A stretch of 53,377 bases of DNA from Candidatus Nanopelagicaceae bacterium (GTDB lineage Bacteria; Actinomycetota; Actinomycetes; Nanopelagicales; Nanopelagicaceae): the NCBI GenBank assembly GCA_947454735.1, contig CANGLK010000006.1:1-53377 (forward strand). The letters run 5' to 3'. Shown here one piece after another: positions 1-53,377 of the stretch. The position numbers and the translations under genes were made by a program. Within the stretch, counting starts at the first letter, position 1, and each line of letters opens with the position of its first letter. The notes beneath the pieces were generated by a model. The model did not search any database. It was not told the DNA's origin and worked only from the letters and a program-made list of their open reading frames with translations.

Positions 1-138
1 CTTATGCAGCTAGTGCGAAATCACTGCGACTGTTGTCTGCAGTTATGTGTGCACAGGTTTCATGGTTTACGAGATCATCCCGGCTTCCTCGACACGCTTC
101 CCCTGTCTCAACAGCTAAAGTCGAGACCGTTCACCCCC
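1..138 (-). ncRNA. ssrA: tmRNA (ssrA), 5' part including the whole tag reading frame; 3' part lies outside the window
   Basis: tmRNA rescues stalled ribosomes by acting first as a tRNA and then as a short mRNA. On the minus strand the RNA begins near 138 with GGGGGTGAACGGTCTCGAC, the usual 5' acceptor and D-like segment, followed by the conserved AGGGGAAGCGTGTCGAGGA. The resume codon GCA lies at 40-38 and the frame reads ADNSRSDFALAA, ending in TAA at 4-2. The ALAA terminus is the ClpXP/ClpAP-type degron, and the sequence closely resembles actinobacterial tags. The downstream pseudoknots and the 3' acceptor arm are beyond base 1. The partner gene smpB is about 0.7 kb upstream on the same strand, separated by an acetyltransferase gene. 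Confidence 0.93.
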
Positions 139-209
139 TATTTATTTGTGTTGCAAGTGTATTGAACACCAGAAGGTTCTGCGAAATTCCCGAAGAGTTT
201 GTGCTCGCA

Positions 210-295
210 GAGTAGATAAATGGAAGGCGAAGTTAAGGTTCTGGGCACTCAGGGTAGGTGGCAAATTGTCAGCACTTCGCCGTATTTATCTACTC
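210..295. repeat. Imperfect inverted repeat (12 bp + 7 bp arms) between the GNAT gene and ssrA
   Basis: Outer arms at 210-221 and 284-295 are perfect 12-bp complements (GAGTAGATAAAT). Inner arms at 226-232 and 275-281 are perfect 7-bp complements (GGCGAAG). They are separated by a small 4/2 internal loop, with a 42-nt apical loop. On the minus strand the first arm contains the stop codon of the acetyltransferase gene, so the structure would form at the very end of that mRNA. No uridine tract follows, so it is not a classical intrinsic terminator. It may be a processing site, an mRNA stabiliser or a boundary for ssrA. The remaining bases 139-209 probably hold the ssrA promoter, which I cannot place with confidence. 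Confidence 0.7.
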
Positions 296-849
296 GGCTT
301 TGAATTGAACTCACTTTTGAGGATTGCGTAGAGCCACATCGAGCACCAATCCCCCTTAAAGAATTCAGAATCTTTGAATTCAGCTTCGCGACGCATCCCT
401 AACTTCTCAGCCAACTTCGCAGATTCGGGATTACGAGTATCGATATTGGCGATGATGCGGTGAACTGGAAAGTTCTTAAAAATATAATCCATGAGTGCGC
501 GGGTCGCTTCAAAGGCGTAACCCTGACGCTGAAAATCTTGGTGTGTAACCCAACCGATATCTACCAACTGATCTCTCGTTGATTCCAGCCCAGAATTTGA
601 TTGTCCAATAACTTTGCCGGTGCTTTTGAGTTCCCAGGCGAGAACAATGAAATCCCCGCTCTCTGAAAGTGAATCTTTACTATCTGCAATTGTCTTAGCG
701 AGAGCCTCAACAACTTGCTCGCGAGTGCGCTCTGGCCATGGGATGTAACGAACAATCTCTGGGTGCGATTGGTATTGAAGAAGATCGTCAACATCTTCTA
801 CACGTAATGGGCGGAGGATAAGGCGTTCGGTCTCAATCGTTAACTGCAT
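286..849 (-). CDS. GNAT-family N-acetyltransferase (RimJ/RimL-like)
   Basis: 187 aa, the usual length for a single-domain RimJ/RimL-type GNAT (Acetyltransf_3), which transfers acetyl from acetyl-CoA to a protein or small-molecule amine. The N-terminus has the typical ETERLILRPLRVED start (residues 6-19). The acetyl-CoA binding motif lies near residues 104-115 (QDFQRQGYAFEA). The segment NPESAKLAEKLGMRREAEF (about 140-158) is the family hallmark. The start codon is only 3 nt after the smpB stop, so it is probably co-transcribed with smpB. The substrate cannot be told from sequence. Confidence 0.88.
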   Translation of the reverse strand: MQLTIETERLILRPLRVEDVDDLLQYQSHPEIVRYIPWPERTREQVVEALAKTIADSKDSLSESGDFIVLAWELKSTGKVIGQSNSGLESTRDQLVDIGWVTHQDFQRQGYAFEATRALMDYIFKNFPVHRIIANIDTRNPESAKLAEKLGMRREAEFKDSEFFKGDWCSMWLYAILKSEFNSKPSR

Positions 850-852
850 GAA

Positions 853-1350
853 CTACCAGTCGTCTCGGCCACTGCGGTTCTTGCCGCTGACGCGATAGGA
901 AATCTCGCGTTCAATTTCGCGAGTTGCCTGTTGTTCAAGCAGAGTATCGCGCTTGTCATGTGCCTTCTTACCTTTGGCAACTGCAATCTCGACCTTTGCT
1001 CTTCCATCTTTAAAGTAGAGCTGAAGTGGAACGAGTGTGATGCCAGAATCTTTTGTCTTTGCGGCGATCTTGCGGATCTCTTCGCGATGCACGAGCAACT
1101 TTCTCTTACGTCGTGGGGTGTGATTAGTCCACGTTCCCTCGGTGTACTCAGGGATATGTACGCCATGCATCCAGAGCTCGCCATTTTCAACCATTACGAA
1201 GCCGTCGATAAGTGATGCGCGACCAGCACGTAGTGACTTCACCTCTGTGCCGGTAAGGACAATTCCACACTCGTATGTATCAAGGATGGCGTAATCGTGA
1301 CGCGCCTTCTTATTCTGCGCGATCAGCTTTTGACCCGTCTCCTTAACCAT
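853..1350 (-). CDS. smpB: SsrA-binding protein SmpB
   Basis: SmpB binds the tRNA-like domain of tmRNA and delivers it to stalled ribosomes. The 165-aa protein shows the family landmarks: NKKARHDY at 13-20, GTEVKSLR at 34-41 and the [24 protein letters not shown] region before a basic C-terminal tail that enters the mRNA channel. The length is typical (about 155-165 aa). It sits upstream of the acetyltransferase and ssrA on the same strand, the common arrangement of partner genes. ftsX lies 34 bp upstream on the same strand, giving the actinobacterial order ftsE-ftsX-smpB. Confidence 0.97.
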
Positions 1351-1384
1351 GAGCCAAGGGTATCTAAGAGTTAGACCCGGTCTG

Positions 1385-2287
1385 TCACACCTTGAGATAA
1401 CGGCGAAGAGTAATCAGCGATGCGAGGATTGAAACAAAGAGACCGACTCCAAGGAGAATTGCAGAAGAGGTCCAGACCTGGTCCCATGCAAAGAACTTGG
1501 TAAATGTCAGCAATGGCGCAACCTTCTGGTCAACCACATACTTCAAACCGCTCAAGAGGCCTGTTGCGAATACCCAGCCTAAAACAGCTGAGAAGACACC
1601 TTCGAGCAAGAATGGAAGTTGAATTGACCATGAGCTGGCACCAACAAGCTTCATCACGCCAGTTTCGCGGCGGCGGTTGAATGCAGCGATGCGAAGAGTA
1701 TTTGAAATCAGAAGTGCTGCGGTGAGAACCGAGAAGAGGCCAACAAGAAGTGCGCCATTACGCAATACATCGAGAAGTTTGAAGAACTTCTCGAGGATCG
1801 TGCGTTGATCTTGAACAATATCTACACCTGGGCGCCCAGAGAAGGCGCTGACAACAACATCAAATTGAGTTGGATCTTTAAGTTTGACTCGGAAAGACTC
1901 AGGAAGCTGATCTGCAGTCACATTCTGGGCAATTGCTGAGTTCTTAAAGCGCTCCTTAAAGCGAGTGAATGCTTCGGTCTGTGATTCGTAGAAGACGCTT
2001 TGAACAACTGGAAGCGCTTCTAAATCTGTCTTGATTGCTGCGCGCTGATCTGGAGTGACAACTCCATTGGCACATGTTGGTGATTCAGACAAAGTTCCGC
2101 AGAGAAATACAGATACTTCAATCTTGTCATACCAATAATCCTTCATCGCATTAACCTGTGCGTTAGAGAGCAGGCCGATACCCAGAAGTGAGAGCGAGAT
2201 TGCAACAGTGACAACGACAGCAAATGTCATTGTGAGGTTGCGGCGAAGTCCAATACGTACTTCTTTAAAGAGGAAACCTGCGCGCAT
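1385..2287 (-). CDS. ftsX: Cell division protein FtsX
   Basis: Membrane subunit of the FtsEX complex, which uses ATP binding by FtsE to activate peptidoglycan hydrolases outside the cell. 300 aa with one N-terminal transmembrane segment (about residues 20-42), a large extracytoplasmic domain with two cysteines (C63 and C72), and three C-terminal transmembrane segments (about 175-200, 228-250 and 272-293). The motif [14 protein letters not shown] before the second membrane segment is typical of the family. The start has a GGAG ribosome site in ACGGAGAG upstream. It lies 33 bp after ftsE, so the two form an operon. Confidence 0.95.
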
Positions 2288-2320
2288 TTTTCTACTCTCC
2301 GTCCCTGTTCTTAATAAACA

Positions 2321-3010
2321 TTAGCCTGTGTACCCATAAACGCCACGGACCTGATCGCGGATTACATGTCCACCATCGAGTTCGATAACGCGCTTACGCA
2401 TCTGATCAACAATTCCTGAATCGTGTGTTGCCATCAATACTGTTGTGCCCTCGCGATTGATGCGATCAAGCAACTTCATAATTCCAACTGAGAGCTCTGG
2501 GTCGAGGTTTCCTGTTGGTTCGTCAGCGATGATGATTGGCGGCTTCGTTACATATGCACGAGCAATGGCCACGCGCTGTTGTTCTCCACCTGAAATCTCT
2601 GAAGGCAGACGATCGCCCTTATCTTCAAGGCCTACAAGTTCGAGCATCTCTGGAACTTCGCGGTTGATCTCTTTCTGCGAATATCCAAGGACGTGCAGTG
2701 AGAAAGCGATGTTCTCTGAAATTGTCTTATTAGGCAGGAGGCGGAAATCCTGGAAGACAGTTCCGACCTGGCGACGAAGCTCTGGCACCTTGTGATTTGC
2801 GAGAGAGCCTAGGTCCTTACCTGCAACATGGATGATGCCCGAAGTTGGGCGCTCTTCACGGAGGATGAGTCGCAAGAATGTTGACTTACCTGAACCCGAC
2901 TTACCAACGAGGAAGACGAACTCACCTTTTGTGATTTCGAGGTTGACGCTATCAAGAGCTGGACGCTCCTGGCCTGCGTAGACCTTCGTAACGTTTTCAA
3001 AGCGAATCAA
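2321..3010 (-). CDS. ftsE: Cell division ATP-binding protein FtsE
   Basis: ABC-type ATPase of FtsEX. 229 aa with all nucleotide-binding motifs: Walker A GKSGSGKS (36-43), Q-loop at Q87, signature SGGEQQR (140-146), Walker B IIIADEP (159-165) and the H-loop in MATHD. The start is a TTG codon at 3010-3008. It is supported by a strong AAGGAG ribosome site 7 nt upstream and by the family N-terminus [11 protein letters not shown]. It is first in the ftsE-ftsX-smpB run. Confidence 0.96.
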
Positions 3011-3091
3011 TGACTTACTCCTTAAGAATGCAACTGTCCGTCGGGGAATGAATTTCGAACTGGTTGGAGTTTAGGGTACCTACGCCGAATA

Positions 3092-3120
3092 TGAGCGTAA
3101 GTGAGCGCTATTCACGCTCA
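3092..3120. repeat. Small inverted repeat in the prfB-ftsE gap
   Basis: TGAGCGT at 3092-3098 is complementary to ACGCTCA at 3114-3120, with an internal GTGA/TCAC pair inside the loop. It lies just downstream of prfB on the minus strand, but no T-run follows. It may be a weak terminator or a processing hairpin. Confidence 0.45.
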
Positions 3121-3144
3121 GGAAATCGTGTGAATTTGGCTGAG

Positions 3145-4251
3145 TTACGCAGTTAGTGAAGAACGTCTCCAGCGAATTCCAGCTTCGATGAAATCATCGA
3201 TCTCGCCATCAAGGACTGCTGATGTATTTCCAGTCTCGTGATTATTACGAAGATCCTTCACCATTTGATATGGCGCAAGAACGTAAGAGCGCATCTGATT
3301 TCCCCAAGAGCCGCTGTTATCGCCCTTAAGTGCATTGATCTTCGCCTGCTCTTCTTGGCGGCGACGTTCTAATAACTTTGATTGCAAGACTGCCATAGCA
3401 GTTGCCTTATTTTGAATCTGTGAACGCTCGTTCTGACATGAGACAACAATTCCTGTTGGAATGTGAGTCAGACGCACAGCAGAGTCAGTTGTATTCACGC
3501 CTTGCCCACCAGGGCCTGATGAGCGATAGACATCTACGCGAATCTCTTTCTCATCGATCTCAATGTGATCGCTCTGTTCAACAACAGGAACAACTTCAAC
3601 GCCAGCAAAGGATGTGTGGCGACGTGATTGCGAATCAAAGGGAGAGATACGAACCAATCGGTGTGTGCCTTGCTCTACAGAGAGCGTTCCATAGGCATAT
3701 GGTGCACTGACGCGGAATGTTGCGGATTTAATGCCCGCTTCTTCTGCATATGAAGTTTCAAGGACATCTGTCTTAAATTCATGACGTTCGCAGTAGCGCA
3801 AATACATGCGATACAACATCTGTGCCCAGTCAGCTGCCTCTACTCCGCCAGCTTCAGAGCGAATGGTGATCAGCGCATCGCGGTTGTCGTACTCACCGCT
3901 AAGAAGGGTTGTCACTTCAAGTTCGCTAATTGCCTTTTTTGTCGCATCGAGTTCGCCTTCAGCATCGGCGAGAGCCGAACCTTCTGATTCCTCTGCAGCT
4001 AATTCAAAGAGGATTGGGAGGTCATCAACGCGAGAGCGAAGACCTTTTAACTTTGAGATAACAGCCTGCGTGCGCGATAACTTACTGGTGACAGCCTGAG
4101 CAGCTTCAGGGTCATCCCAGAGATTTGGAACTCCCGCTGCCTCTTCGAGCTCAACCGCTTCCTTCTCTAGCTTAGGAAGATCTAGTACCTGCTCGATGCT
4201 TTTGAGGGTCGCGCTTATCTCAGCAATTTCGAGAGCGTATTCGCGAGCCAT
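3145..4251 (-). CDS. prfB: Peptide chain release factor 2 (RF2)
   Basis: Recognises UAA and UGA stop codons and triggers peptide release. 368 aa with the RF2 codon-recognition tripeptide SPF at 203-205 and the catalytic GGQ at 248-250 within [10 protein letters not shown]. The frame is continuous from the ATG, so the programmed +1 frameshift known from many bacteria is absent, as is common in actinobacteria. A TATCCT element at 4263-4258 is followed by 6 nt and then the ATG, which suggests a leaderless transcript starting at the ATG. It therefore probably has its own promoter rather than depending on the pilus genes upstream. Confidence 0.96.
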
Positions 4252-4305
4252 GGAGGAAGGATAGCGAGTTCTACAACGACGCAGGTGTATGGAGCATCTG
4301 AAGAG

Positions 4306-4863
4306 CTATCCGATATCGAAACCATAGAAATTATTCGTTTCAGCTCGTTCACCAATGGCTCCCGCATGAGTATTAATCGAGATTTCTTTGAGGTCGATAA
4401 AGGGAATAGGAATCGGTATGCGAGCAATGGCCGAGGTCTCCACATAGATTTGAAAACCGTCGCATTGGAAATCTGTAAGAAGAAAGCTCCCAACGTTCTC
4501 ACGCCTTGATACTTCGCTATTACTCTGCCAATCATCGAGAAGTAGGCGAACATCTTTCAACCCTGCAGAGCAATCAATTGGAATTCCTGGATCTTGCTCA
4601 GCCTGACCCGCACTATTGACTAGAAGTTGATTCAAGTTGTATTCACCTGAGTAATAGCTTTCTGTATCCAAGTTCTTCATTCCATACTGAACTGCAGCCT
4701 CAGATGCGAGCGAGAGTGAGCGTTTTGCACGGTAGATGGAGGAAATATCTGTAAGTATCAGAGCAAGCGAAAGCAGAATAATAAATAGCCCTATTGTGAT
4801 AACGGAGATAGAGCCTCGATCATTCTTAATTACCCTACGCAAATTACGACCAAGCAGAGACAT
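4306..4863 (-). CDS. TadG-like pilus assembly protein (Tad_N-type membrane anchor)
   Basis: 185 aa. Residues 10-24 are basic and charged (RRVIKNDRGSISV), followed by one hydrophobic helix (about 22-42) and then ISSIYRAKRSLSLASEAAVQYG. This layout of an RGS motif, a membrane helix and an alanine-rich A-A motif is typical of the TadG/TadE minor pilin-like proteins secreted through the Flp machinery. The rest, about 140 aa, is extracytoplasmic and has no domain I recognise. It overlaps the preceding tadE-like gene by 20 nt and is the last gene of the pilus operon. The identification is at family level only. Confidence 0.7.
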   Translation of the reverse strand: MSLLGRNLRRVIKNDRGSISVITIGLFIILLSLALILTDISSIYRAKRSLSLASEAAVQYGMKNLDTESYYSGEYNLNQLLVNSAGQAEQDPGIPIDCSAGLKDVRLLLDDWQSNSEVSRRENVGSFLLTDFQCDGFQIYVETSAIARIPIPIPFIDLKEISINTHAGAIGERAETNNFYGFDIG

Positions 4864-5272
4864 GTTCCACCGTTGAGATAGAAATATTTGATGAGCTCAA
4901 ACGAACCGTCACGACGATTTCATTATTGGGAGAAATGCATGGTTGGTTCTTACATTGATAAAAGTAGGAGAGAGATCCATTTGAAAGCTCGTCGTCGAAC
5001 CCAAGCACGTCCGCTCCTTTTGAGAAAATCTCAAAAGTGACTCTTTCGGCAACGTGATCATTTTCGCTCGTGACGAACCCACGCGCCATCTCTCGGCTAA
5101 GGGTCCTCAGAGAGGATTGCGTATCGCTCGAAATTGCATATTGATTAAGAAATATAAAGAGAGGGATGAAGAGAGGAAGCGCCAAAGCTACGAACTCGAG
5201 GACTGCACTCCCCTCTTCATCCAACGCCATTCTTCGCACTTTGAGCAGAGTCCGACTAGCAATAATTTTCAT
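4844..5272 (-). CDS. TadE-like minor pilin protein
   Basis: 142 aa. After a basic N-terminus it has DEEGSAVLEFVALALPLFIPLF (about 18-39), which carries the TadE-type G-x-A-x-x-E-F motif leading into a single hydrophobic helix. The C-terminal domain contains two cysteines (in CKNQPC) that could form a disulfide outside the cell. Its start overlaps the stop of the upstream TadE-like gene by 4 nt, so translation is probably coupled. Confidence 0.78.
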   Translation of the reverse strand: MKIIASRTLLKVRRMALDEEGSAVLEFVALALPLFIPLFIFLNQYAISSDTQSSLRTLSREMARGFVTSENDHVAERVTFEIFSKGADVLGFDDELSNGSLSYFYQCKNQPCISPNNEIVVTVRLSSSNISISTVEHVSAWS

Positions 5273-5628
5273 CTCTGGTTCTCCACGAGTGCGAGACCGT
5301 AGAGATCAACCGTTTTACTACTTGAAACACCGTTCAGAAAACCTGGAAGTAGGTCGGTTACTGAGCGAGAGCGGTGGGTGACCAGAAGATCCAGGTTCTG
5401 CCCATCGCCACTGCTATCTATATGTATGAACTCATCACCCAGCTCGAACTGGCCAGATATCGCACGTTTAGAGGCCTCATCCTGCACAGAAATCCTCTCT
5501 GAATTTCTGAGGTGTACTGCGGTGGCAATCTGCGTTCCAACCAGGAATAGTAAGAGCAATGGAATTAAGACCATCGCGCTCTCAACATTCCCACGGTCAC
5601 TCCGAAGCGCTTTGAGAAGTTCTTTCAT
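5269..5628 (-). CDS. TadE-like minor pilin protein
   Basis: 119 aa with the TadE hallmark RGNVESAMVLIPLLLLFLVG (12-31): a glycine before the putative cleavage or anchor site, a glutamate 3 residues later and a long hydrophobic helix. The remainder is a short, mostly polar extracytoplasmic domain. It is one of three adjacent proteins of this architecture with little obvious similarity to each other outside the N-terminal motif. They may be minor subunits of one surface fibre. Confidence 0.75.
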   Translation of the reverse strand: MKELLKALRSDRGNVESAMVLIPLLLLFLVGTQIATAVHLRNSERISVQDEASKRAISGQFELGDEFIHIDSSGDGQNLDLLVTHRSRSVTDLLPGFLNGVSSSKTVDLYGLALVENQR

Positions 5629-5636
5629 AGCAGGAT

Positions 5637-5903
5637 CTAACGAATCCCATTCATGGCATCAAGAGAGTTCTTCAAAATCGCGGTCAATCGAGGCGCAGCA
5701 ATCGTCCAAATTGCAGTGACTAATCCAGTTGTCATGAGAACTACCAATACCCATCCGGGGACGTCGCCCCGCTGATCTGAAATTGCCTTAAAGACTCGCG
5801 AGTGAGAGATTCGTTCAATTCGGTCTCTCAACCGAAAGGTTAAACCAATCAGTACTTCGTCATACTTCTGATACAAGCGGGAACTTATAAGTGACTTCTT
5901 CAT
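5637..5903 (-). CDS. Short Flp-pilin-like single-helix protein
   Basis: 88 aa. About 43 mainly basic N-terminal residues are followed by DQRGDVPGWVLVVLMTTGLV and a single hydrophobic segment ending near residue 75. It lies between tadC and the tadE-like genes, exactly where a major pilin gene (flp) is expected, and RG followed by a hydrophobic helix resembles a class III prepilin. However, there is no Glu at +5 of the putative mature helix and the leader is long. It could be the pilin subunit or a divergent helper protein. An AAGGAAA ribosome site precedes the ATG. Confidence 0.6.
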   Translation of the reverse strand: MKKSLISSRLYQKYDEVLIGLTFRLRDRIERISHSRVFKAISDQRGDVPGWVLVVLMTTGLVTAIWTIAAPRLTAILKNSLDAMNGIR

Positions 5904-5942
5904 TTCAGATTTCCTTCTCTCTTTTTGATTAGTTGGTTGCGA

Positions 5943-6737
5943 TTAATTGCTGAATAAGTTCAGATTTGTAAGTGATGGGTATAGTGCAAATAGAATTGAA
6001 ATTGGAAGAATCAGGAAGACAACCGGAATCATCATTGAAATTTCAGATTTTCCTGCTGCTGTAAGAAGTCGGACTCTCTCTTGATTCCGGGATTCGTTCG
6101 CAGTGTGCGTAAGAGTGTCAACTAGCGACGTGCCTCTAGAGATTGAAATTATGAGTGAGTCGACAAAACGCCTGAGCGAATCTGAATTCAATCGTCTACT
6201 CATTTCATCGAGGGATGATCCGAACGATGTACCGCTTTCAACATCGCTAACGACCTGGGCTAATTCCCGCGAGAGGTGCCCGTCAGCCCGCTGGGTGATT
6301 CGTTTGAGGGCTGATGCTGGCGATTCTCCTGCGCCCACTGCGAGTGTGAGCATTTCTACTATTGCTGGAAACTCACTCTCGATCTCCTTCTTTCTATCTG
6401 ATACTCGTTTCGTAAGATTTCGCTCGGTGAAGGCAAGAATTAATAATGGGATCGATGTGATGAGAAGTAGGAATAGCCCAATGCTGATGAGCGTTAGAGT
6501 GAAAGCAACAGTTGCGAAACCAACACAAGTAACGATGTAAGCCAACTGTGAAATTCTAAAATTCTCGAAGTCAACTGGTTTGCTCTTACCTATCTGCGCC
6601 AGCCGACTTTCGACAGACTTTCGATTTCCAAATTTCAAAGAACTGCTATAAATACTTTGAATCAGATTGCTATTTTCATCGGCGATGAAGAAGGCGATAA
6701 GAGCGATGAAGCAGGGAACAGTTATCTGAAGGTTCAT
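5943..6737 (-). CDS. tadC: Type II secretion F-domain membrane protein TadC
   Basis: 264 aa from the ATG at 6737, which overlaps the tadB stop as ATGA; the longer upstream reading would run far into tadB and is rejected. It has membrane segments near the N-terminus, a central pair (about 75-115) and one at the C-terminus. The cytoplasmic T2SSF region contains AVGAGESPASALKRI and ELAQVVSDVESGTSFGSSL. TadC forms the inner-membrane platform with TadB for the Flp/Tad pilus, on which TadA acts. Confidence 0.85.
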   Translation of the reverse strand: MNLQITVPCFIALIAFFIADENSNLIQSIYSSSLKFGNRKSVESRLAQIGKSKPVDFENFRISQLAYIVTCVGFATVAFTLTLISIGLFLLLITSIPLLILAFTERNLTKRVSDRKKEIESEFPAIVEMLTLAVGAGESPASALKRITQRADGHLSRELAQVVSDVESGTSFGSSLDEMSRRLNSDSLRRFVDSLIISISRGTSLVDTLTHTANESRNQERVRLLTAAGKSEISMMIPVVFLILPISILFALYPSLTNLNLFSN

Positions 6738-7468
6738 TTCGCACCCCCAAAGATTCTCCTTGGCTCTGGAAGAGCGCTGAGCTTTCCCATCCACATATAT
6801 GCAAGAGCGGTCATAGCCGCGCCTATCCCGAGGATCGATACTCCTTGGGGAGAGGTAAAAGCGGCTGCCGTTGATGGCTGCGCAGAGAGGAGTAAAAGGA
6901 GAAGCCATGGTGCGGCTGAGGATAGATGTGCAGAGTTCCTAATCCATCCCTGCTTTGCTGCAATCTCTCGGCGAAGCGAGAGATCTTGCCTTGTGAAATC
7001 TCCAAGTTGGCGAAGTAGAGATAAGAGTTCACTCCCACCTAAGTTTTTTGCATAAATAAGCGATTCAAATAATTGATCGGCAGCTCTCAATTGAATTTCA
7101 CTTTGAAGGATTGAAATGGCTTGTTCGAAACTGATGCCTAATTTCAAATTTTCCCTGAATCGAATAAAGAATTCTTCAGTCTCAGTAGGTCCGCGTGAAG
7201 CTAGATTGCTTAAGGTTTCGCTGAGTGAGAGGCCTGATTGAATTCCCGAGATGAGGTGATCAATTATTTCCGGCAAAACCGCAAGGATCTGCTCGGATTT
7301 CTTGGAAGTGGTCCTTTTTGAGGAAATTCTTGCCATAGAAGTAGTGACAATTGAAATTGCAAGACCAATCGTGACGGTTCGGGAGAGAGAGAAAGCAATC
7401 AGAAAAGTAGTGCTGGCAATTAAGATGAGCTTCAAGGTCTCCTCGTCAATTTTCAACTTGTTCGTCAA
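6734..7468 (-). CDS. tadB: Type II secretion F-domain membrane protein TadB
   Basis: 244 aa platform protein of the Tad pilus. Two N-terminal hydrophobic stretches (about 12-46) precede the T2SSF domain with LPEIIDHLISGIQSGLSLSE and LKLGISFEQAISIL. A C-terminal pair of hydrophobic segments follows (about 180-230). Both ends show ATGA overlaps, with tadA upstream and tadC downstream, which fits stoichiometric, coupled synthesis of the three core components. The N-terminus is shorter than in many TadB proteins. Confidence 0.85.
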   Translation of the reverse strand: MTNKLKIDEETLKLILIASTTFLIAFSLSRTVTIGLAISIVTTSMARISSKRTTSKKSEQILAVLPEIIDHLISGIQSGLSLSETLSNLASRGPTETEEFFIRFRENLKLGISFEQAISILQSEIQLRAADQLFESLIYAKNLGGSELLSLLRQLGDFTRQDLSLRREIAAKQGWIRNSAHLSSAAPWLLLLLLSAQPSTAAAFTSPQGVSILGIGAAMTALAYMWMGKLSALPEPRRIFGGAK

Positions 7469-8511
7469 AGTTCGCTCCTTGCATTTGTAAATCTTTGATG
7501 GAGACGTGATTGGATAGATCCCAACGCAATTCCCTCCACGTACTTTCCATCAACCAATTGCCAGAGAGTCTCCATCTCAATCTGAGATTTTTCGGTCCTT
7601 CCAGTTAAAGCTATGACTTCAGTTACTCGACGATTTCCTTCAAAATCCATGGCAACTTGCACTACAAAATCAATTGCAGATGCAACCGTTGGAACGATGA
7701 AAGCATGTGAAATATTTGCACCGGCGAGCAAAGGCAGCGTCTGCAATTTCATCACTGCATCACGGGCTGAATTTGCGTGAATGGTTCCCATGCCGGGTAA
7801 CCCTGAATTAAGTGCAATCAATAGATCAAGCGCTTCGGCTTCACGTACCTCGCCAATGATGATTCGGTTAGGGCGCATCCGAAGCGCCTCCTTTACGAGC
7901 CGCCTCAGTGTTATTTCTCCATCGCCTTGAAGATTGGCTCCCCTAGTCTGCAGCTGGATGACATCAGGGAGCCGTGGATGAATTTCAAATACTTCTTCAA
8001 TTGTTACCACTCGATGCGAGTATGGAATTTCGCTAGCAAGTGCATTGAGCAGAGTTGTCTTTCCTGCCTGAGTGCCTCCGCTGATTAAGAGATTCAATCC
8101 TTCCCTCATCGCAAGTTGTAAGAATTCGGATATCTCAGGCGTGAGAAGTCCTGCCTCGGAAAGCTGAGTAAGAGATAGTGATTGGGCAATGTGCTTACGT
8201 ATATTTACCGCCCAATGTTCGGCAGTTATTTCTGGAATAACGACGTGAAGTCTGCTGCCATCAGGAAGTCGGGCGTCGACAAATGGGTGCGAAAGATCGA
8301 GCCTACGACCACTCCAAAGCAAAGTACGTTCTACAAGCTCTCTGACTTCTTGAGCTGTGAGTATCAAATTTGTAAGTTCGCTCTTACCTTTTCTCGCGAT
8401 AAATATTCTCTCTGGGGAATTGATCCAGATTTCCTCAATCGAGTTGTCGCAAATAAAGGGATAGAGCGCGCCAAAGACAACTGATGGTTCAATCTCGCTC
8501 GCCTTTTCCAT
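7465..8511 (-). CDS. tadA: Tad pilus assembly ATPase TadA (CpaF/VirB11 family)
   Basis: 348-aa secretion ATPase that powers pilin assembly. Motifs: Walker A GGTQAGKT (145-152), Walker B IIIGEVR (217-223) and the His box GTIHANSA (242-249). The N-terminal domain (1-110) is shorter than in CpaF proteins of 400+ aa. TAACTT at 8523-8518, then CGCCCC, then the ATG points to a leaderless transcript for the whole pilus operon. No TadZ, CpaB, secretin or prepilin peptidase gene is present in this window. A secretin is not expected in a Gram-positive-type envelope; the peptidase must be elsewhere. Confidence 0.93.
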   Translation of the reverse strand: MEKASEIEPSVVFGALYPFICDNSIEEIWINSPERIFIARKGKSELTNLILTAQEVRELVERTLLWSGRRLDLSHPFVDARLPDGSRLHVVIPEITAEHWAVNIRKHIAQSLSLTQLSEAGLLTPEISEFLQLAMREGLNLLISGGTQAGKTTLLNALASEIPYSHRVVTIEEVFEIHPRLPDVIQLQTRGANLQGDGEITLRRLVKEALRMRPNRIIIGEVREAEALDLLIALNSGLPGMGTIHANSARDAVMKLQTLPLLAGANISHAFIVPTVASAIDFVVQVAMDFEGNRRVTEVIALTGRTEKSQIEMETLWQLVDGKYVEGIALGSIQSRLHQRFTNARSEL

Positions 8512-8561
8512 GGGGCGAAGTTAGAGCGCAGGCGACAAATCAACTATCCAAGATTTGAGCT

Positions 8562-9032
8562 ATGTGGATAAATTTTCACACAAAATACACTCAGTCTTAT
8601 TTTCTAACGCTGCGTGGTGATACTCCCCCTCCTGGTGATAAGTTTCCGGATGTGAGTAAAGAGAATTCAAGAATTATTAAAACAGTTTTGGCTACAACAA
8701 TCCTGCTCTCTATCGAATCTGCAATGGTTCTAGCACTTGCCCTCTACATGATCGCTCTCGGATTCACCCACGATAAAGAGTGGGCGCCATACCTTGGTGT
8801 AATCGTCTTTGCTCTTGCCGGATCTGCGGGCCTCTTTGCACTTGCTCGTGGAGTGAAGGCTGGGAAACGCTGGGCTAACTCCCCTGCAATCCTTGCTAAC
8901 TTAATTGCACTTGGCGTTGCGAAGTATCAATTTGAGGCCGGTTTATATTGGATGGCACTCCCGATCGCTCTTATGGCAATTGCGGTTGTTACTAGCCTCT
9001 TTATTAATATCAAGAATTCAGCGCAGAATTAA
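8562..9032 (+). CDS. Small integral membrane protein, unknown function
   Basis: 156 aa. After about 35 polar residues there are four hydrophobic segments (roughly 40-65, 75-93, 105-122 and 128-148) joined by short loops, including RGVKAGKRWANSPA. This is a layout seen in many small actinobacterial membrane proteins of unknown function. The start at 8562 is the longest; a GTG at 8652 just before SKENSRI would remove the odd N-terminus and is an alternative. It is divergent from tadA across 50 bp and its stop nearly touches the convergent SDR gene. Confidence 0.72.
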   Translation: MWINFHTKYTQSYFLTLRGDTPPPGDKFPDVSKENSRIIKTVLATTILLSIESAMVLALALYMIALGFTHDKEWAPYLGVIVFALAGSAGLFALARGVKAGKRWANSPAILANLIALGVAKYQFEAGLYWMALPIALMAIAVVTSLFINIKNSAQN

Positions 9033-9036
9033 TTAA

Positions 9037-9789
9037 CTACCAGGGAACAACCTTGTGATCCTCCCAGAGAACTCCTGTTGTGTTCTTTGCAAAGTCATCT
9101 GATGTTTTATCGAATTCACGAGTAGCAAGCCAGACCGCGGTCTCGGCACCTTCCTCTGCGCTTCGTGGCGCATCCGCACCGCCCATATCGGTGCGTGAAT
9201 GATTAGGACACATTGCATCGACCAGAACTCCTCGCGCACCTAGACCTGTCTCATGTGCAAGATTACGAACGAGTGCATTCACTCCAGCTTTACTAATTCT
9301 GTAGGGAGCAAGCCCTCCAGCATTTCCAGGTACTGACATTCGACCGAGGCATGCAGAGAAGATCACGATGCGGCCAATACGGGCTTCGACAATTGCAGGG
9401 GCAAGACGATTAACAATTTGAAATACAGAATCGAGATTGATTGACATTACTCGGCGCCATTCGGTATCAGTTGTCTTAAGTGTCTTTGACATCTTCTCGC
9501 TCATCACGCCATGAGCAAGTATCAAGTGAGTGATATTTGGATGTGTGGCTGCGATTGCTTCGAGTGCAGTAGATGTTGCTTCAGAATTTTCAAGATCAAT
9601 TGAGTATGCATCGACAGAGTGAGGGCTTCCATCCGAGAGAAGCGCTGCTCTCGTTTCAGAGAGTCGAGTTGAATCCTTGGCAATCAGGATCAGATTGAAA
9701 CCTTGCTTTCGAAGCGCCTTGGCTGTCTCCAATCCAAGACCACGACTTCCGCCCGTGATTAAAGCGAGATTTCGACCTGTCAGATTCAT
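9037..9789 (-). CDS. Short-chain dehydrogenase/reductase (SDR)
   Basis: 250-aa classical SDR. The Rossmann glycine motif TGGSRGLG is at residues 12-19. The catalytic region has serine in FSACLGRMS and the YRISK (YxxxK) pair, and the cofactor-supporting asparagine is probably in SINLDSVFQ. I chose ATG 9789 because GGGAGGG lies 7 nt upstream; an ATG at 9861 would add 24 residues without a good ribosome site. The motif order and the C-terminal CPNHSRTDMGG resemble carbonyl-reductase-like SDRs, but the substrate is unknown. Confidence 0.86.
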   Translation of the reverse strand: MNLTGRNLALITGGSRGLGLETAKALRKQGFNLILIAKDSTRLSETRAALLSDGSPHSVDAYSIDLENSEATSTALEAIAATHPNITHLILAHGVMSEKMSKTLKTTDTEWRRVMSINLDSVFQIVNRLAPAIVEARIGRIVIFSACLGRMSVPGNAGGLAPYRISKAGVNALVRNLAHETGLGARGVLVDAMCPNHSRTDMGGADAPRSAEEGAETAVWLATREFDKTSDDFAKNTTGVLWEDHKVVPW

Positions 9790-9961
9790 GGGCAAACCCT
9801 CCCAGCGCTTCACCTGCCCTGCCACTTCAAATCGATGAAATCCATTGAAAGTGTGCTCCATCTCGCGTCTCTAAGCCCCTTTTCACCATTTATATAGGTA
9901 CCCCTCAGCCGTTACTCTTAGCCTGCAGGTCGGTGGAAATGAGAACGCAAAGGAGCGCTCA

Positions 9962-12900
9962 GTGTCTTCAGGACAAGATTTCGGTGCAAATGATTGGCTC
10001 GTTGAAGAGATGCACGAGCGATACCAGGCAGATCAATCTTCAGTACCTGCAGAGTGGGTGACTTACTTCCAGAACAACCCAACGGCCGGTAAGCCTGCTG
10101 CCGCTCCAAGTGCAGGTGTTCCACCAACACCGAAGCCGGTTGTTGCCCCGAATATTTCGATGCCTGCCGCAAGCGCGCCGATTGCAGCTGCACCAGTTAC
10201 TCCAGCGCCAGTTGCCGCAGCTCCAGTCCAAACTCAACCTGTTGTCCGTGAAGTTGCACCAACACCGACAACTCCAGCACAGGCTGAAGTTAAGCCAGCT
10301 CCAACACTTGCAACACCAAGCGCCGCAACGATGGAACCACTTCGTGGAGTCGCAGGTCGTGTTGTGCAATCAATGGAAGCTTCTCTCACAGTTCCAACTG
10401 CAACATCTGTTCGCGCAATTCCTGCGAAGTTGATGATCGATAACCGCATTGTTATAAATAACCACCTTGCTCGCGGTCGCGGTGGAAAAGTTTCTTTCAC
10501 ACACATCATCGCTTATGCGATGATCAAGGCGATTCGCCAGATGCCAGAGATGAATGCATTCTTCGGTGAAGTAGATGGCAAGCCAGCTATTGGAAAGCCT
10601 GAGCACATCAACCTCGGTATTGCCATTGACTTGGCAAAGCCTGATGGAACACGACAGCTCTTGGTTCCATCAATCAAGGGATGCGAAGCACTGGATTTCG
10701 GTCAGTTCTGGGTTTCATATGAAGCGACTGTAAAGAAGGCTCGTACCGGAACACTCACCGTTGAAGATTACGCAGGAACAACAGTTTCACTGACAAACCC
10801 GGGGACAATCGGAACCGTTCACTCTGTTCCCCGTCTTGTTCAGGGCCAGGGCCTCATCATGGGCGTTGGCGCGATGGATTATCCAGCTGAATTCCAGGGC
10901 GCTTCAGAGGCAACTCTTGCACGTATGGCAATCAGCAAGGTTCTTACACTTACAAGTACTTATGATCACCGCGTTATTCAAGGCGCTCAATCAGGTGACT
11001 TCCTTCGTCGCATTCACGAACTTCTTCTCGGTGCTGAAGGTTTCTACGATGAAATCTTTACAGCGCTTCGTATTCCATACGAGCCAATTCGTTGGGCGCC
11101 AGACTTTGCAGTTACTAAGGATTCAGAGATTGATAAGACTGCACGCGTTCAGCAATTAATTGCTGCATATCGCACATGGGGCCACCTCATGGCAGATACA
11201 GATCCACTTGTTTACCGTCAGCGCACTCATCCTGATCTCGATGTGCAGACACATGGACTTACCTTGTGGGATCTCGATCGCGAATTCGCAACAGGTGGAT
11301 TCGGTGGAAAGGCTTTCCTTCCACTTCGCAAGATTCTCGGACTTCTTCGTGATTCATACTGTCGTTCAATCGGCGTTGAGTACATGTACATCTCTAACCC
11401 AGAAGAGCGTAAGTGGTTCCAAGATAATATTGAGAAGAAGTTTGAAAAGGTTGATCGCGAAGAGCAACTTCGTATTCTTCGTAAGCTCAATAGCGCAGAA
11501 GCATTTGAATCTTTCTTGCAGACAAAGTTTGTGGGACAGAAGCGCTTCTCACTCGAAGGCGGCGAATCAGTAATTCCATTGACTGATGCAATCGTTTCAG
11601 CTGCTGCAGAGCGCGGTCTCGATGAAGTATGTATCGGCATGCCACACCGTGGCCGCCTCAACATGCTTGCAAATATTGCGGGCAAGTCATCAGGTCAGAT
11701 CTTCCAGGAGTTCCAGGGACATTACGCAGAGAATGAAGTACACGGCTCTGGCGATGTGAAGTACCACTTGGGTACTGAAGGCGTCTTCACTGCAGGTTCT
11801 GGTGCGCAGACAAAGATCTATCTCGCAGCTAACCCATCTCACCTTGAAGCTGTAAACCCAGTACTTGAAGGCATTGTGCGTGCAAAGCAGGATCGCCTCA
11901 ATAACAAGGGCGCTTACTCTGTTCTTCCAATCTTGATGCATGGAGATGCTTCATTTGCCGGTCAAGGCGTCAACATGGAAGTACTTCAACTATCAGGTCT
12001 TGCTGGCTACCGCACAGGCGGAACAATCCACGTTGTCATCAACAATCAGGTTGGATTTACAACTTCACCGCATGCATCACGTACTGCCCGTTACTCAACT
12101 GATATTGCAAAGATGATTGAAGCTCCGGTCTTCCACGTTAACGGCGATGACCCAGAGGCATGCGTTCGTGTTGCACGCCTTGCATTTGAATATCGCCAAA
12201 CATTTAACAAGGATGTCGTTATCGACATGGTTTGCTACCGTCGTCGTGGACATAATGAAGGCGATGAGCCAGCATTCACTCAGCCACTTATGTACAAGTT
12301 GATCGGCGCAAAGCGCACAACACGTACCCTCTACACAGAGGCGCTCGTTGGCCGCGGTGACATCACTCCTGAAGAGGCGCAACAAGTTCAAGCTGAGTAC
12401 CAGGCAGAACTTGAATCTGTCTTTGCATCAGTTGCAAACCATGAGGTCGAGCACGATCCAAACTTTAAAGCGCCAGTTGCTCCTGCAGCTGAGGCGATTG
12501 CAACAGCTATCTCCGAGCCACTTGCACGCGAGATCGCAGCAACTCAAGTTGCAACTCCAGAAGGATTTACTCTCCACCCAAAGATGGCTCCACAGTTGGC
12601 AAAGCGTCCAGAGATGCTCAATGATGGAACAATCGATTGGTCTATGGGTGAACTCCTTGCATTCGGTTCAATCCTCAAGGAAGGCCATCCAATTCGTTTG
12701 GCTGGACAGGATTCACGTCGTGGAACATTCTCAAACCGTCACGCTGTAATTGTTGATGCAGAGAATGCAAATGAATGGACACCGCTTCGCTCAATGATTC
12801 AAGATGAGAACCAATTCTTCGTCGTTGACTCCCTTCTTAGCGAATATGCAGCTTTAGGCTTTGAATATGGCTATTCAGTTGTTCGCCCCGAAGCACTTGT

Positions 12901-13660
12901 CATGTGGGAAGGCCAGTTCGGTGACTTCGTTAACGGAGCACAGACTGTCGTCGATGAGTTCATCTCATCCGCACTCCAGAAATGGGGCGAGCGTTCATCA
13001 GTAGTTCTCTTGCTTCCACATGGTTATGAAGGTCAAGGCCCAGATCACTCATCAGCACGAATCGAGCGCTTCTTGCAGCTCTGCGCTGAGAACAATATGA
13101 CTGTTGCACAGCCATCATCACCAGCTTCTTACTTCCACTTGTTGCGTTGGCACGTTGCTAACCCAACTCGTCGACCAATGGTTGTCTTCACACCGAAGTC
13201 GATGTTGCGCCTCAAGGCTGCAGCATCACAGCTCGCTGATTTCACAAGCGGAACATTCCGCCCAGTAATCGGCGATGAGAAGGTCACTAACGCATCACGC
13301 CTCATCTTCTGTTCAGGCAAGATCTATCACGATCTCGTTGCAGAGCGAGAGAAGCTTGGCGAGAACACAACTGCGATTGTTCGCGTTGAACTTCTCTATC
13401 CACTTCCCATCGATGCAATGCGCGAGGAAGCTGCAAAGCATCCAAATGCAAACCTTCTCTGGGTTCAGGATGAGCCAGCAAACCAAGGTCCATGGCCACA
13501 TATTGCACTTCGCACATCCGAGGCTCTTGGCGGTCGCGCAATTGATGATCGTGTATTCCGTCGCGTTTCACGTCGCTCAACAGCATCACCTGCAACTGGT
13601 AACCACCACTTGCACGAGGAAGAGCTGAAGGCGCTGCTACAGGAAGCCTTCACTCGATAG
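9962..13660 (+). CDS. kgd: Multifunctional 2-oxoglutarate metabolism enzyme (Kgd/SucA)
   Basis: 1232-aa actinobacterial fusion enzyme of the TCA cycle: an E1o 2-oxoglutarate decarboxylase/dehydrogenase joined to an N-terminal E2-like succinyltransferase domain. The first 35 residues (DWLVEEMHERYQ and on) match the E1o N-terminal motif. An Ala/Pro-rich linker follows (about 40-120) and replaces a lipoyl domain. The acyltransferase active-site motif DHRVIQG is near 335. The thiamine-diphosphate/Mg motif GDASFAGQG is near 660 and HGYEGQGPDHSS near 1020. GTG is the start, with AAAGGAG 6 nt upstream. The size matches mycobacterial Kgd (about 1230 aa). In mycobacteria this enzyme is inhibited by GarA; no GarA gene is in this window. 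Confidence 0.97.
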   Translation: MSSGQDFGANDWLVEEMHERYQADQSSVPAEWVTYFQNNPTAGKPAAAPSAGVPPTPKPVVAPNISMPAASAPIAAAPVTPAPVAAAPVQTQPVVREVAPTPTTPAQAEVKPAPTLATPSAATMEPLRGVAGRVVQSMEASLTVPTATSVRAIPAKLMIDNRIVINNHLARGRGGKVSFTHIIAYAMIKAIRQMPEMNAFFGEVDGKPAIGKPEHINLGIAIDLAKPDGTRQLLVPSIKGCEALDFGQFWVSYEATVKKARTGTLTVEDYAGTTVSLTNPGTIGTVHSVPRLVQGQGLIMGVGAMDYPAEFQGASEATLARMAISKVLTLTSTYDHRVIQGAQSGDFLRRIHELLLGAEGFYDEIFTALRIPYEPIRWAPDFAVTKDSEIDKTARVQQLIAAYRTWGHLMADTDPLVYRQRTHPDLDVQTHGLTLWDLDREFATGGFGGKAFLPLRKILGLLRDSYCRSIGVEYMYISNPEERKWFQDNIEKKFEKVDREEQLRILRKLNSAEAFESFLQTKFVGQKRFSLEGGESVIPLTDAIVSAAAERGLDEVCIGMPHRGRLNMLANIAGKSSGQIFQEFQGHYAENEVHGSGDVKYHLGTEGVFTAGSGAQTKIYLAANPSHLEAVNPVLEGIVRAKQDRLNNKGAYSVLPILMHGDASFAGQGVNMEVLQLSGLAGYRTGGTIHVVINNQVGFTTSPHASRTARYSTDIAKMIEAPVFHVNGDDPEACVRVARLAFEYRQTFNKDVVIDMVCYRRRGHNEGDEPAFTQPLMYKLIGAKRTTRTLYTEALVGRGDITPEEAQQVQAEYQAELESVFASVANHEVEHDPNFKAPVAPAAEAIATAISEPLAREIAATQVATPEGFTLHPKMAPQLAKRPEMLNDGTIDWSMGELLAFGSILKEGHPIRLAGQDSRRGTFSNRHAVIVDAENANEWTPLRSMIQDENQFFVVDSLLSEYAALGFEYGYSVVRPEALVMWEGQFGDFVNGAQTVVDEFISSALQKWGERSSVVLLLPHGYEGQGPDHSSARIERFLQLCAENNMTVAQPSSPASYFHLLRWHVANPTRRPMVVFTPKSMLRLKAAASQLADFTSGTFRPVIGDEKVTNASRLIFCSGKIYHDLVAEREKLGENTTAIVRVELLYPLPIDAMREEAAKHPNANLLWVQDEPANQGPWPHIALRTSEALGGRAIDDRVFRRVSRRSTASPATGNHHLHEEELKALLQEAFTR

Positions 13661-13675
13661 AGAGTTAAAGAAAAG

Positions 13676-13725
13676 AACCCCGGCTCAAGATTCCTTTTTG
13701 GAAGCGGAGCCGGGGTTTTTCTTTT
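13676..13725. terminator. Strong, probably bidirectional intrinsic terminator after kgd
   Basis: An 11-bp perfect stem pairs AACCCCGGCTC (13676-13686) with GAGCCGGGGTT (13707-13717) around a 20-nt loop, followed by TTTTTCTTTT on the plus strand. On the minus strand the other side reads GGGGTTCTTTTCTTT, so it can also stop transcripts coming from sodX. It sits exactly between the convergent kgd and sodX. Confidence 0.93.
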
Positions 13726-13728
13726 GAA

Positions 13729-14091
13729 CTACTTCTTCTTACGAACTCGAGAAATAATCTTTGCCTGTACAGAAACTGCGGGTAGCCATCCCCATTCGCG
13801 TGAGTCAGTTCCTTCAGGGTTATCACTGCTGACAAATATCTGATTAGCTTGATGGCGAATTTCAGAGATCCTCTTTATATAGAAGATGCCGGGATATTCA
13901 GGGCGCTCAATTACAACTACATCCCCAACGGTGACTCGATCACCAAAGATGTTGCCCAAGATTGTCATTGGCACGAATCCGCTGGATTTCAAGGCGTAAT
14001 TGCCCCAATGTGCCATCAACCAATCCCCCGGCGCATATGTGGGGAGCATTGATTCACCCTCTACGAGTACAGTCGAGAATTTCTTGCTCAT
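13729..14091 (-). CDS. sodX: Nickel superoxide dismutase maturation protease SodX (S26-like)
   Basis: 120 aa from ATG 14091. Small signal-peptidase-like serine protease that trims the Ni-SOD propeptide so that His1 can bind nickel. The catalytic serine is S14 in EGESMLPT, and the general-base lysine is in IFYIKRI. The final box is SSDNPEGTDSREWGWLPA, as in the S26 family, but there is no strong membrane anchor, as expected for SodX. TAGACT at 14104-14099, a 7-nt gap and this ATG indicate a leaderless mRNA. An ATG 6 codons upstream overlaps that promoter and is less likely. It is divergent from its substrate gene sodN. Confidence 0.9.
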   Translation of the reverse strand: MSKKFSTVLVEGESMLPTYAPGDWLMAHWGNYALKSSGFVPMTILGNIFGDRVTVGDVVVIERPEYPGIFYIKRISEIRHQANQIFVSSDNPEGTDSREWGWLPAVSVQAKIISRVRKKK

Positions 14092-14130
14092 AAGGTGCAG
14101 TCTAGGCATGGCTCGACTAATCTTTGAACC
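14092..14130. promoter_or_regulatory. 39-bp divergent leaderless promoter region of sodX and sodN
   Basis: For sodX (minus): TAGACT at 14104-14099, spacer of 7, then ATG. For sodN (plus): TAATCT at 14118-14123, spacer of 7, then ATG at 14131. The two -10 boxes face away from each other, 13 bp apart. No Shine-Dalgarno precedes either start. Any nickel- or iron-responsive operator would have to sit in this gap or inside the coding sequences; I see no clear palindrome. Confidence 0.7.
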
Positions 14131-14541
14131 ATGAGAAACCTACTAACAACAATCTTGGCACCAAAGACAACTGTCCTCGCTCACTGCGATCTCCCATGTG
14201 GCGTCTATGACCCAGCACAGGCTCGCATTGAAGCGCTCTCTGTTAAGGCTTGCATGGAGAAGTACGCAGCTAATACAGATGTTGATTTCCGTTCACGCTC
14301 TGTTGCAATCAAAGAAGAGCGTTCACATGCAGTCAAGGATCACCTCTGGGTTCTCTGGACTGATTACTTCAAGGCTCCTCACTTCGAGAAGTACCCACAG
14401 CTTCACACACTCTTCAATGAGGCGACAAAGCTTGCCGGTGCTGCTGGAACAAAGGGCACACAGGATGTTGCAGTTGCAGATTCATTGATCGCAAAGATCG
14501 ATGAGATTGCAGCAATCTTCTGGGAGACAAAGAAGGCGTAA
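14131..14541 (+). CDS. sodN: Nickel superoxide dismutase
   Basis: 136-aa precursor of Ni-SOD, which dismutates superoxide to peroxide and oxygen. The nickel hook HCDLPCGVYDP is at 18-28; after removal of 17 residues the mature N-terminus is His1-Cys2-Asp-Leu-Pro-Cys6, the exact nickel ligand set. The mature length is 119 aa, close to the Streptomyces enzyme. The propeptide MRNLLTTILAPKTTVLA is short and fits cleavage by the SodX encoded next door. The transcript appears leaderless. Confidence 0.98.
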   Translation: MRNLLTTILAPKTTVLAHCDLPCGVYDPAQARIEALSVKACMEKYAANTDVDFRSRSVAIKEERSHAVKDHLWVLWTDYFKAPHFEKYPQLHTLFNEATKLAGAAGTKGTQDVAVADSLIAKIDEIAAIFWETKKA

Positions 14542-14574
14542 TCGCCTCTCTCGTTTAATACAAAAAGATTTGAG

Positions 14575-14982
14575 CTAGTTTCTTAAGAGCTCTTCAGCGG
14601 CAGTGCGTGCGAGGAAAGTTACTCGCTCCACTGTCGCTCTTTTTATTTCAGCTTGGGCGATATGGCGATCACTTTGATAGATATCGCACTGGAAAGTTAA
14701 TTCACGGCCATCAATAGAGCTGCACCGTGCATTTGCGCGGAGTTCATCGCCAACTTGTGCTGATGCTAAAAGTTCGATTGTTGCAGAGAGCAGAAAAGTA
14801 GTCTCGCCATTATCGAGATACTCGCTGAGCGCCGCAATTGTTGCTGACTCCATCGCATGCAATAAATGTGAAGCAGCTACTACAGGGAGCTCAGAGAGAC
14901 CCATCGCTAAAGCAGTATCGCCGGGGCGCACAGTCATTACTGAGAAGCCCACCGCTCCTAAGACTTCATCAACGGGTTTCAT
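14575..14982 (-). CDS. Thioesterase-like hot-dog fold protein
   Basis: 135 aa from ATG 14982, which lies 14 nt inside the end of the anti-sigma gene. A segment resembling fluoroacetyl-CoA-thioesterase (FlK)-like proteins runs from VRPGDTALAMGLSELPVVA through HLLHAMESATIAALSEYLD to TTFLLSATIELLASAQVGD. The catalytic His of FlK-type enzymes seems replaced in the SATIELLAS segment, so activity is uncertain. Likely co-transcribed with sigR-rsrA, which hints at a stress-linked role (inference). The longer reading from 15069 runs deep into rsrA and is less likely. Confidence 0.7.
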   Translation of the reverse strand: MKPVDEVLGAVGFSVMTVRPGDTALAMGLSELPVVAASHLLHAMESATIAALSEYLDNGETTFLLSATIELLASAQVGDELRANARCSSIDGRELTFQCDIYQSDRHIAQAEIKRATVERVTFLARTAAEELLRN

Positions 14983-15370
14983 CGGGATCCTGATCGATAA
15001 AGTGCTGAATATGGGTCTGTTCAATCTGAATTTCGCGGTGTTCGATATTGCCAAACTCATCAATTTCAATGGAAATCTCAGTCATGCTGAACTGTGTAAC
15101 AACCTCAGTAGCCCCTGCCATCTGTGCACGAAGTTGGCGATGGATAGCTTCGTGAAGATCTTCTGGAGCACGTTCGTTACATGTACGGCGAAGAGTCTCT
15201 TGCAATAAATCATGCATAGCGCGCTCGTGAGCAATCTCAGTTGTACATGGAAGACATGTGCTGATGTGCTCTTCGATTGCAGAACGCTGAGGAAGCTGTT
15301 CTAGCTCACCTTCAATAATAAAGATGACCGATGAGAGAACATCGCCGCATTGAATCTCGATATAACTCAT
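14969..15370 (-). CDS. rsrA: Redox-sensing zinc anti-sigma factor RsrA/RshA-like
   Basis: 133 aa. The zinc-binding anti-sigma (ZAS) motif is H35-x3-C39-x2-C42 in [10 protein letters not shown], with an early cysteine at C8 that would complete the site. Oxidation of such cysteines releases the partner sigma factor. It overlaps the sigma gene by 4 nt (ATGA), the classical arrangement for this pair. The C-terminal part (about 85-133) is acidic, more extended than a minimal RsrA and of unknown function. Confidence 0.9.
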
Positions 15371-16050
15371 TCTTCAATCACCCCGCCTTCACTCTCGAGG
15401 GTATCTTCAGCCAGCGCATCTGTTGCAGCTAGCTTCTTTGCTGCAGATACCGCCTTCTTCGAAGTCGCCACTGAATAACCAAGCTCTTTTGCGTAATCGG
15501 CTAACTTCTCGCGCAATTGCTTGCGACCACGGTGAAGTCGTGACATAACTGTGCCACCGGGAACACCGACAATCTCTGCAATCTCTTTATAAGAAAAACC
15601 CTCGACATCTGCAAGGTAGACAACCATTCGGAACTCTTCAGGAATCTCTTGAAGTGCGCGTTTGATATCGCTATCAGGAAGATTCTCTAGCGCCTCTGCC
15701 TCGGCTGACTTACCGAGATCACTTGTATGAGATTGCGCCTGAGCAAGCTGCCAATCTTCAAGTTCTGCCTGCGCAACTTGCGGGCGGCGCTGATCCTTGC
15801 GATATGTATTGATAAATGTTGTAGTCAGGACTCGATAGAGCCAGGCGCGCAGGTTTGTACCCTCTTCAAATTGATGAAAGGAGGTAAATGCCTTGAGGTA
15901 GGTATCTTGCACTAAATCACGAGCATCTTCTGGATTCTTTGTATAGCGAAGAGCTGCTGAATAGAGCTGATCTGTGAAGGCAAGGGCATCGCGCTCGAAC
16001 CGAATGGTGCGATCGGCCGCGCTCTCTAGAACTAAATCCTTCGATGTCAT
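15367..16050 (-). CDS. sigR: ECF RNA polymerase sigma factor SigR/SigH family
   Basis: 227 aa from ATG 16050. Region 2 spans [23 protein letters not shown] to [24 protein letters not shown]; region 4 contains [30 protein letters not shown]. Both match the SigR/SigH/SigE12 group controlling thiol-oxidative stress genes in actinobacteria. I prefer 16050 because TAGGAT (16063-16058) lies 7 nt upstream, giving a leaderless mRNA; the ATG at 16059 overlaps this box. No clear SigR-type GGAAT/GTT promoter is visible upstream, so autoregulation is not supported by eye. Confidence 0.93.
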
Positions 16051-16086
16051 TGCAATCATCCTAACCCGAGAAGGCTGGGGTTTCTA

Positions 16087-16818
16087 TTAGAAAAGTGTTT
16101 CGGGCTCTCCGAGTTCAATCTCTTCAATGATTCCGGGGCCGTTGTTGGCAACCATATTTACCCGTGGCGAGACGGGACGGGTAATCAAACCTGCGGCGGG
16201 CTCATCATTGGCCATCAAACTTTGAAGGTGGGCAATCTCGCGATGGGTCGGGTCGAGCCACTCTTGCCAACGATCACGAGGCATAAAGACAGGCATTCGA
16301 CTATGGATTGTCGCTAACTCTCCTACCGCTTCACGAGTAATAATCGATGCGCTCTGAATCTCTTCGCCGCTCTCACTTCGCCAAGTACTCCAGATACCTG
16401 CAATCGACAGAGGTAATCCGCTTTCGCTTGTGATGTAGAAGGGTTGCTTCGGTGGATATTTTCCGAGAGAGGTCGCCCATTCGTAATAACCGGTTACGGG
16501 AATTAAACACCGTGATGTTCGAAATGCATCGCGAAATGTTGGCTTCTCATGAATTGATTCACTTCGTGCATTGATTGCATGTGACTGTCCAGCACGCGCA
16601 TCAGCGAAGTTCTTCTGCCATGGTGCAATCAATCCCCACGATGCTGTATCGAGAACTCTCTCGTGGCTATCGCGATCGCGATCCTTGACGATATAAATCT
16701 CATTGGTGGGGGCAACGTTCCAATTGAGAGGCAGCGTTGGATTTGAGTCATTCTCAACGAGGTTAAAGAAGGCGACTATCTCTTCTTGGCTCTGAGCCAT
16801 CGCATAACGCCCGCACAT
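16087..16818 (-). CDS. SRAP (YedK/HMCES) abasic-site DNA-protein crosslinking protein
   Basis: 243 aa. SRAP proteins form a covalent link to abasic sites in single-stranded DNA through the catalytic Cys2. The start MCGRYAM puts the cysteine at position 2 after Met removal. Other conserved boxes are WGLIAPWQ, HAINARSESI, CLIPVTGYYEW (with the catalytic Glu) and HSRMPVFMPRD (with the catalytic His). A near-consensus TACAAT at 16830-16825 and a 6-nt spacer precede the ATG, so the mRNA is probably leaderless. It is divergent from aroA. Confidence 0.95.
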   Translation of the reverse strand: MCGRYAMAQSQEEIVAFFNLVENDSNPTLPLNWNVAPTNEIYIVKDRDRDSHERVLDTASWGLIAPWQKNFADARAGQSHAINARSESIHEKPTFRDAFRTSRCLIPVTGYYEWATSLGKYPPKQPFYITSESGLPLSIAGIWSTWRSESGEEIQSASIITREAVGELATIHSRMPVFMPRDRWQEWLDPTHREIAHLQSLMANDEPAAGLITRPVSPRVNMVANNGPGIIEEIELGEPETLF

Positions 16819-16848
16819 ATCGAAATTGTAACGGGGTACGATTCACCT
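16819..16848. promoter_or_regulatory. 30-bp divergent leaderless promoter region between the SRAP gene and aroA
   Basis: Minus strand: TACAAT at 16830-16825, spacer TTCGAT, ATG at 16818. Plus strand: TACGAT at 16837-16842, spacer TCACCT, ATG at 16849. Only 6 bp separate the two -10 boxes, so two polymerases could not bind at once. The -35 regions of each promoter would lie inside the other gene. Confidence 0.75.
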
Positions 16849-18141
16849 ATGAATTCTTCGCATCCGCTATGGCCCGCGCCTTTTCGCGGAACCAAGCCGG
16901 TCGATGCAATCGTCACAATTCCTGGCTCTAAATCTGTAACCAATCGCGCGCTGATTCTCGCAGCGCAGGCAAAGTCACCTTCAATTATCCGAAAGCCACT
17001 CGTCTCTCGCGATTCCGAGTTGATGTCAGCGGGTCTCGCCGCAATGGGCGTGGGCATCGAAAGTAAGTCAGATTCCTCTGGTGAATTCTGGGTGATCACT
17101 CCTGCAACGCTACGTGGCCCTGCAAAGGTTGATGTAGGTAATGCCGGAACAGTGATGCGTTTCTTGCCTCCACTTGCTGCCCTGGCCGATGGTGATATCT
17201 CATTTGATGGCGATGCTCGCAGCTACGAACGCCCCCTTGGCCCTGTGATTAAAGCTCTTGAAGATCTTGGAATCAAAATTGAGCACGAGGGGCGTTACTC
17301 ATTGCCGATGGTGTTGAAATCACGAGGAGCAATACCTGGTGGATCACTCACCATTGATGCAAGCGCATCGAGCCAATTCTTATCAGCACTTCTCTTAGTC
17401 GGTCCAAGCATGACCAATGGAATTACCGTTAAGCACTCAGGTGGAACCCTTCCATCAATGCCACATATTGAAATGACAGTGCAGATGCTCCGTGACTTTG
17501 GTGCAACAGTTACTGTCGATCCAGCTGAGCAGACATGGCGTGTTGAGCCAGGTGAGCTCAATGGGGTTGATCTTGTGATTGAACCTGATCTCTCTAACGC
17601 TTCGCCATTTATTTCACTGGCAATGGTCTGCGGTGGTTCAATCACGATTTCAGATTGGCCAAAGAAGACAACTCAGCCTGGCGATCAACTTCGAGATATC
17701 TTCACTGCGATGGGGTCAACTGTTGAATTTACAGATGCCGGGCTTAAAGTCACAGGTGGAGCATCAATTCATGGAATCGATATCGATCTCCATGATGTTG
17801 GTGAGCTAACTCCTTCGATTGCAGCTCTTGCAGCTCTCGCTGACTCTCCCTCACATCTACGCGGTATTGGACATCTTCGTCTCCATGAAACCGATCGCCT
17901 CGCCGCACTTACTCGAGAGATCAATTCAATCGGCGGAGATGTCACTGAGGAAGAGACCGCTCTACATATCACTCCGCAGCCTCTTCACTCTGGCGTATTC
18001 CACACCTACGAAGATCATCGATTAGCAACGGCTGGCGCTGTTATTGGCCTTGTTGTCGAAGGTATCGAAGTCGAAAATATTGCGACTACACGAAAGACGC
18101 TCACGGATTTCCCTGGACTCTGGAAGAGCCTGCTCCAATAA
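16849..18141 (+). CDS. aroA: 3-phosphoshikimate 1-carboxyvinyltransferase (EPSP synthase)
   Basis: Shikimate pathway enzyme joining PEP to shikimate-3-phosphate. 430 aa from ATG 16849, preceded by TACGAT and 6 nt (leaderless); the ORF can be extended 21 codons upstream but that would cover the promoter. Conserved motifs: PGSKSVTNRALILAA near the N-terminus, NAGTVMRFLPPLAALADG, and the C-terminal HETDRLAAL and EDHRLATAGAVIGL. It is the first gene of a run aroA-rsgA-hisN-copA, with aroA and rsgA adjacent as in other actinobacteria. Confidence 0.97.
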   Translation: MNSSHPLWPAPFRGTKPVDAIVTIPGSKSVTNRALILAAQAKSPSIIRKPLVSRDSELMSAGLAAMGVGIESKSDSSGEFWVITPATLRGPAKVDVGNAGTVMRFLPPLAALADGDISFDGDARSYERPLGPVIKALEDLGIKIEHEGRYSLPMVLKSRGAIPGGSLTIDASASSQFLSALLLVGPSMTNGITVKHSGGTLPSMPHIEMTVQMLRDFGATVTVDPAEQTWRVEPGELNGVDLVIEPDLSNASPFISLAMVCGGSITISDWPKKTTQPGDQLRDIFTAMGSTVEFTDAGLKVTGGASIHGIDIDLHDVGELTPSIAALAALADSPSHLRGIGHLRLHETDRLAALTREINSIGGDVTEEETALHITPQPLHSGVFHTYEDHRLATAGAVIGLVVEGIEVENIATTRKTLTDFPGLWKSLLQ

Positions 18142-18155
18142 ATGGGTAAAACTGC

Positions 18156-19187
18156 ATGACACCTCGCGAATACGATGAATCAGATGTGCGCATCCGCCCA
18201 TCTCGTACAACACGTCGCCGAAGTAAAGATCGCCCCTCTCATAGTGATTCACATACAGCACTTGTAGTTTCTGTCGACCGCGGACGAAGCGGTTGCGTAC
18301 TTCAAGATGGACCTGCAGAAGGACAACTCGTTGTTGCCATGAAGGCGCGAGAGCTTGGTCCAAAGTCAGTTGTAGTGGGCGACTCTGTCGAAATTGTTGG
18401 CGATACATCTGGCACTGAAGGAACTCTCGCTCGCATCGTAAAGGTCAATGACCGAGTGAACTCTTTAAGCAGAACCGTCGATGATGCAGCAAAGCTCGAA
18501 CGCACCATCGTTGCCAATATTGATCAACTCATCATCGTTGTTGCATCTGCAAACCCAGAGCCTCGTAGGGGCCTCATCGATAGATTCTTAGTCAGCGCAT
18601 TCATTGAGAAGATTCATCCCATTATTGTTGTGACCAAGATAGATGTCGCGCCAATCCCTGATTTTATGGAGAAGTACGCAGCACTTGGTGTGGAGATCAT
18701 GACGACCTCATCAAAGATTGCAGAACGCCCTGCTCAGGTTGCTGAGATTGCAGCGCGCCTCAATGGAAAAGTTTCTGTATTGGTAGGCCACTCAGGTGTT
18801 GGTAAATCAACTCTCATCAATGACTTAGTGCCTGAGGCAGATCGCATGACTGGTGATGTCAACGATGTCACAGGACGAGGTCGACACACTTCATCGAGCG
18901 CAGTTGCTCTCCAGCTTCCTGCAGGTGGATGGATTATCGATACCCCCGGAATTCGAGCCTTTGGTCTTGCTCATCGCGATCCTCGCGAAATCGTTGAGGC
19001 CTTTCCAGATCTCGCTGAGGTCGCAGCGACCTGCATGTCTCATTGCTCACATGCTGAGGATGGATGCGCACTCAACCGATGGGTTAATGAGGATGCTGAG
19101 CATGCAGAAGAGAGAAAGTTACGTCTTGAAAGTTTACGTTCGCTCTTAGATGCAAAGAGTTACGTAGACTTGCCTCATGAGCAGTAA
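18156..19187 (+). CDS. rsgA: Ribosome small-subunit biogenesis GTPase RsgA
   Basis: 343 aa circularly permuted GTPase that helps mature the 30S subunit. The G4 motif (VTKIDV) precedes G1 (GHSGVGKSTLIND) and G3 (DTPGIRAFGL), the permuted order unique to this family. The C-terminal zinc motif is CMSHCSHAEDGC. The N-terminus has an OB-fold region after a basic tail (RTTRRRSKDRPSH). It starts 14 bp after the aroA stop and overlaps hisN by 11 nt. Confidence 0.95.
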   Translation: MTPREYDESDVRIRPSRTTRRRSKDRPSHSDSHTALVVSVDRGRSGCVLQDGPAEGQLVVAMKARELGPKSVVVGDSVEIVGDTSGTEGTLARIVKVNDRVNSLSRTVDDAAKLERTIVANIDQLIIVVASANPEPRRGLIDRFLVSAFIEKIHPIIVVTKIDVAPIPDFMEKYAALGVEIMTTSSKIAERPAQVAEIAARLNGKVSVLVGHSGVGKSTLINDLVPEADRMTGDVNDVTGRGRHTSSSAVALQLPAGGWIIDTPGIRAFGLAHRDPREIVEAFPDLAEVAATCMSHCSHAEDGCALNRWVNEDAEHAEERKLRLESLRSLLDAKSYVDLPHEQ

Positions 19188-19992
19188 CCCAGAGGGCCAC
19201 TTTTCACACGGTGAAGACCTCACCCTTGCCCATCGATTGGCAGATGCTGCCGATGCCATCACGCTCAAGCGATATCAAGCGATCGATCTTGCAGTAACTA
19301 CCAAGCCAGATAACACCCCAGTTACAGATGCAGATAAATCTTCTGAGGAAGCTATCCGCGCACTTCTCCACGCTCATCGCCCCAATGATGGAATTGTCGG
19401 CGAAGAGTTTGGTAATGAGGGTGTCGAGAAGAATCGTTACTGGGTAATCGATCCTATTGATGGCACAAAGAATTTCTTGCGTGGTGTTCCTACCTGGGCC
19501 ACTCTGATTGCACTTATCGAACGTACGCCAGATGGAAGCCAACGCACTGTCGTGAGCGTTGTAAGCGCACCTGCCCTATTTCGACGTTGGTCAGCCCTTC
19601 TGGGTGGAGGGGCATTTGTCACTATCAATCACGAGACAACAAAGCGCATAAATGTCTCTGGGGTTTCACGGATTGAAGATGCATCTATCTCCTACTCAGA
19701 CTTTTCTGGTTGGGGCGAGATGCTCGAGCCATTCCAGAATTTATTATTGAAGGCATGGCGTACCCGCGGTTACGGTGACTTCTGGTCACATATGTTGGTT
19801 GCCGAAGGTGCGCTAGAGGCGGCAGTTGAACCTGTGCTCGCTCTCTGGGATATGGCAGCGCTCGATCTCATTGTTACCGAAGCTGGCGGCGTCTTCTCAA
19901 ATACAGATGGAATACCTGGCCCTCATGGAGGAAATGGCGTTTCTGCAAATGCGACCCTTCATAGTTTCATTATCGAGTCACTGAGAAAGTAG
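19177..19992 (+). CDS. hisN: Histidinol-phosphatase HisN (inositol monophosphatase family)
   Basis: 271 aa. Mg-dependent phosphatase of the IMPase fold; actinobacterial HisN removes phosphate from histidinol phosphate. Motifs: EEFG (metal ligand Glu), DPIDGTKNFLRG (metal ligands) and the C-terminal WDMAALDLIVTEAGG. Its position directly after aroA and rsgA, overlapping rsgA, matches the actinobacterial HisN locus. An inositol-phosphatase role cannot be excluded from sequence alone. Confidence 0.9.
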   Translation: MSSNPEGHFSHGEDLTLAHRLADAADAITLKRYQAIDLAVTTKPDNTPVTDADKSSEEAIRALLHAHRPNDGIVGEEFGNEGVEKNRYWVIDPIDGTKNFLRGVPTWATLIALIERTPDGSQRTVVSVVSAPALFRRWSALLGGGAFVTINHETTKRINVSGVSRIEDASISYSDFSGWGEMLEPFQNLLLKAWRTRGYGDFWSHMLVAEGALEAAVEPVLALWDMAALDLIVTEAGGVFSNTDGIPGPHGGNGVSANATLHSFIIESLRK

Positions 19993-19998
19993 ATCGCC

Positions 19999-22347
19999 AT
20001 GGAAGATATCCAGATAGATCTGATGCATCACAAGACCCCCCAGAAAGAGCAAGAAGAGAATTCGATTGCTGATCTAGAAAGTATTGATCTCGCAAAGGCA
20101 ACCCTAATCCCGCAGACTTTTGCGGTGAGCGGAATGACGTGTAGCGCCTGTGTGAACTCAGTTGAACGAGCTCTCAATGCAATTCCAGGCGTGAACGCAT
20201 CCGTTAACTTTGCATCAGAAACTGTTCATATTCTGGCACCTGCTGAAGTCAAAGCAGAGGTGGTTATTAAGGCGGTCAAGGCAGCTGGTTATAGCGCCTC
20301 ACTTCTCGAGGATCGACGTGACCCTGCGCTACATCGCAAGGGTGCGGCGCGAGCACTCTTCTTCGCAGCTATCCTTGCTATTCCAACAATTGCAATCTCG
20401 ATGGTGATGTCATGGCATGCATCGGTAGGAGATTGGCTCTTCAATATCTTTATCTCCAACGGATGGCCACTACCCCCAAACTCTGACCACCACTTTGCAT
20501 CATGGCTAGCACTCGCCCTCACTACTCCCCTGATATTTATCGTCGCCTTTCCAATTCATCGTGCCGCGATTCGGAACTTCTTCCACCCAACGATGGATTC
20601 ACTGATTTCACTGGGTTCGCTCTCTGCCTATACGTGGTCTCTCTACGCCACCTACACAGGAAAAGGTGATCTCTATACTGAAGTTGCGGCTGGAGTTCTT
20701 CTCTTCGTAATCCTTGGTCGATATCTTGAATCTCGCGCAAAGAGAAGTGCTAGTAGCGCACTCTCCACTCTGCTCGCATTGGGTGAGAAAGAGGTAACAG
20801 TATTAAGAAGTGGAAGCGAAGTCGTCATCCCTATCTCGCATCTCAAGGTAGGTGATGAGTTTGTTGTAAAACCTGGCTCTCGCATTGCAACAGATGGCGT
20901 TGTTATCTCAGGTCTCACAACTGTCGATAATTCACTTATTACCGGTGAATCGCTCCCTATTGATATTGCACCAGGCGATCGCGTTATCGGCTCGGCGCTT
21001 AATAACAATGGAAGAATCATTGTTCGAGCTACTCGCGTAGGTAGTGATACAGAGATGGCTCGAATCACTGCGATGGTTGTCACTGCTCAGGCAGGAAAAT
21101 CACCGATTCAGCAGAGCGCAGATAAGATCGCAGCAATCTTTGTGCCCGCTGTGACAACTCTTGCCATCGGTACATATCTCTTCTGGTACTACGTAGAATG
21201 TAAAACACTCACCGTCTCAGTCTCTACCGCAATCACTGTGCTTGTTATTGCCTGCCCATGTGCACTTGGTTTAGCGACTCCGGTGGCACTTCTTGTCGCA
21301 TCAGGTCGCGGAGCCCTTCGTGGCATTGTTATTCGCCAACCTCGAGTCCTATCGGCAGCCCGAGAAATCGATGTCGTGGTGATGGATAAGACTGGGACGC
21401 TTACGGATGGTGCCATGCAGGTTCGCTCGGTCGAGATTCCATCTTCTGCACAGAAAGTTCTGGGGGCATCCTTCGAGGGAGTCCTCAATGAGAAGAGCGT
21501 TCTCTCCCTTGCGCTTGCGCTCGAGAGCCAGAACGATCACCCAGTTTCGAAGGCAATCGTAAATTACTGCGCCTCTCAATCTGCAGAGAAGTTATCAGTC
21601 TCCGATTACACCCAGACACCTGGCGCCGGCGTTGCTGCACGTGTAAACGCATTTGGTAAGACGATGGTTGTCATTATCGGCTCACCTGAGTCGGTATCTC
21701 ATAGCGCAGTGGCGCTCGATCCAAAATTGGTAGAGGCAGTAGCTGCCGCAAAGGAAGCTTCATATACAACTTCTCTTTTAGCAATTGATGGCGTTGCAAT
21801 TGCGCTCTTTGCAACAGGTGATGTCTTGAAGGCAGATGCAGCTGAAACTATTGCCACACTTCGCCTTCGTGGAATTGAGAGCTGGCTTGTTACTGGCGAT
21901 CACCAAGAATCTGCAGAGCTCATTGCTTCACAGGTAGGTATTAGCTCGAAATTTGTCGTCGCTGGCGCAACCCCCGAAGGAAAGATTGAAAAGGTGAAGG
22001 AACTTCAGGGCGCAGGTCATAAGGTGATGATGGTTGGGGACGGAGTTAATGACGCCGCAGCACTTGCCCAAGCAGATCTCAGTATCGCAATGGGAACAGG
22101 TACAGATACCGCTATTTCAACGGCCGATATCACTTTGATGCGCCCTCAATTAATGGGTGTTATTGATTCACTTAATCTCTCACGACGCACACTGCGCACT
22201 ATCCGCACCAACCTCGGATGGGCATTTGCATACAACACAATCGGTTTACCAATAGCCGCAATGGGTTTAATGACACCGATGTATGCAGCGGCTGCAATGG
22301 CGTTGAGCAGCCTATTTGTTGTGACTAACTCTCTTCGGATCCGGTAA
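19999..22347 (+). CDS. copA: Copper-translocating P1B-type ATPase
   Basis: 782 aa Cu(+) exporter in the cytoplasmic membrane. One heavy-metal domain carries GMTCSAC at 45-51. The transmembrane copper site has the CPC motif in IACPCALGLATP. The phosphorylation motif DKTGTLTDG and hinge GDGVNDAAAL are intact. Two hydrophobic pairs precede the actuator domain, which contains TGES. The start is 6 bp after hisN, so it is probably in the aroA operon. Its 3' end overlaps the convergent gene by 23 bp. A CopC-like protein is encoded at 41439. Confidence 0.95.
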   Translation: MEDIQIDLMHHKTPQKEQEENSIADLESIDLAKATLIPQTFAVSGMTCSACVNSVERALNAIPGVNASVNFASETVHILAPAEVKAEVVIKAVKAAGYSASLLEDRRDPALHRKGAARALFFAAILAIPTIAISMVMSWHASVGDWLFNIFISNGWPLPPNSDHHFASWLALALTTPLIFIVAFPIHRAAIRNFFHPTMDSLISLGSLSAYTWSLYATYTGKGDLYTEVAAGVLLFVILGRYLESRAKRSASSALSTLLALGEKEVTVLRSGSEVVIPISHLKVGDEFVVKPGSRIATDGVVISGLTTVDNSLITGESLPIDIAPGDRVIGSALNNNGRIIVRATRVGSDTEMARITAMVVTAQAGKSPIQQSADKIAAIFVPAVTTLAIGTYLFWYYVECKTLTVSVSTAITVLVIACPCALGLATPVALLVASGRGALRGIVIRQPRVLSAAREIDVVVMDKTGTLTDGAMQVRSVEIPSSAQKVLGASFEGVLNEKSVLSLALALESQNDHPVSKAIVNYCASQSAEKLSVSDYTQTPGAGVAARVNAFGKTMVVIIGSPESVSHSAVALDPKLVEAVAAAKEASYTTSLLAIDGVAIALFATGDVLKADAAETIATLRLRGIESWLVTGDHQESAELIASQVGISSKFVVAGATPEGKIEKVKELQGAGHKVMMVGDGVNDAAALAQADLSIAMGTGTDTAISTADITLMRPQLMGVIDSLNLSRRTLRTIRTNLGWAFAYNTIGLPIAAMGLMTPMYAAAAMALSSLFVVTNSLRIR

Positions 22348-23047
22348 AGGTTCGTATTAGGGATATCGCGCCGATATAGAGCGGGAAGGCGATCATCACG
22401 ATATCTGCAACGAGTGAACTCTGCACGCCATCTTGATTTGAGTAGTTCCACGACAAGATAAGCAAGGTGAGAGTGTAGATAACTCCAAATGGAAGAGTGA
22501 TCTTGCGCCACTTCTGCACACGCACAAGGTGCGGGAATTTAATATTTGTTAATTGTGAAACTGCTAGCAAGGCTGTGACCACAGCTACCTGGTGCTTTGA
22601 AAGATCAAAGATGAGAAATGTAGGCACTGCGAGGTTCCATACCGCTGGAAATCCATTGAACCAATGATCATCGGTTTCAATATCGGTGCGAGCAAACCAG
22701 AGCGCAGAGAGCAAAAGGACCATCGCTGCAATCAGTGTTTGGAATTCTGCTGGCAACATATTGAGTCGAATCATGAGAGCCATTGGCACAACGACACAAG
22801 TTACGTAATCGACGATGAGATCGAGGACAAAGCCATCTACTCGTGGAGCGTTGAAGACAACATCAATCTTGCGGGCGATAGGTCCATCAAGGCCATCGAG
22901 TACCTGACATACAAGGAGCCAGAGAAGGGCGCCACGAACATTGTTATCGATAACTGCCTGGAGTGCGAGGAGTCCAGCTGCTGCTCCACTTGCTGTCATG
23001 ACGTGGAGCGCATAGCCCGAGATTGATGGCTTAATTTGTGGCCTCAT
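22325..23047 (-). CDS. CDP-alcohol phosphatidyltransferase, phosphatidylcholine-synthase (Pcs)-like
   Basis: 240 aa from ATG 23047. The CDP-alcohol phosphotransferase signature is present as DGLDGPIAR, then G and D-x3-D in DGFVLDLIVDYVT, with a longer-than-standard gap between AR and G that is characteristic of bacterial phosphatidylcholine synthase. GFPAVWN and the later FPHLVRVQKWRKITL also match the Pcs family. Several hydrophobic helices follow. Pcs makes phosphatidylcholine from CDP-diacylglycerol and choline. TATTCT at 23061-23056 with an 8-nt gap suggests a leaderless start. A longer reading begins at 23101, adjoining the tRNA. The substrate assignment is inference. Confidence 0.72.
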   Translation of the reverse strand: MRPQIKPSISGYALHVMTASGAAAGLLALQAVIDNNVRGALLWLLVCQVLDGLDGPIARKIDVVFNAPRVDGFVLDLIVDYVTCVVVPMALMIRLNMLPAEFQTLIAAMVLLLSALWFARTDIETDDHWFNGFPAVWNLAVPTFLIFDLSKHQVAVVTALLAVSQLTNIKFPHLVRVQKWRKITLPFGVIYTLTLLILSWNYSNQDGVQSSLVADIVMIAFPLYIGAISLIRTFTGSEES

Positions 23048-23115
23048 AGCTGCTGAGAATAGCGAAAGGCCGCCTTCAATAACTTCTATTGAGACGGCCA
23101 TTCGCGTTCTTACAT

Positions 23116-23192
<77 letters not shown>

Positions 23193-23253
23193 TCGGTAAG
23201 CGCAATTCTATGCGAATTGCGCTTACTTCACCAAATCGGTGAAATAACTCGAC

Positions 23254-26076
23254 TTACTTAGCGCGAGATTGAGCAGCAATCGCGGCAGCAATCGCAGACT
23301 TCAAGCGATCTTGTGCTCGACCATATGCAGCGAAATCGCCCTTTGCAAGTGCAGCCTGTCCATCAGCGATTGCTTGCTTTGCTGATGCAAGCGCTGCAGA
23401 TAGATCAGCAGAGCTATTAGCAGTCGTTGGTGACGATGGTGTTGTTGCAGAGGATGTTCCAGAGTTTCCACCGAATACTTGATCAAGGGCACCCTTAAGT
23501 GAACTATCGAATCCGATGTTATCTCCGAATGAGACAAGAACTTTCTGCAAGAGTGGGTATGCAGATGCATTTGATGTCGCCTTCACATAGACAGGCTGAA
23601 CATAGAGAAGTCCTCCACCTACAGGAAGAGTCAGCAAGTTACCAAGCACAACATCAGATCCACCTTGGCGAAGCAATGAAAGTGCATTAGCAACATCTGG
23701 CTTCGCCTCAAAGTTAGATGCAATCTGTGAAGGACCAGCAATGTTGGTGCTTCTCGGCAACTGCAGCACTGTGATCTTTCCATAGTCTGTACCTGGCTTT
23801 GAATTTACAACTGCAAATGCTGTCAGGTTCTCACGAACACCTCGAGGTACAAATGGAGTCGTCAATGAGAATGCAGGAGTCTTCTCATTAGGTAACTTCA
23901 AAGTGAGGTAATACGGAGGCTGTGCACCGCTATTGCTTCCAAATGATGATGGATCGCTAGGTACGCGCCAGAAATCTTGTCCGCCGTAGAAGGCAGCTGC
24001 TGTCTTGACGTGATACGAAGCGAGAATATCGCGCTGTACTCGGAAGAGATCTTCTGGGTAGCGGATATGCTCGAGAAGATCCTTAGAGATTGCGCTCTTT
24101 GGCTGAACTGTCTTTGGGAATGCCTTCATCCAGCTCTTGAGAACTGGGTCCTTCTGATCCCACTGATAGAGAGTTACAGTGCCGTTGTAAGCGTCAACCG
24201 TTGCCTTTACAGAGTTACGGATATAGCTGACTCGCTGATTTGCCTGCGCTGTTATCGATGCAGAGTTTCGTGTCAGTGCATCTGTAGTTGCAGCAGCGAG
24301 AGAAGTTCCCTCAGAGTATGGGTAGCCAGCGCTCGTTGTATAACCATCAACAATCCAGACAATCTTTCCACCGACAACAGCTGGGTATGGATCGCCATCG
24401 AGTGTGAGCCATGGAGCAACCTTTGCTACACGATCACGAGGATTGCGGTTGTAGAGAATTTTAGAATCTTTATTGATCAAGCTAGAGAGAAGAATTCGCT
24501 GCTCGCCGTACTTGATTGCAAAGACCAACTTGTTCAGTAATCCACCGACTGGAACTCCGCCGGTGCCGGTGTATGTCACATTCTTCTGTCCACTTGCAGA
24601 GGCATCATCTGGGTAATCGAATTCGACAGGTGTTGCCTTTGAACCAGCTGCCTTTCCACCGATGATTGAGTACTCCGGTGAGCTTTCACCAAAGTAGACA
24701 CGTGGCTCGAACTTTCCAAGTCCTGATGTAGGTGGAAGGTCACCGACAATGAAGTTGGGCTTTCCGTCGGCATCAACTTGATTTCCATACGCTGCAACAA
24801 AACCGAAGCCGTGTGTGTAAACCAAGTGGTCGTTAATCCAGTTACGGCTCGGGTTTCCATCGATATTGAGTTCACGCACTGCAACAACAGCATCACGAGC
24901 TACGCCATTTACTGTATAGCGGTCGATATCAAGTGACTCTGTAAATCCGTAGTACGGCTTAATCTGTTGAAGTTGGCGGAATGTTGGCGATAGAACGTTT
25001 GGATCCATCAAACGAATATTGTTAATTGTTGATGCATCGCTTGCAAGCTGTCCTGACGTTGTCGTCAAAGTTGCGTTGTAATCCTGAACATCCACGTTGG
25101 TAAGGCCATATGCAGCGCGGGTAGCATCGATATTTCGTTGAATATATGGGGCTTCCTTCGATGATTCAGATGGCTTAACCTGGAACTGCTGGACGGCGCC
25201 TGGGTAGATACCAGCAATAAGAACAGATGAGACAACCATCAAAGCTGTTCCCGCTGCTGGCAAGAGCCATGAACGACGAATAATATTTGCGAAGAAGAGA
25301 AGCGCACATACAACTGCGATTCCGGCCAAGATTGCCTTTGCTGGAAGAGTTGCATTGACATCGGTATATGTCGCACCGGTAATCAACTTATTTTGCTTAA
25401 GAGCAAGTGCATAGCGATCAAACCAATAAGCAACTGCCTTCATAAGGACGATGAGCCCAAAGAGGATTGAGAGCTGAATACGCGCTGCAACAGTCGTGCG
25501 ATCGCCCTCTCCCTGTGTGCGGATTCCGCCATACATGTAATGAACAAAGATCGCTGCAAGAGCTGCAAGCACGAGAATCGAGATTGCCCAAGAAATCATT
25601 GCTTGGTAGAGAGGCAACTTAAATGTAAAGAATGAGATATCAAGATTGAACTGTGGATCCTTTACGCCGAAGGAAGTTGAGTTCTTAAAGAGCAACCACT
25701 CTTTCCAATACAAGCTCCCTGATGTTCCAGCGAAATAGGTAATCGCAAGGAAGAGAGCGATAAATACCCAGCGAAGGATCGGCTCAATCTGAGCACGGAT
25801 GCGCTCTACGCCATTGAGTTCGATAGATGTTGGAACGTAGAAAGGACGGCGCTTATATGCGAGATAGATATTGAGTGAGATAAGAATCGAACTTATCAAG
25901 CCCGCAATAAGGAAGAGCTCGACCTTTGTTGTCAGAACCTTGTTCCATACCGATGTGAAGTCGACAGATTTAAACCAGAGCCAGTCGATATAGAAACCAC
26001 TCAAGGAGACGAAGAGCGCTCCGAGGGCTACAAGAATTCCTACTGTGACGGCTAGCGGTGTGCGATTGCGATTCAT
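23254..26076 (-). CDS. UPF0182 family membrane protein
   Basis: 940 aa, matching the COG1615/UPF0182 family (Rv3193c in M. tuberculosis). Seven or so transmembrane segments occupy the first 290 residues, starting with the motif GFYIDWLWFKSV. A long extracytoplasmic region follows, with YTHGFGFVAAYGNQV and the box IRYPEDLFRVQRDILASYHV typical of the family. The C-terminus ends in an Ala/Ser/Thr-rich tail with KQAIADGQAALAKGDFAAYG, a short helical repeat seen in many members. It overlaps the ylbL-like stop by 4 nt (ATGA). Function is unknown. Confidence 0.93.
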   Translation of the reverse strand: MNRNRTPLAVTVGILVALGALFVSLSGFYIDWLWFKSVDFTSVWNKVLTTKVELFLIAGLISSILISLNIYLAYKRRPFYVPTSIELNGVERIRAQIEPILRWVFIALFLAITYFAGTSGSLYWKEWLLFKNSTSFGVKDPQFNLDISFFTFKLPLYQAMISWAISILVLAALAAIFVHYMYGGIRTQGEGDRTTVAARIQLSILFGLIVLMKAVAYWFDRYALALKQNKLITGATYTDVNATLPAKAILAGIAVVCALLFFANIIRRSWLLPAAGTALMVVSSVLIAGIYPGAVQQFQVKPSESSKEAPYIQRNIDATRAAYGLTNVDVQDYNATLTTTSGQLASDASTINNIRLMDPNVLSPTFRQLQQIKPYYGFTESLDIDRYTVNGVARDAVVAVRELNIDGNPSRNWINDHLVYTHGFGFVAAYGNQVDADGKPNFIVGDLPPTSGLGKFEPRVYFGESSPEYSIIGGKAAGSKATPVEFDYPDDASASGQKNVTYTGTGGVPVGGLLNKLVFAIKYGEQRILLSSLINKDSKILYNRNPRDRVAKVAPWLTLDGDPYPAVVGGKIVWIVDGYTTSAGYPYSEGTSLAAATTDALTRNSASITAQANQRVSYIRNSVKATVDAYNGTVTLYQWDQKDPVLKSWMKAFPKTVQPKSAISKDLLEHIRYPEDLFRVQRDILASYHVKTAAAFYGGQDFWRVPSDPSSFGSNSGAQPPYYLTLKLPNEKTPAFSLTTPFVPRGVRENLTAFAVVNSKPGTDYGKITVLQLPRSTNIAGPSQIASNFEAKPDVANALSLLRQGGSDVVLGNLLTLPVGGGLLYVQPVYVKATSNASAYPLLQKVLVSFGDNIGFDSSLKGALDQVFGGNSGTSSATTPSSPTTANSSADLSAALASAKQAIADGQAALAKGDFAAYGRAQDRLKSAIAAAIAAQSRAK

Positions 26077-26918
26077 GCTCCTACGCTAGCGCACCCACGA
26101 ATTCCTGCAGAATTAACCCCTTTCTTACCCTTTGCCTCCCCGGCGTAGGGGCTCTTTAGGTAGTCAATTGCCTGGTCAATTTTCTCGATCGCAATAACGG
26201 TGATGTCCTCAACCCGGGTTGGAAGCTCGCTGCAATTCTCTTTCGAAACAAAGAGGATTGATGCTCCTGCTTTCTTTGCGCCGAGAATCTTCTCGGTTAC
26301 TCCACCTATTGCACCAATTGTTCCGTCTTTAGCAATTGTTCCGGTGCCTGCGATATTGCGTCCCTGCAAGAGGTCTGCAGGAGTTAATAAATCAACAAGA
26401 CCTAGGGTGAAGACGAGGCCACCACTTGGGCCGCCAGTATTTTCAAGTGAAACTTTGATTGAAGAATCCTTGATCTGAGAAATGTCCACCGTAGGAAATT
26501 TACGAGCAATCACACCACGTGCTGCAATCAGTGCAACGTTTTGAGATTGCACCATATCTTTCGTTCCACTCTTTGTCTCAGCTTCATCAGTTGCACCATC
26601 GTGATACCAGTCAGAACGTGGCATGGCCGCACAATCACCCCATGCCCAACACCCTACGACTTGAGCACCATATACATCGGTCTCAGGGTTGGTGATATAG
26701 ATAGTTAAGAGATTGATCTGTCCATTCACTGGATAACTTCTTACACCTTGCGAATCTTTAATTGTTAGCACTTTTGGAAATAGCGAAGTTGCAGGTCCAG
26801 GTGTAATTAATACAAAGTTCATTGGTGCAATCAGAGCGATAAGAATTGAGGCGATTAAGAAGAAGCGGATGAGTGCAGGTGTCCGCGAGAAGCGAAGAGT
26901 GCTATTTCTGTGAATCAT
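26073..26918 (-). CDS. YlbL/Rv3194c-type Lon-like serine protease, apparently lacking its PDZ domain
   Basis: 281 aa from ATG 26918. One N-terminal membrane anchor (about 13-36) is followed by the family start LITPGPATSLFPKVLTI and by TGGPSGGLVFTLGLVDLL, where S is the catalytic serine. EKILGAKKAGA holds the Lon-type catalytic lysine. Usual members are about 340-360 aa with a PDZ domain between the N-terminal segment and the protease domain; here only about 30 residues separate the QNVALIAARGV segment from the GGPSGG motif. The upstream 72-aa gene overlaps its start by 17 nt. The longer reading from 27041 lies inside that gene. Confidence 0.85.
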   Translation of the reverse strand: MIHRNSTLRFSRTPALIRFFLIASILIALIAPMNFVLITPGPATSLFPKVLTIKDSQGVRSYPVNGQINLLTIYITNPETDVYGAQVVGCWAWGDCAAMPRSDWYHDGATDEAETKSGTKDMVQSQNVALIAARGVIARKFPTVDISQIKDSSIKVSLENTGGPSGGLVFTLGLVDLLTPADLLQGRNIAGTGTIAKDGTIGAIGGVTEKILGAKKAGASILFVSKENCSELPTRVEDITVIAIEKIDQAIDYLKSPYAGEAKGKKGVNSAGIRGCASVGA

Positions 26919-27120
26919 CGTTGCGGAACGAGTTCTGGAAGCGTTCAAATTGGTTGACTGAACGCGAAGTTCCTTTCTCGAATTTCCTCTTAAATTGAGA
27001 GACCCAGAGAACATAGCCAATTGCCCCCAAGACCCCTGCAAGAGGTACGAGCCACCAGATCAAGGCGGTGAAGGCTGAAGACGCGGCCAGCGGGCTAAAG
27101 GTCGCGAGGAGTGTGTGCAT
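26902..27120 (-). CDS. Small single-span membrane protein upstream of the YlbL-like protease
   Basis: 72 aa: hydrophobic helix at about 10-43 (including ALIWWLVPLAGVLGAIGYVLW) followed by a basic, polar C-terminal tail (KRKFEKGTSRSVNQFERFQ). TACTCT at 27132-27127, a 6-nt gap and the ATG suggest this gene starts the minus-strand operon as a leaderless mRNA. The stop overlaps the protease start. Function unknown; a small partner for the protease is a guess. Confidence 0.7.
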   Translation of the reverse strand: MHTLLATFSPLAASSAFTALIWWLVPLAGVLGAIGYVLWVSQFKRKFEKGTSRSVNQFERFQNSFRNDDSQK

Positions 27121-27216
27121 AGAAATAGAGTAGTGCCCACGGGAAGAAAGTGCCGGTTAACGGTGTTCTACCTCCAAGATAGATTTAATCTTTACTCAAA
27201 CGATGGGGGTCATGCG

Positions 27217-28542
27217 ATGGTGCCATTTGGATTTACACCTGATGATGGCGATGGCGCTGACCGCGAAAATAAAGAGAACCTCGAAGCGATGATGCGTCAG
27301 ATGCAAGAGCAGATCAAAGAACAGTTTGAACAGCTCGGTATCAACCCTGGTGCAGGTTTTCCAATGGCGGGACTCGGCGCACTCTTCGGTGGCGCAAGTC
27401 AGGAAGCACTTCCCATCGCACCAGTGCGCGATACAGGAAAGAAATTTGTCACAGCCCAGGGCTCTCAACCACTTGGAACAAATGATGTGACTGCAGTGAA
27501 TAATGCCTGCGAGATCGCAGATATCTGGCTCAATGAAGCGACAGATTTTCCAGCAACACCATCTTCTGCGCCTCGTGCAATTAGCCGCCTGGATTGGATT
27601 GATGAGACCCTGCCAGGATGGCAGGCAACGATGGAGCCACTTGCAACTGGTCTGAGCTCAGCAATCTCTCGCCTCCTAGATGAAGCAGTTGCCGGCTCTG
27701 GAAGCGAATTTGAAGAGCAGATGGGCGCTGCACCTATAGGGGCAATTGCTGGCCTATTACGCTCATTTATAGGCTCAATGATTGCAACTCAGCTTGGTCA
27801 GGCAATTGGTGGCATCGCAACGACGGCAACAGGTGCACACGATGCTGGCCTTCCCATTCTTCAACCAGCTCGCTCACTCTTGATCCCTGAAAATATTGAG
27901 GCGTGGGGAGCAGATACAGAAATTGCAAAGACAGAGATTTACTTATTCCATGCTTTACGTGAAGGAGCTATTGCTCGTTTATTTGAACATAATCCATGGA
28001 TTGTCTCTTATATTCGCAGCGCAATTGTTGAATATGGTGCAGGAATTCGTATCGACCTCGATGCAATTCAACGCCAGGCAGAAGAGGCGATGCAAGGTTT
28101 CGGCGATGCAAGTGGTGAAGAATCTTTCACAATTAGCCTTGATTCAGGAATCTTTACTCCTGAAGAGACATATTCACAACGCGCTGCACTTTCAAAATTA
28201 GAAACTGTGCTTGCACTTGTAGATGGTTGGGCTGATGATGTCGCAACTCTTGCAGCAGGAGATCGCATTCCATCAATTACTGCACTTCGCGAACTTCATC
28301 GACGTAAGCGCGCAACTAGTGCGCCATCACAGCAACTCTTTAAAACAATGTTGGGACTTGAGGTCTCACCAAGACTTGCACGTGAAGCGAGCGCCTTCTG
28401 GAGCCGCGTCCGTGAATTGAAGGGAACATCTGCACGCGATCAGATCTGGAGTGGAATTCTTCCTAGCGCTACTGAACTTCTTGCGCCGGATCTCTTCTTG
28501 GCATCGACTGAGATTCCTGATGATCTCTCAGGTTTGATTTAA
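27217..28542 (+). CDS. DUF2342 / zinc-dependent metalloprotease-annotated family protein (Rv3195 type)
   Basis: 441 aa from ATG 27217, which follows GGGGG 7 nt upstream and gives the family N-terminus MVPFGFTPDDG. The motif YLFHALREGAIARLFEHNPWI lies where family members usually have a histidine-containing LREAAHxRLF, so the presumed metal-binding segment looks altered. The C-terminal block TALRELHRRKRATSAPSQQLFKTMLGLEVSPRLAREASAFW is well preserved. The gene is divergent from the YlbL pair, as in mycobacteria. Enzymatic activity is not demonstrated by the sequence. Confidence 0.88.
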   Translation: MVPFGFTPDDGDGADRENKENLEAMMRQMQEQIKEQFEQLGINPGAGFPMAGLGALFGGASQEALPIAPVRDTGKKFVTAQGSQPLGTNDVTAVNNACEIADIWLNEATDFPATPSSAPRAISRLDWIDETLPGWQATMEPLATGLSSAISRLLDEAVAGSGSEFEEQMGAAPIGAIAGLLRSFIGSMIATQLGQAIGGIATTATGAHDAGLPILQPARSLLIPENIEAWGADTEIAKTEIYLFHALREGAIARLFEHNPWIVSYIRSAIVEYGAGIRIDLDAIQRQAEEAMQGFGDASGEESFTISLDSGIFTPEETYSQRAALSKLETVLALVDGWADDVATLAAGDRIPSITALRELHRRKRATSAPSQQLFKTMLGLEVSPRLAREASAFWSRVRELKGTSARDQIWSGILPSATELLAPDLFLASTEIPDDLSGLI

Positions 28543-28582
28543 CTATCGAAGTAGGGGCATCCCTAAATTTTCAGGAGAAAAG

Positions 28583-28653
28583 CGAAGTCCCCGGGGCCAC
28601 ATCTAATATCTGCCTTCCCCTTGCAGATATCAAACGGTTATCCGAGGACTTCG
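28583..28653. repeat. Nested inverted repeats in the 209-bp gap before the DUF45 gene
   Basis: The outer arms CGAAGTCC (28583-28590) and GGACTTCG (28646-28653) enclose an inner perfect hairpin ATATCTGC (28606-28613) and GCAGATAT (28623-28630) with a 9-nt loop. There is no T-tract, so this is not a plain terminator of the DUF2342 gene. It could be a structured leader RNA or a protein-binding site. The rest of the gap (28543-28751) holds no ORF I can support. Confidence 0.6.
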
Positions 28654-28751
28654 TAACCGCAAAGTACGCAGAAATTACCGTGTGTGCAAATAACGATTCA
28701 GCGTTTCACACCTACAATTCCTCAAGGTAAGGTCGAGAGATTGGAGCGCGC

Positions 28752-29327
28752 ATGGCTGAAGATGAGGCGCCTACTCTCCCTGGAATTACAGAGGGCGAGA
28801 TCCTGGTCATCCGCTCGGCCCGTCGAAAGAAATCAGCCTCTGCCTACCGCCAAGGTGGACGGATCGTCATCTCACTGCCGGCCAGAATGAGCAAGGCGGA
28901 GGAGGCCCAGGTCGTCCCTGAGCTAATCGCCATCATCCGTGGCCGTGAAGCTGCCAAGACCCCGAGCGAGCAGGCCCTTGCCGAGCGCATCGACGCCCTC
29001 CTCACTGAATTAGCCCCCGAAATCACCGCTCGTCCCGCCAGCATCTCTTGGCGCCCAATGCGCGAGCGCTGGGGCTCATGTACGAGCGTCGACCGCACTA
29101 TCCGTATCTCTGACCGCCTCAAGCTCGCCCCTGATTACGCCCTCGACTATGTCCTCTTCCATGAGGCGATCCACCTCCAATGGAGCGATCACGGCCAGGA
29201 GTTCACCGATACCTTGGCCCGTTTTGAGGATTCTGAGCTCGCCAGCGCCTATCTCGACGGCTGGGAGGCGGCTGAACGGGCGATGCTCGACCCCGTCGAG
29301 CTGAAAAAGCTCGGCGCGAAGGGCTAG
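28752..29327 (+). CDS. DUF45 / SprT-like zinc metallopeptidase (YgjP/WSS1 type)
   Basis: 191 aa. Zinc site HEAIH at 137-141 with a third ligand at H147 (SDHGQEF), and the family motif RWGSC at 106-110. TTGGAG lies 5 nt before the ATG. The third-position GC is visibly higher than in neighbouring genes (many GCC, CTC and GAG codons). A perfect 22-bp repeat covers the end of the gene and continues past the stop. Function: putative DNA-protein-crosslink or general metallopeptidase; substrate unknown. Confidence 0.9.
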   Translation: MAEDEAPTLPGITEGEILVIRSARRKKSASAYRQGGRIVISLPARMSKAEEAQVVPELIAIIRGREAAKTPSEQALAERIDALLTELAPEITARPASISWRPMRERWGSCTSVDRTIRISDRLKLAPDYALDYVLFHEAIHLQWSDHGQEFTDTLARFEDSELASAYLDGWEAAERAMLDPVELKKLGAKG

Positions 29328-29348
29328 TCGAGCTGAAAAAGCTCGGCG
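29295..29348. repeat. Perfect 22-bp direct repeat across the stop codon of the DUF45 gene
   Basis: Copies at 29295-29316 and 29327-29348, 32 bp apart start to start. Each copy contains the palindrome GAGCTgaaaaAGCTC. The first copy codes for the protein end (VELKKLG); the second begins at the third base of the stop codon. This looks like a recent local duplication. Bases 29349-29471 hold no further gene. Confidence 0.85.
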
Positions 29349-29471
29349 TGACACCCCTAAAGATTGCCCACAAATTTGCGCTTGCTTACGCGTATTTGAG
29401 CGTGGGTCGGAGTATGGTTTCAACCAATACGCGCACGCCGCATAACTCGGTGGCGCCGATTGGAGGCAATC

Positions 29472-29633
29472 ATGGCAGAGACATACAAGGGTGACGCTTA
29501 CTGCGTTAAGTGCAAGGAGAAGCGTGACTTCGAGGGAACTGTAAAGGTCTCTGACTCAGGTCGTCGCATGGCACAGGGCATCTGCCCAGTCTGCGGTACC
29601 AAGGTCAACCGTATCCTCGGTAAGGCACAGTAA
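29472..29633 (+). CDS. Small DUF5679 zinc-ribbon protein (53 aa)
   Basis: 53 aa, short enough to be missed by length-filtered ORF searches. Starts ATG 29472 with GGAGG 6 nt upstream. It contains C11-x2-C14 (AYCVKCKEKR) and C40-x2-C43 (ICPVCGTK), a four-cysteine zinc ribbon. The sequence matches the actinobacterial DUF5679 family, found next to these neighbours in many genomes. An intrinsic terminator follows. Function unknown. Confidence 0.9.
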   Translation: MAETYKGDAYCVKCKEKRDFEGTVKVSDSGRRMAQGICPVCGTKVNRILGKAQ

Positions 29634-29687
29634 CTCTTTCCTAACACCACGTTTGGCGCGATAAGCACCCAAACAAAGAACGTAGCT

Positions 29688-29723
29688 GAACCCCTCGCAT
29701 AATACGCGGGGGGTTCTTCTTTT
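29688..29723 (+). terminator. Intrinsic terminator after DUF5679
   Basis: Arms GAACCCC (29688-29694) and GGGGTTC (29710-29716) extend with GC-rich partners around a short AT loop (cataata), and the plus strand continues with TTCTTTTC. A further GTTTGG/CCAAAC hairpin lies just upstream near 29651-29674. Confidence 0.85.
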
Positions 29724-29811
29724 CTCCACGATGAGTTAATGAATGTGCGCTCGCTCCACAGTTCAAAGCAGTGCGGTGATCTCGCCAACTGCTTCGCGCT
29801 CATCATCGCCC

Positions 29812-30924
29812 ATGGCTCATCACACATCGCTCAACTCACCTGCTCGCTACACGCTCATCCGTGGTTGCTCCCTCTTCAATGATCGACGATTACCCACTCG
29901 TTACTACATCGGAACCTCTGGCCGTGTTGCCGCCGTCACATCTGCATATCAACGCACTGCGCTCACCCAATTAGCTCTTGGAATCGATCCACTCGCTCAT
30001 GTTTCAACTGAGGTGCGTAATGAGCTCGAGCGCTTTATCGAAAGTTTGGCGATTAACGGTTTCCTTAATCATCAACGTGCTCAATTGAGCGCACCAAAGA
30101 GATACTTCGAATCAATTAGTGAGAGCGATATCGCCGCGAACCATTTGCGAGTGAGATGCGAACCAGAACTCGCACAATCCGAGTGGATTGATGGTTCAGG
30201 AGATGGCGGAACTTCAATTGTTGCGGCACGTTCGCAATATCCGATCGTTCTCTCTGGTCGCTCTCGCGTCATCACACTCCTCTATTCGATACTTCTCACA
30301 AGCGGAGTCACACGAGTTCGATTTGCGGATCGCCATTACAGATCAATCATTGAGAGTACTGATGTTGGCTTTGGGGCGATTACTGGCGATGATTTGGGGC
30401 TTAACTTCTATGAGAGATGTGAATCTGCACGCAGAGCCTTATCACTCTTTCCTATTGATTCATCGAGTCGATATGACCTCGACACTTCACGCCCTTTAGC
30501 GATTGTTCATTACGGTGATTGCGATCCCGAAAGCCTTGTCGAATGGTCGAATAAATGCTTGCCGCACCTTGTTATTCATAAACCCATTGGAGATGAGATT
30601 GCGGTCGGGCCAATGGTGATTCCGGGTGAAACTCCCTGTATTCGATGCTTGTCGCTCTACGAGATAGATAACTTTGGATTTACGCGCCTTGAGCGAATTC
30701 CTATCAATGAGGTCAGTGAACTGCCCGCATATACCGCTCACTACGTCGCATCAATTGCCGCGATGCATATTCTTAACTTTATCGACCGAACGAGCGATTC
30801 AGATGACGGAGGCGCCACTCGCAATACGAGTATCGGTGAGGTTTCTTTTATTAACTTTCAACGGCTTACAGAGCCGCAGGTGGTGGCGATTGCTCGCCAT
30901 CCACTCTGCGGTTGTGCTTATTAA
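29812..30924 (+). CDS. ThiF/cyclodehydratase-like (TOMM-precursor-binding-like) protein, Rv3196 type
   Basis: 370 aa from the ATG at 29812, which begins MAHHTSLNSPARYTLIRGC. The family start and the zinc-type cysteine pairs CIRCLSLYEID and HPLCGC are seen; together with GPMVIPGETPCIRC these match the actinobacterial family annotated as ThiF-like or TOMM-precursor-leader-binding. No YcaO or precursor peptide lies nearby, so a RiPP role is unproven. The longer reading from 29743 adds a serine-rich stretch. It sits convergent with whiB7, as in mycobacteria (Rv3196 to whiB7), though the Rv3197-like kinase is missing. Confidence 0.75.
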   Translation: MAHHTSLNSPARYTLIRGCSLFNDRRLPTRYYIGTSGRVAAVTSAYQRTALTQLALGIDPLAHVSTEVRNELERFIESLAINGFLNHQRAQLSAPKRYFESISESDIAANHLRVRCEPELAQSEWIDGSGDGGTSIVAARSQYPIVLSGRSRVITLLYSILLTSGVTRVRFADRHYRSIIESTDVGFGAITGDDLGLNFYERCESARRALSLFPIDSSSRYDLDTSRPLAIVHYGDCDPESLVEWSNKCLPHLVIHKPIGDEIAVGPMVIPGETPCIRCLSLYEIDNFGFTRLERIPINEVSELPAYTAHYVASIAAMHILNFIDRTSDSDDGGATRNTSIGEVSFINFQRLTEPQVVAIARHPLCGCAY

Positions 30925-30940
30925 CTTTCTTTAATAGAAA

Positions 30941-31273
30941 TTAAGCTGCGATCACCTGACGTGGTGGGCGACCTGGACGGCGCTTACGCACGATGACTGC
31001 CCCATCTTCAATTAACTCGCCACCCCAGACACCACATGGCTCAGCGCGATCGATGGCGCCTTCAAGGCATGCGAGCTTCATAGGACATGAACCGCAGAGT
31101 GACTTCGCAAAGGCAATCTCGAGATCAGAGTCGGCGAAGAAGGTCTCAGGGTCTGCGTTATGGCAGGGCAGCGTGAAGGCCTTGGCGTTATCAGATGTAT
31201 ATGTGACATCTCCAAGTCCAATGTATTGATCTGTCCAACCTGCTACCTGTAGTTCGCTGTAGAGAACGGTCAT
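30941..31273 (-). CDS. whiB7: WhiB7-family iron-sulfur transcription factor
   Basis: 110 aa. The four cluster-binding cysteines are C37, C60, C63 and C69 (PCHNADPE; CGSCPMKLAC). GVWGG is at 81-85 and an AT-hook RRPGRPPR is at 98-105, which separates WhiB7 from other WhiB proteins. WhiB7 activates intrinsic antibiotic-resistance genes together with the main sigma factor by binding an AT tract upstream of the -35. A strong AAGGAGGT site precedes the ATG. It is encoded downstream of uvrD2, as in M. tuberculosis. Upstream there is an attenuator-type leader (31274-31666). Confidence 0.92.
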   Translation of the reverse strand: MTVLYSELQVAGWTDQYIGLGDVTYTSDNAKAFTLPCHNADPETFFADSDLEIAFAKSLCGSCPMKLACLEGAIDRAEPCGVWGGELIEDGAVIVRKRRPGRPPRQVIAA

Positions 31274-31335
31274 CGCCCCTACCTCCTTATCCTTTTCTTT
31301 GCTTTCATCTCGATTAGTTGTTTTAGTTCTTTGGG

Positions 31336-31380
31336 AAATAAAAAAGGCCCCGATAAATCCTTGAGTGGATTTACGAGGCC
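31336..31380 (-). terminator. Strong intrinsic terminator in the whiB7 leader
   Basis: On the minus strand the arm GGCCTCGTAAATCC (31380-31367) pairs with GGATTTATCGGGGCC (31360-31346): 13 Watson-Crick pairs, one G-U and one bulge, around the loop ACTCAA. TTTTTTATTT follows immediately. It lies between the upstream ORF stop and whiB7, 63 nt from the whiB7 start, and would block read-through into whiB7 unless an alternative fold forms. Confidence 0.93.
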
Positions 31381-31408
31381 GTTGTTTGCATTTATCGGTT
31401 AGCCGATA
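31350..31408 (-). promoter_or_regulatory. Stop-codon hairpin and 9-bp antiterminator pairing in the whiB7 leader
   Basis: TATCGG (31408-31403), loop CTAA, CCGATA (31398-31393): a 6-bp hairpin whose loop holds the stop codon TAA of the upstream ORF. The same segment CCGATAAAT (31398-31390) is a perfect 9-bp complement of ATTTATCGG (31358-31350), the descending arm of the terminator. The two folds are mutually exclusive, so translation of the stop region can choose between terminator and read-through. Confidence 0.8.
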
Positions 31409-31578
31409 GTTGCCCCTGTGGCCTCATCCACTGCATAAAAGTTGGCGTAGAACGCTGACTTTGTAGCTGTGGGCCAATTGCGCTTATGAGTGCGCGCAAA
31501 GTTGGCAGAAGTTGTGTGAGCATGTGAAGTTGCAGCTGTGCGTGATACGCCAGCTGTGAGAACGAGAGTCTGTGACAT
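31399..31578 (-). CDS. Upstream open reading frame (59 aa) of the whiB7 leader
   Basis: ATG at 31578, stop TAA at 31401-31399. The ribosome site AGGGA is 7 nt upstream. The peptide starts MSQTLVLTAGVSRTAATS and ends EATGATIG; 23 of its 59 residues are Ala or Thr. It has no membrane helix or known domain. It ends exactly at the competing hairpins, which fits a role as a ribosome-sensing uORF of whiB7; a separate small protein is an alternative. A longer 87-codon frame (31392-31655) overlaps it out of phase and has no ribosome site. Confidence 0.75.
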   Translation of the reverse strand: MSQTLVLTAGVSRTAATSHAHTTSANFARTHKRNWPTATKSAFYANFYAVDEATGATIG

Positions 31579-31599
31579 TCGCTCTTCCCTTCACTTAAG

Positions 31600-31620
31600 C
31601 TCTTACGATTTTCGTAAGAG
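31600..31620. repeat. 9-bp perfect hairpin at the 5' end of the whiB7 leader
   Basis: CTCTTACGA (31600-31608) and TCGTAAGAG (31612-31620) with a 3-nt loop. If transcription starts near 31619, this hairpin forms right at the RNA 5' end and may protect the leader from decay. It lies about 22 nt before the uORF start. Confidence 0.8.
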
Positions 31621-31625
31621 TGGAA

Positions 31626-31666
31626 AGGATAGAGGAGGGGCGCTGTTACTCGCAAGGTAATTAAAT
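31626..31666 (-). promoter_or_regulatory. Promoter of the whiB7 leader with WhiB7-type AT tract
   Basis: Minus strand: TTGCGA (31655-31650), 18-nt spacer, TATCCT (31631-31626). Two bases upstream of the -35 is the all-A/T stretch ATTTAATTA (31666-31658). A/T-rich DNA about 3 bp upstream of the -35 is the established WhiB7-dependent promoter mark, so autoregulation is likely. Confidence 0.72.
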
Positions 31667-31696
31667 GCGAGATGAGGCGAGAAGGTGCTAAAGCCT

Positions 31697-33385
31697 CTAA
31701 ATGAGCGTGGATTCAGCTAAGAAACGTGAAGGCTCGGCTCGATAGGTGATGTGTAGGTCTGCCTTTGCGCGAGTCATGCCCACATAGAAGAGGCGACGCT
31801 CCTCTGCAATCACTGCATCGGTAAGGGTGGTTCCCGAGTTAGTGAGCGGAAGAATTCCTTCAGATGCGCCGATGAGATAGACGCGCTCCCATTCGAGACC
31901 CTTAGCTGCATGGAGCGTTGCCAGGGTTATGACCGGCATCGTTGGTGGATTGTTCTGCTGAACGCGATCTTCTACCTCTCGCAGGTATCCGCGGAGGGTC
32001 TTCGGCGCAAAGTTGGGATTCTCATTGAGTTCGCGGCCAAGGTGAAGCAAGGCTGCGATGCCATCGATGGATTCACCAGTTAAGAATGGTTGTGCGATAG
32101 AACGCAGCTCATCGATCCAATCACTGCCCTCGGCGGGAATAACAGATGCCTGACGGACCTGCTTAAGAAAATCGCGAACATCGGTGCGATCGAAGAATCG
32201 CTCGGTATTACGAACTTGATATGGAATACCTTCGCGATTCATTGCGCGCTCTACCGCAGATAACTGCGCATTGGTACGAGCGAGAACTGCTATCTCTTGG
32301 GGCTGGACTCCACCAGTGAGAAGAACCTTGATATCAGAGAGAATTCCAGCGATCTCAGATTGCTCATCTTTAAAGCCCTGAACCGATGGTTTGCTGCCGT
32401 GGCTGTTAAAGGCGACAAGCTCCTGCCCCATTGTTCCGGCGCGCAGAATTGAGTTGGCGGCAAATGTAATTTCGGGTGTGGAGCGATACCCGGTGCTAAG
32501 GCGAATGACCTGCGCCTCTGGAAAGCGTTGAGTAAATGTATTTAAGAAGACGGGAGTTGCGCCAGCAAATGAGTAAATAGTCTGAGCGGGATCTCCGACA
32601 ACACAGATGTCGCTACGGGTTCCAAGCCATGCGTTAATAAGACGTTGCTGCACAGGCGAGATATCTTGATACTCATCAACTGTGAAATATCGGTATTGAT
32701 CTTGAACTCGTTCACGGACATCGCGCTCTTCTTCGAGCATCGCGGAAGTAAGCAAGAGAACATCCTCGAAATCGATTGCGAGCTCTTGTTTCTTAATGGA
32801 CTCGTAAGCGGTGTAGAGCTGTACGAGTTGTTCTGGATTTACACGTGGTTTAATCAAACGCTTTGAAATCTCATCAATGAAATCTTCAGGAGATACCTGT
32901 GAAACTTTTGCCCACTCAATTTCAGTTGCGATATCGCGCATCAGATCGCGGTTATGAGATGAGATGACTGAAGTCAGATCAGCCCGGCGGATTGCTTCAG
33001 TAATAAAGCTTCCCTTGGATGTAATGAGATCCGGAGCGCGACCACCAAAGACTGTCGGCCAGAAGAAGAGGAGCTGCTTTAACGCTGCAGAGTGCACAGT
33101 TCTTGCGGCAACGGTCGGAACGCCTAGGGTGCGAAGTCGTGCCCGCATCTCACCTGCGGCGCGAGCGGTAAATGTCAGTGCAAGTACCTTCTGCGGATCC
33201 ATCGTGCCGATTGCCGATGCATATGCGATTCGGTGAGTAATTGCTCTCGTCTTTCCAGTGCCAGCGCCTGCGATAACGCAGACCGGGCCACGAGTAGCAA
33301 GGGCTACTGCGCGCTGGTCGTCATCGAGCGCTTCAAGAATCTTTGCGGCATCTAGCGTTGACGGCGCGAAATCGTCTAACGCCAT
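31697..33385 (-). CDS. uvrD2: UvrD2-like superfamily I DNA helicase, no HRDC domain
   Basis: 562 aa 3'-5' helicase. Walker A AGAGTGKT (about 39-46), ALTFTARAAGEMRAR (motif Ia), DEYQDISPVQ (motif II), STGYRSTPEI (motif IV) and VTLATLHAAKGLEWERVYL/GMTRAKADL (motifs V and VI). Mycobacterial UvrD2 is about 700 aa and carries an HRDC domain after a tetracysteine linker; here the protein ends shortly after motif VI (FLAESTLI), so HRDC is missing. It overlaps nudC by 10 nt. Confidence 0.9.
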   Translation of the reverse strand: MALDDFAPSTLDAAKILEALDDDQRAVALATRGPVCVIAGAGTGKTRAITHRIAYASAIGTMDPQKVLALTFTARAAGEMRARLRTLGVPTVAARTVHSAALKQLLFFWPTVFGGRAPDLITSKGSFITEAIRRADLTSVISSHNRDLMRDIATEIEWAKVSQVSPEDFIDEISKRLIKPRVNPEQLVQLYTAYESIKKQELAIDFEDVLLLTSAMLEEERDVRERVQDQYRYFTVDEYQDISPVQQRLINAWLGTRSDICVVGDPAQTIYSFAGATPVFLNTFTQRFPEAQVIRLSTGYRSTPEITFAANSILRAGTMGQELVAFNSHGSKPSVQGFKDEQSEIAGILSDIKVLLTGGVQPQEIAVLARTNAQLSAVERAMNREGIPYQVRNTERFFDRTDVRDFLKQVRQASVIPAEGSDWIDELRSIAQPFLTGESIDGIAALLHLGRELNENPNFAPKTLRGYLREVEDRVQQNNPPTMPVITLATLHAAKGLEWERVYLIGASEGILPLTNSGTTLTDAVIAEERRLFYVGMTRAKADLHITYRAEPSRFLAESTLI

Positions 33386-34278
33386 GTCTCGCCAGCTAAC
33401 TTACTTTTATCGAGCTCTGTCGCACCTAGCCAGCCTTCAATCATTCGTCGGGCAACGCTGACGGTAGGTGGGAGTAAGAGTGAACCATCTTCAGCGGCGG
33501 CTTTGAGCTCTTCACGAGAGAACCACTTCACCTCTGTGATCTCTTCACCATCAGGGCGCGCATCATCTGGTGCATCTGTCACAGCTTCAAAGGCAATCAT
33601 GATGCTTGCCGGAAATGGCCACGGTTGTGAACCAAGATATTTAATCTCTGAAAGTCTTACGCCAGATTCTTCAAAGGCTTCACGTGCAACACAGTGTTCA
33701 AAAGTTTCACCTGGCTCGAGAAATCCTGCAAAAGTTGAGAAGCGACCATCAGGCCAAACCGGTTGATGACCAAGAAGGATTCGATCTGCGCGATCTTTAA
33801 TGAGAACGATTACCGCTGGATCGGTTCGTGGATGATGCTGGCTTTCATCCACATCACATTTACGTGCAGCACCCGCTAGATCAACACGAGTGGGCGCGCC
33901 GCACTTTGAACAATGGGGATGTGCATCATGCCAATTAGAGAGAGCAATGGCATGCATTGAAATTTCTAAGTGCAGTGGAGAGAGACCGCCTGCTAATTCA
34001 CGTAGCGTTAAGTAATCCTCAACATCAGATACGACCGCGCCTGACGCCCATGCAAAGTAAGGAGTATCGGTTGCCCGGTCGAATCCGAGGAAGTAGCGCT
34101 CTCCCCCAATTGCCTCTATCGATGGAATAAAGGTGGGGCCATCGACTGTGCTTCGGATCCGGCCTTTGCCGACCTCGATGATCTTGGCTGAGCGCCAGAG
34201 CTCTTCGATTCGAGCGGGATTGCTCCGCAAATCTCCAGCACGATCCATCAAGGAACTCTTCTGTGGAATCGCGCTCAT
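33376..34278 (-). CDS. nudC: NAD(+) diphosphatase NudC
   Basis: 300 aa Nudix hydrolase that cleaves NADH and can remove NAD caps from RNA. Zinc ligands start with CSKC, then C in ARKCDVDESQ; the fourth ligand of the E. coli-type ribbon is not a cysteine, as in many actinobacteria. The Nudix box is GFLEPGETFEHCVAREAFEESGV, and SQPWPFPASIM is the NudC-specific SQPWPFPxS motif. TAACCT (34290-34285), CCACCT and then ATG suggest a leaderless start. It lies upstream of uvrD2; the glutaredoxin-like gene between them in mycobacteria is absent. Confidence 0.95.
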   Translation of the reverse strand: MSAIPQKSSLMDRAGDLRSNPARIEELWRSAKIIEVGKGRIRSTVDGPTFIPSIEAIGGERYFLGFDRATDTPYFAWASGAVVSDVEDYLTLRELAGGLSPLHLEISMHAIALSNWHDAHPHCSKCGAPTRVDLAGAARKCDVDESQHHPRTDPAVIVLIKDRADRILLGHQPVWPDGRFSTFAGFLEPGETFEHCVAREAFEESGVRLSEIKYLGSQPWPFPASIMIAFEAVTDAPDDARPDGEEITEVKWFSREELKAAAEDGSLLLPPTVSVARRMIEGWLGATELDKSKLAGETWR

Positions 34279-34338
34279 AGGTGGAGGTTACTAGCCATTC
34301 AAAGTTCAGAGGCCATGGCGTTGAACTAGCCTTACCCC
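34279..34338. promoter_or_regulatory. 60-bp divergent leaderless promoter region of nudC and the EEP gene
   Basis: Minus: TAACCT at 34290-34285, spacer CCACCT, ATG 34278. Plus: TAGCCT at 34327-34332, spacer TACCCC, ATG 34339. Neither start has a ribosome site. Confidence 0.7.
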
Positions 34339-35133
34339 ATGCGCCTCACATCATGGAATTTCCTGCACGGCCAGAGCCTCAACCCCGCTGAAAAAGCTGA
34401 TGTTGCGGCAGCTGTGGCCCTTTTGGGTAGCGATGTCATGGCCCTCCAAGAGATTGACTATCGACTCCCCCGTTCAATGAATATCAATCAAACCCTTGTC
34501 GTTGCAGATGCAATGGGGGCGAACTGGTGGGGGTTCGCTCCTGCAATTAAGGGCACGCCTGGTGTGAAATGGCGCAAGCTCGATTCTCGCGAGCAGCAAG
34601 TGCTCACACTCTCCGATCTCGATAATCAAGGTGAGTATTACGGAATCTCAATCGTCTCAAAGATTCCAGTGCAGAAGTGGCTAAGGCTAGAGCTCGGCAA
34701 GGCATGGATTGGCCTTCCACTTCTTGTTGCAAATGAGAAAGGAAAGGTTGCGCCTTTCTATGTCAAAGATGAACCTCGCGTTGCACTTGCAGCTGTATTA
34801 GAAAATGGTTGGACCATCATTAATGTCCATCTCTCTTTCGTTCCATTTGTAAATATCTTTCAACTCTTAAAGGTAACTCGCTGGGCGAAGAAGCTAGAGA
34901 AGGAAACTTCCACAAAGGTTGCACTTGTTGGAGATTTCAATTTGCCGTGGGGATTGCCAACGCGCCTTACTCGATGGAGGCGCGCAACTGATGCGCTGAC
35001 ATATCCATCCTGGAAGCCTGCAATCTCATTCGATTACATCCTCTTACGTGGCGGCTTAGATCTGCAATCCGTAGAAGTAGTCGCACCTCAAATGGCGATG
35101 AGCGATCACCGCCCCATATCGATCGATATCTAG
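34339..35133 (+). CDS. Endonuclease/exonuclease/phosphatase family protein
   Basis: 264 aa. EEP-fold metal-dependent phosphodiesterase: SWNFLHG at the N-terminus, MALQEID (the metal-binding Glu), INVHLSF, GDFNLP and C-terminal MSDHRPI, the catalytic Asp-His pair. Leaderless (TAGCCT, 6 nt, ATG). It is convergent with adnB and overlaps its end by 4 nt. The substrate (nucleic acid, phospholipid or sugar phosphate) is not known. Confidence 0.9.
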   Translation: MRLTSWNFLHGQSLNPAEKADVAAAVALLGSDVMALQEIDYRLPRSMNINQTLVVADAMGANWWGFAPAIKGTPGVKWRKLDSREQQVLTLSDLDNQGEYYGISIVSKIPVQKWLRLELGKAWIGLPLLVANEKGKVAPFYVKDEPRVALAAVLENGWTIINVHLSFVPFVNIFQLLKVTRWAKKLEKETSTKVALVGDFNLPWGLPTRLTRWRRATDALTYPSWKPAISFDYILLRGGLDLQSVEVVAPQMAMSDHRPISIDI

Positions 35134-38100
35134 CTTAAGAGCGCAGTAAGTTGATCAAGGCTCAGCAGGTTTGAGCGTCGATCGGTAACACCAGTTGGAA
35201 CATAGTGGAATGCTGCAGTGACGCTCTCGACCGGAACCTTTGTTAAGTCAGCCCATGCCAAACGATAGAGCGCGAGCTGAATTGCAGAATCTTCATCGAG
35301 AACGGTAGAACCAGTCTTCCAATCCACTACCTCAAAGCCCTGCTCTGTCTTATAAATTGCATCGATTCGACCACGGACAAGAGTTCCTGCAATCACAGTC
35401 TCAAATGGCACTTCAACATCGAATGCGGTGCGAGGCGCCCACTCAGATTCAAGCCACTTGCTCTTGAGCTCTTCTAGGGTGCGATCTTCTTCGATGGGTG
35501 CAAGGAGATCGAAATCATCATCATCAAAGATCGAACTGCCCTTGAGATGCTTCTCAATCCATAAGTGGAAAGCTGTTCCCCGAGATGAATACTCATCGCG
35601 GGCGCGTGGCATAGGTCTACGTACGCTCTGAGCAAATTCCTCTGGGTTCTTCTTCATAGCAATAATTGAGGATGGAGACATTCGGATAGGACGTGGGACA
35701 TCAAGGCCGTTGCCACGGAACTCAGAGTTCTCACGAATAATCGCCTCGGCATCTTCTACCCATGATGTCACTGCAGCATCGCCTGTAATTGTTCCAAGTG
35801 GTACCGCTTGAGCAGAGCGCACCTTAGCAACGCTGCTTTCAAATGCAGCACGACGAGCTCCTAGTGGATCACGTGGCCAGGTCGCGGTGATTTCGATATC
35901 TTCCTGTGGGTTACGGGCATCTGTTGCAGGAGCTTCAAGCTCATCAATGACTGTTCCTGAGGTACGTGCAATCTCTTCAACGCTGCGATAGAGAACCGAT
36001 GGCGCTAGCGGCTTGACGCCTTCTCCCCAATATGAGGCAGAACAGAAGAGGTGCGACTTTGCGCGAGTGACTGCAACATAACCAAGGCGAATCTCTTCGC
36101 TATAACGGTAGCGAGAACAATTATCCTTGTAAGCATCAAGTGCCTTATTGGCATCAGAGTTAGTTGAAATCTGCGAAAGGTTGAGTTGTGGCACCACGTG
36201 AGCATCACTACGTAGCGCGAATGGGATAAAGCGTTCGTTAAATACCCAGTTTTCAGGGCTTCTAGAGCTCTTTGAAGGGAATGTACCCTCAGTTAATCCT
36301 GGGATAGCAACAACATCCCATTCAGCGCCCTTAGACATGTGGATTGTAAGAATCTGTACGACGCTTGAATCAACATCTGGGGCGCCGGCTTTGAGGCCAC
36401 CTTCTTCCTCGCTTGCTACATCGAGCCATTGGATGAATCCATTGAGCGATCCACCTGAACGCGCGAACTTACTTGCCTCATCAAGGAAGCGATCAAGGTG
36501 GCGACGTCCATGGATACCCTCTTCACGTAACATCACCTCGGCTTCGAGGTTGAGGTATCGCTCGATCTCGAGGATGAGATCTGTAATCGAAGCTGATGCG
36601 CGCGAACGAAGTCTGCGTAGGTCAGATGAAAATTGCACGAGGCGTGAATATCCTGAAGATGAGAAATCGCGAGCATTTGCCTTATCAATCTCATCGAGTG
36701 CATCAATGAGAGATCCAGCAATCTGATCATCGTTATCTGATGAGAGTGGATTGCCCGCGATGATGTTCTGAACAAGGGTGCGGTTATCCGAACCTTCACT
36801 CTTAGCACGGCTACGTGAGTAACGACCAAGCGCTGCAATATCGCGTGGACCGAGATTGATGCGTGGACCGGTGAGATGGCGCATCAACGCCCCACCGGCG
36901 TCAGGTGAATTGATTACCTTAAGAAGCGCAACGATATCTGCAACCTCTGGAACGTGGATGAGCCCACCGAGTCCGAGAACTTCAGATGGAATATTCGCGG
37001 CAGTAAGCGCCTCTTCAATATATGTAATCTGTGACTTCTTACGTACCAAGACAGCGAAAGTCATTGGTTTTAGGGCGCTTTGATTACCCTGCCAGAGAGG
37101 CGTGAAGTACTCGGCAATGGCCTGCGCCTCTGCCTCAAGGTTTTCAAAAATTCCGCAGGTAAGCGCTCCTGCGCCGGCGCCTGGACGAGCACGTAGTGGC
37201 TCGACCTTTACGCCATCGTTATTTCGCACTCCCTCAGAGATGATATTTGCGACATCGAGAATGCTCTGATCATTGCGATAGGTGGTCGATAAGTTGTATT
37301 GAAGTTCACCTGCAAACGGTGATGACTTAGGGAAGTAATTATTAAATGCTCCGATGGTTCCCGCTGCTGCACCACGCCATGTATAGATGCTCTGACATGG
37401 ATCACCAACTGCTGTCACTGGATGGCCGCCGCCGAAGAGAGTAGAGAGTAGGCGCACCTGAGAATGTGATGTGTCTTGATATTCATCGAGGAGAACAACT
37501 GGATATTTCGCACGTTCAATTGCGCCAACATCTGGGAAGGATTGTGCGATTCGTGCAGATAGAGCAATCTGATCATCGAATGAGAGCTGACCACTGGTGC
37601 GACGCTGCTCAAGGAACTTATCCATCATGGCAACGAGGCCGATACGTTGTTGCGATGTGAGGGCTGCCTTACGGACGCCCTCATTAGTTGGGCCACCCAT
37701 TCGAGAGAGTTCAGCAAGAAGTTTCGTATCTTCGTCAACAATCTGATCGCTCGTTACTTGGTGCTCTAGAGCTTGTGATGTGAGACCGAGTAGATCCTCG
37801 ACAACAGTCGAAATTGAACTCTCATTTGTAAAACCATCTTCATCCCAATTGCGGACAATCCGATTGGCCATCATCCAGAGAGCGGCTTCACCGAGCGGCT
37901 GTGAATCGGCATCGATTCCAAGGCGGATGGAATGTTCTGAGAGGATGCGGCCAGCGTATGAGTGATAGGTCGTGACAGAGGTATCGAGGCTTAAAAAGGG
38001 GCGTTCTATACCGCTCTTCTCCATTCCCTTTGCCAATTGGCCGAGGCGCTTTCGAATACGCAGATTAAGTTCGCCGGCAGCCTTACGAGTAAAGGTGAGG

Positions 38101-38339
38101 CCGAGAATCTGATCCGGTCGGACAAAGCCGTTAGCAACGAGATAAACAACGCGAGATGCCATTGTCTCTGTCTTACCCGAGCCCGCTCCTGCAATGACAA
38201 CTGCTGGCTCGAGCGGGTTGCTCTTGATCGAGATGATCTTTGATTGTTCATCGCTTGGTGATGGGAACTTTGGATCGATCAACTGGATAAAATGTGCAAC
38301 TTGTTGCGGTGTGTACTTCTCATTCATTGCAGTACTCAT
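35130..38339 (-). CDS. adnB: AdnB-like helicase-nuclease subunit
   Basis: 1069 aa from ATG 38339, overlapping the adnA stop as ATGA. UvrD-type motor with Walker A AGAGSGKTETM, motif II DEYQDTSHSQ, TYRNDQS and VTRAKSHLF. The C-terminal PD-(D/E)XK nuclease has GRIDAIYKTEQGFEVVDWKTG (Asp and DxK) and a RecB-type QLALYRLAW helix. AdnAB resects double-strand breaks; both subunits have a motor and a nuclease. The size and order match Rv3201c-Rv3202c. Confidence 0.92.
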   Translation of the reverse strand: MSTAMNEKYTPQQVAHFIQLIDPKFPSPSDEQSKIISIKSNPLEPAVVIAGAGSGKTETMASRVVYLVANGFVRPDQILGLTFTRKAAGELNLRIRKRLGQLAKGMEKSGIERPFLSLDTSVTTYHSYAGRILSEHSIRLGIDADSQPLGEAALWMMANRIVRNWDEDGFTNESSISTVVEDLLGLTSQALEHQVTSDQIVDEDTKLLAELSRMGGPTNEGVRKAALTSQQRIGLVAMMDKFLEQRRTSGQLSFDDQIALSARIAQSFPDVGAIERAKYPVVLLDEYQDTSHSQVRLLSTLFGGGHPVTAVGDPCQSIYTWRGAAAGTIGAFNNYFPKSSPFAGELQYNLSTTYRNDQSILDVANIISEGVRNNDGVKVEPLRARPGAGAGALTCGIFENLEAEAQAIAEYFTPLWQGNQSALKPMTFAVLVRKKSQITYIEEALTAANIPSEVLGLGGLIHVPEVADIVALLKVINSPDAGGALMRHLTGPRINLGPRDIAALGRYSRSRAKSEGSDNRTLVQNIIAGNPLSSDNDDQIAGSLIDALDEIDKANARDFSSSGYSRLVQFSSDLRRLRSRASASITDLILEIERYLNLEAEVMLREEGIHGRRHLDRFLDEASKFARSGGSLNGFIQWLDVASEEEGGLKAGAPDVDSSVVQILTIHMSKGAEWDVVAIPGLTEGTFPSKSSRSPENWVFNERFIPFALRSDAHVVPQLNLSQISTNSDANKALDAYKDNCSRYRYSEEIRLGYVAVTRAKSHLFCSASYWGEGVKPLAPSVLYRSVEEIARTSGTVIDELEAPATDARNPQEDIEITATWPRDPLGARRAAFESSVAKVRSAQAVPLGTITGDAAVTSWVEDAEAIIRENSEFRGNGLDVPRPIRMSPSSIIAMKKNPEEFAQSVRRPMPRARDEYSSRGTAFHLWIEKHLKGSSIFDDDDFDLLAPIEEDRTLEELKSKWLESEWAPRTAFDVEVPFETVIAGTLVRGRIDAIYKTEQGFEVVDWKTGSTVLDEDSAIQLALYRLAWADLTKVPVESVTAAFHYVPTGVTDRRSNLLSLDQLTALLS

Positions 38340-41300
38340 CCAATCACCGACCTTCCCTGAAGGTGGACTGGGCATGAGCTCTTCACAGGGCAGTAGCTAC
38401 AGAAATCATTCTTCTTTGCGATAAATGTTGGGGCTGCCATCTGATCTGCAATCAAACTAAGATGCGTCGTGACATCTTCTACAACTATCGGTGGACGCTC
38501 GCGAGTGGCGACTTCCTTTGTATCGTGACCAAGGAAGACGAGATGCGACCCTGAGATTTCAGGCGAATCAAACTTCTTCTCAAATCCATTGAGGACTACT
38601 GCTAATTGGTAGCAGGCTAATTGAAGGTTCTCTGCAGCTTCTTTCTTGCCGATTGCTTTTCCGGTCTTAAAGTCCACAACGAAGTACTTGCCATCACCAT
38701 CTACCTCAAGGCGATCGACTGAACCGCGCACCTTTGCTCGACCGAGTTCAAATTCAAAGGTGAGTTCAACGCCCTCTACCTCGCGGGTTGATGTGCGGTG
38801 GTACTGAGCAAATCGTTCAAGCATCTTCTGCGCGCGTTGAAGTTGTAACTTGCTGATCCATCCGGTGGATTCTGTAATCAACGGCCATGCCTTATCGAGC
38901 GAGGTATATAAATCTTGGTCGGTAATTGCGGGATCTTCGACCTTAATACGTGCATATTCATGGATTACTGATCCCAAGAGCTGCGCCGTTGAATCTCCAT
39001 CTGATCCACCATTGCGCTCAAGGAGCCACTTAAGGCCACACTTTTCAAATGATTCGGCGGCACTTGGCGAGATAGGAATCAGCTCGCTCTCATCAAAGAG
39101 TGGGGCCTCTGTTGTGAGGGGATGTGCGCCAAGCCAGTTATCAGGGTCGGCAACTGCGATTTCGGATGAGGCGAGCGTTGCCAGAAGAGATGCAGCGAGA
39201 TCGCCTTTCTCTGTTGCAAGTGATCGGCGAAGTGATGCAACGAGTGCATTTGCTGTGAGTGGGCGTGCATCGTTAAATTCAATGGTCGAGAAGGCATCTG
39301 ATTCTGATGCCTCAAGGAAGAATGCTGATGGCGAATCTTCTTCACGGGTAACTGCGGTGATGTGGAGCTCTTCGCTGGCACGAGTAGTTGCCACATGGAA
39401 GAGGCGTTTTTCATCTTCGGCGAGTGATTGCGCGGTGATGAGATCGAGCGCTACCTGTGCCAACTCTTCACCATGACGTTCACGTTCGACGAGTCTTTCT
39501 GCACCGAGCAGCGTGCTGCGCTGCTTGAGGTTGGGCCAAATACCTTCTTGGATGCCAGCGACAAAGACGCGCTTAAATTGAAGGCCTTTAGCTGAGTGAA
39601 CCGTTAGGAGTTCAACTACATCAGGACGAACGCCCTTCGTTGTAATGAGGTCAGAGACGATATTCTCTTGAGATATTTCATTGAGAAAAATCTTTGGATG
39701 AGCCCCCGGCATGCGATCTATATGGCGGGCAGCAGAGTCAAAGAGTTGCACCATTGCATCGAGATCGCGATCGGCAGAAGCTCCACGTGAACCACCACGG
39801 AGCGCTGCTCGTTGCCACGCTTCAGAGATCAGTTGGTTCTCTGCATTGCGAGCCTCTGACCAGATTGCCCAGAGAAGATCATGGATTGATGCGTTCTTCT
39901 TCCGTAGAGATTTACGTGCGGATGCGAGGAGATCGTGGATGCGGCGAAGTTCTGCGCTCTCTTCGATAGGAATATCGCCCTTTTCGAGGGCATCGATAAT
40001 CATCTCGGTTCCGGTACGGATATCAGTAACATCGTTGCGAGATTTGAGAAGCGAGGTACGAATTCTTCGAAGTGAGATAGAGGTAGCGCCACCAAATTCA
40101 GCGAGTAGTAGACGTTCGCAATTTTCTAGCGTGAGCCCTTCGATACCTGCTGCAATGCGAGCCAGTAATAGGAAAGGCGCAATGGCTGCATTTGATGCGA
40201 TCGCTTCACGGTCACCTGCAACAGGGATTCCAGATTGCCCTAGCGCTCTACGAATAGCTGTCGCCGTTGCATTATGGGCACGGAGAATGATCGCCATATC
40301 TGAGTAAGCGATGCCTTCGATTAAGTGTGCTCGCTTGATGTTGTAGGCAATATATTGCGCCTCTTCTGCCTCAGAGCGAAGTTCGACTGCATATTTTGAT
40401 GGAGCTCCGCGGTGATTTTCAGTAAGAGTGACTGTAGTCGCACCGCTGATGGCGCGGTCGAGATATTGATTGACCCCATCTGGATCAGAGCCGCGAAAGC
40501 GACCGACAGATGATTGTGGATCGACGACTGCAACGAAATCCTGACCTGCTAAGAGTTCAAGAAGGCGTCGCTGCGCAGGGTCGGTCTCATGGAATTCATC
40601 GACCATGATGGTCGTAAAGCGCTTACGCAGGCTTTCAAGGAGATCTGGGTTGCGCTTCAAGTGAGCTATTGCTGCATTAATAATCTCTGATGGGTCGATG
40701 CGCATCTTGGCATCACCTGCGCCAGTATCCATATTTGCAGAGACCTCAAGGTACTGCTGCCAGAATTGCGCAGCTGGTTTCCAGAAACGTTCTTTGAGGC
40801 GTTCGCCTTTTTCGCGAAGATCTATCGGTGTTAATCCGCGCTCTGTTGCACGCATCATCAAGTCGCGGAGTTCACGGATAAATCCTTGGGTAAGAAGCGG
40901 TTCCCCCATAACGATCTCTTCAACTGCGCCAGGATCTTTACGGAGATCTGTCGGCCACCAATCAACGCCATCTGCGATATTGCCTTCAAGTAAGACCTTG
41001 ATAAATGCCTCTTGTTCTGCGCCAGAGATCAAGACCGTCTCACGGAAGGTCTCACCCGATGTCATCGCCAGAATTGAATATGCAAGTGCGTGAAATGTGC
41101 GCGAGACGGGTTCTTGAACAGTTCCACCGGATGCAACCACAATCGCATCGCGAATCTCTGATGCACGTTCGCGGCCGAATGCAAGGATAAGAATTGAATC
41201 TGCGGCAGCGCCGGTACGAATACGATCAATGGCACATTCGATAAGGGTTGTTGTCTTACCTGTGCCGGTTGCTCCACGAATAATCAGTGGTGAACCACGG

Positions 41301-41401
41301 TGAGCGATGGCAGATTTCTGCTGATCGTCGAAGGTGAGTTGCGGGCGAGTAATCGGGTTGGCTACAAGGCGTAACCCTGAACCCGCTGCCGCTTTACTCA
41401 T
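38336..41401 (-). CDS. adnA: AdnA-like helicase-nuclease subunit
   Basis: 1021 aa. Walker A RGATGTGKTTTL near residue 38, motif II VDEFHETDPAQRRLL, and HSAKGLQFKRVFV. The C-terminal nuclease has VRGSVDRLEV, VVDFKTGKA and LQLACYQLAV. Four cysteines that can hold an iron-sulfur cluster are present: CGLKWLLER, and CSYCPVKSSC at the C-terminus, as in AddB/AdnA. It partners adnB. TGAATT, 6 nt, ATG is a weak leaderless candidate at its start. Confidence 0.92.
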   Translation of the reverse strand: MSKAAAGSGLRLVANPITRPQLTFDDQQKSAIAHRGSPLIIRGATGTGKTTTLIECAIDRIRTGAAADSILILAFGRERASEIRDAIVVASGGTVQEPVSRTFHALAYSILAMTSGETFRETVLISGAEQEAFIKVLLEGNIADGVDWWPTDLRKDPGAVEEIVMGEPLLTQGFIRELRDLMMRATERGLTPIDLREKGERLKERFWKPAAQFWQQYLEVSANMDTGAGDAKMRIDPSEIINAAIAHLKRNPDLLESLRKRFTTIMVDEFHETDPAQRRLLELLAGQDFVAVVDPQSSVGRFRGSDPDGVNQYLDRAISGATTVTLTENHRGAPSKYAVELRSEAEEAQYIAYNIKRAHLIEGIAYSDMAIILRAHNATATAIRRALGQSGIPVAGDREAIASNAAIAPFLLLARIAAGIEGLTLENCERLLLAEFGGATSISLRRIRTSLLKSRNDVTDIRTGTEMIIDALEKGDIPIEESAELRRIHDLLASARKSLRKKNASIHDLLWAIWSEARNAENQLISEAWQRAALRGGSRGASADRDLDAMVQLFDSAARHIDRMPGAHPKIFLNEISQENIVSDLITTKGVRPDVVELLTVHSAKGLQFKRVFVAGIQEGIWPNLKQRSTLLGAERLVERERHGEELAQVALDLITAQSLAEDEKRLFHVATTRASEELHITAVTREEDSPSAFFLEASESDAFSTIEFNDARPLTANALVASLRRSLATEKGDLAASLLATLASSEIAVADPDNWLGAHPLTTEAPLFDESELIPISPSAAESFEKCGLKWLLERNGGSDGDSTAQLLGSVIHEYARIKVEDPAITDQDLYTSLDKAWPLITESTGWISKLQLQRAQKMLERFAQYHRTSTREVEGVELTFEFELGRAKVRGSVDRLEVDGDGKYFVVDFKTGKAIGKKEAAENLQLACYQLAVVLNGFEKKFDSPEISGSHLVFLGHDTKEVATRERPPIVVEDVTTHLSLIADQMAAPTFIAKKNDFCSYCPVKSSCPVHLQGRSVIG

Positions 41402-41438
41402 AGTACGAATTCAACCCTAAGCGGGCGACAAATCCCCG

Positions 41439-41948
41439 CTAGCGCTTACGGTTACGGGCGCGGAGTGCGAAGAATCCACCAAGGATGACCACTATGGCAA
41501 TTGCGCCAACAATAGGAAGCGGCAGAACTCCATCGCCCTTCTCAGCCACAGGATTTGGCGCTGTATAGAGAGTTGGTCCATTGAGTGAGAATGAGTAGCT
41601 ATCGCTTAACTTATGGCCATCTGCAGAGACGATCTTGTAGAAAACTTCATAGGTGCCTGATTCGTATTCGCCTGCAGGAACTGTTGCAGAGAGAACCGCG
41701 CCATCAACCTTTACATCTGTCAGCGTTACCTCTGGACCATCCATCATGTTGAGAGAAATGGAGTTCACATCTTTCTCGCCGAGCACCATCAAATCTTCAG
41801 TAAATGTTAGCGAAATTTCACTTGGCATCACCGTCACAGAACTATTCGCCGCCGGATTCGCCGAAACCAACCCAGCATGCGCAAACGCCGTATTGACCGG
41901 CACTAACAACAATGCGAGGGATGCCAACGAAATGATTGTGCGCTTCAT
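41439..41948 (-). CDS. CopC-like copper-resistance protein with C-terminal membrane anchor
   Basis: 169 aa. The signal peptide ends AFA at 21-23, so the mature protein begins with His24 (HAGLVSANPA), the usual CopC copper ligand. FYKIVSADGHKLSDSYSF holds the second Asp/His ligands. A transmembrane segment (about 144-163) and a basic tail end the protein. TAACAT at 41961-41956, 7 nt, ATG (leaderless). Role: copper binding outside the cell; a CopD-like importer is not in this window. Confidence 0.92.
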   Translation of the reverse strand: MKRTIISLASLALLLVPVNTAFAHAGLVSANPAANSSVTVMPSEISLTFTEDLMVLGEKDVNSISLNMMDGPEVTLTDVKVDGAVLSATVPAGEYESGTYEVFYKIVSADGHKLSDSYSFSLNGPTLYTAPNPVAEKGDGVLPLPIVGAIAIVVILGGFFALRARNRKR

Positions 41949-41980
41949 AGATGCAATGTTACCGACCGAAATACTAAATT

Positions 41981-42073
41981 CGGCGCTAACAATCGCGCCT
42001 AGAATTTGTATTTACGGTCTTAGCTGGCTGAGAAACGAATAAAGGGTTGATATAGGCGCGATTGTTAGCGCCG
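41981..42073. repeat. Perfect 21-bp inverted repeat in the typA-copC gap
   Basis: Arms at 41981-42001 and 42053-42073 are perfect complements (start CGGCGCTAAC; the second ends GTTAGCGCCG). The spacer is 51 bp. The second arm also forms the inside of the typA terminator, so the two structures compete. The arms are GC-rich and have no open reading frame between them. Confidence 0.9.
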
Positions 42074-42085
42074 GATCAACCCTTT
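42041..42085. terminator. Terminator-like hairpin after typA, nested with the 21-bp inverted repeat
   Basis: AAAGGGTTGAT (42041-42051) pairs with ATCAACCCTTT (42075-42085); a second stem GGCGC (42055-42059) and GCGCC (42068-42072) sits inside. The minus strand continues with ATTCG, weak for uridines; the plus strand continues with TT. It lies between the end of typA and the CopC-like gene. Confidence 0.75.
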
Positions 42086-42101
42086 TTCGTTTATGAACTA
42101 A

Positions 42102-43997
42102 TTAAGACTGATTGCTCTTCTTCGCACGAGATGTTGCGCGAGCACGCTCTGCACCATCAAGAACAACCTTACGGATACGAACAACCGCTGGAGTTACCTC
42201 AACGCATTCATCTTCACGACAGAATTCGAGAGCACCTTCCATGTTGAGCTTCTTAGGTGGAATCAACTTTTCAGAATCATCGGTACCTGAAGCACGCATA
42301 TTTGTAAGCTTCTTTTCGCGAACACAGTTAACATCCATATCGTCAGAACGTGAGTTCTCACCGATAACCATGCCCTCGTAAACCTCATCGCCTGGCTCGA
42401 CGAAGATTGTTCCGCGCTCTTGAACACCCTGAAGTGCATATGAAGTAACTGCGCCCATACGGTCTGAAACAAGTGATCCTGTTCCACGTGTACGAAGTTC
42501 ACCGAACCATGGCTCGTATGAATCGAATACGTGGTGGAGCAGACCTGTTCCGCGAGTTTCTGTAAGGAACTCGGTACGGAAACCGATGAGACCACGTGAT
42601 GGAACCTTGTACTCAAGACGGATCCAACCAGTGCCATGGTTAACCATCTGCTCCATGCGACCCTTACGAAGCGCCATCAACTGTGTGAGAACGCCGAGGT
42701 AATCTTCAGGTGCATCAATAGTTAAACGCTCCATTGGCTCGTGTAGCTTGCCATCGATTGTCTTTGTAACAACCTGTGGCTTACCAACGGTGAGCTCGAA
42801 GCCTTCGCGCTTCATGATTTCAACGAGAACAGCGAGCTGAAGCTCACCACGTCCCTGAACTTCCCACGCATCTGGGCGCTCTGTATTGAGAATACGAAGT
42901 GAAACGTTACCAATGAGCTCCTTATCGAGGCGATCCTTCACCTGACGAGCTGTAAGCAACTTTCCTGACTTTCCTGCGAGAGGAGAAGTGTTGATACCAA
43001 TTGTCATCGAGATTGATGGCTCATCAACCTTGATCAATGGAAGTGCATGTGGGTTCTCGAGATCTGCAAGAGTCTCACCCAATGTAATTGTTTCAATACC
43101 TGCGATCGCAACGATGTCACCAGGTCCTGCTTCAAGTCCTGGAACGCGCTCGAGAGCTTCAGTAATGAGTAGTTCTGAAATCTTTACGCGCTCTTGTGTT
43201 CCATCAGTCTTGATCCACATTACTGACTGACCCTTCTTCAGGGTTCCTTCGTGGATACGCATCAATGCAAGGCGACCAAGGAATGGTGAAGAGTCAAGGT
43301 TTGTAACGTGCGCCTGAAGTGGTGCACCCTCATGATAAACAGGAGCTGGAACAGTGTCCTGAATAACCTGGAAGAGAACATCGAGGTTCTCTTCATCAGG
43401 CAATCCGCCATCTGCAGGACGTGTCATTGAAGCGCGACCGTTCTTTGCAGATGCATAGACAACTGGGAAATCAATCTGCTCTTCATTTGCATCGAGATCT
43501 AGGAAGAGCTCATATGCCTCATCGACAACCTCTGCGATACGCGCATCGGGACGGTCGACCTTATTGATAAGCAAGATAACTGGAAGGTTCTTCTGAAGAG
43601 CCTTACGCAATACGAAGCGAGTCTGTGGAAGTGGTCCTTCAGATGCATCGACGAGCAAGATAACGCCATCAACCATTTCGAGACCGCGCTCAACCTCGCC
43701 ACCGAAGTCAGCGTGGCCTGGTGTATCAATGATGTTGATAACTGAATCACCACGGCGAACCGCAGTGTTCTTAGCAAGGATAGTAATTCCCTTTTCGCGC
43801 TCGAGGTCCATCGAGTCCATCATGCGGTCTTGACCCTCGTCCTGCTTCTTGTGAGCAGCGAAAGCACCTGACTGCCAGAGCATCGCATCAACCAGTGTTG
43901 TCTTTCCATGGTCAACGTGAGCAATGATCGCGACGTTACGGATGCTGTCGCGGGTCTTTACAGGCAGGTCTTTGAGGTGTTCTTGGGTCTTTGCCAT
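42102..43997 (-). CDS. typA: Translational GTPase TypA/BipA
   Basis: 631 aa GTPase related to elongation factors, needed under stress and for ribosome assembly. G motifs: [14 protein letters not shown] (G1), [21 protein letters not shown] (G3) and NKVD (G4). The C-terminal domain has the family motif [16 protein letters not shown] and [24 protein letters not shown] ribosome site lies 11 nt upstream. The protein ends in a Lys/Ser-rich tail. Confidence 0.97.
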
Positions 43998-44136
43998 TGA
44001 GATGAAACTCCATAAATAAGGGCACTTACGTGCGAAGTGCAGGTGCCAATCTTACCTTAGAGGCCCCTTTAGAGATAATCGCCGACTGTTTAGGCCTCGT
44101 TCATCTAATAGAAATTTCGCTGAATAGACTTCACCT

Positions 44137-45051
44137 ATGCGCCTTGGAGTCCTTGATGTCGGTTCAAATACCGTTCATCTTCAAATCATGGATGCCCACC
44201 ACGGTTCGGCACCAGTGCCATATCAAAGTTTTAAGGAAGAGATTCGTCTCGCTGAATTTCTTACTGATTCTGGCGATCTCTCAGCAGATGGAATTCAGAC
44301 TCTACTTGCAACACTAAACCGCCTGAAGAATCAGGCACGTGGAATAAAGATTGATGAAACTCTCGCATTTGCCACTTCGGCAATCCGAGAAGCTAATAAT
44401 TCTGAGAAAGTATTGGAAGCTGTACTCGATGAAACGGGAATTGATTTAGAAGTTTTATCTGGTGAAGATGAGGCGAGATTTACATTCTTGGCAGTTCGAC
44501 GTTGGGTTGGATGGTCTGCCGGAGATGTATTGCTTCTCGATATCGGTGGCGGATCACTAGAGATAGCTCGAGGGGATCAAGAGAATCCACAATATTCAAA
44601 TTCAGTGATGCTAGGGGCAAGCCGTATGACGCGGCAATTCTTGTCTGGCGATCCCTTTAGTGAAAAATCACTAAAGAAATTAGAGAAACACATAGAAGAG
44701 ACGCTATCTACTTTGAAATCTGAAGTGGGCGATACCTCAAAATGCACAGCTATCGGAACAAGTAAGACCTTTAGAACGCTGCGACGTATTCAAGAGAATT
44801 ATCTGCCCGAGCTTGGCAAAGATCTTAAACAAGAGGGGCTCAAGAAAATCACGCAGCGGTTGCAAATAATGACTCATGCACAAAGAGCAGAACTACCAGG
44901 CGTCTCCTCGAGCCGTGCCCGCCAAATCGTTGCTGGTGCAATGGTTGCCCAGAAAGCAATGGAGAGCCTAGGGATTGAGAAGTTAACTCAATGCCCATGG
45001 GCTCTCCGTGAAGGAATCGTTTTGCAACGACTCGATTGGCTTAAATCGTAG
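44137..45051 (+). CDS. ppx: Exopolyphosphatase / GppA-type phosphatase
   Basis: 304 aa Ppx/GppA family: GVLDVGSNTVHLQI (phosphate 1 loop), ATSAIREA, and LLDIGGGSLEIA (phosphate 2 loop). It hydrolyses polyphosphate or pppGpp. TAGACT, 6 nt, ATG points to a leaderless mRNA. It converges with the mutT1 gene (11-bp overlap), so ppx and ppk1 lie close together with opposite functions. Confidence 0.93.
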   Translation: MRLGVLDVGSNTVHLQIMDAHHGSAPVPYQSFKEEIRLAEFLTDSGDLSADGIQTLLATLNRLKNQARGIKIDETLAFATSAIREANNSEKVLEAVLDETGIDLEVLSGEDEARFTFLAVRRWVGWSAGDVLLLDIGGGSLEIARGDQENPQYSNSVMLGASRMTRQFLSGDPFSEKSLKKLEKHIEETLSTLKSEVGDTSKCTAIGTSKTFRTLRRIQENYLPELGKDLKQEGLKKITQRLQIMTHAQRAELPGVSSSRARQIVAGAMVAQKAMESLGIEKLTQCPWALREGIVLQRLDWLKS

Positions 45052-45913
45052 GTCGAGCTAAGAACTCAACTGCAACAACTTTATCCCCGCGGTGGTGCAC
45101 GATCCATGCATCTGCGGGGCTGAGATCATCAGATGAATATTCAACGCGTGCAATCTTTGAAAGCACATGAGGAATGATTGGATTGTGTCCCGAAACTAAG
45201 TGATTGCCTTCAAACTTCATCACCTGTCGCACATACTCAACCGAGATTTTTGAACTCTTATCAAACTCTTCTTCGTTGAGATCCTTTGCCACATTTACCT
45301 TGATTCCACTGCTCTGTGAAAATGGTTCGACAGTTGTGAAGCAGCGAGTCGCATCTGATGAGTAAATGCCTTGAATTCCGAACGGCTCTAGCTGTTTAAC
45401 GAGCTTGTGACTTTGTTGCACACCATCGTTATTGAGCGGGCGATCTAGATCGTAATCGTTCCATTCGCTGCGTTTAACCGCCTTCGCATGGCGAAGGAGT
45501 ACTAAAGTCGAGGCGTAACGCTCTTTCGACATAAAATCATCCAGAAGGTCACGATCTTCATCGTGTGTAAGGAAATGACGTGCTGTCTTTGAATCAACCC
45601 ATTCAATTTTATCTACTTCAGCATTTGGAATAAACGGGGTTGGGTCGTTCTTTGCCCGAGCCATCCAATACTTAACCTTCTTCTTGTTTTCATCCACCTT
45701 ATAAGAAGTTGTTCCAAGATACTGTCCGAAGACAGCATCAACGCCAGTCTCTTCTTTAACTTCGCGATATGCGGCAGCGATTGGAGATTCTCCATCGTCA
45801 ACCTTCCCTTTTGGAAAAGACCAGTCGTCATATTGAGGGCGGTGAATTACTAATACCTCAAGGTCAAAAGGTGAGTTCTCGCGCCAAATTATTGCGCCTG
45901 CTGCTCTGATCAT
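45041..45913 (-). CDS. mutT1: Nudix hydrolase with C-terminal histidine-phosphatase domain (MutT1 type)
   Basis: 290 aa. Nudix box GKVDDGESPIAAAYREVKEETGV (39-61) followed by a second domain starting LVLLRHAKA, the RHG histidine-phosphatase motif, with SGHNP later. This two-domain MutT1 architecture removes 8-oxo-dGTP and similar oxidised nucleotides in actinobacteria (Rv2985). Its start overlaps the ppk1 stop by 4 nt, giving ppk1-mutT1 as in M. tuberculosis. Confidence 0.95.
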   Translation of the reverse strand: MIRAAGAIIWRENSPFDLEVLVIHRPQYDDWSFPKGKVDDGESPIAAAYREVKEETGVDAVFGQYLGTTSYKVDENKKKVKYWMARAKNDPTPFIPNAEVDKIEWVDSKTARHFLTHDEDRDLLDDFMSKERYASTLVLLRHAKAVKRSEWNDYDLDRPLNNDGVQQSHKLVKQLEPFGIQGIYSSDATRCFTTVEPFSQSSGIKVNVAKDLNEEEFDKSSKISVEYVRQVMKFEGNHLVSGHNPIIPHVLSKIARVEYSSDDLSPADAWIVHHRGDKVVAVEFLARPTI

Positions 45914-47973
45914 TTCTTATACCTTTCGATGAAATACTCCTGGAAATCTTCCAAGGGCTTACCTTCGGGGCCGTTCTTGATGTAATGCCATGAATCATCT
46001 TCAGTCATCTCCCACATGCGAAAGCGCGGAGAAACGGAAAGTTCCAAAATAGTTTGAAGCTCTGCTCTGTGGCTCTCTTCATCGACACGGATGAGCGCCT
46101 CAACGCGACGATCTAGGTTTCGTTCCATAATGTCAGCGCTACCGATATAAAATTCATGGTTACCGGCGTTGTGGAAGTTGTAGATCCGCGAGTGTTCAAG
46201 AAAGCGACCGAGAATCGAACGGATTCGGACATTGCCGAACTTACTAACCTTGCTCAGGCGGAAGGAGCAAGCCCCACGAACGAAGAGTTGGATTGGTACG
46301 CCATCTTTTGCTGCGGCATAGAGAGCTTCAATCATCTCGTTATCTACAAGTGAATTGATCTTCCAGCGAATCTGCGATGGCTTTCCATCCAAATGATTTC
46401 GGCGCTCTCTCTCAATCTTTTCAATCAAACTCTTTCGGATACCGTGTGGCGCAACGAGAAGTCGCGAGTAATGCGATTCTGAGTGCACACCGCTCAAATG
46501 ATTGAAGAGTTTCAGGAGGTCTTGACCGAGAATTTGATCAGCGCTCATGATTCCAAGATCATCATAGATTCGAGCCGTTTTCGGGTTGTAATTTCCGGTT
46601 CCAATATGAGAATAGACAGTTAAACCACGATCTTCTTTGCGAACAACAAGGCTCGCCTTCGCATGGGTCTTTAGTCCTAAGACTCCATAAACAACGTGCG
46701 CCCCAGCATCTTCAAGTTTCTTTGCCCAACGAACATTCGCCTGCTCATCAAATCTGGCACGAAGTTCAATCACCGCAAGGACTTGTTTGCCCGCTTTTGC
46801 CGCCTCTATCAGTGACTTCATGATTTGAGAATCACCGGATGTTCGATAAAGCGTCTGCTTGATAGCAAGAACTTTTGGGTCCTGAGCGGCTAGCTCGACA
46901 AAACGGGTAACAGTTGATGTAAAGGTTTGATACGGATGATGGAGGAGAATTTCACCCTCATGGATTGCTGCAAAGAATGAATCAGCATCGTGGCGATCTA
47001 TATCTTCAAGTCGATGTGGCTGAACGGAGCGCAGCGGAGCATCTTTCAGATGGGGCAAATCAATGCCGGACATTTCAAAAAGATAAGTCAAATCTAGCGG
47101 TGGTTTATGAACGAAGACTTCGTGTGACTCAATCTCTAGCTCTTCAGTTAGTTTCTCAAGTAAACGAGGCGCAACACCTTGCTCTACTTCCATGCGGACC
47201 GCGGCACCGAACTTTCGACGCGAGAGCTCTTCCTCAAGTGATTCGAGTAAGTCATCAGCATCATCTTCGTCGATATCTAGATCTTGATTTCTTGTGACAC
47301 GGAAGAAGTAAATCTCTTCAATCTTCGCCCCCGGTAATAACAGATGGAGGTGTTCGGCGATGAGATCTTCGAGCAAGATGTACGAGAAGTCACTCTCGTT
47401 GATGCGCACCATTCGCGAAACATTGGAAGGAACCTTCACGCGAACGAATTGTTCTTCACCATCATTACTATTCTTACCAATAATTCCTAAGTTAAGTGAG
47501 AGACCCGAGATATGTGGGAATGGATGCGCTGGGTCGGATGCAAGTGGCGTAAGAACAGGGAAAATCTCTCGTATAAATTTTTCAGTAAGTGGCGCCTTTT
47601 CTGATTCCGAGAGTGAATCCCAGCTAACTCTCTTGACACCCTGCTCCGATAAACGTGGCTTAAGGTCGTTGATGAGAAGAAAAGAGACTCGATCTTGAAG
47701 AGTTCTGACCTTGCTATGAATTGCCGATAACAACTCGCGGGGGGTGAGACCTGATATCAATCGATCGTTATTTCCATATTCAATTTTGCGCTTCAGACTA
47801 GCAACGCGCACCATAAAGAATTCATCGAGATTGGAGGAGTAAATCGCTAAGAATTTCACTCGCTCAAGAAGTGGGAGTTTCTGATTCTCTGCAAGCTCTA
47901 GGACGCGAGTATTGAAGTCGAGCCAGCTGAGATCGCGGTCGATGAAGTTATTTTGAGCGTTCTTCACGACCAT
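45910..47973 (-). CDS. ppk1: Polyphosphate kinase Ppk1
   Basis: 687 aa. Makes polyphosphate from ATP. Motifs: RDLSWLDFNTRVLELA at the N-terminus, VIELRARFDEQANVRWAKKLEDAG, GLKTHAKASLVVR with the autophosphorylated histidine, and SRIYNFHNAGNHEFYIGSADIMERNLDRRVEAL. Full length. In the 78-bp gap upstream the RNA can form TTCACC/GGTGA and AGGGC-AAAA-GCCCT hairpins; the ribosome site GGCGGTGAG may be partly covered. Confidence 0.97.
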   Translation of the reverse strand: MVVKNAQNNFIDRDLSWLDFNTRVLELAENQKLPLLERVKFLAIYSSNLDEFFMVRVASLKRKIEYGNNDRLISGLTPRELLSAIHSKVRTLQDRVSFLLINDLKPRLSEQGVKRVSWDSLSESEKAPLTEKFIREIFPVLTPLASDPAHPFPHISGLSLNLGIIGKNSNDGEEQFVRVKVPSNVSRMVRINESDFSYILLEDLIAEHLHLLLPGAKIEEIYFFRVTRNQDLDIDEDDADDLLESLEEELSRRKFGAAVRMEVEQGVAPRLLEKLTEELEIESHEVFVHKPPLDLTYLFEMSGIDLPHLKDAPLRSVQPHRLEDIDRHDADSFFAAIHEGEILLHHPYQTFTSTVTRFVELAAQDPKVLAIKQTLYRTSGDSQIMKSLIEAAKAGKQVLAVIELRARFDEQANVRWAKKLEDAGAHVVYGVLGLKTHAKASLVVRKEDRGLTVYSHIGTGNYNPKTARIYDDLGIMSADQILGQDLLKLFNHLSGVHSESHYSRLLVAPHGIRKSLIEKIERERRNHLDGKPSQIRWKINSLVDNEMIEALYAAAKDGVPIQLFVRGACSFRLSKVSKFGNVRIRSILGRFLEHSRIYNFHNAGNHEFYIGSADIMERNLDRRVEALIRVDEESHRAELQTILELSVSPRFRMWEMTEDDSWHYIKNGPEGKPLEDFQEYFIERYKK

Positions 47974-48051
47974 AGGCTCACCGCCTTAGGTGAACAACAG
48001 GTGAGCGAATGAGGGCTTTTGCCCTAACTCAGGTGGAAGAGTTACTAGGAA

Positions 48052-49125
48052 TTAAACGTTGAAGCGGAATTCGACTACGTCACCATCGTGCATGACGTAC
48101 TCCTTGCCTTCCATACGTACCTTGCCAGCAGATTTTGCATCAGCCATAGATCCTGCTGCCATCAGATCATCGAATGAAACGATTTCAGCTTTAATAAAGC
48201 CCTTCTGGAAATCAGTATGAATAACACCTGCAGCCATCGGCGCAGTGTCACCTTTATGAATTGTCCATGCACGAGCCTCTTTTGGACCTGCTGTTAAGTA
48301 AGTCTGAAGACCAAGAGTGTCGAAACCAACGCGAGCAAGTGTTGCAAGGCCTGGCTCTGTCATTCCAACTGCTTCAAGAAGTTCAAGGGCATCTTCATCT
48401 GGAAGTTCTGCAAGCTCTGCCTCTGTCTTTGCATCCAAAAAGATTGCCTCAGCTGGTGCAACGAGTGCAGATAGCTTCGCGCGAAGTTCCTGGTCACCAA
48501 GCTCTGCAGCATCCACGTTAAATACATACAGGAATGGCTTTGCAGTAAGAAGGTGCAATTCGTAGATAAGTGAGAGGTCGACCTTTGAAGTCGAAAGTGG
48601 CTTACCTGATTGAAGGTGCGCCTCTGCCTCTTTAACCGCTTCCAGAACAGCCGTCTTTGACTTATCTGTGCGCGCCTCTTTTTCAAGGCGTGGGATTGCC
48701 TTTTCAATTGTCTGAAGGTCGGCGAGCGCGAGCTCTGTATTAATAGTTTCGATATCACTTGAAGGATCTACGCGACCATCAACGTGAACAACATCGCCAT
48801 CGGTGAAGACGCGGATTACCTGACAGATTGCATCGGTTTCACGGATATTTGCAAGGAACTTATTGCCAAGGCCAGCACCCTCAGATGCGCCCTTCACGAT
48901 TCCTGCGATATCAACGAATGAGAGGGCCGCAGGAAGGAGTTTCTCTGAACCGAAGATCGTTGCAAGCATTGCTAGGCGCTCATCCGGCACACCGACCACA
49001 CCTACGTTTGGCTCGATAGTTGCGAAGGGATAGTTCGCAGCGAGGACGTTGTTCTTGGTCAGGGCGTTAAAGAGGGTCGATTTTCCAACGTTGGGAAGTC
49101 CGACAATTCCAATGGAGAGGCTCAT
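48052..49125 (-). CDS. ychF: Redox-regulated ATPase YchF
   Basis: 357 aa OBG-type ATPase that binds ribosomes. G1 [14 protein letters not shown], switch [37 protein letters not shown], and the altered G4 (NVDAAEL) that gives ATP rather than GTP preference. TGS domain at the C-terminus ([17 protein letters not shown]). It is divergent from rmuC. Confidence 0.96.
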
Positions 49126-49203
49126 AGTGAGCTAAGGGTACGGCCCACGCTGGGCATCCGTGAAATCAGCCGATTTGTCACCCTGCCCTGCGACGATAGC
49201 CCC

Positions 49204-50379
49204 ATGTCCAACGCGTTGATTACATCTCTCGTCCTTCTTATTGGTTTATCTATCGGCCTTGTTCTCGGTCTTCGATTCGGTAAATCAGAAAGCTCTGCCG
49301 CATCCAATGATCTCGTTGCTCTAAAGGCTCTGCTTGAGAAGAGTGAAGAGCGGTTGAAAGATGCCGAAAGCAAAAATGAGAGCCAGGCAAAGATTGCAAC
49401 GCAGATGGAGGAGATGAAGGCGACTGTCGAACGTATGCGCGTGCAGGCACAAGATGCTGCAGAGAAGCGTGTGAAGTCAGAGGTCGAACTCACCTCAACT
49501 ATCAACGAGATGCGCAACGCATCAACAAACCTATTTGATGAGACTCGCAAAATTGCTGGAGCGCTCTCTAGTTCCCAATCACGTGGAAAGTTCGGCGAGG
49601 CGCAGCTTGAGCTCTTACTCGAGCAGGCAGGTCTTCGTGAAGGTATTGAATACGATGCACAACGATCTACAACAGATGCTGACTCTTCAGGTATTCCAGA
49701 TATTACTGTGAAGATGCCGGGCAATTCTCGAATCTTTATCGATTCAAAGTTTCCTTTTGAGCGCTTCCTCGATGCATTTGCGACAGAGGATCAATCACTG
49801 CGTGACGATTACCTCGCTTCACATACAAAGGATCTCTTGAAGCATGTTGATGCTCTTGCAAAGCGCGGTTATCACAAATCGGCAGGTAGCCCAGATGTTG
49901 TAGTTCTCTTCCTTCCATTTGAGACCTTGCTGGCAGAGGCTCTTCGCCTTGATCCGATGGTTCTTGAAAAGGCATTTAAGGTGGGCGTCACAATCGCTAC
50001 TCCAACTTCCATGATGGCGCTGCTTCGCACCGTTGGCCATATCTTTACCCGCAATAAGTTAGCTGAAAATGCAGATGACATCACAAAGGTTGCATCGACC
50101 TTCTTGAAGAACATCACGCTCCTCCACGGCAAAATTGTCGCCGTTGGTAAAGCGATTAATAACACCTCTAAGGCATATGAAGATTTGATTCCCACTGCTG
50201 AGAAGACAGTCCTTAGCCCGGCGAAGAAAATTAGCGCCCTTGGTGTTGCAGGAGATAAGGAAAAGCTTGCAATCCCATATCCTGAGGCCCCTGCAGATGT
50301 TCGCGAACTCAATAACCCAGAGCTCGTTGATGCCGAAGATTTTATTGATGTAGAGATCGTTGAGGACAATAATGGCTAA
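49204..50379 (+). CDS. rmuC: DNA recombination protein RmuC
   Basis: 391 aa. N-terminal membrane helix (4-22), long coiled coil (about 38-115), then the RmuC nuclease-like domain: GKFGEAQLELLLEQAGL, DSKFPFERFLDAF, and SPDVVVLFLPFETLLAEAL. Role in limiting DNA inversion and recombination is known in E. coli. GACGAT, 6 nt, ATG is a possible leaderless start. The stop overlaps the next gene by 8 nt. Confidence 0.94.
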   Translation: MSNALITSLVLLIGLSIGLVLGLRFGKSESSAASNDLVALKALLEKSEERLKDAESKNESQAKIATQMEEMKATVERMRVQAQDAAEKRVKSEVELTSTINEMRNASTNLFDETRKIAGALSSSQSRGKFGEAQLELLLEQAGLREGIEYDAQRSTTDADSSGIPDITVKMPGNSRIFIDSKFPFERFLDAFATEDQSLRDDYLASHTKDLLKHVDALAKRGYHKSAGSPDVVVLFLPFETLLAEALRLDPMVLEKAFKVGVTIATPTSMMALLRTVGHIFTRNKLAENADDITKVASTFLKNITLLHGKIVAVGKAINNTSKAYEDLIPTAEKTVLSPAKKISALGVAGDKEKLAIPYPEAPADVRELNNPELVDAEDFIDVEIVEDNNG

Positions 50380-50830
50380 CACAGAGAACAACCCACGTAG
50401 TAAGGTAAATATGAACCTACCTAAGAAGCCAACAATCCCTGGCCCTGGGTTGAAGAAAGAGGGCATCGTCGCTCTTCAGATTCTCTTCATAGCCTTCTTC
50501 ACCTTCGCTGAACTCTTTTTCCGCAGCGGCGCAGGATTCCTCTCTGGACTTGTTCTCATCGTTGTCACATACGGTGGCGTTGCATATGGTCGTACCGGCA
50601 CTCGTTACGTCACCGCTGTAACTCCACCGCTTGCCTATGCTGCAACAATTCTTATCTACACAATCATGACTGATGGAGTGCGCATCTCACGAGTAGGCGT
50701 TGACTTTATGGCTTCCCTTGCAAGCGTTGCGCCGTTCCTACTTATTGCATCTGCCTATGGCTGGTATCAATACTTCAATGAGAAGGCGAAGAACCGTCCT
50801 TCAAAGCGAAAGCAAATAGCTACCTCTTAA
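50372..50830 (+). CDS. DUF6542-like small membrane protein
   Basis: 152 aa from ATG 50372 (a TTG 4 codons upstream is the longest option). Basic, proline-rich N-terminus (to about 28) and four hydrophobic helices (about 30-48, 52-72, 80-95 and 112-132). A basic tail ends the protein. It lies between rmuC and xseA/ispH, as DUF6542 genes do in actinobacteria. Function unknown. Confidence 0.78.
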   Translation: MANTENNPRSKVNMNLPKKPTIPGPGLKKEGIVALQILFIAFFTFAELFFRSGAGFLSGLVLIVVTYGGVAYGRTGTRYVTAVTPPLAYAATILIYTIMTDGVRISRVGVDFMASLASVAPFLLIASAYGWYQYFNEKAKNRPSKRKQIATS

Positions 50831-51784
50831 TTACTTTCCAGCAGCCTTCATCTCTGCGCGAAGGTTCTGTGGAAGCGCAAAGGTCAGCGATTCTTTCTTC
50901 GCCTCGACCTCTTGTTGATCATGGAAGCCATGCATCTCAAGCCACTTCAATAGATCACGAACCAAAATCTCTGGCACTGATGCGCCACTTGTAACTCCCA
51001 CGGTCTCAACGCCTTCAAGCCATTCATCCTTAGCCTCTGATGCGTAATCAACGAGGAATGCAGCCTTTGCGCCATATTCAAGCGCTACTTCAACAAGGCG
51101 AACTGAGTTGGAGGAGTTTGTTGATCCAACGACAAGTACCAAATCTGATTGCGCAGCAATGCTTCGGATTGCCTCTTGGCGGTTCTGTGTTGCATAACAG
51201 ATGTCATCTGATGGAGGAGATGCAATCTCTGGAAAACGCTCTTTAAGAATTGCAACTGATTCAAGAGTCTCATCAACGCTGAGCGTTGTCTGGCTAAGCC
51301 AAATCAAATTCTTTCCAGGTGTTGGCTGCACATTGCGCGCACCATCAAGGCCATCGACAACACGAACTTGGCCAGGTGCTTCACCAGCTGTTCCTTCAAC
51401 CTCTTCGTGGCCTTCGTGACCGATCAAGAGAATCTCTGTATCGGCATCTGCAAAGCGCTTTACTTCGTGGTGAACCTTTGTGACGAGCGGACATGTGGCA
51501 TCGATTGTCTTGAGGTTACGTCGTTCAGCCTCTGCATGAACCGCAGGTGAAACACCATGAGCAGAGAAGACAACAGTCTTTCCCTCAGGAACTTCATCGG
51601 TCTCGTTAACGAAGATGACACCACGCTGTTCGAGAGTTGCAACTACATGCTTATTATGAACAATCTCTTTACGGACGTAGAGAGGAGCGCCATAGAGCTC
51701 TAGCGCCTTTTCAACTGTGACGATAGCGCGATCAACGCCAGCACAATATCCACGCGGCGCAGCGATCAAAACTCTCTTGGTCAT
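50831..51784 (-). CDS. ispH: 4-hydroxy-3-methylbut-2-enyl diphosphate reductase IspH
   Basis: 317 aa, last step of the MEP isoprenoid pathway, with a [4Fe-4S] cluster held by three cysteines: [21 protein letters not shown] and [22 protein letters not shown] and [11 protein letters not shown] complete the family motifs. TAGACT (51796-51791), GCACCC, ATG (leaderless). It shares a 25-bp divergent gap with xseA. Confidence 0.97.
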
Positions 51785-51809
51785 GGGTGCAGTCTATTAG
51801 CCTTGCCCC
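51785..51809. promoter_or_regulatory. 25-bp gap with back-to-back -10 boxes for ispH and xseA
   Basis: Minus: TAGACT (51796-51791), spacer GCACCC, ATG 51784. Plus: TAGCCT (51798-51803), spacer TGCCCC, ATG 51810. The boxes are one base apart (51797). The -35 regions must lie inside the opposite genes, and simultaneous initiation seems impossible. Confidence 0.82.
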
Positions 51810-53006
51810 ATGTTCGAAACTTCAAGTGACTCCCCTGCGCCAGTACGCGTGGTCACTGAAGCGATAAAAGAGTATGTGGACCGCCTCGGACCAATCTGGA
51901 TTGAGGGCGAGATTGCAGAGCTCAACGAACGCAGCGGAATGATGGCCTTTATGCGCCTTCGCGATACGAGCGCAGATATGAGCCTTTCAGTGATGTGTCA
52001 TAAGTCGGTCATCGCGGCGGTGAAGCCGTTGCCCGCTAATGCCCGCGTTGTTATCTATGCCAAGCCATCTTGGTATACAAAATCTGGAACGCTCTCGATG
52101 TCAGCGAAAGAGATTCGCCAAGTGGGAGTCGGAGAATTATTGGCGCGCCTTGAGGCGCTGAAATCTATACTTGCTGAAGAAGGTCTCTTCTCTATCGATA
52201 GAAAAGTTCCGCTTCCAGTTCTGCCACGCAAGGTCGGTTTAATCTGCGGACGCAACACTGATGCCGAGAAAGATGTCGTTGAGAATGCACGACGTCGTTG
52301 GCCGGCGGTTGAATTTGAGATTCGTGAAGTAACGGTTCAGGGAGCTGCAGCAGTTGTCGAAGTCTCCGCAGCGTTGCGGGAACTTGAAGCCAATAGCGAA
52401 GTTGATGTCATCATCATTACCCGCGGCGGTGGTTCCTTTGAAGACTTACTTCCATTTAGCGATGAATCATTGGTGCGACTTGCAGCTCAATGCGAAACTC
52501 CTATCGTCAGCGCGATTGGCCACGAGAAGGATTCGCCACTTCTCGATCTCGTTGCAGATTACCGAGCCTCAACTCCGACAGATGCTGCAAAGCGAGTTGT
52601 CCCAGATATTGCCGAAGAGTCGAGCAATATTCAGAAACTTCGTGATCGCGCATATCGCGCACTGGCCGCTCGCCTTGAACATGAAGGAAACTTCATCGCA
52701 CAATTGAGATCGCGCCCTGTGATGAAAGATCCTGGGGCATTTCTTACTATCTTGAGTGAAGAGCTCATTGACCTACGCCAACGTTCGACGAGAAGTTTTA
52801 CCGCAACTATTGAGGCAGAACGGAAAGAGTTGAAGGCGATTACCGCCCACCTTCGTTCACTCTCTCCTCAATCAACTCTCGACCGTGGCTATTCAGTGGT
52901 GCGTGATGCCAAGGGCGAGGTCATTCGTGACCCGAAAGCGTTGAAATCAGGGGATCTCCTTGCGATTAAGGTCGCCAAGGGCGAGACCAGCGCCACAGTC
53001 GTTTAA
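51810..53006 (+). CDS. xseA: Exodeoxyribonuclease VII large subunit
   Basis: 398 aa. OB-fold N-terminal domain (to about 100; IWIEGEIAELNER), then the catalytic region with VGLICGRNTDAEKDV and ITRGGGSFEDLLPFSDESLVRL and SAIGHEKDSPLLDLVADYRASTPT. The end has LDRGYSVVRDAKG. Degrades single-stranded DNA with XseB. Leaderless start. Confidence 0.96.
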   Translation: MFETSSDSPAPVRVVTEAIKEYVDRLGPIWIEGEIAELNERSGMMAFMRLRDTSADMSLSVMCHKSVIAAVKPLPANARVVIYAKPSWYTKSGTLSMSAKEIRQVGVGELLARLEALKSILAEEGLFSIDRKVPLPVLPRKVGLICGRNTDAEKDVVENARRRWPAVEFEIREVTVQGAAAVVEVSAALRELEANSEVDVIIITRGGGSFEDLLPFSDESLVRLAAQCETPIVSAIGHEKDSPLLDLVADYRASTPTDAAKRVVPDIAEESSNIQKLRDRAYRALAARLEHEGNFIAQLRSRPVMKDPGAFLTILSEELIDLRQRSTRSFTATIEAERKELKAITAHLRSLSPQSTLDRGYSVVRDAKGEVIRDPKALKSGDLLAIKVAKGETSATVV

Positions 53007-53070
53007 ATCTCACATCTCAATGGCCTTGGCCATATGAGTGCCAAAAGCTGGCCGGGAGTAGATTTGGCAC

Positions 53071-53283
53071 ATGGATGAAAAGAAGACTTCTGCCGCGAAA
53101 CTAAGTTACGAAGCAGCCCGTGATGAACTCGCTGAAATTGTGGAATCCCTTGAAGATGGAAGCGCCTCTCTCGAAGAGTCGCTCAAGCTCTGGGAGCGCG
53201 GCGAAGAGCTAGCGAAGATCTGCCAAGAGTGGCTCGATGGCGCAAAGGAAAAACTCACTTCAGTAAAGAAGGAGGCTAAGTAA
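53071..53283 (+). CDS. xseB: Exodeoxyribonuclease VII small subunit
   Basis: 70 aa helical partner of XseA. Family motif SYEAARDELAEIVESLEDGSASLEESLKLWERGEEL is complete. It follows xseA by 64 bp and the next gene starts directly after its stop. Confidence 0.94.
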   Translation: MDEKKTSAAKLSYEAARDELAEIVESLEDGSASLEESLKLWERGEELAKICQEWLDGAKEKLTSVKKEAK

Positions 53284-53377
53284 ATGTCTCCTACATTCTC
53301 ATATTCAGATTTACTTCCACTCGGTGAGGACACCACGCAATATCGCCTCATCAGCAAAGAGGGCGTATCAGTTGTAA
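53284..53377 (+). CDS. Class I (iron-sulfur) fumarate hydratase, N-terminal fragment cut by the window end
   Basis: 31 codons are present: MSPTFSYSDLLPLGEDTT, then QYRLISKEGVSV. This matches the start of class I fumarases (compare the FHYQAPFPL...DDTEYYLLT...VSV pattern). The start ATG follows the xseB stop with no gap. It would be the second TCA-cycle enzyme in the window besides Kgd. Only the N-terminus is visible, so the cluster-binding cysteines are not seen. Confidence 0.75.
   Translation, partial: MSPTFSYSDLLPLGEDTTQYRLISKEGVSVV

Follow-up and report, generated by a model that had tools for sequence, protein, structure and literature searches.

The whiB7 locus in an acI genome

The window, a stretch of 53,377 nucleotides, comes from a 1.4-Mb acI genome of the Nanopelagicaceae which is Planktophila-like. 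Its minus strand carries a gene for a Whib-domain protein preceded by a long leader (Table 1). The product ends in an AT-hook-like RPGRPPR tail placed as in WhiB7, and domain searches identify an adjoining UvrD-like helicase (31697–33385), followed by a NUDIX protein (33376–34278) and a protein with UvrD and PDDEXK domains (35130–38375). We take this order to match the whiB7–uvrD2–nudC–adn arrangement of Mycobacterium tuberculosis. On the basis of the Whib domain, the AT-hook-like tail and the uvrD2–nudC–adn synteny, the gene downstream of the leader is assigned as whiB7. Of 32 high-quality genomes in the genus, 29 have it (E ≤ 1e-25), as do 100 of 104 genomes of the order (E ≤ 1e-12). In one related genus (L040–L043 and L115–L117) the protein carries an insertion of about 40–50 residues that separates its N-terminal motif from the Whib domain. 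Convergent with whiB7 in the window is an open reading frame on the plus strand (29743–30924) that has no Pfam hit; its match to TIGR03882, the TOMM precursor leader peptide-binding protein, is below threshold (E 7.5e-6).

A preliminary description of the leader, made from the sequence of the window, had listed a promoter, a 5′ hairpin, an upstream open reading frame (uORF) with its ribosome site, a hairpin at the uORF stop codon, an intrinsic terminator with a T-run and the Shine–Dalgarno (SD) sequence of whiB7. All of these are found in place, and the 5′ hairpin, the stop hairpin and the terminator fold far better than shuffled sequences (z −5.4 to −5.7). The reading of the leader as a whiB7 attenuator built from uORF and terminator is likewise borne out by the PF02467 domain, the RPGRPPR tail, the synteny and the conservation of both uORF and terminator. 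That description missed the TTTAATTA element, the hairpin within the uORF and the pairing between the uORF and the terminator arm. A scan of positions 28000–35000 with the Rfam covariance models gave no match at E ≤ 1.

Table 1. Features of whiB7 and its leader in the window
Feature	Positions	Strand	Basis
AT-rich element TTTAATTA, directly upstream of the −35	31658–31665	−	Signature of AT-hook-type autoregulation by WhiB7, from homology with known whiB7 promoters
Promoter: −35 TTGCGA (31655–31650), 18-nt spacer, −10 TATCCT (31631–31626)	31626–31655	−	Sequence; pattern search
5′ hairpin, 9 bp, just past the inferred transcription start	31600–31620	−	z −5.5 versus shuffles
uORF ribosome site GAAGGGAAGAG	31583–31593	−	Sequence; SD-like sequences in most SD-led relatives
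uORF, 59 codons, ATG 31578 to TAA 31401–31399, ending in KSAFYANFYAVDEATGATIG and stop	31399–31578	−	Conservation, dN/dS
uORF-internal hairpin AAGT..GCGTTCTACGC..ACTT	31439–31461	−	z −6.5 on 31436–31464; seen in many relatives
Antiterminator strand 1, AGTGGATGAGGCC, last uORF codons	31420–31432	−	Folding, covariation
Hairpin TATCGG-CTAA-CCGATA, uORF stop in loop, tip of antiterminator arm	31393–31408	−	z −5.7
Antiterminator strand 2: GGCCTC (31380–31375) and ATCCACT (31370–31364), terminator ascending arm	31364–31380	−	Folding, covariation
Intrinsic terminator, arms 31380–31367 and 31360–31346	31346–31380	−	z −5.4 on 31334–31379
Terminator T-run	31340–31345	−	Sequence, begins at 31345
whiB7 Shine–Dalgarno AAGGAGG	31282–31288	−	Sequence
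whiB7, 110 aa	30941–31273	−	Whib domain PF02467, E 1.3e-13; AT-hook-like RPGRPPR at end

Promoter and 5′ end

With an AT-rich stretch upstream of its −35 element, the promoter appears to be of the autoregulation type and is putatively WhiB7-dependent. The pattern AATTN3TTGCN19-21TANNNT has a single match in the 1.4-Mb genome, the whiB7 promoter itself, and is present in 124 of the 210 loci compared, mostly leaders of relatives. Searching the whole genome for a WhiB7 regulon with this strict pattern thus returned whiB7 alone, and a relaxed pattern performed at chance, with 8 matches against 7 in the control. A generic promoter and terminator scanner recovered neither the whiB7 promoter nor the terminator; the terminator stem contains a bulge, and the −35 departs from consensus.

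Many SD-led relatives have a hairpin at the same place after the transcription start, with stems of other sequence; in one clade the loop stays CATGGCG or CTTGGCG. The hairpin may serve to protect the RNA 5′ end. Among the acI leaders with a placed promoter, 20 of 98 have the uORF start codon only 6–9 nt past the −10, and such uORFs are probably leaderless. Where both promoter and start could be placed, they make up 5 of 62 genus and 15 of 36 other-family leaders, and include L038, L040–L043, L115–L117, L018 and L088–L090. The remaining acI leaders with a placed promoter have an SD sequence, many together with a 5′ hairpin.

The uORF, its stop codon and the terminator

A uORF of 48–63 codons, ending shortly before the terminator, is present in all leaders compared within the genus. 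That of the window contains 12 Ala and 11 Thr among its 59 codons, and the genus-wide composition is 22% Ala and 12% Thr. Taken over its whole length the uORF has a median dN/dS of 0.40 (750 pairs), which falls to 0.26 in the last 22 codons (722 pairs); the N-terminal part is weakly conserved (0.53). Differences cluster at third codon positions. Judged by these comparisons the uORF is under purifying selection, and it is presumably translated. The motif KPAFYAAFYA recurs in uORFs of the genus. In the window the uORF-internal hairpin spans the codons for SAFYANF, and codon choice across this segment may be driven by the RNA. Related endings, GTWSxIG, AWSPPV and TWGPPV, each followed by the stop codon, are seen in other genera and across the class, pointing to what is probably one homologous leader throughout the Actinomycetes.

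The combination of an Ala/Thr-rich uORF and a stop codon in a hairpin loop had been put forward as a possible new variant. It is instead widespread, with the stop in a hairpin loop in 68 of 69 genus and 41 of 44 family leaders. Stems of at least 4 bp occur around the stop in 99% of the former and 95% of the latter, as against 38% and 53% when the downstream bases are shuffled. Among other-class leaders a strict stop-in-loop test picks out 6 of 21, and the enrichment of stems is weak (71% versus 64% shuffled), because bases of the stop frequently take part in pairs. Many of these leaders have a hairpin close to the stop, and inspection by eye suggests class-wide conservation. The terminator stems of relatives are strong, at around −20 kcal/mol, and their T-runs are conserved.

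A conserved antiterminator

Leaders were folded from 60 nt before the stop codon to the terminator loop, that is, without the descending arm, structures being detected from minimum free energy folds with automatic choice of the uORF. In the window, AGTGGATGAGGCC pairs with GGCCTC...ATCCACT (31380–31364), and the stop-codon hairpin stands at the tip. At least eight pairs between uORF and terminator arm are formed in 69 of 69 genus, 42 of 44 family and 19 of 21 other-class leaders. This antiterminator is made from uORF sequence and a terminator arm and is mutually exclusive with the terminator. Its energies are better than those reached when codons at the uORF end are shuffled synonymously (mean z −2.8 in the genus, −2.5 in the family and −2.2 in other-class leaders), and the peptide alone is therefore no explanation for the pairing.

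Exchange of partners points the same way. Across 55 representatives the cognate duplexes have a mean energy of −23.8 kcal/mol, compared with −18.0 kcal/mol for permuted partners, and none of 20000 permutations was as good as the cognate set (p < 5e-5). The advantage of the cognate strand persists within genus, family and class, and by this measure the two strands co-evolve. In the genus alignment 94% of cells are paired in a 7-pair core helix, the covariation of which is 0.202 against 0.123 ± 0.011 in shuffles, a column-based count confined to this core and to the genus and depressed by misaligned rows of the L001 type; the signal collapses if the register is slid. RNAalifold returned no antiterminator consensus from the MAFFT alignments A2 and A1, because the register of the helix shifts between clades. 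The model R1 was in consequence sequence-only and was set aside.

Beyond the acI order, L045 (acIV contig BJGF01000008.1) repeats this layout ahead of a WhiB gene, with the uORF stop in the tip of an antiterminator formed by uORF and terminator arm.

Model for the control of whiB7

The leader is very probably a ribosome-controlled transcription attenuator of whiB7, in which translation of the uORF chooses between the terminator and the AGTGGATGAGGCC antiterminator. RNA polymerase would start at the AT-rich autoregulation-type promoter and transcribe the 59-codon uORF. If translation kept pace, a ribosome would occupy the last uORF codons during synthesis of the terminator and cover AGTGGATGAGGCC, whereupon the ascending arm would pair with the descending arm and transcription would end before whiB7. 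A ribosome stalled earlier in the uORF, by an antibiotic or amino-acid shortage, or one that never loaded, would leave AGTGGATGAGGCC free to pair with the ascending arm the moment that arm emerged from the polymerase, and the stop-codon hairpin would fold at the tip. Formation of the terminator would then be delayed and whiB7 transcribed, and WhiB7 would further activate its own promoter. We infer the timing, the antitermination, the inducers and the binding of WhiB7 to the promoter; induction of whiB7 by antibiotics through read-through would be expected. A search of the acI literature found no report of acI cultures tested with antibiotics.

To explore the model, a ribosome footprint was masked at sampled codons of the uORF and folding probabilities were computed. 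Before the descending arm is made, the antiterminator has a probability of about 1.0 with the A site at sampled codons 2–47 or with no ribosome, and of 0.0 with the A site at codons 50–56. The switch logic of the preliminary description, terminator with a ribosome near the uORF end and antiterminator with a stalled or absent one, is kept, with a different partner strand. In the full-length RNA at equilibrium the terminator prevails throughout (probability 0.72–1.0, ribosomes at codons 2–47 included), so that antitermination must be kinetic. A ribosome placed precisely at the stop codon has a footprint that falls just short of the outer helix, which is then predicted to be free, and the antiterminator again reaches 1.0 as long as the descending arm is still missing. 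For transcription to terminate in the fed state, a ribosome would therefore have to be in the final ten codons, or one inside the antiterminator loop would have to act by steric hindrance. The descending arm starts 41 nt after the stop, roughly the distance to be expected if a ribosome trails RNA polymerase closely. A more tentative proposal, which we regard as possible and rather doubtful, is that the stop codon at the antiterminator tip acts as a sensor, the arriving ribosome opening the tip and collapsing the antiterminator, and that this arrangement, leaderless versions included, represents an ancient, formally undescribed RNA element without an Rfam family, common to Actinomycetes and at least one acIV lineage (L045).

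Alternative explanations

Two alternatives place the switch elsewhere in the RNA. In the preliminary description the segment after the stop, CCGATAAAT (31398–31390), paired with the descending arm of the terminator, and a ribosome at the stop controlled this 9-bp helix. The complementarity to ATTTATCGG (31358–31350) is indeed perfect in the window, but as an antiterminator the pairing shows neither conservation nor covariation; its lack of conservation in relatives is an outcome that the description itself had named as refuting. It is retained in none of the other 68 genus leaders, where the longest match is 3–5 bp; it does not exceed 6 bp in the family and is just 3 bp in the closest relatives, L005 and L035. 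On the alignment 42% of cells are paired as against 41% in shuffles, with covariation below that of shuffles. We consider this version highly improbable. The match is best seen as a coincidence at strain level, though it may have a minor role in the strain of the window. Even less credible is translational attenuation, in which the leader would hide or expose the whiB7 ribosome site without controlling termination. The order of uORF, hairpins and SD recalls that of erm leaders, where a uORF is followed by hairpins ahead of the SD. The whiB7 SD, however, lies some 50 nt beyond the T-run in RNA that folds no better than shuffles (z −0.24, 31255–31345 folded), and both stem and T-run are conserved.

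Two further possibilities concern what the ribosome senses. The Ala-richness of the uORFs across the genus, together with the response of mycobacterial whiB7 to alanine starvation (Poulton 2024, as cited in PMC11550727 and PMC10727445), could suggest a classical trp- or ilv-type attenuator reading one charged tRNA, the antibiotic response being incidental. The Ala and Thr codons are scattered, however, the uORF alignment shows no conserved stretch of regulatory codons in any set position, and the N-terminal part is the weakly conserved one. Furthermore, release of the antiterminator is predicted for a stall at any of the sampled codons 2–47, which suits a general stall sensor, and we regard dependence on a single amino acid as unlikely. 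Arrest by the nascent peptide, with the conserved tail (AFYANFYA...) itself stalling the ribosome, has a similarly low probability. The strong amino-acid conservation of the last 22 codons and the recurring KPAFYAAFYA speak for it, but strand 1 of the antiterminator and the uORF hairpin are built from the same codons, so part of the signal may reflect constraint on the RNA. The peptides differ in other genera, and a stall at the tail would cover strand 1 and leave whiB7 off.

Comparison with known systems

The AGTGGATGAGGCC attenuator has its closest counterparts in the whiB7/wblC leaders of Mycobacterium and Streptomyces (Burian & Thompson 2018; Lee, Lee & Roe 2022; Dinan 2014, PMC4128351). 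They share an orthologous regulator and a uORF ahead of an intrinsic terminator and, like the acI leader, have an antiterminator that overlaps both the uORF and the terminator. Such an overlap is described in PMC10727445, PMC9618640, PMC11550727, PMC4128351 and PMC13393426, which cite Lee 2022 and Burian & Thompson 2018. The CCGATAAAT structure departs from this published description and the AGTGGATGAGGCC structure fits it. Judged by its architecture, the acI leader belongs to this already known attenuator mechanism. Homologous leaders in other-class genomes have uORF ends of the WS-x-P type. The acI leader differs from the mycobacterial and streptomycete ones in its uORF peptide, in A/T-richer stems and in the FYAxFYA of the Planktophila type, and part of the family has leaderless uORFs. 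The FYAxFYA tail, the uORF-internal hairpin and the leaderless uORFs of some leaders are lineage-specific features. No paper among the 20 that an acI literature search listed refers to whiB7.

Attenuators of the ilvBNC/trp type (M. tuberculosis ilvB1, PMC13236596; Corynebacterium ilvBNC, PMC10272879) are alike in that translation of a short ORF picks terminator or antiterminator, but the acI leader is without a regulatory codon cluster and precedes a stress regulator rather than a biosynthetic operon. The leaders of the ARE-ABCF genes are5sc and tiaA (PMC12421871) also combine uORF, terminator and antiterminator, responding there to ribosome-targeting antibiotics. Their uORFs, however, have 3–9 codons with stalling at the start codon, whereas control in acI would be expected from most of the length of a 59-codon uORF.

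To the known attenuator, these results add its spread through a streamlined order, versions with leaderless uORFs, the lack of an Rfam family and an AT-rich promoter of the autoregulation type found once in the genome of the window. The acI bacteria, among the most abundant in fresh water and with genomes of about 1.3 Mb, appear to have retained a full translation-stress switch on an antibiotic-response regulator. The covariation-supported structure can be tested base by base and converted into an RNA family model, and the pairing to mutate in reporter tests is corrected from that of CCGATAAAT to that between the uORF and the ascending arm, in keeping with the whiB7/wblC leaders already described.

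Follow-up and report, generated by a model that had tools for sequence, protein, structure and literature searches.

Probable abutting divergent promoters with predicted leaderless products between ispH and xseA in Nanopelagicaceae

The genes ispH and xseA of a Candidatus Nanopelagicaceae bacterium are separated by a gap of only 25 bp (GGGTGCAGTCTATTAGCCTTGCCCC, 51785-51809), which very probably constitutes a double core promoter of the housekeeping sigma factor, giving rise to two leaderless mRNAs. The gap is part of contig CANGLK010000006.1 (assembly GCA_947454735.1), of which positions 1 to 53,377 were analyzed and are referred to here as the window. The identities of ispH, xseA, and xseB are firm, as judged from profile matches. 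Each strand of the gap carries one -10 box, whereby six bases lie between the box and its ATG on both sides. The presumed transcript starts coincide with the ATGs at 51784 (ispH, minus strand) and 51810 (xseA, plus strand) and would thus be 26 bp apart. The features of the locus are as follows:

50831..51784, minus strand: ispH (lytB), 4-hydroxy-3-methylbut-2-enyl diphosphate reductase (NF002189 with 540.6 bits, TIGR00216, Pfam LYTB)
51770..51778: ispH codons 5-3 (AACTCTCTT on the plus strand), presumed buried -35 region of the xseA promoter (-32 to -40)
51796-51791, minus strand: ispH -10 box TAGACT, final base at -7 of the ATG, present in 48/48 distinct same-genus sequences
51797..51797: lone base between the boxes, T, replaced by A in two sequences of the genus
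51798-51803, plus strand: xseA -10 box TAGCCT, final base at -7 of the ATG (TAGGCT in the majority of relatives)
51810..53006, plus strand: xseA, exodeoxyribonuclease VII large subunit (TIGR00237, 381.7 bits)
51813..51827: xseA codons 2-6 (TTC GAA ACT TCA AGT), presumed buried -35 region of the ispH promoter (-29 to -43)
53071..53283, plus strand: xseB, exodeoxyribonuclease VII small subunit, downstream of xseA (TIGR01280, NF002139)

The frequency of leaderless promoters was assessed in a sample of 453 kb, consisting of the window and 400 kb of one complete relative. Here, 56 of 255 genes (22%) have a TANNNT motif that begins at -12 of the first ATG and 13 genes have one at -13, compared to about 2.4 of the 255 genes at other offsets, which corresponds to a background of approximately 0.9% per offset. 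Since TANNNT is enriched at -12 relative to the other offsets, leaderless promoters seem to be routine in these bacteria, and the leaderless consensus of the genus is TAGNCT without a clear -35. The counts agree with published surveys: In Actinobacteria, more than 20% of the genes are leaderless, as recognized by TA-like signals about 12 bp before the start codon (PMC3160421), and a survey of M. tuberculosis describes TANNNT promoters that lack a -35 motif (PMC3898074). In the literature collection searched, no paper joins Planktophila and leaderless. At the ispH/xseA locus, TANNNT starts about 12 bp before the start codon of both genes in all of the 48 same-genus sequences, and a Shine-Dalgarno sequence is present in 0/48 on either side. 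The leaderless starts of ispH and xseA are predicted from the sequence. Considering the low TANNNT background and the retention of the pair throughout the genus, the two boxes do not occur together by chance.

At smpB (window position 1350), a leaderless box occurs in just 2 of 30 same-genus species, the window's included (L154-L183), and several other same-genus smpB genes have GGAGGTGA- or GGTGA-like Shine-Dalgarno sequences, which suggests that the initiation mode was switched within one genus. The leaderless box of prfB, TATCCT, is preceded by CTCGC or a similar sequence in many species (L094-L114), and the conservation upstream of this box exceeds the average of leaderless genes.

The relatives of the window that bear a name in a public collection are Candidatus Planktophila and other Nanopelagicales, and the same-genus alignment comprised 48 distinct sequences. 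The gap measures 25 bp in 32 and 26 bp in 16 of them; 41 share the 13-mer AGTCTATTAGGCT, made up of both boxes and the lone base, and the remaining seven show three other forms. Column identity averages 0.99 over the 13-mer and 0.60-0.68 over the two spacers, while it is 0.82 over the xseA coding sequence, where no 13-column window exceeds 0.93. Judging from this near-frozen 13-mer, the layout of 13-mer and gap length is under selection. An order-wide sweep led to 15 genera, all from one family, and sixty loci were examined, including one from the window's own genus. One-base spacing with a gap of 25 or 26 bp was detected in 29 sequences from seven further genera, the majority of the sequences of these genera, which makes eight genera together with the window's own. 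The box pairs of the seven genera are TAGACT/TAGGAT, TAGGAT/TAGCAT, TAGGCT/TAGAGT, TAGTAT/TAGAGT, TAGGAT/TAGGAT, and TAGGAT/TAGAAT. Box drift across the family is thus limited to the N positions of TANNNT, whereby TA and the last T are constant in both boxes, as is the inner CTA[A/T]TAG across the one-base-spaced family sequences. Since only the N positions vary, this pattern argues for two -10 elements rather than for an operator. In the remaining family members the boxes are spaced by 8, 10, 11, 14, 17, or more than 40 bases, and most relatives with such other spacings retain one leaderless box per gene. For several of the sixty family loci, no xseA was detected next to ispH. Overall, the box positions, the family-wide conservation, and the lack of a Shine-Dalgarno sequence bear out the initial annotation, in which the 25-bp gap was described as two divergent leaderless promoters with -10 boxes one base apart.

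A generic sigma-70 scan (TTGACA/TATAAT-type) yielded no promoter in the gap at the consensus threshold, which is expected since TANNNT promoters lack a -35. Neither of the two promoters has a canonical -35 element (TTGACA-like, 16-18 bp upstream of the -10); the hexamer at 17-bp spacing is TTTCGA for ispH, and TCTTGG is located at about that position for xseA. The suggestion that the -35 elements are buried in coding sequence was correct as to the place, namely the synonymously frozen first codons of the opposite gene, but not as to the sequence, as there is no TTGACA. For xseA codons 2-6 and ispH codons 3-5 (AAG AGA GTT), the top synonymous codon is used in 93-100% of the same-genus sequences, compared to a mean of 0.52 and a maximum of 0.76 at 50 other four- or sixfold degenerate xseA sites. 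Given this freezing of synonymous sites in the opposite gene, it is likely that a functional upstream element is hidden in the coding sequence. It could also be that the frozen codons play a role in leaderless translation of the ispH and xseA mRNAs. A general codon bias of leaderless genes was rejected as the cause in view of the leaderless controls uvrD and prfB, whose codons are not frozen; smpB is a poor control in this respect, since its box is present in so few species. Within the 453 kb, the frozen xseA block does not occur a second time when up to two mismatches are allowed.

The xseA block GAAACTTCA was scored in 71 sequences: 38 of the 48 with one-base spacing have it, versus 0 of the 23 with other spacing. 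On the tree, eight changes of spacing are required, and the block moves in the same direction in about 2.7 of 4 supported independent contrasts and never in the opposite one, whereby the four well-supported contrasts (sign test, p ~0.25) are too few for significance. Shared ancestry confounds this association of codon freezing with spacing. Members of g39 and g46 have the one-base spacing but not the xseA block.

For the proposed double core promoter, RNA polymerase would melt the DNA at the TANNNT box of the respective strand and begin transcription at, or at most one base from, the A of the start codon, so that two leaderless mRNAs would be made. The DNA 20-30 bp past each box, which would be contacted by the rest of the polymerase, lies within the opening codons of the gene on the other side, where it is retained at the DNA level. 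An initiating polymerase spans roughly -40/-50 to +20. Both initiation complexes would accordingly occupy the same ~60 bp, and thus only one complex is expected to be bound at once. In this respect the earlier claim that one polymerase must exclude the other is sound by geometry, provided that the starts lie 26 bp apart. The most likely outcome would be two modest housekeeping promoters that fire alternately, rather than a pathway switch. We infer the start sites, the identity of the sigma factor, the mutual exclusion, and the absence of regulatory coupling.

The close spacing might alternatively be a product of genome streamlining, by which spare DNA was deleted until two independent promoters touched, with the spacing itself being unselected. 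This explanation agrees with the double core promoter on the boxes and disagrees on the spacing being selected. The genome is small (~1.4 Mb) and contains numerous short divergent gaps, as would be expected under streamlining. However, the one-base spacing persists across eight genera. When the pattern ATG-6-box-box-6-ATG was counted in 26 same-genus genomes with the reversed pattern as a control, box separations of -2, 0, +1, and +2 gave 79, 0, 20, and 0 matches versus 10, 0, 1, and 0 in the controls, so that separations 0 and +2 were not found at all in these genomes. The higher background at -2 is due to this pattern fixing fewer letters, and the preference for +1 rests on few independent cases, since 16 of its 20 matches are the ispH/xseA locus and four lie elsewhere. 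On this evidence, streamlining as the sole cause of the spacing is rather unlikely, although it deserves consideration. It might also be that the near-palindrome AGTCTATTAGGCT is an operator for a regulator common to both genes, whereby its symmetry would reflect a dimeric protein and not two -10 boxes. The almost invariant 13-mer of the genus would fit such an operator, as would the occurrence of exact AGCCTAATAGACT exactly twice per genome, at the ispH/xseA and uvrD loci, in five complete or nearly complete relatives; moreover, four species preserve the half AGCCTA (ACCCTA in one case) at the uvrD locus without a divergent start codon alongside. In the other genera, however, the N positions of TANNNT are free to change while the spacing and the start-codon distances are fixed, which fits -10 boxes, and each half of the 13-mer corresponds to the genus leaderless consensus. 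One-mismatch copies of the 13-mer are no commoner than those of the reversed control, which argues against a wider regulon. We therefore regard the operator as improbable.

A wider regulon of the 13-mer was also rejected on account of just two exact copies per genome. A CrtR-like isoprenoid-responsive operator was dismissed, since the CrtR site of C. glutamicum requires TTAA, which is absent from the gap, and since the frozen xseA block occurs as a single copy in the 453 kb. The actinobacterial SOS (LexA) box has the form GAAC-N4-GTTC; by eye, the half GAAC alone is present at the xseA start, and an SOS box was set aside as well. Palindromes resembling MarR-type sites were observed in other divergent gaps (GTAGTTGAAATTTCAACTAC, L082 16480-16543, and AGTTGAAAGTTCAACA, L081 6865-6928), with a MarR-like gene at the second of these loci.

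Finally, competition between the two promoters could act as a regulatory switch, in which a strong demand on one pathway lowers the other, as had been proposed by linking isoprenoid synthesis and DNA repair. Simultaneous loading is physically implausible with starts 26 bp apart, and E. coli bidirectional promoters show repression of one direction when the other is strongly activated (PMC12825309). Against this, basal activity was insufficient for competition at the five E. coli bidirectional promoters tested in the same study, and neither an activator site nor a link between the ispH and xseA pathways was found at the locus. In addition, the promoters have moved apart in several genera, and identical layouts join unrelated gene pairs. 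In E. coli, competition appeared only upon strong activation of one direction, of which the sequence gives no sign here, and the proposed pathway link is thus unsupported: the neighborhood is old and usually more widely spaced, the genus has many short divergent gaps, and the E. coli promoters do not compete at basal activity. A switch of this kind appears highly improbable.

The double core promoter resembles the bidirectional promoters described by Warman, Grainger and colleagues (PMC12825309, PMC10268837), in which a near-symmetric -10 sequence serves divergent transcription, polymerases are unable to bind both ways simultaneously, and the products are most often mRNAs. The pseudo-symmetric -10 for both strands is likewise found here (AGTCTA T TAGCCT; AGTCTA T TAGGCT in most relatives). 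However, the published promoters share -10 bases and have starts 7-25 bp apart (favored 10, 18, and 23), whereas the ispH/xseA boxes only abut, with presumed starts at 26 bp. The locus therefore departs twice from the published definition (PMC10268837), in distance and in the lack of shared bases, and is placed beside rather than inside this class. Furthermore, both ispH/xseA products are presumed to be leaderless mRNAs, whereas the E. coli promoters use -35 hexamers. Boxes with separation -2, which are common in the 26 genomes, share one TA and have starts 23 bp apart, and thus match the 23-bp bidirectional class (PMC12825309) in leaderless form. The juxtaposed divergent leaderless promoters of M. 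tuberculosis (PMC3898074) are similar in that they have TANNNT, no -35 consensus, and leaderless mRNAs, and in that divergent juxtaposition is common; in the available portion of that paper, a fixed one-base box spacing or frozen opposite codons were not found. The divergent ispH-xseA pair is an old actinobacterial neighborhood: 73 of 80 loci, mostly from Actinobacteria, have xseA upstream of ispH in divergent orientation. Outside Nanopelagicales-like loci, however, the two starts are usually farther apart (tens to more than 1000 bp), often with extra sequence in between.

Overall, it may be, as we tentatively suggest, that Nanopelagicaceae have a distinct selected class of bidirectional promoters with abutting -10 boxes and starts 26 bp apart, which are interlocked with the initial codons of both genes as mutual upstream promoter regions, so that geometry and N-terminal coding sequence co-evolve. 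This would extend bidirectional promoters to a geometry slightly beyond that published so far, in freshwater bacteria that are abundant but little studied. The series of spacings (one base, or 8, 10, 11, 14, and more) provides natural material for testing the minimum distance between two polymerase sites and the preservation of coding sequence as promoter DNA. As a caution, frozen N-terminal codons in compact genomes may stem from the promoter of a neighboring gene.

Further observations concern other divergent gene pairs. A PIG-L/mca-like gene and uvrD form a second pair with the 13-mer AGCCTAATAGACT (L032 1493-1523, G000:C29), which most of 30 species carry with somewhat longer spacers (L124-L153). 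In the window, the endonuclease-like/nudC pair is separated by a gap of 60 bp (34278-34339), whereas a relative has 25 bp between the two GTG starts, with AGACTAGTAACCT and boxes spaced by one base (L079 1798-1823). AGCCTAATAGGCT is located at -7 of a cobalamin adenosyltransferase-like gene, whose divergent murA-like neighbor carries a separate TAGAAT at -7 (L033 1494-1552, G000:C53).
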